Source: Treponema sp. (GTDB taxonomy: Bacteria > Spirochaetota > Spirochaetia > Treponematales > Treponemataceae). Taken from it: a DNA stretch of 37,445 nucleotides. The notes under the pieces were generated by a model, which ran no database searches, was not told the origin of the DNA, and saw only the letters and a list, made by a program, of their open reading frames with translations. Position 1 is the first letter of the stretch, and the number at the start of each line of letters is the position of its first letter. A program made the position numbers and the translations under genes. The stretch covers positions 1-37,445 of the forward strand of contig JAEELR010000024.1 in NCBI GenBank assembly GCA_016282835.1, written 5' to 3'. Below are positions 1-37,445 of this stretch, one piece after another.

Positions 1-117
1 ATCGACGGGATTTCTTCAAACTGGGTAAAAGTAGAAATTATCTCTGGAAATGACAGAGATGGTAATAAATTAAAAGTAGGAATGACTGGCTGGTGTTACA
101 GCGGTTATTTAGAGTAA
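1..117 (+). CDS. C-terminal fragment of an SH3-like (SH3b) domain protein
   Basis: The frame is open from the first base and ends at TAA 115-117, leaving 38 residues. The tail has the pattern NWVKVEI...KVGMTGWCYSGYLE, which resembles the end of a bacterial SH3 (SH3b) domain, where a strand carrying V.V..., then G.W..SGYL closes the barrel. Such domains often bind peptidoglycan or sit at the end of secreted proteins. The gene start lies outside the window, so size, signal peptide and main domain are unknown. It is followed at once by an attC-like site, which suggests it is the gene of an integron cassette. The domain call is by eye and moderate. Confidence 0.6.
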   Translation: MDGISSNWVKVEIISGNDRDGNKLKVGMTGWCYSGYLE

Positions 118-123
118 AATAGC

Positions 124-186
124 ACATAACAAAGCTTCAAATCGGATGTCGGGTCAAGCCCGCTGCGGTACAACCAGTTGTTACAC
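124..186 (+). repeat. attC-like integron recombination site A
   Basis: The site starts with ACATAAC (124-130) and ends with GTTACAC (180-186). The ends can pair as TAACAA (127-132) with TTGTTA (178-183), as the R'' and R' boxes of attC do, and a CGGG/CCCG hairpin lies inside. The left half closely resembles the left half of site D at 13199 (CACATAA, then CTTCAAAT.GGAT). The bases after the GTT (GGACGTCCGCATTGGGGCGCA) recur almost unchanged after the GTTATGTGG at 12383. T. denticola is known to carry a chromosomal integron; no integrase gene is in this window. Confidence 0.6.
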
Positions 187-219
187 GGACGTCCGCATTG
201 GGGCGCATAATTTGAAAAA

Positions 220-924
220 ATGAAAAAAATTGATCTAATAAATGAATTGCAAAAAATAGGCTTAGAAAAGAACATGAAAATTTTACTTCATGTTTCGCTT
301 TCAAAAATTGGTTACCTTAATAATGGGCCTAAAGATCTTATAGACGCAATCGAAGATATAATAACTACAGACGGTATTCTTGTTATGCCAGCGTATAATT
401 CATATGGCAATTACAAACCAACTCTAAGCATCGTAAATGAATATTTTAGAAATCAAGAAGACGTAACTTGTACAAATCAAATAATTGCCAGCTTTGCTGT
501 ATGGGGAAATCAAAAAGGAAAAATTGCCGCAAATATTGAATATACAGAAGAAGGGCTTTCTTTTGAGGCAGGAGAACAAAGTACACTAGCCCGGCTATAT
601 GAAAATGATGGATGGTCTTTATTTCTAGGAACCGATTATTCAACTTGTACAATTCTCCATCTCGCAGAAAATAGAGCCAACTGGCCATCAAAAATTATTT
701 TCACAGAAGAATTTACTACTTCAGAAGGAAATAAAATCCCTTTTCATGATGTTGCATATCAAGATGAAGATTTTAATAAAATCGGTTTAGAATTCGAAAA
801 AGAATTCCAAAATAATCCAACAGTTTTTCGTCAAGGAAAACTTGGAAATGCTGAATGTAAATTAATTAATCAGAAATCATTTGTAGACTTTGCCGTTAGC
901 TGGATGAATAAAAATAGAACTTAA
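220..924 (+). CDS. AAC(3)-type aminoglycoside N-acetyltransferase family protein
   Basis: This 234-residue protein belongs by pattern to the antibiotic N-acetyltransferase family (AAC(3)/YokD fold), whose members transfer acetyl from acetyl-CoA to amino groups. The N-terminus LLHVSLSKIGYLNNGP matches the family's HSSLS.FG.V.GG block, followed by the DGILVMPAY strand. The C-terminal half has LARLYENDGWSLFLG and then T.LHLAE, matching the family block that ends T..H.aE. It is shorter than the usual 260-280 residues, so a resistance phenotype cannot be assumed; many family members act on other substrates. The start is ATG 220, with no clear Shine-Dalgarno. It lies 34 nt after attC-like site A and is the first gene of its cassette; hicAB follow from a separate promoter. 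Confidence 0.75.
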   Translation: MKKIDLINELQKIGLEKNMKILLHVSLSKIGYLNNGPKDLIDAIEDIITTDGILVMPAYNSYGNYKPTLSIVNEYFRNQEDVTCTNQIIASFAVWGNQKGKIAANIEYTEEGLSFEAGEQSTLARLYENDGWSLFLGTDYSTCTILHLAENRANWPSKIIFTEEFTTSEGNKIPFHDVAYQDEDFNKIGLEFEKEFQNNPTVFRQGKLGNAECKLINQKSFVDFAVSWMNKNRT

Positions 925-931
925 TTTTTTC

Positions 932-960
932 TTGACACCATATATAACACCACTTATAAT
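932..960 (+). promoter_or_regulatory. Consensus sigma-70 promoter for hicAB, predicting a leaderless hicA mRNA
   Basis: TTGACA (932-937) and TATAAT (955-960) are both perfect consensus hexamers with a 17-nt spacer. Only six bases separate the -10 box from the hicA ATG at 967, so transcription should start at or next to that ATG. No Shine-Dalgarno sequence is present. Confidence 0.85.
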
Positions 961-966
961 TCAATT

Positions 967-1224
967 ATGGCTCAATGGGACAAACTTTTAAGCAAAATAA
1001 AATCCCTCGATAAAAACATGCGATTTTTAGAACTTAAAAAAGTTTTGGAAAGCTATGGTTATACGGTTTCTCAGCCAAAAGGCGGAAGCAGTCATTATAT
1101 CTTCAGAAAACCTGGCTGTAATCCAATTACCATTCCAAGTCATGAACCAATAAAAGTTGTTTATGTAAGAATGGTAAAAGAAATAGTTGAGGCAGAAGAA
1201 ACTAACAAGAAAAAGGAAGACTGA
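967..1224 (+). CDS. hicA: HicA-family mRNA interferase toxin
   Basis: This 85-residue protein matches HicA: a small double-stranded-RNA-binding-like fold with a catalytic His in the block KGGSSHYIFRKPG (His43) and the later strand NPITIPSH. HicA toxins cut mRNA and block translation until bound by HicB. The C-terminus carries a short charged extension (EETNKKKED). The gene sits directly in front of hicB, its stop at 1222-1224 followed one base later by the hicB ATG, so the pair is translationally coupled. The preceding promoter places the start of transcription at the ATG. Toxin-antitoxin pairs with their own promoters are a known feature of chromosomal integron arrays, where they discourage cassette loss. 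Confidence 0.9.
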   Translation: MAQWDKLLSKIKSLDKNMRFLELKKVLESYGYTVSQPKGGSSHYIFRKPGCNPITIPSHEPIKVVYVRMVKEIVEAEETNKKKED

Positions 1225-1225
1225 A

Positions 1226-1618
1226 ATGAGAACTTTTGAAGAATATATGAAATTACCTTACAAATTGGAAATAATTCCAGATACAGAAGAATCAGGTTTC
1301 GTTGCTTCATATCCAGAACTTCCTGGCTGTATTACTTGTGGTGAAACTTTAGCAGAAGTCGTTGCAAATGCTGAAGATGCGAAAAAAGAATGGTTAACCG
1401 CTGCAATTGAAGACAATATAGAAATTGCAGAACCAGAAACAGCTGATTCCTATTCCGGTCAGTTCAAACTTCGTCTTCCAAAGACATTGCACAAAACTCT
1501 TGCTGAAGATTCAAAAAAAGAAGGCGTAAGTATGAATCAATATTGCGTATACCTTCTTGCTAAGAATTCAGAAAAAGAACATATATCTACTGCAAAGAAG
1601 CAAGCAGTACTCGTATAA
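1226..1618 (+). CDS. hicB: HicB-family antitoxin
   Basis: The start is taken as ATG 1226 rather than the upstream track start at 1187, because AAGGAAG at 1213-1219 is a good Shine-Dalgarno and 1226 directly follows hicA. The 130-residue product has the HicB N-terminal partial RNase H-like domain (about residues 10-70, with SGFVASYPELPGCITCG and the helix A.V..NAEDAKKEWL) and a C-terminal ribbon-helix-helix-type DNA-binding segment from about residue 83 (FKLRLPKTLHKTLAE...GVSMNQYCVYLLA). HicB neutralises HicA and normally represses the hicAB promoter. The stop codon lies inside attC-like site B, as is common for integron cassette genes. Confidence 0.9.
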   Translation: MRTFEEYMKLPYKLEIIPDTEESGFVASYPELPGCITCGETLAEVVANAEDAKKEWLTAAIEDNIEIAEPETADSYSGQFKLRLPKTLHKTLAEDSKKEGVSMNQYCVYLLAKNSEKEHISTAKKQAVLV

Positions 1619-1675
1619 CAAAAGTTTAAAGTCGACACGGTCTTAATGTCTGTGCGGGTTAAATTAATGTTATGT
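1613..1675 (+). repeat. attC-like integron recombination site B
   Basis: This is the clearest attC of the window. ATAACA (1615-1620) pairs with TGTTAT (1668-1673) as R''/R'. Inside, TTTAA (1625-1629) pairs with TTAAA as L''/L', and CGACAC pairs with GTGCG with one bulged base around a short loop. The right end reads GTTATGTGG, identical to the 12383 junction, and is followed by GCGTCCGCA as at the other cassette starts. It overlaps the hicB stop codon. Confidence 0.7.
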
Positions 1676-1708
1676 GGGCGTCCGCACATGGATGTTTAGG
1701 AGACAGAA

Positions 1709-2572
1709 ATGAAAAAATTGTTTGTTTTTTTGTTCTTAATTAATTATTGCAGTTTATTTGCAGAGTCAAATCATGAAAAAGTAATTAAAGCGTTAAAGAA
1801 TGGAAAATATAATTCTGCTAAAGAAATTCTTACTGAATGGGAAAAAACTGAACCTGAAAATCCTGATTTATTAACCGGGTGGTTTAATTACTATCAGTTA
1901 CGGAATCAAGAATCTAGTTGTCGTATAGGTCCGTCGAAATTGACAGGTCGTGGAATTTATGATTACGGAGTTACAATTTATAATGAAGATGATTTAAAGA
2001 TAGCCATTGGTTATCTTGATAAGGCTTTATCTTTATACCCATACAGACTGGATATTCAGTTTGGAAAAGCAAGGTGTCTTCTTGATGCAGAACATTATGC
2101 AGAAGGAACAAATCAATTAATTTCAGTTTTAAAACTTTATGAAAAGTCTCCATCTCATGATTGGTATTGGACTCTTGATGAGTCTTTTAAGGAAAATGGT
2201 TGGGATGTAAAAGATACTTTTTTTGGCTGTTATCAGGATTATATTAATATGATGGATTTTGGAGTGGACCGTACAAAAACACAGGAGTTTTTTGAATGTA
2301 TGCTAAAAATCCTAGGAGAAAATCCAGTAATTTTGAATTATTATTCTATTTTTTACAAATATGTAGATGATAATGAAAATTCGTTAAAGTGTCTTTTAAA
2401 GGCTTACGAACTAGATAATGATGATTTTATTATAATGACAAATATTTGTTATACTTATCATAATTTAAAAAATGAAAAAGAAGCAAATTACTGGTATCAA
2501 AAAATTTTAAGTTATGATACAGATGAATCAAAGTGGTATGCTGAAAAATGTCAAGAATACTTAAGTCACTGA
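1709..2572 (+). CDS. Secreted TPR-repeat protein of unknown function
   Basis: 287 residues with a signal peptide (MKKLFVFLFLINYCSLFA, probable cleavage before ES). The mature part has TPR-like helix pairs, for example around residues 20-50 (EKVIKALKNGKYNSAKEIL), 95-140 (AIGYLDKALSLYP...) and 215-280 (NSLKCLLKAYELDND...). TPRs mediate protein contacts, so this is probably a periplasmic or surface-associated scaffold; no enzyme motif is visible. A clear AGGAG (1697-1701) precedes ATG 1709. It starts 40 nt after the GTT of attC-like site B, so it is probably the gene of the next cassette. I do not recognise a specific family. Confidence 0.75.
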   Translation: MKKLFVFLFLINYCSLFAESNHEKVIKALKNGKYNSAKEILTEWEKTEPENPDLLTGWFNYYQLRNQESSCRIGPSKLTGRGIYDYGVTIYNEDDLKIAIGYLDKALSLYPYRLDIQFGKARCLLDAEHYAEGTNQLISVLKLYEKSPSHDWYWTLDESFKENGWDVKDTFFGCYQDYINMMDFGVDRTKTQEFFECMLKILGENPVILNYYSIFYKYVDDNENSLKCLLKAYELDNDDFIIMTNICYTYHNLKNEKEANYWYQKILSYDTDESKWYAEKCQEYLSH

Positions 2573-2623
2573 AAACTGCTTAAATGCAGAGTATAAAAAA
2601 GAAATTGTAAATATAAAATTGAA

Positions 2624-2720
2624 TAACACGAAGCTCGTTGGCGGTGTGGAATTGCTCAATAAATTCAAGCCGCTACGGAACCCCTTGACGACCGCAGGGA
2701 AACGAGGACGGTGACCGTTA
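2624..2720 (+). repeat. Possible third attC-like site or other foldable repeat
   Basis: Nested pairing can be drawn: TAAC (2624-2627) with GTTA (2717-2720), CTCGTT (2634-2639) with AACGAG (2701-2706), GCGGT (2641-2645) with ACCGC (2691-2695), and an inner GAATT/AATTC hairpin. The order fits an attC about 97 bp long, which would close the last cassette before secG. Its right end also resembles a sequence at 16892-16930, so a separate repeat family is an alternative. The rest of the gene-free stretch 2573-2892 shows only the secG promoter. Confidence 0.4.
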
Positions 2721-2743
2721 GGGAAGGGTGGAGAAGCGGATGA
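2703..2743 (+). repeat. Diverged repeat shared with 16892-16930
   Basis: GAGGACGGTGACCGTTAGGG, then GAAG and CGGATGA align with GAGGATGACCGGAAGGGAAG then CGGATGA at 16892-16930, with a few substitutions and small gaps. Two copies in non-coding DNA suggest a dispersed element; origin unknown. Confidence 0.45.
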
Positions 2744-2816
2744 TGCTCAGAGTGTTTTCTTAGCAGAAGGAACATTCGTGTAGAATAAAATTGCGGTTCC
2801 AAATATGCTTGTTTAG

Positions 2817-2845
2817 TTGACTAGAAAAAAGATTTCTTGTATTAT
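2817..2845 (+). promoter_or_regulatory. Probable secG promoter
   Basis: TTGACT (2817-2822) and TATTAT (2840-2845) are separated by 17 nt, each one or two bases from consensus. The start of transcription would fall near 2852, about 40 nt before the secG ATG. Confidence 0.6.
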
Positions 2846-2892
2846 CTATAAACTATATCTATACTTATGTAAAAAGGTTTTTGGAGAAAAAA

Positions 2893-3255
2893 ATGGGAGT
2901 TGTTAAAACAATACTTCTTATAGCATTTATTATTGTTTGTGTTCTTACAATTTTATTAGTTCTTATGCAGAATGATGAAGGAAACGGTATGGGAACTGCT
3001 TTTGGTGGTGGTCAGAGTGCTGCCTTTGGTTCACATAGCGCAAGTGTTTTAGTTAAGACTACAGGTGTTTTAGCAGGTTTTTTCTTTGTTATTGTTTTTG
3101 TTCTTCTTCTTTTGAATAAGCCTGAGAAGAGAGTTGATTTAACTGAAAAGGTTGAAGATGGTTCTGCTGTTGAAGAAACTGTTGAAGAGTCAAGTAACTG
3201 GCTTGATGAAGAGCTTAATGGTGCTGAAGAATCTGTAGAACTTAAGGCTGAGTAA
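2893..3255 (+). CDS. secG: Preprotein translocase subunit SecG
   Basis: SecG is the small accessory subunit of the SecYEG channel. The protein has the family layout: a first membrane helix (about residues 5-26, rich in I, L and V, ending LVLMQN), the conserved glycine-rich loop GMGTAFGGGQSAAFGS, a second helix (about 57-75), and then a long acidic cytoplasmic tail to residue 120. I prefer ATG 2893 to the track start TTG 2881, because GGAG at 2883-2886 is a good ribosome site for 2893 and lies inside the longer version. The gene has its own promoter and a strong terminator, so it is monocistronic. It marks the return to core chromosome after the cassette array. Confidence 0.93.
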   Translation: MGVVKTILLIAFIIVCVLTILLVLMQNDEGNGMGTAFGGGQSAAFGSHSASVLVKTTGVLAGFFFVIVFVLLLLNKPEKRVDLTEKVEDGSAVEETVEESSNWLDEELNGAEESVELKAE

Positions 3256-3279
3256 TTTTATTAAGTTCTAACTATAAGG

Positions 3280-3314
3280 TCCGGACAGGGATATTCCTGA
3301 GCCGGATTTTTTTT
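3280..3314 (+). terminator. Rho-independent terminator after secG
   Basis: The stem TCCGG.CAGG / CCTG..CCGGA closes a six-base loop and is followed by eight T residues. It starts 25 nt after the secG stop. Confidence 0.9.
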
Positions 3315-3410
3315 ATTTGTGAGATGTAATTTTCGGTTGAGATTTTTGCTTGAGATTTTCAGGTGGAATTTTTAAGGATATTACACATAGTGATTTAAAA
3401 TAATTTTATA

Positions 3411-3419
3411 TGGTATAAT
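3411..3419 (+). promoter_or_regulatory. Extended -10 promoter of the V-ATPase operon, start at or near the first ATG
   Basis: TGGTATAAT is a perfect TATAAT with the TGn extension; the -35 region (TGATTT at 3391) is weak, as is usual for extended -10 promoters. Seven bases separate it from ATG 3427, and no Shine-Dalgarno is visible, so the first gene is probably read from a leaderless mRNA. Confidence 0.7.
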
Positions 3420-3426
3420 CAATCTT

Positions 3427-3741
3427 ATGAGTTCAGAATTAGATGTAATACAGCACTTATTAAATATTGAAAATGCTTCTGCTTTGAAATTGAATGAAGC
3501 TTATGCTGAAGCTGATAAAATTTTGAATGAAGCAAAGACAGAAGTTGAATCGAAATTTGGTGAAATCTATAAGGCAAAAATTTCTGCTGAAGAAGAGAAG
3601 TTTTTAAAGCGTAAAAATGATGCTCTTGAAAATCATAAGAAGGTATTGGACTCTTATGAAAAAACACTGGAATCTTATGAAAAAAATTATGATGAGTTTT
3701 CGAAGGTTCTTGGTGAAAAACTCGCGGCTAATGGAAAATAA
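3427..3741 (+). CDS. Small coiled-coil V-type ATPase stalk subunit (G/H-like)
   Basis: 104 residues, almost wholly alpha-helical and charged, with heptad-like spacing (ASALKLNEAYAEADKILNEA and onward), no membrane segment and no signal peptide. This is the profile of the short peripheral-stalk subunit (archaeal AhaH / eukaryotic G) that pairs with subunit E to hold the catalytic head against rotation. Its place as first gene of the V-ATPase operon supports this; sequence alone could not. A separate, longer stalk subunit E is encoded at 7438, so the two could form the usual E-G heterodimer. The start is ATG 3427, just after the -10 box. Subunit C follows after a 4-nt gap. Confidence 0.7.
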   Translation: MSSELDVIQHLLNIENASALKLNEAYAEADKILNEAKTEVESKFGEIYKAKISAEEEKFLKRKNDALENHKKVLDSYEKTLESYEKNYDEFSKVLGEKLAANGK

Positions 3742-3745
3742 ATAA

Positions 3746-4729
3746 ATGTCAATGGATAAGTCTACGGCTGACTGCTATGTTTATTCTAAAGCAAGCGGGA
3801 GCCTTTCCAAAAGTTTTATTGGAAATAGAAAATCTGTTTTGTTTTCTCAAAGTTCAATTCCTCAGTTATGGTCGCTTTTGTTTTCTAAAGAAATTCCTTC
3901 TTTGCCGCAGTCACTGCTTGTAAAAGAATTTGAAAAAACGGCTTTAAATGAATTTGTAAATAAATTTATTTCACTGATGGAAAATTATGAAAGGCCAGAA
4001 AAAGTTTTAATTACAATGCTTCAGTTTTATGAGGTAGAAAATTTAAAAGAGATTGCAGCGACTTTATGTTTGGGAAATAAAGAAAAGCCGGAGCTTATAA
4101 ATATTTTTCCATATTCAAGACTGAATTATAATGCGTGGCCTTCGCTTAAAGAAATTACTTTGAACTCTCCTTATGAGTGGTATGCAGGTTTTGATTCTTT
4201 TGATGACGAGAAAGATTTTAATTACAGGATTGACTGCCAGTACATAAAGGAATTGTGGGCAAGCGTTAATGAAATAAAAAATGAAAGTGCTTCCGATTTA
4301 CAGAAATTGTTTTTACAGAAAATTGTTGTGCAGAATTTTGTGTGGGCTTTGCGTCTTAGAATTTTTTATAAAATGGAAAGTGAGCAGATTAAATCTTATC
4401 TGGTTTATGAAGGCGACAAAAAAAATGAAAAGGATTTATTTGCGGGCGAAGTAATAAAATCTTTAGACTGGAAGCTTGATGATTTTAATGTATGGAGTAA
4501 ATCTTCTATTAAAAAGTTTTTGAATCCGGATAGTGCTTCGTGGACTATAAACTGTGCATATATTAATAATGCTTTCCAGGACTTTTATGTTTTGCAGGCT
4601 AAGCATTTGTTTCATAAATATCCTTCTACATGCTGTCCGTTAGTGTGCTGGTTTATTATAAAGCAGGATGAAGTGGACAATATTCGTCACGCATGTCAAA
4701 GAATTAAGCTGGGGGTTAATAATGGCTAA
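3746..4729 (+). CDS. V-type ATPase subunit C (AC39 family)
   Basis: 327 residues. Subunit C (archaeal A-type C, eukaryotic d) forms the socket that links the central shaft to the membrane ring. The N-terminus (TADCYVYSKASGSLSKSFIG) resembles the family's opening .YaYv.aR...lesrLL, and the middle block YSRLNYNAWPSLKEITLNSP with following YEWY is typical of treponemal AC39 proteins. It is mostly helical and soluble. ATG 3746 or ATG 3752 could start it; neither has a strong Shine-Dalgarno. Its stop overlaps the start of subunit I by 8 nt, which implies coupling. Subunit C is present only in one of the two V-ATPase operon types known in treponemes. Confidence 0.85.
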   Translation: MSMDKSTADCYVYSKASGSLSKSFIGNRKSVLFSQSSIPQLWSLLFSKEIPSLPQSLLVKEFEKTALNEFVNKFISLMENYERPEKVLITMLQFYEVENLKEIAATLCLGNKEKPELINIFPYSRLNYNAWPSLKEITLNSPYEWYAGFDSFDDEKDFNYRIDCQYIKELWASVNEIKNESASDLQKLFLQKIVVQNFVWALRLRIFYKMESEQIKSYLVYEGDKKNEKDLFAGEVIKSLDWKLDDFNVWSKSSIKKFLNPDSASWTINCAYINNAFQDFYVLQAKHLFHKYPSTCCPLVCWFIIKQDEVDNIRHACQRIKLGVNNG

Positions 4730-6692
4730 AACAGTTCCTATGAAATTGATTGAATTGATGATTCTAAAAAGAGACATTCACTCGGTGTTAAAGTATCTTG
4801 GAGAATTTGGTCAGTTTCAGTTTCAGCAGAATTTTGAAGAAAAAACTGAAGACGATAAAAAGAATCCTGATAAGGAATTGTGTGAAGCCCTTCTTTCTAC
4901 AAGAGCAAAATTGAATCTGAGTTCAGAGAATAAATATAACAGCGATATAAATCTTCCTTCTGAAGAGGAATACAAAGAAGCAGAAGAACTTATTTCTAAT
5001 GCGCAGGTTTTGTTTGATAAAGAATTAGAATTAAATGATAAGCTTAAAAGTGTAGAAAAAATTTATGATGAAACAATGGCATTTTCAAATCTGAAGGTTT
5101 CATACAGTCAGCTGGAAAGCATGTCGTTCTTAACTTTTAGAATTGGTTCTGTTCCGGATGAAAGCCGTGATTCATTGAAATATAAATTAGGCTCTCAGGC
5201 TTTACTGGTTCCTTTAGGAAATGATAATAAAAGCGTTTTAGTTGCATGTTCTAAAGCGAATAGAATTAGTGTAGATAAAGTTTTAAACGATGTACACTTT
5301 ATTGAATATGAAATTCCTTCTGACTTCAAAGGCGTTCCTGATGATGCGATTGAATCACTGGAAAAAGAAAAAGTTTCTCTTCTTGCAGAAATAGATGAAA
5401 TTGTAAAGCAGAGGAAAAATTTTGCGCAGACTCATGAAGCTCATTTACAGAGATTGATTGCAGAATTTTCTATAAGCGCACAGATTTATGAAGTTGAAAA
5501 TAAATTAGAGAGTACAGAATTTGTTTATAGGATTACAGGCTGGATCCCGTCTTATTTGAGTCATGATTTAATGAAAGATCTGGATAAGCTTACGGAAGGC
5601 CGTGTAGGCATCAGGTGTTATTTGCCGAGTGAAGTTGAATCTGTTGTTCGCGGAGAAGAAAAAATTCCTGTTCAGGTAAAGCATAAGGGAATTGTTAAAA
5701 ACTTTGAGCGCATGGTGTTCAGCTATGGTTCTCCTTTGTATGGAACTGTAGACCCGACACCTTTTGTTGCTCTTTTCTTTACTTTGCTTTTTGGAATTAT
5801 GTTTGGCGATTTAGGTCAGGGCTTAATATTTTTGCTCGTTGGAATTTTAATGAAACTGAAGCTGTTCAAGCTTTCCGGCTGGGAAAAATTTTCTACGATT
5901 TTTATTTGTATTGGTGTTTCAAGTTCGATTATGGGAATTTTAACCGGTGAGTTTTTTGCGAATGAAACAGTTTTACAGCCGTTTGCATATTGGGTAACAG
6001 GTTTATTTGGAGAGCCGCGCTCACAGATTCTTCCTATGATGCCGTCTCAGGATTCTTCTTCGATTACACGAATGTTTATGTTCTTCGGCTTTACAATTGC
6101 TGTTGGTTTCATAATTAATTCCACAGGTATTATTATTAACATTGTAAATCAGTTTACATTGGGTAAAAAAGGAAAGGCTATTTTTGGTAAGACAGGAATT
6201 ACCGGTTCAATTTTCTTCTGGTATGTTGTGTATTTTGCTTTGAAAGTTGCTTTGTTTAAGGGCAAGATTGCAGTTTACGACTGGATTATAATAGGTACTT
6301 CTTTATTCTTAACGGCATTCAGTGAGGTCTTTGAGCGCCTTGTAGATGGTAAAAGACCTGTGTTTGAAAATGGTGTGTTTAGTGCTTTAATTGCGGCTAT
6401 TGTTGAGCTGATTGAAATTATTTCGTCTTATCTTTCTAATACTGTAAGTTTTGTGCGTGTCGGAGCGTTTGCTTTGGCTCATGCAGTTTTGGGTTATATT
6501 ATTGAAAAACTGTCTCATTTGGCAGGTCCTGCAGGTGGTATTGCTGTAAGTATTGTTGGTAATGCAATTGTTGTAGTGCTTGAAGGAATGATTGTTGCAA
6601 TTCAGGTTGTGCGTCTTCAGTACTATGAGTTTTTTAGTAAGTTTTTCTTTGAAACTGGAAGAGAGTTTAAACCTTTCAGATTCGAATATTAA
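4722..6692 (+). CDS. V-type ATPase subunit I (a-subunit)
   Basis: The track start at 4668 lies well inside subunit C. ATG 4722 (MAKTVPMKL) has GGGGG at 4711-4715 and gives a 656-residue protein, normal for the family. Residues 1 to about 330 form the cytoplasmic stator arm with coiled coils; residues from about 345 onward form the membrane half-channel with seven or eight helices. The essential arginine lies in NTVSFVRVGAFALAHA (about residue 580), equivalent to the arginine that interacts with the ion-binding glutamate of the rotor ring. GDLGQG after the second helix is also conserved in the family. It carries ions past the K-subunit ring, in the cytoplasmic membrane. Confidence 0.95.
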   Translation: MAKTVPMKLIELMILKRDIHSVLKYLGEFGQFQFQQNFEEKTEDDKKNPDKELCEALLSTRAKLNLSSENKYNSDINLPSEEEYKEAEELISNAQVLFDKELELNDKLKSVEKIYDETMAFSNLKVSYSQLESMSFLTFRIGSVPDESRDSLKYKLGSQALLVPLGNDNKSVLVACSKANRISVDKVLNDVHFIEYEIPSDFKGVPDDAIESLEKEKVSLLAEIDEIVKQRKNFAQTHEAHLQRLIAEFSISAQIYEVENKLESTEFVYRITGWIPSYLSHDLMKDLDKLTEGRVGIRCYLPSEVESVVRGEEKIPVQVKHKGIVKNFERMVFSYGSPLYGTVDPTPFVALFFTLLFGIMFGDLGQGLIFLLVGILMKLKLFKLSGWEKFSTIFICIGVSSSIMGILTGEFFANETVLQPFAYWVTGLFGEPRSQILPMMPSQDSSSITRMFMFFGFTIAVGFIINSTGIIINIVNQFTLGKKGKAIFGKTGITGSIFFWYVVYFALKVALFKGKIAVYDWIIIGTSLFLTAFSEVFERLVDGKRPVFENGVFSALIAAIVELIEIISSYLSNTVSFVRVGAFALAHAVLGYIIEKLSHLAGPAGGIAVSIVGNAIVVVLEGMIVAIQVVRLQYYEFFSKFFFETGREFKPFRFEY

Positions 6693-6728
6693 TAATTGTA
6701 GAAAAATTTGTTCTCGGAGGCAAAAAAT

Positions 6729-7073
6729 ATGAACAAGAAAATTTTATTTATTATTACACTTTTAGTGTTTGGTTCATTAGCAGTTTTCGCAAAAGGATCA
6801 AAAGCAAGTGATTCTGAAAATGCAGATAATCAGTCGGTAGAAGCTGCTGCAGATTCTGGATGGGCATCTTCTATTAAATATCTGGCTGCAGCTTTAGCTG
6901 TTGGAATTGCCTGTTTAGGTGGAGGAACTGCTGTTGCAAAAATTGGTTCAGCTGCTATGGGTGCAATGAGTGAAAATGCTGAACTTTCAGGAAAAGCTCT
7001 TCCTTTCGTAGGTCTTGCAGAAGGTATTTGTTTGTGGGGCTTTTTGGTTGCATTGTTCATTATCCTTATGTAA
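6729..7073 (+). CDS. V-type ATPase proteolipid subunit K with an N-terminal signal peptide
   Basis: ATG 6729 is chosen over TTG 6708 because GGAGG (6716-6720) precedes it. The 114-residue product has a signal-peptide-like start (residues 1-21, FIITLLVFGSLAVFA), a polar linker (22-48), then a single helical hairpin: helix 1 about 50-80 (glycine-rich ALAVGIACLGGGTAVAKIG) and helix 2 about 91-113. The loop MSENAE matches rotor-ring subunits, and Glu98 in GLAEGICLWG is the ion carrier. Helix 1 lacks the Gln, and Glu98 is followed by Gly, not Ser or Thr, so the Na+ ligands known from Na+-rotors are absent; proton coupling is more likely. It lies between subunits I and F. Confidence 0.92.
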   Translation: MNKKILFIITLLVFGSLAVFAKGSKASDSENADNQSVEAAADSGWASSIKYLAAALAVGIACLGGGTAVAKIGSAAMGAMSENAELSGKALPFVGLAEGICLWGFLVALFIILM

Positions 7074-7082
7074 AGAGTTTTA

Positions 7083-7421
7083 ATGGAATTTTTTGTAATA
7101 GCTGAGCGGGAAATTGTTCTGGGCTTTAATTTAGCAGGTGTAAAAGGCAGGGCAGTTTCTAACCGCCAGGAAGCACTGGATGCGTTTTATGAAGTGACTA
7201 ATCAAAAGGTTGATGAGCGCAGTTCTGGTGTTATAACTGAAAAAGTAAAAATTCTCATTGTTACAGAAGATGTTGCTGATATGCTTGGAAGTGTTTTTGA
7301 ATCCTGGCAGATGAAAGGTGTTGCTCCGGTTGCTGTGGAAATTCCAGGACTTCACGGGCATAATCCTCATAGAAAATCTTTGACACAGGCAATTTCTGAT
7401 GCAGTAGGAATAAAAGTCTGA
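7083..7421 (+). CDS. V-type ATPase subunit F
   Basis: 112 residues, the normal size of subunit F, a soluble alpha/beta protein that caps the central shaft with subunit D. The N-terminal strand MEFFVIAEREIVLGFNLAGV and the block KILIVTEDVAD fit the family, which shows .v.iGd.d.v.GF.LaGv and I.it...a. The C-terminal part (GLHGHNPHRKSLTQAISDAVG) corresponds to the switchable helix that contacts the catalytic head. The gene lies 9 nt after subunit K and 16 nt before subunit E, with no obvious separate promoter. Confidence 0.88.
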   Translation: MEFFVIAEREIVLGFNLAGVKGRAVSNRQEALDAFYEVTNQKVDERSSGVITEKVKILIVTEDVADMLGSVFESWQMKGVAPVAVEIPGLHGHNPHRKSLTQAISDAVGIKV

Positions 7422-7437
7422 ATGGGAGCTTTGAATA

Positions 7438-8070
7438 ATGGAAGAATTAAGATCGACTCAAGTTCTAGATAGAGAAATAGAAGAACAGACTGAAGAAAAA
7501 ATTAAAGCAATTATAGAATCTGCTAAAGAGAATGCTCAGAGTTTAAGAGACGGACTGGACCTGCGCATTCAAAAAGCAGTTGATGAAGCTTGTAAAAAAT
7601 TTGAAGAAGACTCACTGACTTATGAGAAGAAGCTTGAAGCGTTAGTGGATTTGGAAGAAGAGAGACTGTATATTCAATATATCCATAATAGTGTTATTGA
7701 ATCTTTTAACAAATTTTTCAGCGGTTTATCTGAAGAGAAAATTTTTGAAATTTTAGGTAATCACTTTAAGTCAATGAAATCTTTTTTTACTTCTAATAAA
7801 GTTTCTGTAATGACTGTAAATCTTGAAGGTTCAAAGGTAAAAAAATATCTGGAAGGCGAGGGATTTATTGTGGATTCTTGTGAATCAATGAATGTTAAGC
7901 TTTTGGAAAATCAATTACCGGATTTTATGCATAACAAAGGTTTTTTTGTTGAATCAAAAGAATGTAAAATAAAAGCGAATGTTACTCTGGATGAAATTTT
8001 ATCTGAACTTTTAAAAGCAAATTCTTATGAACTTTCCTGCGCTTTGTTTGGTCAGGAGGTTATAAAATGA
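7438..8070 (+). CDS. V-type ATPase subunit E (peripheral stalk)
   Basis: 210 residues with a long N-terminal coiled coil (about 1-85, [20 protein letters not shown] onward) and a C-terminal globular domain (about 90-200), the architecture of subunit E. With the short helical protein at 3427 it would form the peripheral stalk. Overall sequence conservation is low, as is usual for E subunits, so the identification rests on architecture, length and position directly before subunit A. Its stop overlaps the subunit A start in an ATGA junction at 8067-8070. Confidence 0.82.
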
Positions 8071-9833
8071 TTAAAGGAACAATTACCAGAATTAGTGGTC
8101 CTATAGTTTATGCAGAAGGTTTGGCATCCTGCGGTTTATACGATGTTGTTGATGTAGGAGAGAAAAAACTTATAGGTGAAATAATCCGCCAGAATAACGG
8201 TGTTTCTACAATTCAGGTTTATGAAGATGTTTGTGGCCTGCATATTGGAGAGCAGGTTGTTTCAAGCGGAAGACCTTTGTCTTTAAAACTTGGACCAGGG
8301 CTTGTTGGAACAATTTATGATGGAATCCAGCGCCCTCTAAAGCAAATGTATGAACAGTCTGGAATTTATATAAATGCAGGCCAGAGGGCAGAATGTATTG
8401 ACGGTGAAAAAAAATGGGACTTCGATTGTGTTGTTTCTGAAGGTGAAGAAATTTCTGCCGGAAAGATTTTAGGCTATGTGCAGGAAACTGGTTCTATAAA
8501 GCACTGCATTATGGTTCCGCCATATATAAAGGGAAAGGCTTTAAAATCTGTAAAGGGTTCAGGCTCTTACAATGTTGATGAAGTTATTGCCGTTACGGAT
8601 TTGGATGAAGAACTTTATTTAAGTCACTACTGGCCGCTTAGAAAACCACGACCATACGCAGAAAAGCTTGAAGTAAGTCAGCCGCTTATTACCGGTCAGA
8701 GAGTAATTGATGTTTTCTTCCCGCTAAGTAAAGGTGGAACGGCTGCAATCCCGGGTGGCTTTGGAACCGGTAAAACTATGACCCAGCATGCAATTGCTAA
8801 ATGGTGTGATGCAGATTTAATTGTATACATTGGTTGCGGTGAGCGCGGAAATGAAATGACAGATGTTCTTACTGATTTCCCAAAACTGATTGACCCTAGA
8901 ACAAACAGGTCTTTGATGGAAAGAACAATTTTAATTGCAAATACATCAAATATGCCTGTAGCTGCCCGCGAAGTTTCTTTGTATTCAGGAATTACTTTAG
9001 CAGAATACTACAGGGACATGGGACTTCATGTTGCAATCATGGCAGACTCAACAAGCCGCTGGGCAGAAGCCTTAAGAGAGCTTTCGGGACGTATGGAAGA
9101 AATGCCTGCAGAAGAAGGTTTCCCTGCTTACTTGCCAACGCGCCTGGCAGAATTTTATGAGAGGGCCGGCAGAGTAAAAACTTTTACTGGAAGCGAAGGA
9201 AGTGTCAGCGTAATTGGTGCTGTTTCGCCACCGGGAGGAGATTTTAGTGAACCTGTAACTCAGCATACAAAACGATTTATCCGATGCTTCTGGGCTTTAA
9301 ACAGAGAGCTTGCAAATTCAAGACATTATCCTGCAATTGGCTGGATTGATTCTTATTCTGAATATGCTGATGAAATTAAACTCTGGTGGAACGGAAAGGA
9401 TCCCCGCTATTCACAGGCCAGAGCCGAAGCGCTTGCACTTTTGAAAAAGGAAGACCGCCTGCAGCAGATTGTACGCCTTATTGGTTCTGATGCTTTACCG
9501 GAGAAAGATAATTTAGTTTTGATTGTTTGTGAAATGATTAAGAACGGATTTTTACAGCAGAATGCCTTTGATGAAATTGATTCTTATTCTTCTCCACAGA
9601 AACAGATTTTGCTTTTACTTTTGATTTTGACTTTCTACAATAAATCACTTGAGCTTTTAAAGATGGGCTGTCCTCTTTTAAAGATTCGTGATTTAGACTG
9701 CAGGAAAGAAATTATAAAAGCTAAGAGTGTTGTAAAAAATGATGACATAGAAGGCTTGAATAAAATTCAAACTGATATGGAAAATGAATTTAGCGGACTT
9801 GAAAATCTATACCGCAAGGATGCAATAGTATGA
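8067..9833 (+). CDS. atpA: V-type ATPase catalytic subunit A
   Basis: 588 residues. This is the ATP-hydrolysing/synthesising subunit. Residues 1-70 form the beta-barrel, about 110-190 the non-homologous insert typical of A subunits, and the nucleotide domain has Walker A GGFGTGKT (about 230-237), then [15 protein letters not shown] with the catalytic-site GER glutamate, SRWAEALRE, and the [10 protein letters not shown] block. All key residues are present. A GTCAGGAGGT-type ribosome site (8051-8060) precedes ATG 8067. It overlaps both neighbours by 4 nt (E before, B after), a strong sign of coupled translation for stoichiometry. Confidence 0.97.
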
Positions 9834-11218
9834 AAGGCATTGAACACAGCGGATTAACACTTGTAGACGGACCAATAGTTGCTGTAAAGAGAAGCGAGAA
9901 TTCTTTTTATGATGAAGTAGTTTATGTCCGCGATAAGACTGGTGAAAAAAGAACCGGAAGAATTATTGACCTGAATAAAGACATTGCCGTAGTTCAAATT
10001 TTTGGAAGCACAACAGGCCTTGATCTTGAATCAACAACAGTTGAGTTTCTGGAGGAGCCGATGGAGCTTGCTGTAGGTAAAGGTCTTTTAGGAAGAATTT
10101 TTAACGGACTCGGTGAAAGCATAGACGGTTATCCTCCGATTATCAGCAGTAAAAAATTAAACGTAAACGGAAACTCTATAAATCCTTATGCGCGCGTTTA
10201 TCCGAGGGATTTTATTCAGACAGGAATTTCTGCAATTGATGGAATGAATACTTTAATCCGTGGACAAAAGCTTCCTATTTTCAGTGGAAACGGTTTACCG
10301 CATAATAAACTTGCAGCACAGATTATCAGGCAGGCAAAGCTTTTAAATGACAGCGAAGACTTTGTAATGGTTTTTGCAGGCATGGGAATTAAATACGATG
10401 TAGCGCAGTTCTTTAAGCATACCTTTGAAGAAAGCGGTGTTTTGTCAAAGGTTGTAATGTTCCAGAGCTTAGCTGATTCTCCTTCAATCGAAAGAATCAT
10501 TACTCCGCGCTGTGCTTTAACTGCTGCAGAGTATCTGGCGTTTGAATGCAATATGCACGTTCTTGTTGTAATGACTGATATGACAAACTACTGTGAGGCC
10601 CTGCGTGAAATTTCTACTACAAGAGGTGAAGTTCCGGGAAGAAAAGGCTACCCTGGATATTTGTATTCTAATTTAGCAGAACTTTATGAAAGAGCGGGAA
10701 AGGTTCAGGGCAGTACGGGTTCTATTACACAGATTCCAATTCTTACTATGCCGAACGATGATATAAGCCATCCGATTCCAGACCTTACAGGATACATTAC
10801 TGAGGGCCAGATTGTTTTAGACCGCGAAATGGACCAGAAGGGTGTGTATCCTCCTGTGGCGGGCTTGCCAAGTTTAAGCCGACTCATGAAAGACGGTATT
10901 GGTGAAGGAATGACCCGCGAAGATCACGCAAGCGTTTCGAGCCAGTTGTTTGCCTCTTATTCGAAGGTAAAAAATATCCGTAACCTTGCATCAATTATTG
11001 GTGAAGAAGAGTTGTCTGAATTAGACAGAATGTACTTAAAGTTTGGTAGCGAGCTTGAATCAAAGTTTTTTACGCAGGGTGAATATGAAGACAGAAGCAT
11101 CTTTGAAACTTTGGATTTAGGCTGGAAGCTTTTGAGCATTTTACCACGCTCTGAATTGTACAGAATTAAAGATGAACTCATAGATAAGTATTTACCTGAA
11201 GAAGGCTATGCAGGTTAA
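9830..11218 (+). CDS. atpB: V-type ATPase subunit B
   Basis: 462 residues. Subunit B is the non-catalytic nucleotide-binding partner of A in the hexameric head. It has the paralogous fold, but where A has a P-loop it has [14 protein letters not shown], the degenerate B-type version. Other family blocks are [54 protein letters not shown] and [20 protein letters not shown], all intact. The start ATG 9830 lies in the ATGA overlap with A. Subunit D follows after 14 nt. Confidence 0.97.
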
Positions 11219-11232
11219 GATTTGGAGAGTTT

Positions 11233-11847
11233 ATGGCAAAACTTAATATTGCACCGACAAAATCGAATCTCTTGAGCATTAAGGAACAGCTTCAGATTAG
11301 TACTGAGGGCTATGACTTACTTGAGCAGAAGCGTGAGATTTTAGTAATGGAGTTGATGCATATTGTTGATAAGGTAAAAGTTCTGGATGCTAAAATCGAG
11401 GAGTGTATAAAAAAGTCTTATCCAAATCTTTTGAGAATGATTGAAGTTGTTGGTGAAGACCGTGTAGAAAGATTGTCGCATTCTGTAGATTACAAATTTG
11501 AAATAAAAGAAAAAAAAGTTTCTATTGCAGGCCTTGCGTTTGATTCGTTTGATGTTGAACTTCCTCAGAAACAGCTCTTTACTTCATTCTTAGGAACTTT
11601 TCCTGAAAGCGATCAGGTAATGGATGATTTCTTTGAGCTTCTAACTTTAATAACTCAAATGGCAACAATCAGAAATATTGCCTGGAGACTTGCTGTAGAA
11701 GTAAAGAAAACTCAAAGGCGAGTAAATGCACTTGATAAAATGATTATTCCTCAGGACAAAGAAACAGTAAAATATATTGAAAGCGTTTTAGAAGAAAGAG
11801 AAAGAGAAAATGTCTTTGTCTTAAAATCGTTGAAAAAAAACAGATAA
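11233..11847 (+). CDS. V-type ATPase subunit D (central shaft)
   Basis: 204 residues, the typical length of subunit D, the rotating coiled-coil axle inside the A3B3 head. It opens with LNIAPTKSNLLSIKEQLQ, matching the family's PT...L..lk..L..a..G..LL block, continues with GYDLLEQKREILVMEL, and ends with a second long helix including RRVNALDKMIIPQ, the most conserved motif. Start ATG 11233 has GGAGAG upstream. It is the last structural ATPase gene here. Confidence 0.93.
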   Translation: MAKLNIAPTKSNLLSIKEQLQISTEGYDLLEQKREILVMELMHIVDKVKVLDAKIEECIKKSYPNLLRMIEVVGEDRVERLSHSVDYKFEIKEKKVSIAGLAFDSFDVELPQKQLFTSFLGTFPESDQVMDDFFELLTLITQMATIRNIAWRLAVEVKKTQRRVNALDKMIIPQDKETVKYIESVLEERERENVFVLKSLKKNR

Positions 11848-11874
11848 GGCCAATGTATTAAGGAGAATTTTGAA

Positions 11875-12339
11875 TTGGAAGAAGATAGTTTTTTACAAAA
11901 AGTTTTGGTTGCGTATAATGGTTCTAAGGCTTCACTTAAAGCTGTTATGTATTCATTCAGGATGGCAAAGGCTATTGATTGTGCTGTAAAAGTTGTAGTC
12001 GTTGCTGATGTTTCATCTGTTACAAAGTTGAATCTGATTAAAATGATTACAAAAGAAGAAGCTGAAAGCGGTCTTGAGTGGATTGAACGCGATGCAAAAG
12101 TAAATATCAATTATGTAAAAAACTTAGCCCTCCAGAATCAAGTTCAAGTAGAAACTGAAATCAGGCACGGAAGCATCTGGTCAGAAATTGTTCTTGCCGC
12201 AGATGAGTGGGATGCTGATTTAATTTTGCTTGGAAGTGAAACTGTTGAAACTTCAAATGCTAGGCTTCATTCTGAAATCAGTTATCACTCCCGCGAAATT
12301 ATTGGCAGTGCCCATTGTAATGTTATGGTGGTGAAGTAG
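11875..12339 (+). CDS. Universal stress protein (UspA) family, TTG start
   Basis: 154 residues with the Usp fold pattern: KVLVAYNGSKASLKAVMYSFRMA at the N-terminus, the central DADLILLGSE strand and the C-terminal CNVMVVK strand. Usp proteins are cytoplasmic and often bind ATP; the ATP-binding signature G-2X-G-9X-G-S/T is not intact here (LGSE is followed by VETS rather than G), so this looks like a non-ATP-binding type. The frame can only start at TTG 11875, with AGGAG at 11861-11865 upstream. It lies 27 nt after subunit D with no terminator between, so it is co-transcribed with the ATPase; a regulatory link to ion pumping or energy stress is inference. Confidence 0.8.
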   Translation: MEEDSFLQKVLVAYNGSKASLKAVMYSFRMAKAIDCAVKVVVVADVSSVTKLNLIKMITKEEAESGLEWIERDAKVNINYVKNLALQNQVQVETEIRHGSIWSEIVLAADEWDADLILLGSETVETSNARLHSEISYHSREIIGSAHCNVMVVK

Positions 12340-12382
12340 GGGTTATTTCAATTCTCTTAGTACGATAAGTATTAAATATCTT

Positions 12383-12416
12383 GTTATGTGGACGCCAGCA
12401 TTGGGGCGCAAGTTGA
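12383..12416 (+). repeat. Cassette left junction: attC R'-like half site without its R'' partner
   Basis: GTTATGTGG (12383-12391) equals the right end of attC-like site B, and the following GACGCCAGCATTGGGGCGCA nearly equals the bases after site A. No TAACA-type partner is found upstream, so only the cassette-side half is present, as expected where a cassette is inserted at a secondary (non-attC) target. Confidence 0.55.
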
Positions 12417-12423
12417 AAAAAAA

Positions 12424-12825
12424 ATGAATTATAATCCAACAGAAAAAGAAATTAGTTTTATAAACAGGGCTCTAGAAAAATTCAATGAGAAAAAAGTTGG
12501 AAGCGATAATCATCAGCTTTTAAATATTATAGAATATGATGAAAATGGAAATATAATTGCTGGGATTCTTGGTGGAACTTACTGGGGCTGGATGCATATC
12601 GATATTCTCTGGGTACATGAAAACTTCCGTAAAAAAGGAATTGGAAGTCTGCTCTTAAAGTCAGCCGAAGAAGAAGCATATAAAAGAGGATGTCATTCTG
12701 TACATGTAGATACAATGTCCTGGCAAGCTCCTGAATTTTACAAGAAACACGGTTATAAAATGATCAGCGAACTTAATGATATTCCAACCGGATATAAAAA
12801 ATATCATTTAATCAAAGAACTATAA
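12424..12825 (+). CDS. GNAT-family N-acetyltransferase
   Basis: 133 residues from ATG 12424; the track start GTG 12388 would lie inside the attC-like half site, so the internal ATG is preferred although it lacks a clear Shine-Dalgarno. The GNAT core is complete: WMHIDILWVHENFRKKG has the beta-4 strand followed by the acetyl-CoA loop RKKGIG (motif A), and the helix, strand and turn FYKKHGYKMISELNDIPTG form motif B. Small GNATs acetylate antibiotics, polyamines or protein and RNA amino groups; the substrate cannot be read from sequence. Its neighbour is a small putative DNA-binding protein, so a GNAT-type toxin-antitoxin pair is conceivable but weakly supported, since the order is reversed and the downstream gene has its own promoter. 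Confidence 0.85.
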   Translation: MNYNPTEKEISFINRALEKFNEKKVGSDNHQLLNIIEYDENGNIIAGILGGTYWGWMHIDILWVHENFRKKGIGSLLLKSAEEEAYKRGCHSVHVDTMSWQAPEFYKKHGYKMISELNDIPTGYKKYHLIKEL

Positions 12826-12844
12826 AATCATTTTCTTGAAATTG

Positions 12845-12874
12845 TTGACATATTCAAAAAGATTTTTTTATAAT
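12845..12874 (+). promoter_or_regulatory. Strong promoter for the downstream small gene, with a dyad near the start
   Basis: TTGACA (12845-12850) and TATAAT (12869-12874) are both consensus with an 18-nt spacer. The expected start point near 12881 is followed at once by the dyad GAAC-ttc-GTTC (12885-12895) inside AAACGAACTTCGTTCAGTTT, a plausible operator. Confidence 0.75.
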
Positions 12875-12904
12875 AAAGACAAACGAACTTCGTTCAGTTT
12901 GATT

Positions 12905-13192
12905 ATGGATTATGTTTTTGTAAAAGATTCAGAAGGTTATGTTTTTAAGAAATTAGAAAATGAAGTTTCTCCAGATGAAAAAATAATTTCTGAAAAAGAA
13001 TATATGAAAAAATCTGGACTTACTTCATATGAAAAGAAATTTGGACATGGTGGTGCAAGAGAAAATGCAGGAAGAAAACAGAAATTTGCATTGCCTCTGA
13101 AATTTCAAATTCGTGTAACAAAAGAAGAAAAAGATTTTATTGCCTACGCAAGAGAACATAAAGTCGACTACTCTGCTCTGATGCAAATGTAA
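12905..13192 (+). CDS. Small putative DNA-binding/antitoxin-like protein
   Basis: 95 residues from ATG 12905; the track start at TTG 12836 lies upstream of the promoter and is rejected. The N-terminal part (DYVFVKDSEGYVFKK) is a short beta-rich stretch. The middle carries GGARENAGRKQ, a basic motif common at the N-terminal edge of phage- and plasmid-type ribbon-helix-helix or antitoxin-like proteins, and the C-terminus LKFQIRVTKEEKDFIAYARE fits one RHH strand followed by a helix. I do not recognise a defined family. The strong private promoter and dyad suggest self-regulation. It ends just before attC-like site D and no classical toxin gene lies next to it. Confidence 0.6.
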   Translation: MDYVFVKDSEGYVFKKLENEVSPDEKIISEKEYMKKSGLTSYEKKFGHGGARENAGRKQKFALPLKFQIRVTKEEKDFIAYAREHKVDYSALMQM

Positions 13193-13198
13193 AATCAC

Positions 13199-13260
13199 AT
13201 AAGATGCACTTCAAATTGGATATTGCAGATAAGCTGCTCCACCGTTTAAGTGCGTATTAT
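13199..13260 (+). repeat. attC-like site D, degenerate right end
   Basis: Nested pairs: ATAA/TTAT at the ends, GCACTT (13206-13211) with AAGTGC, TGGA with TCCA, GCAG with CTGC. The left half matches site A closely (CACATAA, then CTTCAAAT.GGAT). The right R' box lacks a clear GTT and runs straight into a GATCCTGAAAC-type repeat, so the site may be damaged. Confidence 0.5.
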
Positions 13261-13334
13261 ACAGATCCTGAAACAAGTTCAGGATGACAGTTTCGTCTTG
13301 TCATTTAGATCCTGTAACAAGTTCAGGATGACAG
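13261..13334 (+). repeat. Two copies of a short palindromic intergenic repeat
   Basis: AGATCCTGAAACAAGTTCAG (then GATGACAG) occurs at 13263-13290 and again, with one change, at 13307-13334. Each holds the hairpin TCCTGAA/TTCAGGA (imperfect in copy two). Similar palindromes are widespread in bacterial genomes, including treponemes. They lie just after the stop of the minus-strand HAD-MutS2 gene and could act as its 3' hairpin. Confidence 0.85.
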
Positions 13335-13354
13335 GTGCTCATAGGTTTTCCCAC

Positions 13355-16300
13355 TTACTCCAATTCAACATAAGTTTTCCCAGAACCACCGTCTTCCGGG
13401 CGGGCAAAGTGGAAGTCTTTTATTCCCGGATAATTTGAGAGCAAATCTTTTACTGCCTGCTGTAAGATTCCGTCTCCCTTTCCGTGAATAATGCTGAACG
13501 ATTTAAAGCCTGTGATTGCACATAAATCCAGCTGCTTCTGAACTTCTTTTAAAGCCTGTTCACATCTCATTCCTAAAAGGCGCAGTTCAAATTTTGGTTT
13601 TTCAGTTTTGTATTCTGTGTTTGCATATTCAACACTCAGGTTTATTTTGCTTTGATTTGATGGAGCTTCTGCAGGAATAATTTCTTCTTCTTTAAAATTC
13701 ATTTTTATTGAACCAAAGTGTACGGTGTAGAAATTATTTTTTGTTTTGCTTCCAAGAATTCCTTTTCGTTTTTCTTTTCCTGCTAAGACTTCAATTCCTT
13801 CTTTAAGTTCAATCTTCTTTGTTTCATTAGATTTTCTTGCCGGAAGTTCGATTGCTGTAGCATATTCCAGGGCCTTTGAATTTGAAAGGCGGGCTTTAGT
13901 TTTTTTATTTGATTTTGACTTTGAATTTTTAGAAGTAAGTTTCATTCCGTTTTCAAAGATTTTAACTTCGCCTGAATGCTTTTCTTTTTCTTCTTCGAGT
14001 TTTTCTTTTTCACTTTCGAGGAGCATATCTCTTTCTGAAAGTTTTTCCTGTAAAGAAGAAATAAAGTTTTTTGCTCCTAAAGTTTTTTCTCTTGTTATTT
14101 CGCCTTCCCGTATTTTTCTGATAAGGTTTTCCAGTTCCTTTCGGCTTTCAGATAAAAATGCAAAGCTTTGTTTTTGTTCGATTGTCTTTAATTCTAACTC
14201 TTTTTCTTTTAGTTTTAGTTCTTTTTCCTGCTGCTTTAATTTTTTTTCTTCGAGTAAGATTTTTTCTTCTTTCTGTTCTTCAACTAATTTGTCCAGTTCA
14301 CTGTGTTTTTCTGTGAGGCCTTTTATGAGCGTGCTGACATCTGCCTGTTCTGTGTTCAAATAATTTTTTGCCTTGTCGATTACTTCCTGTGCAATTCCGC
14401 TTTCACCTGCAATTTCAAGAGCGTGACTTTCACCTGGAACTCCCATTAATAGCCTGTAGGTAGGGCGCAGAGTGTTTTTGTCAAAATCAACGCTGGCATT
14501 TATACAGTAAGGATTTGTGTATCCGTAGTTCTTTAAGATTCCGTGGTGGGTTGTAGCGATTACCCAGGATTTTCTTTCCAGGAATGTATCTAACTCTGCC
14601 ATTGCAAGAGCACCGCCTTCCTGAGGGTCTGTTCCGCTTGCAAGTTCATCAAGTAAAAGCAAAGTGTTTTCGTCTGCGTGTTCAAGCATTTGGGAGTGTT
14701 TTTTCATATGTGCCGAGAAGGTACTTAAGGAAGAATCGATTGACTGCTCGTCTCCAATGTCTGCAAAGATTTTTGTAAAGACTGGCAGCGCTGTTCCGTC
14801 TGAAGCAAGAACCGGGAAGCCTGCCTGATTTAATAGAGCGCTGAGTGCAATCGTTTTTAATGTAACGGTTTTTCCTCCTGTGTTTGGTCCTGTGATGATA
14901 AGAATTTTTTTGCCTTCCAGATATTCTATGTCGAGAGGAACACATTTTTCTCCCAGAAGCGGGTGGCGGACTTTTAATAATTTTAGTGTTTGTCCTTCAC
15001 TGCATTCTAAAGCGAAAACTCCTGAGTGCTGTATTTTGTATTTTGTTCCTGCAGCGTATGAGTCGAGTTTGATTAAAATTTTATGGTTTTCTTCTAATTC
15101 GTTTCTGTACAAAGAAATTTTTGAAGTAAGCTCGCGTAAGATTTTTTTTGTTTCCGAGATTAATTTGTATTCGGCTTCAACAAGCATATTGTTTGCCTTT
15201 ACAACTTCATCGGGTTCTATATAAACTGTCTGCCCTGTAGAACTTACTTCATGAACGATGCCTGAAATTTTTGAGCGGTTAGAAGCTTTTACTGCAAGAA
15301 GCTGTCTGTCGCTTCTGTATACGGGAACATTTGACTGTAATACTGTGTTCAGGCTTGAATCGCTTGTGTATTTTTTTATTGCGTTTTCAATCTGTTTCTG
15401 CAGGTTTAAAATGTTTTTTCTGATTTCTTTTAATGCAGGTAAATCCCTTATTTCGCCATAAGAATCAATTACAGAAAAGATTTCATTTTCTACGAATGAA
15501 AGATCTGACATTGCTTCTGCGTTTTTAGTAAGCAGGGGAAGCGTAAAGTTTTCAGATGAAGTTTTTATAATTTCTTTTAATTTTCGTGAACTGATACAAA
15601 ACTTTCCTATAGCAAATAATTCTTCTTTTGAAAGCTGAGTGCCGGAAACCTTTAATGCCTGGAAGGATTTTTGAACCTGCGGGAAATATTCTATCGGGTT
15701 GCTTCTTGTTGTTGTAAGAATTTTTTCCCATTCCATAGAAATGTTTTTGATTTCGTTTATTTTGTTTGAATCGCTTGAAGCTTCTCTTTTTAGAGTAAAG
15801 TCTTTGCCTTCTTCTGTGCTGCTTAAGCTTGCGATTTCATCTCTGATTCTGTAAAAATCTAATTCTTTTGCAATTTGTCCTTTCAGGAAAATGTCAGTTT
15901 CTTCTTCTGAGTCTGAATTTGTTTTGCTTTCAATTGAAAAGTATGAAAGGATGTCATTCGGTACCTGAGCAAAATTGCTGGCCCCGCAGGAAGTTAACTG
16001 CTCTTCGGTTCTAAAGCCCCACAAAACGCTTATGCAGTCGAGGCCCGCATTTAATGAAGTTTGATAATCTACATCGGAGTCTCCAGCGTAAAAGGCCTGG
16101 TCTTTGTTTACATTCAGGTTTTCAAGCACTTTATAAACAGAGTCAGGCTGGGGTTTTAGTTTTATTCCTTCCTGAGCGCCGATTGCACAAGTGGAGTCAA
16201 TATATTCGCTGAAAAATATTCTGTTTAATTCTTTAACCTGAGCGTCCGGTTTGTTTGAGACAATTCCCATTTTGATTCCGTTTGCTTTAAGGGTTTTCAT

Positions 16301-16582
16301 TAAGTCTAAAATGCCTGCGTAGGGTTTTGTTTTTACAAGGCAGTTTTTACTGTAAGTCTCCTGTAAAAAACTATATGCTTTTTCGAAATTTGGATTTTGA
16401 GTTCCGCCCGGGATGGCTCTTTCTAAAAGTTTTTTTATTCCGTTTCCAACAAATTTCCGCACCTCGTCTTTTGTTCTTTGTGGCGCGTTAAACTTTTTTA
16501 AAACAATGTTTGTGCTGTCAGTTAAATCGTCGAGAGTGTCCAGTATTGTTCCGTCCATGTCAAAAATGATTGCGTTTTTCAT
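13355..16582 (-). CDS. Fusion of a HAD phosphatase (phosphoglycolate phosphatase type) with MutS2
   Basis: 1075 residues in one open frame. Residues 1 to about 217 form a complete Gph-like HAD phosphatase: DMDGT (Asp8, Asp10), Ser109 in VSNKP, Lys143, and GDSDVD (Asp168, Asp172). After an acidic linker (about 218-232) the MutS2 part begins at about 233 with KELDFYRIRDEIASLSS, as in free-standing MutS2. It has the core ATPase with Walker A GPNTGGKT (about 564-571), LLLDELASGTDP and ATTHHG, a long charged coiled coil (about 740-890), a small beta domain, and a C-terminal Smr nuclease-like domain (about 998-1075, LLGMRCEQAL and HGKGDG). MutS2 rescues stalled ribosomes or acts on recombination and oxidised DNA, depending on species. 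No internal Met near the junction would allow separate translation. AAGGAC precedes the ATG. Confidence 0.93.
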   Translation of the reverse strand: MKNAIIFDMDGTILDTLDDLTDSTNIVLKKFNAPQRTKDEVRKFVGNGIKKLLERAIPGGTQNPNFEKAYSFLQETYSKNCLVKTKPYAGILDLMKTLKANGIKMGIVSNKPDAQVKELNRIFFSEYIDSTCAIGAQEGIKLKPQPDSVYKVLENLNVNKDQAFYAGDSDVDYQTSLNAGLDCISVLWGFRTEEQLTSCGASNFAQVPNDILSYFSIESKTNSDSEEETDIFLKGQIAKELDFYRIRDEIASLSSTEEGKDFTLKREASSDSNKINEIKNISMEWEKILTTTRSNPIEYFPQVQKSFQALKVSGTQLSKEELFAIGKFCISSRKLKEIIKTSSENFTLPLLTKNAEAMSDLSFVENEIFSVIDSYGEIRDLPALKEIRKNILNLQKQIENAIKKYTSDSSLNTVLQSNVPVYRSDRQLLAVKASNRSKISGIVHEVSSTGQTVYIEPDEVVKANNMLVEAEYKLISETKKILRELTSKISLYRNELEENHKILIKLDSYAAGTKYKIQHSGVFALECSEGQTLKLLKVRHPLLGEKCVPLDIEYLEGKKILIITGPNTGGKTVTLKTIALSALLNQAGFPVLASDGTALPVFTKIFADIGDEQSIDSSLSTFSAHMKKHSQMLEHADENTLLLLDELASGTDPQEGGALAMAELDTFLERKSWVIATTHHGILKNYGYTNPYCINASVDFDKNTLRPTYRLLMGVPGESHALEIAGESGIAQEVIDKAKNYLNTEQADVSTLIKGLTEKHSELDKLVEEQKEEKILLEEKKLKQQEKELKLKEKELELKTIEQKQSFAFLSESRKELENLIRKIREGEITREKTLGAKNFISSLQEKLSERDMLLESEKEKLEEEKEKHSGEVKIFENGMKLTSKNSKSKSNKKTKARLSNSKALEYATAIELPARKSNETKKIELKEGIEVLAGKEKRKGILGSKTKNNFYTVHFGSIKMNFKEEEIIPAEAPSNQSKINLSVEYANTEYKTEKPKFELRLLGMRCEQALKEVQKQLDLCAITGFKSFSIIHGKGDGILQQAVKDLLSNYPGIKDFHFARPEDGGSGKTYVELE

Positions 16583-16620
16583 AAAGTCCTTTTTTGTTAA
16601 GCGATGTTTTTATTAGAGTA

Positions 16621-16649
16621 AATTTATAGTTTTATATTTCTTTATTCAA
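16621..16649 (-). promoter_or_regulatory. Candidate promoter for the HAD-MutS2 gene
   Basis: On the minus strand TTGAAT (16649-16644) and TAAATT (16626-16621) have a 17-nt spacer. Hexamers are imperfect and the region is AT-rich, so this is tentative. Confidence 0.35.
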
Positions 16650-16680
16650 TATTTGGTGTTGTTAGTTTTATATCAGCATC

Positions 16681-16848
16681 TGTATAGTACAGATTCCGAA
16701 ACAAGTTCGGAATGACAGATTTATTCTTCACTATAAAGAAGAAGTTTGTCATGCTGAATTCATTTCAGCATCTGTGTAGTACAGATTCTAAAGCCATGCT
16801 CAGAATGACAGGTTGTTGTGGTTTCGACAGGCTCAACCACCGTGTTAT
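16681..16848 (+). repeat. Cluster of short palindromic repeats upstream of HAD-MutS2
   Basis: Contains AGATTCCGAAACAAGTTCGG (16691 on, followed by AATGACAG), the inverted pair GCTGAAT/TTCAGC near 16753, a diverged copy AGATTCTAAAGCC...CAGAATGACA (16783-16810), and a GGTTTCGACAGGCTCAACC hairpin (16817-16839). These are the same families as at 13261 and around 25390 and 32556. The rest of the 481-nt gene-free stretch 16583-17063 holds the repeat at 16892 and promoters. Confidence 0.8.
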
Positions 16849-16891
16849 TCAATATTTACTAAGCCCGGTATGGAGCACCTGCGAAGCAGTC

Positions 16892-16930
16892 CGGAGGATG
16901 ACCGGAAGGGAAGTGCGTAACACCGGATGA
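16892..16930 (+). repeat. Second copy of the diverged repeat seen at 2703-2743
   Basis: GGAGGATGACCGGAAGGGAA and the following CACCGGATGA align with 2703-2743. The preceding bases contain further CCGG palindromes. Function unknown. Confidence 0.45.
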
Positions 16931-17008
16931 AAAAGAAATGATTTGTCACAAGAAGAAATTTTTTGCGGGAGAGAAAACTGGCGTCCATAAAAATAAAAAT
17001 CAATTTAA

Positions 17009-17037
17009 TTGAAAAAATAACCTGTCTTTAGTATCAT
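17009..17037 (+). promoter_or_regulatory. Probable gpsA-ffh promoter
   Basis: TTGAAA (17009-17014), a 17-nt spacer and TATCAT (17032-17037). The start point would be near 17044, and AAAGGAA (17052-17058) then serves as ribosome site for ATG 17064. Confidence 0.55.
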
Positions 17038-17063
17038 AATAAAAATATTGGAAAGGAAATTAT

Positions 17064-18161
17064 ATGGATAAAAAAAATATTGGTATAATTGGTGCCGGAG
17101 CCTGGGGAACTGCTTTGGGAACTGCTTTGTCTCATGGCGGTCACTGTGTTGAACTTTGGGCTTTGGAAGAAGATGTAACTGATTCAATAAATAATGAACA
17201 CGAAAATAAACGCTATTTGCCTGGACTTCTTTTGGATGAAAATGTTAGGGCAAGCTGCGACATAAAAAAAGTTGCTGAAGGAAAAGATATTGTAATTATG
17301 GCAAGCCCTTCTTTGTACCTTGCTTCTACAATTTCGAAATTCTGCGATGTAAAAAATATTCAGGACGGCTCAACTATAATTGCTTCGTTGACAAAGGGAT
17401 TTGTTCCTTCTAAAGACAGTGAGCTTCCTGGTTTGGTTCTGGATACAATGGAAAGTGCACTGCCTGCGTGCTACAAAAACTGCACGGTTTATATTGCAGG
17501 TCCAAGTCATGCGGAAGAAGTTGCTGTTGGAAAAATTACGGGACTTATTTCTGCCAGTAACCATCACAGAAATGCGATTATTGTGCGCGATGTTCTTCGT
17601 GATGCAAAGGGTATTATGGCTTATGCTTCGTTTGACACAATTGGCGTTCAGATTTGTGCTGCTGCTAAAAATGTTATTGCTGTAATTTACGGTGCCCTGG
17701 ATGCGCTTGCTGAAACCAGTGAAATTTTTGGCGATAATACAGAGAGCCTTTTGATGGCTGCGGGATTAAATGAAATCCAAACGTTAGGTTTTGCAATGGG
17801 TGCTACTCACGCTCAGACTTTTACTTCTATAAGCGGGGTAGGTGATCTGGATGTTACCTGTAAGTCTAAGTTCGGCAGAAACAGACGGTTTGGTCATGAT
17901 ATTATTAAGACTGATATTTTGTCTCAGTTTAAAGATTTAGATGATTTGATTTTGAATGTTAAGAAGGTCGGATATTTGCCGGAAGGTGCTGTTGCCTGTA
18001 AGTATGTTCATCAGATTGCTGTGGCTAAAAATTTGAAGCTGCCAATCTGTGAGGCTCTGTTCCATCTTTTGAATAAGGAAATTACTCCTGAAAAATGTCT
18101 TGAGTCTTTGATTAACAGAGATAATATGAAAAAAATTCTTAAACGACACGAGGGAAGATAA
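17064..18161 (+). CDS. gpsA: Glycerol-3-phosphate dehydrogenase [NAD(P)+]
   Basis: 365 residues; a little longer than the usual 330-340. GpsA reduces dihydroxyacetone phosphate to sn-glycerol 3-phosphate, the backbone for phospholipids. The Rossmann motif GAGAWGTALG is at residues 9-18, SLTKGF near 111-116, the block AGPSHAEEVA near 148, and the catalytic lysine in CAAAKNVIAV near 208, followed by the C-terminal GVGDLDVTC.S..GRNR signature near 259. All diagnostic residues are present. Its TAA overlaps the ATG of ffh by one base (TAATG), so the two are translated together. Confidence 0.96.
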   Translation: MDKKNIGIIGAGAWGTALGTALSHGGHCVELWALEEDVTDSINNEHENKRYLPGLLLDENVRASCDIKKVAEGKDIVIMASPSLYLASTISKFCDVKNIQDGSTIIASLTKGFVPSKDSELPGLVLDTMESALPACYKNCTVYIAGPSHAEEVAVGKITGLISASNHHRNAIIVRDVLRDAKGIMAYASFDTIGVQICAAAKNVIAVIYGALDALAETSEIFGDNTESLLMAAGLNEIQTLGFAMGATHAQTFTSISGVGDLDVTCKSKFGRNRRFGHDIIKTDILSQFKDLDDLILNVKKVGYLPEGAVACKYVHQIAVAKNLKLPICEALFHLLNKEITPEKCLESLINRDNMKKILKRHEGR

Positions 18162-19564
18162 TGCTTGAAAAAATTACCGGCACTTTTGCCAACATTATAA
18201 AAACGATTAGCGGCAAGTCTAAGATTACAGAGAAAAATATTGAAGAAACTGTTGAACAGATTAAGATGGCTTTGCTTGAGGCTGATGTTAATTTACGCGT
18301 TGTAAGAAGATTCGTTAACAGTACAGTAGAAGAAGCTAAGGGTGAAAAAGTTTTACGCTCTGTAGATCCTGGTCAGCAGTTTGTTAAAATTATTTACGAT
18401 AAAATCTGTGCAATGCTCGGCGACAAAAAAACTGACCTTGCTCTTAAAGGCCCGGACACTCAGTCTGTTATTCTTTTGCTTGGTCTTCAGGGTGCCGGTA
18501 AAACTACTGCAGCTCATAAGCTTGCATTTAAATTAAAGAAAGATGGTCGTCGTCCTCTGCTTGTTGCCTGCGACTTGGTTCGTCCTGCTGCTATGGAACA
18601 GCTTCGTGTTCTGGGAGAAAAAATTTCTGTTCCTGTTTATAAGGAAGATGGTGCAAAGGATGCAGTTAAAGTTGTAAAGAATGCAATTGATTACGCAAAG
18701 AAGAATGGGCTTGATACGGTTATTTTAGATACTGCCGGCCGACTTCAGATTGATACAGACATGATGAAGGAGCTTGTTGATATAAAGAAATGCTGTTCAC
18801 CTTCAGAAACAATTCTTGTTGCAGATTCAATGACGGGTCAGAATGCCGTAGACATTGCAAAAAGCTTTGATGAGCAGCTGGGCTTAACCGGTGTAATTCT
18901 TACCAAGTTCGATTCAGATGCCCGTGGTGGTGCGGCTCTTTCATTAAAGACAATTACCGGCAAACCAATTTTGTATATCGGTACAGGTGAAAAGACTGAA
19001 GACTTTGAGATTTTCCATCCTGACAGAATTGCAAGCAGAATACTGGGAATGGGTGATGTTGTAAGTCTTGTTGAAAAGGCTCAGGAAACTGTAGATGCAG
19101 AAGAGGCTTTAAAGCTTCAGAAGAAAATGCAGCGCAACGAGTTTTCTTTGCAGGATATGCTTGAACAGTTTGAATCTGTAGAAAAAATGGGAAGCATGTC
19201 GAGTCTTATGGATATGATGCCGGGGCTTGCAGGACAGGTTTCAGAAGATCAGATTGATAAGGCAGGGATTAAACATCAGAAAGCAATTATTCAGGCAATG
19301 ACCTATAAGGAAAGATTGAACCACTTGATTATAGGCCCTTCCAGAAGAAAGCGAATTGCAAAAGGAAGCGGTACCTCTGTTCAGGAAGTTAATAAGCTGA
19401 TTAAGCAGTTTGAAAAGATGAAGCTTACAATGAAAAAACTTACCCGCAACAAGGGAATGCAGGCACGCTTAATGCAGCAGATGGGCGGAATGGATATGAG
19501 TAAGCTTGGCGGTCAGCTTGGAGGAATGAAGCTTCCTAATGGGTTTAATTTCCCTGGATTTTAA
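18161..19564 (+). CDS. ffh: Signal recognition particle protein Ffh
   Basis: 467 residues. Ffh is the SRP GTPase that binds 4.5S RNA and hydrophobic signal sequences and delivers ribosomes to FtsY. The helical N domain (1 to about 90) leads to the G domain with GLQGAGKTTAAHKLA (about 108-122), DLVRPAA, DTAGRLQ and TKFDSDARGGAALS, then the methionine-rich M domain (about 325-467), including SRRKRIAKGSGTSVQEVNKL, the RNA-binding block. The C-terminus (MQQMGGMDMSKLGGQLGGM) is the usual flexible tail. Coupled to gpsA upstream; an association of membrane-lipid and membrane-protein biogenesis is plausible but may just be chance order. Confidence 0.97.
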   Translation: MLEKITGTFANIIKTISGKSKITEKNIEETVEQIKMALLEADVNLRVVRRFVNSTVEEAKGEKVLRSVDPGQQFVKIIYDKICAMLGDKKTDLALKGPDTQSVILLLGLQGAGKTTAAHKLAFKLKKDGRRPLLVACDLVRPAAMEQLRVLGEKISVPVYKEDGAKDAVKVVKNAIDYAKKNGLDTVILDTAGRLQIDTDMMKELVDIKKCCSPSETILVADSMTGQNAVDIAKSFDEQLGLTGVILTKFDSDARGGAALSLKTITGKPILYIGTGEKTEDFEIFHPDRIASRILGMGDVVSLVEKAQETVDAEEALKLQKKMQRNEFSLQDMLEQFESVEKMGSMSSLMDMMPGLAGQVSEDQIDKAGIKHQKAIIQAMTYKERLNHLIIGPSRRKRIAKGSGTSVQEVNKLIKQFEKMKLTMKKLTRNKGMQARLMQQMGGMDMSKLGGQLGGMKLPNGFNFPGF

Positions 19565-19649
19565 TTTTTTTGAATGATTGATTACTTTTGGTTTTAGAAT
19601 TGCTCACAGCTGATGCTTAAAAATCATAAATTAAACGGATTTATTTATT

Positions 19650-20834
19650 ATGGAATTTATTGAACAAAATATGCCGGAGCCTGGAAAAACTGTTCTGGTT
19701 GGAATGTCTGGCGGAGTTGATTCAACTCTTACGGCTTTAAGTTTAAAGAAAAATGGATGTAATGTAATTGGCGTTACTATGTCTTTGTGGGACGGTTCAA
19801 TTCCTGAAGTAAAGGCAAAGAATCCGGACAAGAAAATTAAAGAAGCGTGTTACGGTCCTGGTGAAGAAGAAAATATTGAAGAGTGCGAGAAATTCTGTAA
19901 AGAAAATGGCATTGAATATCATGTAGTTGATGTTCACTCTGAGTATAAAGAAAAAGTTCTTGAGTATTTCAAAAAAGAGTATCGAAGCGGACGAACGCCA
20001 AATCCATGCATCATGTGCAACAGAAATATTAAATTTGGTGCAATGCTTGACGCTGTAGAAAAGCTTGGGATTAAGTATGATTATTTTTGTACGGGACACT
20101 ATGCAAAAATTGTAAGACCAAAAGAGGGATTATACGGAACGGATAAAAGGCCTTTTATGATTGCAGGCGCTACGGATGTTTCAAAAGACCAGACATATTT
20201 TTTGTATCGCATTCCAAGTACAACCTTAGAAAAAGTGCGCTTTCCTTTAGCAACTAAATTGAAGTCTGAAGTTTTTGAACTTGCCCGTGAAGCAAATCTT
20301 GAAGCGGCAGCTCGTGAAGAAAGCCAGGATTTTGTTGGTGAAGAATATTTTGATCTTTTGTTTGCAGATAAACCTTCTGTTCCCGGCGATATAATTGATT
20401 TGGACGGACATATTTTGGGAAGGCATAAAGGAATTGAGCACTATACAGTGGGACAAAGAAAAGGACTGGGGATTGCCATGAAATATCCTGTGTATGTTCA
20501 TTCAATTGATGCTAAAAATAATGTAGTTGTTCTGGCTCCAAACGATGCCTTAAATTCTTCCGGTTTAATTGCAGATGATTTTGTCTGGCCGGCAGAGGTT
20601 GAACCTAACGAAAAAATTAAGGCCCTGGTAAAAATCAGGCTTGCAAGTAAACCTGTTCCCTGTACTGTAGAAAAATATATTCCGTCTGAGGATGACACTT
20701 TTGCTTACAATGGAACTGCATGGAAAATCACTTTTGATGAAAGCCAGAGGGCAGTTGCTCCGGGGCAGTCAGCAGTTTTGTATAATGACGGTGTAATTAT
20801 AGGCGGCGGAGTTATTGCCCGAACCATAAAATAA
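19650..20834 (+). CDS. mnmA: tRNA-specific 2-thiouridylase MnmA, variant lacking the usual second cysteine
   Basis: 394 residues. MnmA places sulphur on C2 of the wobble uridine of Lys, Glu and Gln tRNAs. The PP-loop SGGVDS is at 20-25 and the central block NPCIMCNRNIKFG at 118-130 gives Cys120 and Cys123; the later GHYTVGQRKGLGI-type block (EHYTVGQRKG) is present. Compared with E. coli-type MnmA, the position of the second catalytic cysteine (STGICFI) reads ESQDFVGEE (224-232), without cysteine. There is also an extra region EACYGPGEEENIEECEKFC (66-83) with three cysteines. This fits the MnmA subgroup with a CxxC, which may use an iron-sulphur cluster. There is no clear Shine-Dalgarno before ATG 19650. 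The DTW gene follows after 10 nt. Confidence 0.92.
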   Translation: MEFIEQNMPEPGKTVLVGMSGGVDSTLTALSLKKNGCNVIGVTMSLWDGSIPEVKAKNPDKKIKEACYGPGEEENIEECEKFCKENGIEYHVVDVHSEYKEKVLEYFKKEYRSGRTPNPCIMCNRNIKFGAMLDAVEKLGIKYDYFCTGHYAKIVRPKEGLYGTDKRPFMIAGATDVSKDQTYFLYRIPSTTLEKVRFPLATKLKSEVFELAREANLEAAAREESQDFVGEEYFDLLFADKPSVPGDIIDLDGHILGRHKGIEHYTVGQRKGLGIAMKYPVYVHSIDAKNNVVVLAPNDALNSSGLIADDFVWPAEVEPNEKIKALVKIRLASKPVPCTVEKYIPSEDDTFAYNGTAWKITFDESQRAVAPGQSAVLYNDGVIIGGGVIARTIK

Positions 20835-20844
20835 GTATTGTCTT

Positions 20845-21531
20845 ATGCGTGAAGTTTGTTATAAATGTTTCAGGCCTCTTTCATCCTGTTATTGTAAGTA
20901 TGTAAAGAAAGTGGATTGCGGCGTAAAGTTTATTTTTTTAATGCATCCGAAAGAAGCTAAAAAGCAGAAAACAGGGACCGGGCGGCTTGCTCATTTGTGT
21001 CTGCCTGAAAGTGAAATTTTTGTCGGAATCGATTTTACGAATAATAAACAGCTTAATGATTTGCTGCAGAATCCAAAGTATTATCCGGTGCTAATGTATC
21101 CTAATGAAAACGCTATAGATGCTTCGAGTGAAAATCTGGCAGTTGAATTGAAAGATAAAATCTTAATGCCGATTATCATTGATTCGACATGGTTCTGTTC
21201 AAGAAAAATATTGAAGACCAGTAAAAATCTTATGACGCTTCCAAGATTTAGTTTTATAAATCAGTATAAATCTGTGTTTACATTTAAAACTGAGCCGAAA
21301 GAATATTGTGTTTCTACAATTGAGACCTGCTATTACTTAATCAATGAACTGAAGGAACAGAAGCTGGTAAATAAAGACTGTGATACACGGCCGTTAATGA
21401 ATGTTTTTACAAAGATGATTGAGTTTCAGTTAAAGAAAGAAAATGAAAGAATTGAGAGCGGGCTTCCCGGAGCTCATGCCTACGACAGTAAATACACAAA
21501 GCTCAAGGAAATCCCGACATTCAATTTTTAA
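20845..21531 (+). CDS. DTW-domain protein, probable tRNA-uridine aminocarboxypropyltransferase
   Basis: 228 residues. DTW-domain enzymes (TapT/Tuaa family, related to Tsr3) move the aminocarboxypropyl group of S-adenosylmethionine to uridine in tRNA, giving acp3U. Visible are the N-terminal zinc-type cysteines C5..C8 and C15.C17 (CYKCFRPLSSCYC), the motif HPKEAKKQKTGTGRLAH for the SAM pocket, and the signature D-[ST]-x-W as IDSTW at 112-116, then LPRFSF and the helix STIETC. It lies 10 nt after mnmA, so two tRNA modifications are probably co-expressed. A hairpin terminator overlaps its stop. Confidence 0.88.
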   Translation: MREVCYKCFRPLSSCYCKYVKKVDCGVKFIFLMHPKEAKKQKTGTGRLAHLCLPESEIFVGIDFTNNKQLNDLLQNPKYYPVLMYPNENAIDASSENLAVELKDKILMPIIIDSTWFCSRKILKTSKNLMTLPRFSFINQYKSVFTFKTEPKEYCVSTIETCYYLINELKEQKLVNKDCDTRPLMNVFTKMIEFQLKKENERIESGLPGAHAYDSKYTKLKEIPTFNF

Positions 21532-21551
21532 GTTAAATGTCGAGTTTTTTA
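21515..21551 (+). terminator. Terminator of the mnmA-DTW operon, overlapping the stop codon
   Basis: CGACATT (21515-21521) pairs perfectly with AATGTCG (21536-21542), followed by AG and six T residues. The left arm lies in the last codons of the DTW gene. Confidence 0.75.
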
Positions 21552-21564
21552 TTAATCAGTAGAC

Positions 21565-21704
21565 AAAAATGTGTCCGCTCCCAGAAAAGACAGGCTGTTT
21601 CACACGGTTGAAGGGTATAAGGTGTTTGACTCACTCGCTTGCGCTCGTTCGCCCCTTCAAAGTGTTCAACAGCCTTCTGCTTTTCTTCGCGCTACCACAT
21701 TTTT
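21565..21704. mobile_element. Nested inverted-repeat (MITE-like) element, copy 1
   Basis: About 140 bp folds back on itself through four matched blocks: AAAAATGTG with CACATTTTT (outer ends), AGAAAAG with CTTTTCT, AGGCTGTT with AACAGCCT, and TTGAAGGG with CCCTTCAA around a loop of about 37 nt. No open frame of note. The right arm shares a 25-nt exact match (inverted) with 32598-32622, and the CTGGGAGCGGA part of the left arm, read in reverse complement, recurs at 25549-25559. It fills most of the 208-nt gap between the DTW gene and the lipoprotein. Confidence 0.75.
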
Positions 21705-21739
21705 GAATTTCTTGTTAAATCAAACTCAACATTCAATTT

Positions 21740-22903
21740 CTAATTAATCGTTTTGCTGGAATTCAAATACCCAGGTGTTACTTCTTTTGTTTTAATCCAT
21801 TCGTCTTTTGAGTCTGCATAAATTGTTTCGTTAGAATCTGCTGCATCATCTTCTGCTTCTGCATTTGTTTCATCTAGAAGTCCACTAATGTTCTGTCGTG
21901 ACATGCTTCTTGCTGCTGCTGACTTTGTAATGCCGTTTGAGTCAAAATACGGGCCGTTCCAGATTTTGCTTTCAACCAGGACTGAAGCATAAGGTGTGTA
22001 TGAATCTTCGAGCATTCCGTCCTGTGTATAAATGAATCCATCAAGCGCTTCGTTTGTATAGGAATTTCTTACGATTACAACATCACCGGTTGCATTGAAA
22101 ACAGACTTTGTACTTTCTGCCCATAAGTCAATTGCCGTATCACAGGAATCAATGTGAGTTGAAATGCATTTGTCTTCATTTGTTTCGCTGAAAATTCCTT
22201 CTTCCACTTCATCCTTGTAAGTTGGTGTCCTTAAATGAACTGTAATGTAATCTCCTTTCTGTACATCGATTGCAGGGAATTTAAATTTTCTGTCCTCACC
22301 GCTGCTTGCACAAACTAATTCGATGCCGCTTAAGTTTCCGTCTTTTGTGCAGATAAGCTCAGCGAATTCACTTTTATGCACTGTTGTTTCACCGGATTTC
22401 ACTGAAGCATAGCCGATTCTGATTTCAGAAAGCAAAAGGCCTGCCATGTTTGTGTTGTAGCCTGTGAACGGTAAGCTTAGTGTAAGTGTATTTCCGCTTT
22501 CATCTGTTGCAACTGTGTCCAGAATGTATTCAATTCCTGTCTTGCAGATTGATTCAAAATCGTAGGTCACAGAGTTTTCTGTACTGTTGTAGGAATCTGC
22601 AGAAACATTCAGCTTTGTGTCTGAAGCTTTTTCTGAAAGGATTGAGTTTTCAAGCGTAACATTTTTGTTAAAGTACAAAACCAGGTTATTGCTGCTTGAA
22701 AGACTGAAATCCAGCAATACAGGAAGAACTGTGTTTTCTACAAAAGTGATTGGTTCTTCGGTAGTAATTGCCTTTACAACATCAGAAGGATTTGAACAAC
22801 CCGTTGGAATAAAACTTGCTGATACAGAAAAAGTAATGGCAAGTGTCGGTAGAATGGTTTTAAATAGAATTCTTTTAAACATATTTTTCTTTTGCATATA
22901 CAT
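21740..22903 (-). CDS. Lipoprotein with lamin-tail-like domain
   Basis: 387 residues. The start ATG 22903 has AGGAGG five bases upstream on the minus strand. The N-terminus MYMQKKNMFKRILFK, a hydrophobic core and the lipobox FIPTGC (Cys36) mark a lipoprotein. Residues about 50-150 look like an immunoglobulin-type domain. The region from about 153 (GLLLSEIRIGYASV, then SEFAELICTKDGNLSGIEL) to the end (SAAARSMSRQ and WIKTKEVTPGYLN) follows the lamin-tail pattern: LISEi, EFvELyN, S..R and TPG..N. Lamin-tail domains are common in secreted spirochaete proteins of unknown role. Divergently transcribed from argR, sharing a 197-nt upstream region with an ArgR-box-like palindrome. Confidence 0.75.
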   Translation of the reverse strand: MYMQKKNMFKRILFKTILPTLAITFSVSASFIPTGCSNPSDVVKAITTEEPITFVENTVLPVLLDFSLSSSNNLVLYFNKNVTLENSILSEKASDTKLNVSADSYNSTENSVTYDFESICKTGIEYILDTVATDESGNTLTLSLPFTGYNTNMAGLLLSEIRIGYASVKSGETTVHKSEFAELICTKDGNLSGIELVCASSGEDRKFKFPAIDVQKGDYITVHLRTPTYKDEVEEGIFSETNEDKCISTHIDSCDTAIDLWAESTKSVFNATGDVVIVRNSYTNEALDGFIYTQDGMLEDSYTPYASVLVESKIWNGPYFDSNGITKSAAARSMSRQNISGLLDETNAEAEDDAADSNETIYADSKDEWIKTKEVTPGYLNSSKTIN

Positions 22904-23008
22904 ATACGCCTCCTATACATACATATATACATTCACCTGTAAAAATTATTAAAAGTTGAGAAAAAAAATGAATTTGGTCAGGGATGTCTAAAAAGATAAA
23001 TTTTTTTC

Positions 23009-23038
23009 TTGCATTAAATTGCATAAATTATGTATATT
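23009..23038 (+). promoter_or_regulatory. Probable argR promoter
   Basis: TTGCAT (23009-23014), 18-nt spacer, TATATT (23033-23038). The -10 box lies inside the palindrome at 23019-23045, so a bound regulator would block it. Confidence 0.45.
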
Positions 23039-23045
23039 TATGCAA
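23019..23045. promoter_or_regulatory. Palindromic operator, candidate ARG box (ArgR self-regulation)
   Basis: A perfect inverted repeat TTGCATAAA (23019-23027) and TTTATGCAA (23037-23045) with a 9-nt AT-rich centre. ARG boxes of other bacteria are AT-rich palindromes with TGCAT/TGAAT arms and similar spacing. It overlaps the argR promoter and also lies about 116 nt in front of the divergent lipoprotein gene. Confidence 0.6.
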
Positions 23046-23100
23046 GATTAGAGAATTTCTATAAATTAGAGATTTTAGAGATTTTGATATATAAAAATGG

Positions 23101-23583
23101 ATGAGGTATATTTTGAAAGAGAGAAGTTCACGCTTAAAAGCTGTGCGTAAAATTATTAAGAATAACAGAATCGAAAGTCAGGATGAACTTTTAAGTCTTT
23201 TGCAGAAAGATGGATTTGAAGTAACACAGGCAACCTTATCAAGAGATTTAAAGCTTTTGAGAGTTGGAAAAATAAGTGACGGCAGATCAGGCTATGTCTA
23301 TACATTGCCGGAAGAAGAAGATACCCGCGAAACAGAACAGATTTATGTGCAGGACTTTTTACGGGGCTATGTAAGCATTGATTACAGCGGAAATATCGTT
23401 GTAATAAAAACTTTTGGCGGTCATGCAGATGCTGTATCCAACGCGATTGATGCAATGAATTTTGATGAAATCCTTGGAACTGTAGCCGGAGACAACTGTA
23501 TTTTTGCCTGCTTAAAAAGCGGCGTAACCGGTGAACAGTTCTTGAAAGCCTTACGAAAGCGCATACCAAATTTAGACGAATAG
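23101..23583 (+). CDS. argR: Arginine repressor ArgR
   Basis: 160 residues from ATG 23101; TTG 23113 is an alternative start, since GAGG at 23103-23106 would suit it. ArgR is a hexameric arginine-sensing regulator. The N-terminal winged helix (about 8-75) has RIESQDELLSLLQKDGFEVT and TQATLSRDLKLLRV, in which the SR pair contacts DNA. The C-terminal domain (about 85-160) has the arginine-binding GTVAGDNCIFACL, close to the canonical GTIAGDDT. No arginine biosynthesis gene lies nearby; pgi follows 35 nt downstream, probably in the same transcript. Confidence 0.93.
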   Translation: MRYILKERSSRLKAVRKIIKNNRIESQDELLSLLQKDGFEVTQATLSRDLKLLRVGKISDGRSGYVYTLPEEEDTRETEQIYVQDFLRGYVSIDYSGNIVVIKTFGGHADAVSNAIDAMNFDEILGTVAGDNCIFACLKSGVTGEQFLKALRKRIPNLDE

Positions 23584-23618
23584 TTTTCGTTAAGTTGTAT
23601 AGATTGTGGGAGAAGTGA

Positions 23619-25259
23619 ATGGTAAATAAAAATATAGAATGGAATAATCTGGATAAGACAGAAAGTTTTAAGCAGTTACTCACATTAAAAGATTCTGTTT
23701 CCATTAAAGATAAATTATCTGCTTCAGATGCGGCGGAAAGAGTTAAAGAATATTCTATAAGAATGGGCGGTAAGCTTGCATATAATTACGCAGCAAAACC
23801 TGTTGATGAAAGAACAATAAAAATCCTCCAGAAATTAGCAGATGAACAGCAGGCAGTTGATAAGTTTGAAGCCTTGTACAACGGCGAGGTTATCAATACC
23901 GGGGAAAACAGAAAAGTTTTACATCATCTTACACGTGCTCAATTGGGTGATGCCGTTATGGTTGATGGTGTCGATAAGAGATTATTCTATTTTACACAGC
24001 AGCTTGATTTCGAGAAATTTGCATCACAGATTCACGACGGTACCCTGGTAAATGAAGATCTGGAAAAATACACTACAGTTTGTCAGGTAGGAATCGGCGG
24101 TTCGGATTTGGGCCCTAGAGCAATGTATCTGGCGCTCGAGCAATGGTGTAAATCCGTTAACAAATTTAATCTGACTGCAAAATTCATTTCAAATGTAGAT
24201 CCTGATGATGCTGCCCAGGTTATAAACAGTCTGGATGTCAGAAAAACTTTGTTTGTAATCGTTTCAAAGAGTGGTACAACGCTTGAGACTTTGACTAACG
24301 AAGAGTTTGTAAAAGATGCCTTAAGAAAAAATGACTGTGATTTTTCAAAGCACCTGATTGCAGTTACTTCAGAAACTTCTCCTATGGCACACAATCCTGA
24401 TTACATGAAAGTGTTCTATATGGATGATTACATTGGCGGACGATATTCTTCTACTTCCGGAGTTGGTGGCGTTGTATTAAGTTTAGCTTTTACCCCTGAT
24501 GTGTTTGAACTATTTTTAGCGGGAGCTGCAGAAGAAGATGCACTTGCTAAAAAAAGAGACATCAGGAAAAACCCTGCGTTAATGGATGCTTTAATCGGTG
24601 TATATGAAAGAAATGTTTTGGGCTATGAATCTACAGCAGTTCTTCCTTATTCCCAGGGCTTGTCGAGATTTCCTGCGCATTTACAGCAGCTTGATATGGA
24701 ATCAAACGGAAAGTCTGTAAACAGATTCGGCGAAAAAATTTCATACCCGACAGGACCTGTAGTTTTTGGTGAACCGGGAACAAATGGCCAGCATTCGTTT
24801 TATCAGCTTCTGCATCAGGGAACAGATATTATTCCGTTACAGTTTATTGCATTCCAGTATTCGCAGATGTCTACGGATTTAACAATAGAAGGTTCTATAA
24901 GCCAGGAAAAACTGAATGCAAATGTTGTCGCCCAGATAATTGCTTTTGCGTGCGGAAAGAGTGATGAAAACCCTAATAAAAACTTTGAGGGCGGGCGACC
25001 TTCTTCATTAATTTATGGTGATGAATTGACTCCAAAAACTCTGGGTGCCTTACTGGCTCATTTTGAAAATAAAGTAATGTTCCAGGGATTTTTGTGGAAT
25101 CTGAACAGCTTTGATCAGGAAGGCGTACAGCTTGGAAAGAAACTCGCAAAGAATGTACTTTCAAAAAACATGGACGGTGCATTAAAAGCCTTTTCTGATT
25201 TGCTGATAAACCCCTTTCACGAGCTCCCGATTCTGGATTACATCCCGCAGAAGTACTAA
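23619..25259 (+). CDS. pgi: Glucose-6-phosphate isomerase
   Basis: 546 residues. Pgi interconverts glucose 6-phosphate and fructose 6-phosphate in glycolysis and gluconeogenesis. The SIS-fold blocks are complete: VGIGGSDLGPRAMYLAL near 156-172, FVIVSKSGTTLET near 212-224, GGRYSSTSGVGG near 275-286, the catalytic-base region GTNGQHSFYQLLHQG near 390-404, and the lysine-containing C-terminal block WNLNSFDQEGVQLGK near 495-509. GGGAGAAG precedes ATG 23619. It follows argR with no terminator. After it comes a 393-nt gene-free stretch filled with repeats. Confidence 0.97.
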   Translation: MVNKNIEWNNLDKTESFKQLLTLKDSVSIKDKLSASDAAERVKEYSIRMGGKLAYNYAAKPVDERTIKILQKLADEQQAVDKFEALYNGEVINTGENRKVLHHLTRAQLGDAVMVDGVDKRLFYFTQQLDFEKFASQIHDGTLVNEDLEKYTTVCQVGIGGSDLGPRAMYLALEQWCKSVNKFNLTAKFISNVDPDDAAQVINSLDVRKTLFVIVSKSGTTLETLTNEEFVKDALRKNDCDFSKHLIAVTSETSPMAHNPDYMKVFYMDDYIGGRYSSTSGVGGVVLSLAFTPDVFELFLAGAAEEDALAKKRDIRKNPALMDALIGVYERNVLGYESTAVLPYSQGLSRFPAHLQQLDMESNGKSVNRFGEKISYPTGPVVFGEPGTNGQHSFYQLLHQGTDIIPLQFIAFQYSQMSTDLTIEGSISQEKLNANVVAQIIAFACGKSDENPNKNFEGGRPSSLIYGDELTPKTLGALLAHFENKVMFQGFLWNLNSFDQEGVQLGKKLAKNVLSKNMDGALKAFSDLLINPFHELPILDYIPQKY

Positions 25260-25652
25260 TGGGGAGAGCGAAGAACTTGCGGTGATTGAGTAGCGAAGCG
25301 TATCGAAATTACCCCGGTGAAACATAAATTATTGAATGTCGGGTTTCGATTAGCCAGAGACTCAAAAATGCTGTAGCGAAAAAAAAATTGGGGTGGTTGA
25401 GCTAGTCGAAACTACCCCGTACATAGAGTGAAACACGTGGTGGCGGGCGTTGCCCCGATGAACTCAACCACCACACGCAATGCGAATTTCAAGCACCCCA
25501 GCTTCATACTTCATACTTCGTAGTTTATGCTTCATACTTCGTAGTTTCTGGGAGCGGATGCATTTTTGACAGTTAATTTGGACTAAATCCGACATTCAAT
25601 CGCTTAAAAAAACATTCTAAACATTCAATAAAAAAACACCGAAAATTAACTT
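25260..25652. repeat. Repeat-rich gene-free stretch after pgi
   Basis: Contains a GGTGATTGAG.../CGAAATTACC hairpin at 25279-25316, the MITE-like copy 2 (25363-25568, listed separately), and AT-rich DNA before the next gene. No credible open frame or RNA gene was seen. Confidence 0.7.
25363..25568. mobile_element. MITE-like element, copy 2, with internal hairpins and tandem repeats
   Basis: Ends are the perfect inverted repeat CAAAAATGC (25363-25371) and GCATTTTTG (25560-25568), followed inward by TAGCGA on the left and CTGGGAGCGGA on the right, the same end structure as copy 1. The interior differs: GGGGTGGTTGAG.../ACTACCCC and GTGGTGG.../CCACCAC hairpins, plus a tandem GCTTCATACTTCGTAGTTT-like repeat (about 25501-25547). 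Confidence 0.65.
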
Positions 25653-26381
25653 ATGAAAAAGAAATTTTTTATAAGCATGTGTGTTTTAATGTTCTGTGCA
25701 TTTTCAGTAAGTGCTGCGAAAAAAAATATTGAATACACTGACGAAGAATTAGACCTTGCAAATACTGCATCTCAAATACAGAAAGTCGAGAAACCTTATT
25801 TAAAGGGAAACGATGTAATCTTTACATTCCCATTTAATTGCCGCCATGTAGGAATTGCCTTCGATTTTGAAGATTATAAAACCGTTCATTCATATATGCT
25901 AAAAAAAATAACTGATATGGATGGCGAAGTTTCTGATTCATTTTATTTCTATGTGTTGAATCTGCCAAAAAATATAAAAGAGTTTAATTACAGAATTATT
26001 ACTGACGGGCTCTGGATTTTAGACCCGCTTAATTCTGAAACCGTTTATGATGAAAACACAGAGTTAATGCTTTCCCATTTCAATGCGAACCGGGAAATAA
26101 AACCTGTAACAGAAAAAACTTCTTCCGGAAGCATCAGGTTTGTTTATCAGGGTGAAACAGGAAAAATAATCAGATTAGCCGGAAGCTTTACTAACTGGGA
26201 TTCCTGGATTTATGAATTGCAGGAAGTTAAAAAAGGATTGTATACATTTGAATTAAATCTTCCGCCGGGTAAATATGAATACGCCTATTTTTCAGGATTT
26301 AATTCTTTTCCAGACATTTCTAATCCAAACAGATGTTATAGTAATGACGGAAAGGTTGCATCATTGCTAATAGTAGAATAA
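25653..26381 (+). CDS. Secreted protein with two E-set/CBM48-like (glycogen-binding type) domains
   Basis: 242 residues. A signal peptide (1-22, cut after SVSA) is followed by two immunoglobulin-like sandwiches. The second (about 165-242) shows the isoamylase-N/AMPK-CBM pattern: IRFVYQGETGKIIRLAGSFTNWDSW, then GLYTFELNLPPGKYEYAYFSG and NPNR, matching v.vaGdFN.W and G.w...l.lp.G.yeYkF. The first (about 45-145) has a weaker version (HVGIAFDFEDYKTVH, then FNYRIITDGLWILDP), with the DG.w..DP element also typical. Such domains bind alpha-glucans or act as scaffold modules; no catalytic domain is present. Transcribed in the same direction as the large TPR gene 48 nt downstream. Confidence 0.7.
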   Translation: MKKKFFISMCVLMFCAFSVSAAKKNIEYTDEELDLANTASQIQKVEKPYLKGNDVIFTFPFNCRHVGIAFDFEDYKTVHSYMLKKITDMDGEVSDSFYFYVLNLPKNIKEFNYRIITDGLWILDPLNSETVYDENTELMLSHFNANREIKPVTEKTSSGSIRFVYQGETGKIIRLAGSFTNWDSWIYELQEVKKGLYTFELNLPPGKYEYAYFSGFNSFPDISNPNRCYSNDGKVASLLIVE

Positions 26382-26429
26382 TGATGTAACATTTACTTTA
26401 ATGGGTTTAATGGGAGATTAAAATAAAAT

Positions 26430-29400
26430 ATGCCTGGTTTAAGTCAGCTTCAGAAACTAAATGCAGATTTACTTTCCTTGGGCGATGAAGAAAAAATTCG
26501 TGCGTTAAGAGGGGAAAAGCCTGTAACATATAAAGTGCCTCGTTCTGTTCCTGATAAGGATGATTCTGATGATTTTAAATTTGGCATGCCTGAAATTACA
26601 GAAGAAGATTTAGCCCAGTCAGAAGCGGCCGAAGCTGAACGTCTTAGAGAAGCAAATGATTTTTCAGATATTACCGGTGAATCAAAAACTGAAACTGCTG
26701 CCCAGCCAAAAAAAGTTGAAAAAGAAGTTGCACCGGATTTCTCTGAATTGATTCCTTCCGCAGCAGATTTAAGTGCTGATGATTTAGACTTAAGTGATTT
26801 CGAAACACCTGAAGAAGAAGTTCCTGAAGAGCCCGAAGAAGTTGCCATAGAAGATATGGATTTGGATTCGCTTTTAGCTATGAGCGAACCAGAAGAAGAA
26901 GCAGAAGAAATAGAAGATATTCCTGCAGAAGAAGTAATTGAAAGCGAGCCGGAACCTGAGCCAGTAAAAGAAGAGCCTAAAGTTGAAGACATTTTAAGCA
27001 GTGATGATCCTTTACAAAAAATAGATATGTCTCTTTTTAAGGATGAAAGTCCTGTAGAAGAAATCAATGCAAATGCTAATGCTTCCATTCCAAAAGAGAT
27101 GCAGGATTTCTTGTCTGACGCTGTCACAGATGAAGCTGCTGCTGAACCTGTAACTGCGGCAGAACCTGATGTTGAACCAAAGATTGAAGAAAATATTCCT
27201 CAGGCTGATGAAATAAGTGATTTAGAAGAAATTGCAGAAGCAGAACCTGTTGAAGAATTGCAGGAAGAAAGTTTAGAAGCTGCAGAAATTCCCGAGGCTG
27301 CTGAAACTGTAGAGCCGGCATATTCATACAATGATTTAAATGCAGACTTTGAAGACACTGGTGCAACCGGCGAAGAGAATAAAGCCATAGATATGAACGA
27401 TGGAATTCCTCTTGAGTTTAATGAAATTCCAGATGAAATTCCTGACGCAGTTGAAGAAAAGAAAGCTCCTGTCAGAGTAGAGAAAAAAGAAGAAGACACA
27501 CAGAATCTCGAAGGCTTTGATATTCCGGATCTGGATATGGATTTCACGGATGATGAAGCTGAAGAAAGCGGTGAAGCCGGGGAAGCTGGCGAAGAGATTG
27601 AGAATGTTGAGAATATCGAGGATATCGAGAATATAGAAGACATAGCCGGAGAAGAGACTCCTGCAGTTGATGATGCAGCAGTTGAAAGTTCTGCAGCCGA
27701 TGAAGAACTGAATAATTTCGATTTAGATTCAATTGGTGACATGGATTTTGATTCTGCAGAATCTTCTGGCTCTGCAGATTCCGCTGCAAGTGGAGAAGGT
27801 GAAAGCGGCTTTAATCTAGAAGATATACCTGGCACTGATTTTGAAACGCCTGTAGAAAACATCGCAGAAGAAAGTAAAAATGCAGAAGAAGCTCCTGCAG
27901 ATTTCGAGGCTGGAAGCGAAAATCCTTTAGACCAGATGGGAGACTTTAATTCATCAGATGCTTCAATCGATGACTTTGACTTTGCAGGTGACGCAGAAAC
28001 TCCAAGCCCTGACACAGTTGTTCCTGAATCAGAATTTTCATTTAATACAGATAATATAGAAAATTTAGATTTTTCTAATAACGATTCATCTCAGGATTTT
28101 GAAATGGGTGATGTTTCCGGAATGGGAGATGAAGGCGATGATGATGCCTTTAACATTCCGGGCTTCAGCGATACTACAACTGCAAATATTTATGCCAAGC
28201 GAAAGGTTGATACACCGGACTTTACTAACGCAGCAAAAGACTCTGAAAAGAAAGAAAAAAATACCTTTACAGATTCTGAATATGAGCGGTTCACAAAAAA
28301 TCTTGAAGAGTATCCTTTAAATGTCAGAAAGGCTGTAGAAGATTTAGTCAGAAGAAATGAGCTTACAGATGATGCTTTATTTGAAATCCTCGAAAAAGTT
28401 TTACGAAAAGTTCCTGCCCGTCAGTTAGCATCTAAGCTTGAAAAAATCCTTGATATCCAGCTCGATGTTCCTCGCGATTTTGAAAGAAGATCTGCAAAAG
28501 AATATGAAGCCTACAAGAAGACTGTTGAATATCATTTAAAGAACAAGATTATACCGGGAGCCATTTTATCTGTTGCTGCAGCAATAATGGTATTCTGTTT
28601 ATATACTTTGACAAACACATTTATCTATAAACCTGCACGAGCAGACTATCTGTATAAACAGGGCTATACACTCATTCAGGAAAATCAATATCCGCTTTCA
28701 GAACAGAGATTCAATGAAGCGCTTACCTATAAGCCTGTAAAAAAATGGTTCTACACCTACGCAAAAGAATACAGGGAACACAAGCAGTATGGTCGTGCAA
28801 GAATGATGTACAACGCAATTCTCCAGCGCTTTAATCATGAAAAAGAAGCAGGCCTTACTTTAGCTGACATGGAAGCAAATGAACTGTTTAATTATGAAGA
28901 GGGCGAGAGAGTTATAAAACGCGAAGTTCTTGACTATCACATAAATGATTCAACTGCAATGTTACAGCTTGGCGATTTGTATTTGGACTGGGGAACTGAT
29001 TTAGATTCTTCTAAGCTTGCACTTGCTAAACAGCAGTACGATTTACTGGAACAGCTTTATGGCGCAACAAATGAAATTTTAAGCCGCGAAATGAGATACT
29101 TTATCCGCACTGATAACTTGAGACAGGTTCTGATGTACAAGGAGTTGTTCTATCCTCAGAAAAAAGCCCTTGCAGGAAGTGACGTAACTGAATTAAGCGG
29201 ATATTTACTTGAGAAGCGCTATGGGCCATTAAAGTTTTCAGAAGAAGAATTAAGACCTCAGATTGAAGATTTAAAGAGCTTACTGGATCGCTCTGTAAAA
29301 TTAGATAAAGAAAATCCTTACGCATATTATAACTTTGGAAAATATTTTATTGAAATCGGAACCCGTGATGTAACAAAGGGTGAAGCTAAAAATGAACGCT

Positions 29401-30272
29401 ATTCAATCCTGTTCCTGAATCATGCAATTGAATTATTTGAAAATCAAAAGACAAGAAAGAAGCGCGATTTATATAAATACATTGATACCTACAGATTGCT
29501 TGGCGATGAATATTATGATGAAAAAGAATACTTGCTTTCAGAAGAAAACTATGTAAAGGGAATCAATTTATTTGAAAACGAAAGGGAAGTTTCTGGTTTT
29601 GAAAGCAACGAAAATATCGGTTTACTTTACAGCAAGCTTGCAGATTTGGATTTCTTCATTTCTACAGACAATGACGCTGCCCTGAGAAATTATATCAATG
29701 CTATAAAAAATAAATATGACACTTCAAAAGTCCGCTACAGAATCGGCTATATACAGTATCAGAATGAAAAATATCTTGAAGCGCTTGGTTCATTTAATGT
29801 ATGCCACGAAACAAATAATTCTGACACTCATTTACTTTTAGCCCTTGCAAACACTTTAACAAAACGCGACGACTTAGATGCTGCCCGGGGATATTATCAG
29901 AAGCTTATAGATGAACTAAATGTTGAGCGTGAAAAATATAGAAAGCTGTACGGTCCTTATATTGCAAATGAGCGCCAGAAAGAAGTTGCTGACCTTTATA
30001 TGAAAGCAACGAATAACTTAGGTGTAATCCTTTCTGAAATTGCAAGCAAAAAAGGTGACTCTTCATTGAATGCAAAAGCAATTGTTAATTTGCAGGAAAG
30101 CGTAGTTTCCTGGGATGCAATCAACAGAGATAAAAAAACAATGATCAGGGCACAAACTTCTAATCTTGCTGAACAGAATATAAAATATATCATTAACCCG
30201 ATATCAGAATACAAGCCTCAGATTTATTCAGAAATAAAAAGATTAATGCAGGGAGAAAAAGTTAGTAACTAA
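26430..30272 (+). CDS. Large acidic, single-span membrane protein with C-terminal TPRs
   Basis: 1280 residues. Residues 1-50 are ordinary; about 60-590 form a very acidic, low-complexity stretch (E, D, A, P, S) with repeated DFDS/DMDFD/ENIED-like units, likely disordered. A conserved-looking helical block (about 615-700, YERFTKNLEEYPLNVRKAVEDL with PARQLASKLEKIL) precedes one membrane helix (about 710-732, GAILSVAAAIMVFCLYTLT). From about 740 to the end come TPR-type helix pairs (YLYKQGYTLIQENQYPLSEQ, YAYYNFGKYFIEIG, YRIGYIQYQNEKYLEAL). No signal peptide, so the acidic part is probably cytoplasmic and the TPRs periplasmic. Function unknown. The stop overlaps the next start by one base (TAATG). 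Confidence 0.8.
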   Translation: MPGLSQLQKLNADLLSLGDEEKIRALRGEKPVTYKVPRSVPDKDDSDDFKFGMPEITEEDLAQSEAAEAERLREANDFSDITGESKTETAAQPKKVEKEVAPDFSELIPSAADLSADDLDLSDFETPEEEVPEEPEEVAIEDMDLDSLLAMSEPEEEAEEIEDIPAEEVIESEPEPEPVKEEPKVEDILSSDDPLQKIDMSLFKDESPVEEINANANASIPKEMQDFLSDAVTDEAAAEPVTAAEPDVEPKIEENIPQADEISDLEEIAEAEPVEELQEESLEAAEIPEAAETVEPAYSYNDLNADFEDTGATGEENKAIDMNDGIPLEFNEIPDEIPDAVEEKKAPVRVEKKEEDTQNLEGFDIPDLDMDFTDDEAEESGEAGEAGEEIENVENIEDIENIEDIAGEETPAVDDAAVESSAADEELNNFDLDSIGDMDFDSAESSGSADSAASGEGESGFNLEDIPGTDFETPVENIAEESKNAEEAPADFEAGSENPLDQMGDFNSSDASIDDFDFAGDAETPSPDTVVPESEFSFNTDNIENLDFSNNDSSQDFEMGDVSGMGDEGDDDAFNIPGFSDTTTANIYAKRKVDTPDFTNAAKDSEKKEKNTFTDSEYERFTKNLEEYPLNVRKAVEDLVRRNELTDDALFEILEKVLRKVPARQLASKLEKILDIQLDVPRDFERRSAKEYEAYKKTVEYHLKNKIIPGAILSVAAAIMVFCLYTLTNTFIYKPARADYLYKQGYTLIQENQYPLSEQRFNEALTYKPVKKWFYTYAKEYREHKQYGRARMMYNAILQRFNHEKEAGLTLADMEANELFNYEEGERVIKREVLDYHINDSTAMLQLGDLYLDWGTDLDSSKLALAKQQYDLLEQLYGATNEILSREMRYFIRTDNLRQVLMYKELFYPQKKALAGSDVTELSGYLLEKRYGPLKFSEEELRPQIEDLKSLLDRSVKLDKENPYAYYNFGKYFIEIGTRDVTKGEAKNERYSILFLNHAIELFENQKTRKKRDLYKYIDTYRLLGDEYYDEKEYLLSEENYVKGINLFENEREVSGFESNENIGLLYSKLADLDFFISTDNDAALRNYINAIKNKYDTSKVRYRIGYIQYQNEKYLEALGSFNVCHETNNSDTHLLLALANTLTKRDDLDAARGYYQKLIDELNVEREKYRKLYGPYIANERQKEVADLYMKATNNLGVILSEIASKKGDSSLNAKAIVNLQESVVSWDAINRDKKTMIRAQTSNLAEQNIKYIINPISEYKPQIYSEIKRLMQGEKVSN

Positions 30273-30937
30273 TGCCTGAAAAGTTTAAAAAGTATACTCG
30301 CTTTATGCTTATTTACTCGAAGACAAAAATAAAACTTCTTGCAAAAGAATTTTTCAGAAAATCAATTCATATGTGTGCTGCGTTCATCCCGCTTTTTTTG
30401 AAAGTAAATTATCTGTTTACAGTAGTCGCCTTAATTGCTGCTCTGGTTGTTTATATAATTTGTGAAATACTCAGATTGAAAGGGATAAATGTTCCTGTCA
30501 TATCTGAAGTTACAGAAATAGCATCCAGAAAAAGAGATGAGAACAGATTTGTTTTAGGGCCGGTTACATTGGTTTTAGGAATTTTAGTTTCTGCAATTTT
30601 CTTTAAATCGCCTGCTTCTACAGTAGGAATTTTTGCACTTTCTTTTGGCGACGGGCTTGCAAGTTTAAGCGGAAAATGTTTTGGTAAAATTAAAGTTCCT
30701 CTTTCTCAGGGAAAAACTGTTGCAGGCTGCATTACCTGTTTTCTTGCAATTTTTATTTCCAGCTTTTTAGTTTTGTGGTTTTATTCGGGTACAATTGTAT
30801 ATCATTTTTCATACTGTGCAATTTCACTTATTCTTGCGTCAGTAGGAATGTTTATAGAGCTTTTGCCAATAAAGGATTTTGATAACTTAATAATCCCATT
30901 TTTAATTTCATTAATCTGCAGTCTTTGTTTAAATTAA
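30272..30937 (+). CDS. Membrane CTP-dependent lipid kinase/cytidylyltransferase-like protein
   Basis: 221 residues with about six membrane helices. The block FGDGLASLSGKCFGKIKVPL, then QGKTVAGC, matches the CTP-binding signature GD..As..G...Gk.k.....KT.EG found in dolichol kinase, phytol kinase (VTE5) and related phosphatidate cytidylyltransferase-like proteins. The N-terminal EFFRKSIHMCAAFIPLF fits the conserved R..iH...g opening of that group. It would phosphorylate a lipid alcohol or similar substrate at the cytoplasmic membrane; substrate unknown. Its start overlaps the stop of the TPR gene by one base, so they are coupled; its end overlaps the convergent gene by 9 nt. Confidence 0.75.
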   Translation: MPEKFKKYTRFMLIYSKTKIKLLAKEFFRKSIHMCAAFIPLFLKVNYLFTVVALIAALVVYIICEILRLKGINVPVISEVTEIASRKRDENRFVLGPVTLVLGILVSAIFFKSPASTVGIFALSFGDGLASLSGKCFGKIKVPLSQGKTVAGCITCFLAIFISSFLVLWFYSGTIVYHFSYCAISLILASVGMFIELLPIKDFDNLIIPFLISLICSLCLN

Positions 30938-31753
30938 ATCAGCTTTATGAATTGATTTCAGATATAAAAACGAGCCGAAATAAAATGCTATTGTAGAAAC
31001 TATAAAGGCAAGGTAGTTGTCACTTAAGCAAAGTAAAAAATATCCTGAACACATAATTACATAAGAAACTGCAATTAAACCATATTCATTTAATTTTTTG
31101 TAAAAGCGGTTTAATAAAAGAATAACAAGCGTACTTAAAAAAATAGTGAATCTAAGAATTGAAAATATTTTTCTAAAGCTCCACAAAACTGTACAGGTAG
31201 AAGTTGTGGACTGTGTTTCAAGAGGAAATAATAATCCTGTTGCCATGGAAACAAATAAAAGGATTATAAAGTTTCTTTCTGCATTCTGTCTGTCTTCAAC
31301 TGAATTAAAAGCGAAGGAAAAGAATAAACTTAAAGGCACGAGAATTCTTCCGGCAATTACAACTTTTCCAATCACTAATAAAATAAACGAATAAGATTTG
31401 TGGAAAGAAAATAAGGTCATAAAGAATCTTACTTCTTCACATAAAATTCCAATCAGAAAGGCCTGGAAAAATAATATTTCAAGCGACGGTGTGTTTTCAA
31501 AGTTTTTATAGCAGGTTAAGGAAATAACCGGGACATAAACTGCAAAGGCTGAAATAGAAAGAAAGGCCGCAAGAAAATGATAATCAAATAATGGCAATTT
31601 AAAATTTGAAAAAAAGGTTCTTATGTAAAAAGCTGGTGGAGTAATCTGGTTTGTAATTTTTGCAACGGTTAAAGTAATCAGAAAAAACAGAAGTGAAAGA
31701 GTACTGATGATTGCAATTGTAAGAATTATTTTGTTTCGGCTTTTAATTGTCAT
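30929..31753 (-). CDS. Polytopic membrane protein of unknown function
   Basis: 274 residues with about eight predicted hydrophobic helices (first at 8-30) and short polar loops. The only distinctive stretch is GILCEEVRFFMTLFSFHK in the middle, with adjacent acidic and basic residues in a membrane context. I do not recognise a family and see no enzyme motif with certainty. It is convergent with the lipid-kinase-like gene, overlapping it by 9 nt, and divergent from the DUF2259-like gene, so it stands as a single-gene unit. Codon use resembles its neighbours, giving no hint of recent transfer. Confidence 0.7.
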   Translation of the reverse strand: MTIKSRNKIILTIAIISTLSLLFFLITLTVAKITNQITPPAFYIRTFFSNFKLPLFDYHFLAAFLSISAFAVYVPVISLTCYKNFENTPSLEILFFQAFLIGILCEEVRFFMTLFSFHKSYSFILLVIGKVVIAGRILVPLSLFFSFAFNSVEDRQNAERNFIILLFVSMATGLLFPLETQSTTSTCTVLWSFRKIFSILRFTIFLSTLVILLLNRFYKKLNEYGLIAVSYVIMCSGYFLLCLSDNYLAFIVSTIAFYFGSFLYLKSIHKADLI

Positions 31754-31850
31754 AAAGTAACACTATCATTTATGGAAAAAAATTACCACTAAAGACTCAA
31801 TTTCAAATTCCGATAATTTAAGTGAAAGTGTTTTTTTTGAGAGAGGATAT

Positions 31851-32549
31851 ATGAAAAAGATTTTACTTTTACTTTTGTCAGTTTTTTTTGTTATGAATAC
31901 ATTTGCCGGTGATGCAGCAGTTTTTGATGATATAGGTTTCTCAGCTGACGGAAAATATTATCTGTTTGGTCAGTATGGTAAAACAGATAAGACTTATAAA
32001 GCCTGGGCAGAAATTTTTACGGTAGATGTCGTAAAAAATGATTTTGTTAAAGGCGAAGTATATAAAACTGTTTCTTCTGAAGCTGATGAAAGTTCAGGTA
32101 AAAAGTGCTATGAAAATTTAAAGGAAAAAAATGAATGGAAAATTTCTAAATACAAGGCAGCTCCTTCTGATGCAAAAACACTTTTATATTTAAGGGAATC
32201 AGAAACAAAAAAATCAGTAGAAGAAATTGTGTTCAAGGATTTTGAAAATTCAACTCCTGAAAAAAGCATTTACTATCATATAAAAATAGTTCCTGCCTTT
32301 GAAGGAAGCGGTAAAAACTGTAAGTCAAAGTATTACATTGATTTAAAAAGAACTGATGAAAATTCAAACGTAATCAGCCAGCATAAAATAGGTACTCCGG
32401 ACTTTAAGCGAAAGGGAATTACAGACTATCAGATTGATAAAATTTTCACGGATAAGAGCGGAAAGAATTTAGTCTTTATAATTCAAAAAACTCTGGAAGA
32501 TGAAAATGGAACTTCAATCCGCTACATGGTAGAAACCTTCTCTATGTAA
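31851..32549 (+). CDS. Secreted DUF2259-like protein
   Basis: 232 residues with a signal peptide (MKKILLLLLSVFFVMNTFA, cut before GD). The mature start AAVFDDIGFSADGKYYLFGQYG and the phrase AWAEIFTVDVVKNDFV fit the DUF2259 secreted proteins of treponemes, which have FSpDG.yf.FeqyG and A.iy.vDv..N..v. The rest is beta-rich, alternating strand pattern with KYYIDLKRTDE near 170. Role unknown; a periplasmic or outer-surface location is inferred from the signal peptide. GAGAGGA precedes ATG 31851. The C-terminal DUF match is from memory of the family pattern. Confidence 0.7.
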   Translation: MKKILLLLLSVFFVMNTFAGDAAVFDDIGFSADGKYYLFGQYGKTDKTYKAWAEIFTVDVVKNDFVKGEVYKTVSSEADESSGKKCYENLKEKNEWKISKYKAAPSDAKTLLYLRESETKKSVEEIVFKDFENSTPEKSIYYHIKIVPAFEGSGKNCKSKYYIDLKRTDENSNVISQHKIGTPDFKRKGITDYQIDKIFTDKSGKNLVFIIQKTLEDENGTSIRYMVETFSM

Positions 32550-32555
32550 AAATTC

Positions 32556-32697
32556 GCGGTGGTTGAGTCCAATCGGAACCACCCATCACGCCTCAGATTC
32601 AAAAATGTGGTAGCGCGAAGAAATAAGTGGTGGTTGAGTTCAATCGAAACCACCCGTCACATCATAAACTCAAAAATGTTTTAGCGGACACTTTTGA
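32556..32697. repeat. Tandem repeat units of the CAAAAATG/TAGCG family, copy 3
   Basis: Two units about 70 bp apart: GGTGGTTGAGT..AATCG.AACCACCC hairpin at 32558 and at 32629, each followed by CAAAAATG(TGG/TTT)TAGCG (32600 and 32671). The first unit carries the 25-nt exact inverted match to copy 1. The end TCAAAAATGT...ACACTTTTGA (32669-32696) is itself an inverted repeat. It lies between the DUF2259-like gene and the response regulator. Confidence 0.75.
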
Positions 32698-32765
32698 AGC
32701 TCTTTTCTTAAAAAAAACTTTCAATAATATGAAAAAATTATTATGCGTTTTTTTAAAATATAGTG

Positions 32766-32771
32766 TATACT
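32766..32771 (+). promoter_or_regulatory. -10 box six bases before the response-regulator ATG (leaderless arrangement)
   Basis: TATACT lies at 32766-32771 and ATG at 32778. There is no convincing -35 and no Shine-Dalgarno. An AATAAT...ATTATT dyad (32723-32742) lies just upstream and might bind a regulator. Confidence 0.5.
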
Positions 32772-32777
32772 AATACT

Positions 32778-33452
32778 ATGAGAATTTTACTGGTAGAAGA
32801 TGAGGTACGCCTCTCACAGGCATTGGTTGAAATTTTTCAGAAAAACCGATTTGGTGTTGATGTAGTATTTACGGGGCTCGAAGGCTTAAAGTATGCTCAG
32901 AGCGGTACGTATGATGCTATCGTTTTAGATATTATGCTTCCTGGAATGGATGGAATTTCTATCTTAAAAAAACTGCGTGAAGATAGGAATCAGGTTCCTG
33001 TATTATTGCTTTCTGCAAAGGATGATATTAACGATAAGGTTAAGGGTCTGGATTGTGGCGCTGATGATTATCTTACAAAGCCTTTCAGCACAGAAGAACT
33101 TTTAGCCAGAGTTCGTGCACTTACCAGAAGAAAGGGTAATGTGAGGGAAAATTCTATTCAGTTTGGTGATTTGAAATTAAATAAGAGTACCTGTGCTCTA
33201 GAAAAAGTTGGTGGAGAAAATATTAAACTTTCACTAAAAGAATTTCAGATTGCAGATCTTTTATTTGAAAATCCTCACCAGGTTATTGATAAAGAAAAAA
33301 TCATTGCAAAAATCTGGGGTAGTGACACTGATGCTGAATATAATAACGTTGAAGTTTATATTTCATTCCTGCGAAAGAAAATTGAACAGCTGAAAGTAAA
33401 AACAAGAATCCGAACTGCACGCGGTATCGGTTATTCTCTGGAAGATTTATAG
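32778..33452 (+). CDS. OmpR/PhoB-family response regulator
   Basis: ATG 32778 is preferred to the track start GTG 32763, because MRILLVEDE is the canonical N-terminus and 32763 overlaps the -10 box. The 224-residue product has a receiver domain (1 to about 118) with the acidic pair Glu7-Asp8, phospho-acceptor Asp51 in VLDIMLPGMDG, the Ser in LLLSAKDD and Lys near 102 in YLTKPF. The C-terminal winged-helix DNA-binding domain (about 128-222) has LSLKEFQIADLLFENP, YNNVEVYISFLRKKI and RTARGIGYSL. The histidine kinase that follows is its likely partner; target genes unknown. Confidence 0.95.
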   Translation: MRILLVEDEVRLSQALVEIFQKNRFGVDVVFTGLEGLKYAQSGTYDAIVLDIMLPGMDGISILKKLREDRNQVPVLLLSAKDDINDKVKGLDCGADDYLTKPFSTEELLARVRALTRRKGNVRENSIQFGDLKLNKSTCALEKVGGENIKLSLKEFQIADLLFENPHQVIDKEKIIAKIWGSDTDAEYNNVEVYISFLRKKIEQLKVKTRIRTARGIGYSLEDL

Positions 33453-33473
33453 GCACTAAGATGCAAATACTAA

Positions 33474-33523
33474 AGGGTGTTTTTTTCTTTTGTCAAAAGA
33501 CATTGAAGAAAGCACCTTTTTTG
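33474..33523 (+). terminator. Intrinsic terminator or attenuator between the response regulator and the kinase
   Basis: GGTG..TTTCTT (33476 on) pairs with AAGAAA.CACC (ending 33516), followed directly by six T residues. An alternative inner hairpin CTTTTG/CAAAAG lies in the loop, so two exclusive folds are possible. It sits in the 95-nt gap between two genes that would normally be co-expressed. Confidence 0.65.
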
Positions 33524-33547
33524 TTTTATATAATTGCTGGGTAAAAA

Positions 33548-34948
33548 ATGAAAAAGGATTCTGAGTCTTTTGAAGTCTTACATAAAAAAATTACATTGAA
33601 TTCAGTGTATGTAATCTGTAGTTTTTTATTATTTTTAATCATTGCATTTAATATTTATTTTCATAATTCAAGAAAAAATGATGTTGAAGCTTTTATTCGT
33701 TCCGTTTTAAACAATGACGGCTATTCTCTTTTTAATTCAAGAGATTATATCGATATGTTAAAAAACGATATGATTTACGAAAGAAAACTTCCGACTGAAC
33801 CTGTAAAAATGCCCTACAGTTATAAAAGAAAAATAATGAAAAATTCTCTGGACGCATTTCATATAGAAAAAATTGTTCCGAATGGTTACAGGAATTTCTG
33901 CTCAGTAAGAATTGCTTTAGACAAGACTAAATACAGTTACATAACGAACTTTAAAAGCATAAGTTATCTGCTCTCTCAGGATTATCTTGTTTCGCGGATT
34001 GTTCCCCATATGACCCCGGAAAATGATTTTCATCAGAACCAGCGTGTTTATTGTTCCGACATTTTTAATTACGCATTTGTGAAAGAAAACGATTGCTATA
34101 TTCTTGTCATTGTTGACAAATCAAATGAAATAATCCAGCAGAGGGATTTAGCAGTTGTTTCAATATTGATTTTTATCGTTTCATTGTTTTTCGTGTTTAT
34201 TATTTCATGGTTTACAAGTTACACCCCGATTCACCCTATAAAAGTGTCCTTTGAAAATCAAAAGCAGTTTATTGCAGATGCCAGCCACGAATTAAAAACA
34301 CCGATTGCAGTAATTGGTGCAAATGTTGATGTTCTGAAAAATGAATATCCTGATAATAAATGGATTGAATATATCTGCACAGAAAATAAAAGAATGGGCG
34401 AGCTTGTAAAGGATATGCTTTATCTTGCAAAAAATGATGCAGGACGTATCCTGTACGAAATGCTGCCGTTCGATTTATCAGATGTGTGTGCCTGTGCTGT
34501 TCTGCCGTTTGAAAGTGTTGCCTTTGAAGGACACAAGGAATTTGTAATTGATATTCCAAAAGAACCTTTACCTGTTGTAGGCGATGCAGAAAAAATAAAA
34601 CAGCTGATTATTATTCTTGTGGATAATGCTTTTAAAAATTCCGAGAACAATGGAATAGTAAAAATCTCATTAAAGAAAGATGAAACTCATGCTTACATTA
34701 CCGTATACAACAGCTGCAGCGGTATAAGCAAAGAGGATATGAAAAAAATCTTTGACAGATTCTACAGGTCTGATGCTTCCAGGGCCAGAGTTTCAGGCGG
34801 TTCGGGCTTAGGTCTTTCTATTGCAAAAACAATTTCCGTTGCACATAAAGGAAGAATCGAAGTTGAAAGCGATGAAAAAACTTATGCTCAGTTTAAATTT
34901 TCAATGCCGCTTTCCTACAAAATAAAAACCACCGCAGATTTTGATTAA
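33548..34948 (+). CDS. Sensor histidine kinase
   Basis: 466 residues. Membrane helices at about 17-38 and 201-222 enclose a sensor domain of about 160 residues with no recognised ligand fold. No full HAMP linker is evident; the DHp domain starts near 237 with the phospho-acceptor His247 in FIADASHELKTP. The ATPase domain has the N box IIILVDNAFKNS (Asn360), an unusual G1 box YNSCSGIS in place of D-x-G-x-G, an F box KIFDRFYR and the G2 box GGSGLGLSIAK (417-427). Paired with the upstream OmpR-type regulator, although a terminator-like hairpin lies between. A TATAAT at 33529-33534 could serve a private promoter. ATG 33548 has a weak CTGGG site. Confidence 0.92.
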   Translation: MKKDSESFEVLHKKITLNSVYVICSFLLFLIIAFNIYFHNSRKNDVEAFIRSVLNNDGYSLFNSRDYIDMLKNDMIYERKLPTEPVKMPYSYKRKIMKNSLDAFHIEKIVPNGYRNFCSVRIALDKTKYSYITNFKSISYLLSQDYLVSRIVPHMTPENDFHQNQRVYCSDIFNYAFVKENDCYILVIVDKSNEIIQQRDLAVVSILIFIVSLFFVFIISWFTSYTPIHPIKVSFENQKQFIADASHELKTPIAVIGANVDVLKNEYPDNKWIEYICTENKRMGELVKDMLYLAKNDAGRILYEMLPFDLSDVCACAVLPFESVAFEGHKEFVIDIPKEPLPVVGDAEKIKQLIIILVDNAFKNSENNGIVKISLKKDETHAYITVYNSCSGISKEDMKKIFDRFYRSDASRARVSGGSGLGLSIAKTISVAHKGRIEVESDEKTYAQFKFSMPLSYKIKTTADFD

Positions 34949-34957
34949 TAATTCTAT

Positions 34958-34986
34958 TAGACAGCCTTTCTAATTATTACTATAAT
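34958..34986 (+). promoter_or_regulatory. dapL promoter
   Basis: TAGACA (34958-34963), a 17-nt spacer and a perfect TATAAT (34981-34986). The start point would be near 34993, leaving a 24-nt leader with GGAGG for ATG 35017. Confidence 0.75.
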
Positions 34987-35016
34987 CAAGTAATAAATTT
35001 GGTGGAGGTTAAATTT

Positions 35017-36243
35017 ATGTTAGAACGAAACGAAGGCTTTGCAAATCTTGCAGCAGGATATTTATTTCCGGAAGTTGCAAAAAGAAGAAGAGAATTTCAG
35101 GCAAAGCATCCGGATGCAAAAATAATCAGTCTCGGTGTAGGAAATACAACTGAGCCTTTAACAAAACATATAACAAAAGCTATGACCGATTATGCAAAAG
35201 GTCTTGGAACAAGCAAAGGCTATTCAGGTTATGGCGATGAACAGGGACTTACAGAGTTAAGGGAAAAAATAGCAAAAGTAATCTACCCTGATTTAATAAA
35301 TGCAGATGAAGTATTTATTTCTGATGGTGCAAAATGTGATATAGCAAGAATACAGACACTTTTCGGAAGAAAAACACCAATTGCAGTTCAGGATCCTGCT
35401 TATCCTGTATATATTGACGGAAGTGTAATTTCTGGTGCAGCTGGAAAGGCAAATGCAAAGGGCGCTCACAAAAATGTTACTTACCTGCCATGTACTGCAG
35501 AAAATAATTTCTTCCCTGACCTTACAAAGATTAAGCCAAATACATTAATTTATTTCTGCTCGCCAAATAATCCTACAGGTGTTGCTTCTACAAAGAAACA
35601 GTTAAAAGCTTTAGTTGATTATGCAAATAAAAACGGCTGTATCATCATTTACGACAATGCATATTTTGCTTTCATCCGTGACCCTTCATTACCAAAAACA
35701 ATTTATGAAATCCCTGGAAGTAAAAAGTGTGCAATTGAAATCAACTCATTCTCTAAGCTTGCAGGCTTTACAGGAGTTCGTTTGGGCTGGTCAGTAGTTC
35801 CTTCTGCATTAAAGTTTGCTGACGGCACTCCAATTCGCCAGGACTGGAACCGCGTAATGACAACTTTGTTTAACGGTGCCAGCAATATTGCGCAGCATGG
35901 CGGACTTGCCTGCCTCGATGAAGAAGGACAGAAAGAAACTAAAGAGCTTGTAGATTATTATTTGGAAAATGCAAAGTTAATCAAAGAAGCTTTAACATCA
36001 AAAACCTTCAAGGATGCAAATGTAAAAGTTTATTATACCGGTGATTCTCCATATCTTTGGGTTCACTTCCCTGGATGGAAAAGCTGGGATATTTTCGACA
36101 AGATTTTAAATGACTGCAATATAGTTACAACTCCAGGTTCAGGCTTTGGTCCTTCCGGAGAAAGCTATATCCGCTTCTCAAGCTTTGGTCACAGAAACGA
36201 TGTTAAGGAAGCTTGCAAGAGACTTTTAAAATTCAAGTTCTAG
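35017..36243 (+). CDS. dapL: LL-diaminopimelate aminotransferase
   Basis: 408 residues from ATG 35017; the track start TTG 34999 would place the GGAGG (35004-35008) inside the gene, so the ATG is chosen. DapL converts tetrahydrodipicolinate directly to LL-diaminopimelate with glutamate as donor, bypassing the succinylase and acetylase routes to lysine and peptidoglycan. The class I PLP fold shows VFISDGAKCDIARIQTLFG, QDPAYPVYID, CSPNNPTGVA, the YDNAYFAF block and the PLP lysine Lys247 in NSFSKLAGFTGVRLGW, with the C-terminal SYIRFSSFG for carboxylate binding. All fit DapL, which is the diaminopimelate route used by spirochaetes. Confidence 0.96.
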   Translation: MLERNEGFANLAAGYLFPEVAKRRREFQAKHPDAKIISLGVGNTTEPLTKHITKAMTDYAKGLGTSKGYSGYGDEQGLTELREKIAKVIYPDLINADEVFISDGAKCDIARIQTLFGRKTPIAVQDPAYPVYIDGSVISGAAGKANAKGAHKNVTYLPCTAENNFFPDLTKIKPNTLIYFCSPNNPTGVASTKKQLKALVDYANKNGCIIIYDNAYFAFIRDPSLPKTIYEIPGSKKCAIEINSFSKLAGFTGVRLGWSVVPSALKFADGTPIRQDWNRVMTTLFNGASNIAQHGGLACLDEEGQKETKELVDYYLENAKLIKEALTSKTFKDANVKVYYTGDSPYLWVHFPGWKSWDIFDKILNDCNIVTTPGSGFGPSGESYIRFSSFGHRNDVKEACKRLLKFKF

Positions 36244-36265
36244 AATTAAGTAAAAACTCTTCACA

Positions 36266-36329
36266 TTAAGGTTATATATTTTCTTTTTAATCTCATTTTT
36301 GAGGGTTATAAAAAAATGTATAACCTTAA
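36266..36329. repeat. Perfect 11-bp inverted repeat upstream of the last gene
   Basis: TTAAGGTTATA (36266-36276) and TATAACCTTAA (36319-36329) are exact reverse complements 42 nt apart, with an extra GGGTTATA (36303 on) and a CTCA/TGAG hairpin between. No T-run follows, so it looks more like a regulator site or loop than a terminator. Confidence 0.6.
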
Positions 36330-36450
36330 ATATTTTATATTAATTTGTATTATCTGTGCTTTACAATTTACTTATGGTTTAAAATATTCTGCTTCATTAT
36401 TTAAAAGTGTTTTTTTTGTGTGGGCTTATAAACTTTTATGGGGGCTAAAT

Positions 36451-37445
36451 TTGGGTAATAAAAGTGTTCTGTTCTTTTTAATGATTTCCGTTTTATTTGT
36501 TTCCTGCGGTTCAAAATATAAGATGGAAGATTTTTTGGAAGCCGGAAAAAATGACGGCCGGTTTTTATTTGTAAATGGAGAAGCCCAGGCAGCTTATGAC
36601 TATCTGTCTATCTATAGAAAAGAAAACAATATAAAGAAATTTGTATATTCTACTGATAAACGTTATGTTGCAAATATTGCCAGAAAATCTAATCTGCAGA
36701 GTATTTATATGGACGCAAAAGTAAATAATTTAACAATGCGTTTTTATATAGATACAGGCGAGTTGTTTTCAGGCCTTTCGTATGCAGGCGTAAAAATTCT
36801 TGGAAAAGATTATGACAATTATACATACAATCCTGAGCTTAAAGATGATTTTGCATATTTTCCTGAGTCGTTTGAATTCGCAAATGTCAAATGTAATTAT
36901 CCGGTTTTTAATTCTGCTGTACTGAATGGAAATGTCGGTGCACTGGGCTTGATTGGTGTATATGATTTATTCAATGAAAGCAAAACCCTGTGCCTGGATT
37001 GTATCAATAACCGCTTAATCTATAACGGCTCTCTCCCGGAAGGAAATCCTGTGCCGTTCTATATAAACTACAATGGATACAGCCTTGTAATTCCTGTAAA
37101 AATAAAAAACAAAACCTATATGGCCCTGCTGAATACAGCATCATCTTTAACTGAAGTTTTTGTTGAATTAGAAAATGCAGCTGTCCTGAATGAATCTTTT
37201 ACTCCTGATGTTTACAGATTAACTGGAATCGTAAAGGATGAATCAAGCTATATCTTACTGGATGAACTTACAGTCGGTGATGCTACCCTAAACGATTTGA
37301 AATTTATTTATACAAAGGACGGCGGTACCTGGTATTCAAATCACGGCAGCGTTGATATGGTTCTTGGCGGAGATTTCTTCTATCACACAAAGCTTACCTT
37401 CGATATTGTAAACAGACTGTGTTACATTCAAAAGGCACAGAAAGA
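36451..37445 (+). CDS. Lipoprotein with two retropepsin-like lobes (partial, runs off the window)
   Basis: Open from ATG 36316 or TTG 36451 to the last base, absent from the track because no stop is reached. I favour TTG 36451: it follows GGGGG (36440-36444) and makes a textbook lipoprotein signal (GNKSVLFFLMISVLFVSC, lipobox Cys19); the ATG would add 45 residues in front. The mature part has an aspartic-protease-like pattern twice. Lobe 1: MRFYIDTGELFSG with the catalytic-type DTG, then GALGLIGVYDLF and LCLDCINNRLIY. Lobe 2: YMALLNTASSLTEV, where Asp is replaced by Asn, then VDMVLGGDFFYHTKLTFDIVN. This matches retropepsin/pepsin-like folds (DTG...hydrophobic-Gly). Whether it cleaves anything is unknown. 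Confidence 0.65.
   Translation, partial: MGNKSVLFFLMISVLFVSCGSKYKMEDFLEAGKNDGRFLFVNGEAQAAYDYLSIYRKENNIKKFVYSTDKRYVANIARKSNLQSIYMDAKVNNLTMRFYIDTGELFSGLSYAGVKILGKDYDNYTYNPELKDDFAYFPESFEFANVKCNYPVFNSAVLNGNVGALGLIGVYDLFNESKTLCLDCINNRLIYNGSLPEGNPVPFYINYNGYSLVIPVKIKNKTYMALLNTASSLTEVFVELENAAVLNESFTPDVYRLTGIVKDESSYILLDELTVGDATLNDLKFIYTKDGGTWYSNHGSVDMVLGGDFFYHTKLTFDIVNRLCYIQKAQK

Follow-up and report, generated by a model that had tools for sequence, protein, structure and literature searches.

A solitary integron cassette within a copy of a dispersed palindromic repeat in a Treponema genome

The locus and its question

How does a single integron cassette come to lie by itself behind a V-ATPase operon, at a place that is neither attI nor attC, and into what was it inserted? 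The question is posed by the window (the whole stretch of DNA analysed here: contig C14, 37,445 nt), which comes from a fragmented 2.77-Mb MAG in 287 contigs (93.11% complete, 5.85% contaminated). An attC covariance model finds the sites of a cassette array near the start of the window (124-186 and 1613-1675), and a third site, D, at 13197-13262, far from the array. The reading preferred here, at a probability of roughly 0.9, is that a cassette of the local chromosomal-integron type was recombined by IntI, through its attC, into the core of a repeat that is not an attC, and has since decayed. A sequence-only reading had already proposed a solitary cassette at a non-attC target; the cassette head, the attC and three uninterrupted copies of the target (on contigs C10, C103 and C212) now bear this out. 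The features are collected in Table 1.

(A technical note: the genus sample comprised 200 genomes; pattern and GNAT searches were run against the 195 other genomes, and the integrase family was scored in 196. For the covariance model, 28 attC sites were taken from other genomes and none from the window; they were picked for having the triplets, and include relatives of the site D subtype.)

Table 1. Features of the off-array cassette and its flanks (window coordinates)
Feature	Position	Strand	Basis
Left target flank downstream of usp, ending in the 5' portion of the split repeat (~16 nt, AGTATTAAATATCTTG)	12340..12383	+	aligns through the junction with C10, C103, C212
Integron cassette, inserted at G^TT	12384..13256 (873 nt)	+	head motif, attC, empty-site copies
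Cassette head TTATGTGGACGCCAGCATTGGGGCGCA..., common to array cassettes	12384..12423	+	
GNAT acetyltransferase gene, 133 aa, intact	12424..12825	+	PF00583, E 4.4e-15; full-length genus relatives, 70-87% identity
Promoter-like site, with the -35 of the original toxin-antitoxin promoter and a -10 that was once toxin coding sequence	12845..12874	+	
Deletion 1 scar, about 163 bp vs G212, at repeated ATTCAAAAAG	12852..12861	+	
Gp49-type toxin gene remnant	12862..12896	+	intact homologue: PF05973, E 5.8e-13
Deletion 2 scar, about 111 bp vs G212	about 12896..12897	+	
Putative antitoxin gene, 95 aa, toxin gone	12905..13192	+	follows intact Gp49-type toxin gene in relatives
attC site D, cassette part; AAC -> AAG, last G lost	13197..13256	+	E 3.4e-7 over 13197-13262; homologue L213:10858-10923
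Right target flank TTATACAGATCCTGAAACAAGTTCAGGATGACAG, supplying the 3' portion of the interrupted palindromic repeat	13257..13291	+	

The limits of the cassette

The two ends are legible to the base: the left junction is G12383^T12384 and the right one A13256^T13257. The cassette-type head that had been noted at the left edge does stand exactly at 12383 (GTTATGTGG), and the sequence from there matches the heads of the array cassettes at 180 and 1669 and of one on contig C286. By itself this short motif does not exceed chance (7 matches with at most one mismatch, against 5.2 expected); it is the longer, 17-nt head that distinguishes the site, occurring without mismatch only at 181, 1670 and 12384 of the window and once on C286. 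The right edge is fixed by comparison with homologous attC sites, which read ...GTTTAAGTGCGTAG^TTAT where the window reads ...GTTTAAGTGCGTA-TTATACAG, one base (G) being missing at the junction. The cassette thus occupies 12384-13256; the end at 13260 that had been proposed lies 4 nt too far, already inside the target.

The attC-like character of the right edge was recognised independently by the covariance model (32.4 bits), which ranks site D third, behind two array sites, while the next match, at 14 bits, is at noise level. (An Rfam search gave no match.) The predicted fold of the bottom strand is weaker for site D (z -2.26) than for the homologue listed in Table 1 (z -4.45), and the R-box triplets AAC/GTT, intact in that homologue, read AAG and ATT. 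Site D is a decayed member of the attC class, with both core triplets damaged, and the cassette is therefore probably immobile now. The sequence-only reading had pointed to a degraded 3' part of the site as a sign of immobilisation. That divergence is to be expected, the right half-site belonging to the target, although the two triplets are damaged as well.

Of the two array sites, the one at 124-186 (site A) is apparently a hybrid, its left half of one attC subtype and its right half of another. The array cassettes have contents of their own. One carries a gene of the aminoglycoside 3-N-acetyltransferase family (220-924), which does not reach the curated cut-offs set for the named resistance families, together with a HicAB-type toxin-antitoxin pair (967-1618); the last (1709-2700, with a TPR-like gene) is followed by no attC match.

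The target and its uninterrupted copies

The right flank of the cassette is part of a palindromic repeat that is dispersed over about 28 further places in the genome. An intergenic repeat had been noted beside the cassette; the repeat is there, but the cassette sits inside a copy of it and is not merely adjacent. The insertion point within the repeat is G^TTATACAG, so that the locus free of its cassette would read TATTAAATATCTTG^TTATACAGATCC. The copy on C10 extends leftward with the same sequence as the left flank of the window: over 52 nt across the junction, the reconstructed empty site and C10 differ at 4 positions, and each occupied junction matches C10 on its own side only. A 26-nt pattern spanning the junction finds, with up to 3 mismatches, C10, C103 and C212 and nothing in the 195 other genomes (control 0; expected 0.006); since its letters were taken from the window and C10, only C103 and C212 are independent matches. 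All three are copies of the dispersed repeat, and the target is thus neither attI nor attC. The cut falls at a G^TT-like core, with no target duplication. Further copies of the repeat family lie elsewhere in the window, at 13304-13331 (-), 16688-16715 (-) and 16749-16776 (+).

Might the repeat instead have arisen or inserted next to a cassette that was there before, the similarity of the left flank being fortuitous? On the left, conservation extends over only about 16 nt, and most copies of the repeat lack this part, which counts for this order of events and, equally, against insertion into the repeat. Still, C10 agrees at 14 of these 16 nt, immediately at the cut, and C103 and C212 carry the same joined sequence at an expectation of 0.006; coincidence is accordingly very improbable. 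A second alternative, a former cassette array at this place cut down to one cassette (a CALIN remnant), has more to recommend it: the genus often has attC clusters at a distance from intI, this cassette has undergone deletions, and exact excisions could in principle have left a single cassette. It is nevertheless improbable, as no attC lies to the left of the cassette and the flanks join into a continuous copy of a repeat that is found elsewhere. Insertion into the repeat remains the preferred reading, with the proviso that what serves as the empty site is the repeat at other places in this genome, not the same locus in a relative.

That locus is not readily compared. Among the 200 genomes, a usp match at E <= 1e-46 is found only in the window's own; at the V-ATPase-usp loci of 29 relatives, neither the GNAT nor the antitoxin gene was detected downstream of usp, nor was mutS2 within the flank examined. 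In the window itself, 13355-16582 (-) is a single 1075-aa frame fusing a HAD phosphatase to MutS2: its match in G001 spans the full length with one TAA, many relatives in the genus match the two parts separately, and a contig scan with the fused protein returned distant HAD proteins only.

The cassette genes and their origin

The GNAT assignment, proposed earlier, is upheld by a Pfam match (Table 1). The gene lies on the usp strand, 85 nt downstream of usp, with no terminator-like site found in between, and may for these reasons be transcribed together with the V-ATPase-usp genes. The small gene behind it had been taken for a regulator. A different identity is suggested by relatives such as G212, in which the order is GNAT, a 98-aa Gp49-type toxin, and then the small gene (full-length toxin frames are present in G212, G065 and G100). 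It is a putative antitoxin on the strength of its position and of a weak match to RelB (E 0.035), and is up to 97% identical (amino acids) in the genus. The window retains no intact Gp49-type toxin-antitoxin module, the toxin gene having been lost through two deletions, the second of which removed its 3' end together with the AGGAGG ahead of the small gene. (The scars were placed by blastn anchors and a longer alignment; MAFFT misplaced the left anchor of the deletion region.) The consensus promoter that had been pointed out does match at 12 of 12 positions; it is in part a by-product of deletion 1, which brought the old -35 up to a -10 made of toxin sequence, and promoter-like sites as a class are no commoner here than in shuffles.

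By its sequence relations the cassette is a horizontal acquisition: full-length GNAT relatives occur in 33 of the 195 other genomes, and the GNAT and antitoxin genes reach 87% and 97% identity across the genus although the neighbouring usp does not exceed 51% (atpD: about 66-75%). An expectation raised by the sequence-only reading, that the same cassette should turn up in the arrays of other treponemes, holds for its genes: in G001 the GNAT and antitoxin genes lie 1.6 and 2.4 kb downstream of intI, and the antitoxin gene is also present in the integron array of G065. Could a phage, a plasmid or an insertion sequence have brought the genes instead? More distant GNAT relatives do reside on plasmids and phages. 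Yet among the matches listed the best plasmid relative is only about 41% identical and the phage match reaches 45% on a short segment or 35% when taken at full length, no match was confirmed in viral contigs, and both ends are cassette ends. Of the alternatives weighed here, this one is the least probable.

Other cassettes outside arrays

Three off-array cassettes are readable in this MAG. That on C216 (1,302 nt, with a glyoxalase-like gene, a Phd/ParE-like pair and an attC) interrupts an rpn-like gene at ATATGTG^TTATACAG; when its flanks are joined they form one continuous frame, whose family matches begin near residue 8 and cross the junction. (The assignment of C216 to this organism depends on binning.) The cassette on C93 carries a SHOCT gene and a ToxN toxin gene and stops where a palindromic repeat starts, at GTAG^TCATGCTGAA; this repeat family is common to C14 and C93. 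All three cassettes have the attC subtype with ATGCACTTCAAA, and all have or formerly had a toxin-antitoxin pair. The toxin gene on C93 (L216:2208-3888) is of the ToxN type (type III) with short repeats ahead of it, and a literature search of titles and abstracts brought up no obvious precedent for such a gene in an integron cassette.

Do cassettes prefer these repeats? Both edges were read for three off-array cassettes, and two of these lie in such repeats, whereas a 125-kb genome sample contained a single copy. That dispersed palindromic repeats of this species with G^TYAT ends serve as recurrent landing pads, so that cassettes spread through them and not at random, is a tentative suggestion and on present numbers rather doubtful: the cases are three, and the pattern was noticed post hoc. 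Elsewhere in the genus, the complete genomes searched commonly have dispersed attC sites. Of the matches that were grouped, those of G143 form 11 clusters with 5 singletons and those of G156 form 12 with 6. At nearly all solitary attC sites in other genomes the head motif was not found, and left edges are accordingly not claimed for their cassettes.

A proposed course of events

The cassette would have started with a GNAT gene, a Gp49-type toxin-antitoxin pair and an attC, as one of the local chromosomal-integron type. An integron integrase would have recombined this attC, presumably as its folded bottom strand, with the core site G^TTATACAG in the palindromic intergenic repeat downstream of usp; the part given to IntI and the choice of strand follow known integron biology. 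Thereafter, probably, the toxin gene was lost through the two deletions and the core triplets of the attC decayed, fixing the cassette. Insertion draws its support from the attC found with an independent model, the head common to array cassettes, the genes in the G001 array, the empty-site copies and the parallels on C216 and C93. Against it must be counted the G missing at the right junction, a fragmented and contaminated MAG, and the fact that no integron integrase above the family cut-off was found in this 93%-complete MAG (57 of the 196 genomes scored have one): IntI may have acted in trans or have been lost since.

Relation to known systems

Treponema chromosomal integrons are known for attC sites that are short (63-68 nt in T. 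denticola), for cassette arrays and for intI (PMC3607928); the likeness to the integrons of the present genus sample lies in these features. Single attC sites without an integrase have been treated under the heading of CALIN (PMC9024848). The likeness is in the attC without a neighbouring intI; that term, however, names an arrangement and not a mode of arrival, whereas in the present case the target can be read. The insertion of cassettes at secondary sites, or attG, is reportedly the subject of work by Loot et al. (2024). Passages of PMC12901181 and PMC12444791 describe insertions at attG, and natural secondary-site cassettes (the aadB cases) are cited in a passage of PMC10127599. The remark that such insertions are seldom seen in a genome with both ends readable needs correcting in the light of this literature and of the dispersed attC sites in the complete genomes searched: the kind of insertion is already known, and what is newly suggested is that repeats serve as landing pads. 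The treponeme cases offer natural, base-level examples of cassettes that have settled off the array with their target readable in the same genome; were repeats indeed preferred, cassette spread could become predictable, and a count of the insertions found at G^TYAT ends could serve as the test. In common with attG and secondary-site insertion, a whole cassette with its attC has entered a G^TT-like core that belongs to neither attI nor attC; set apart from it are the treponeme host, a dispersed palindromic repeat as the target, three cases in one MAG, and a copy that has decayed.
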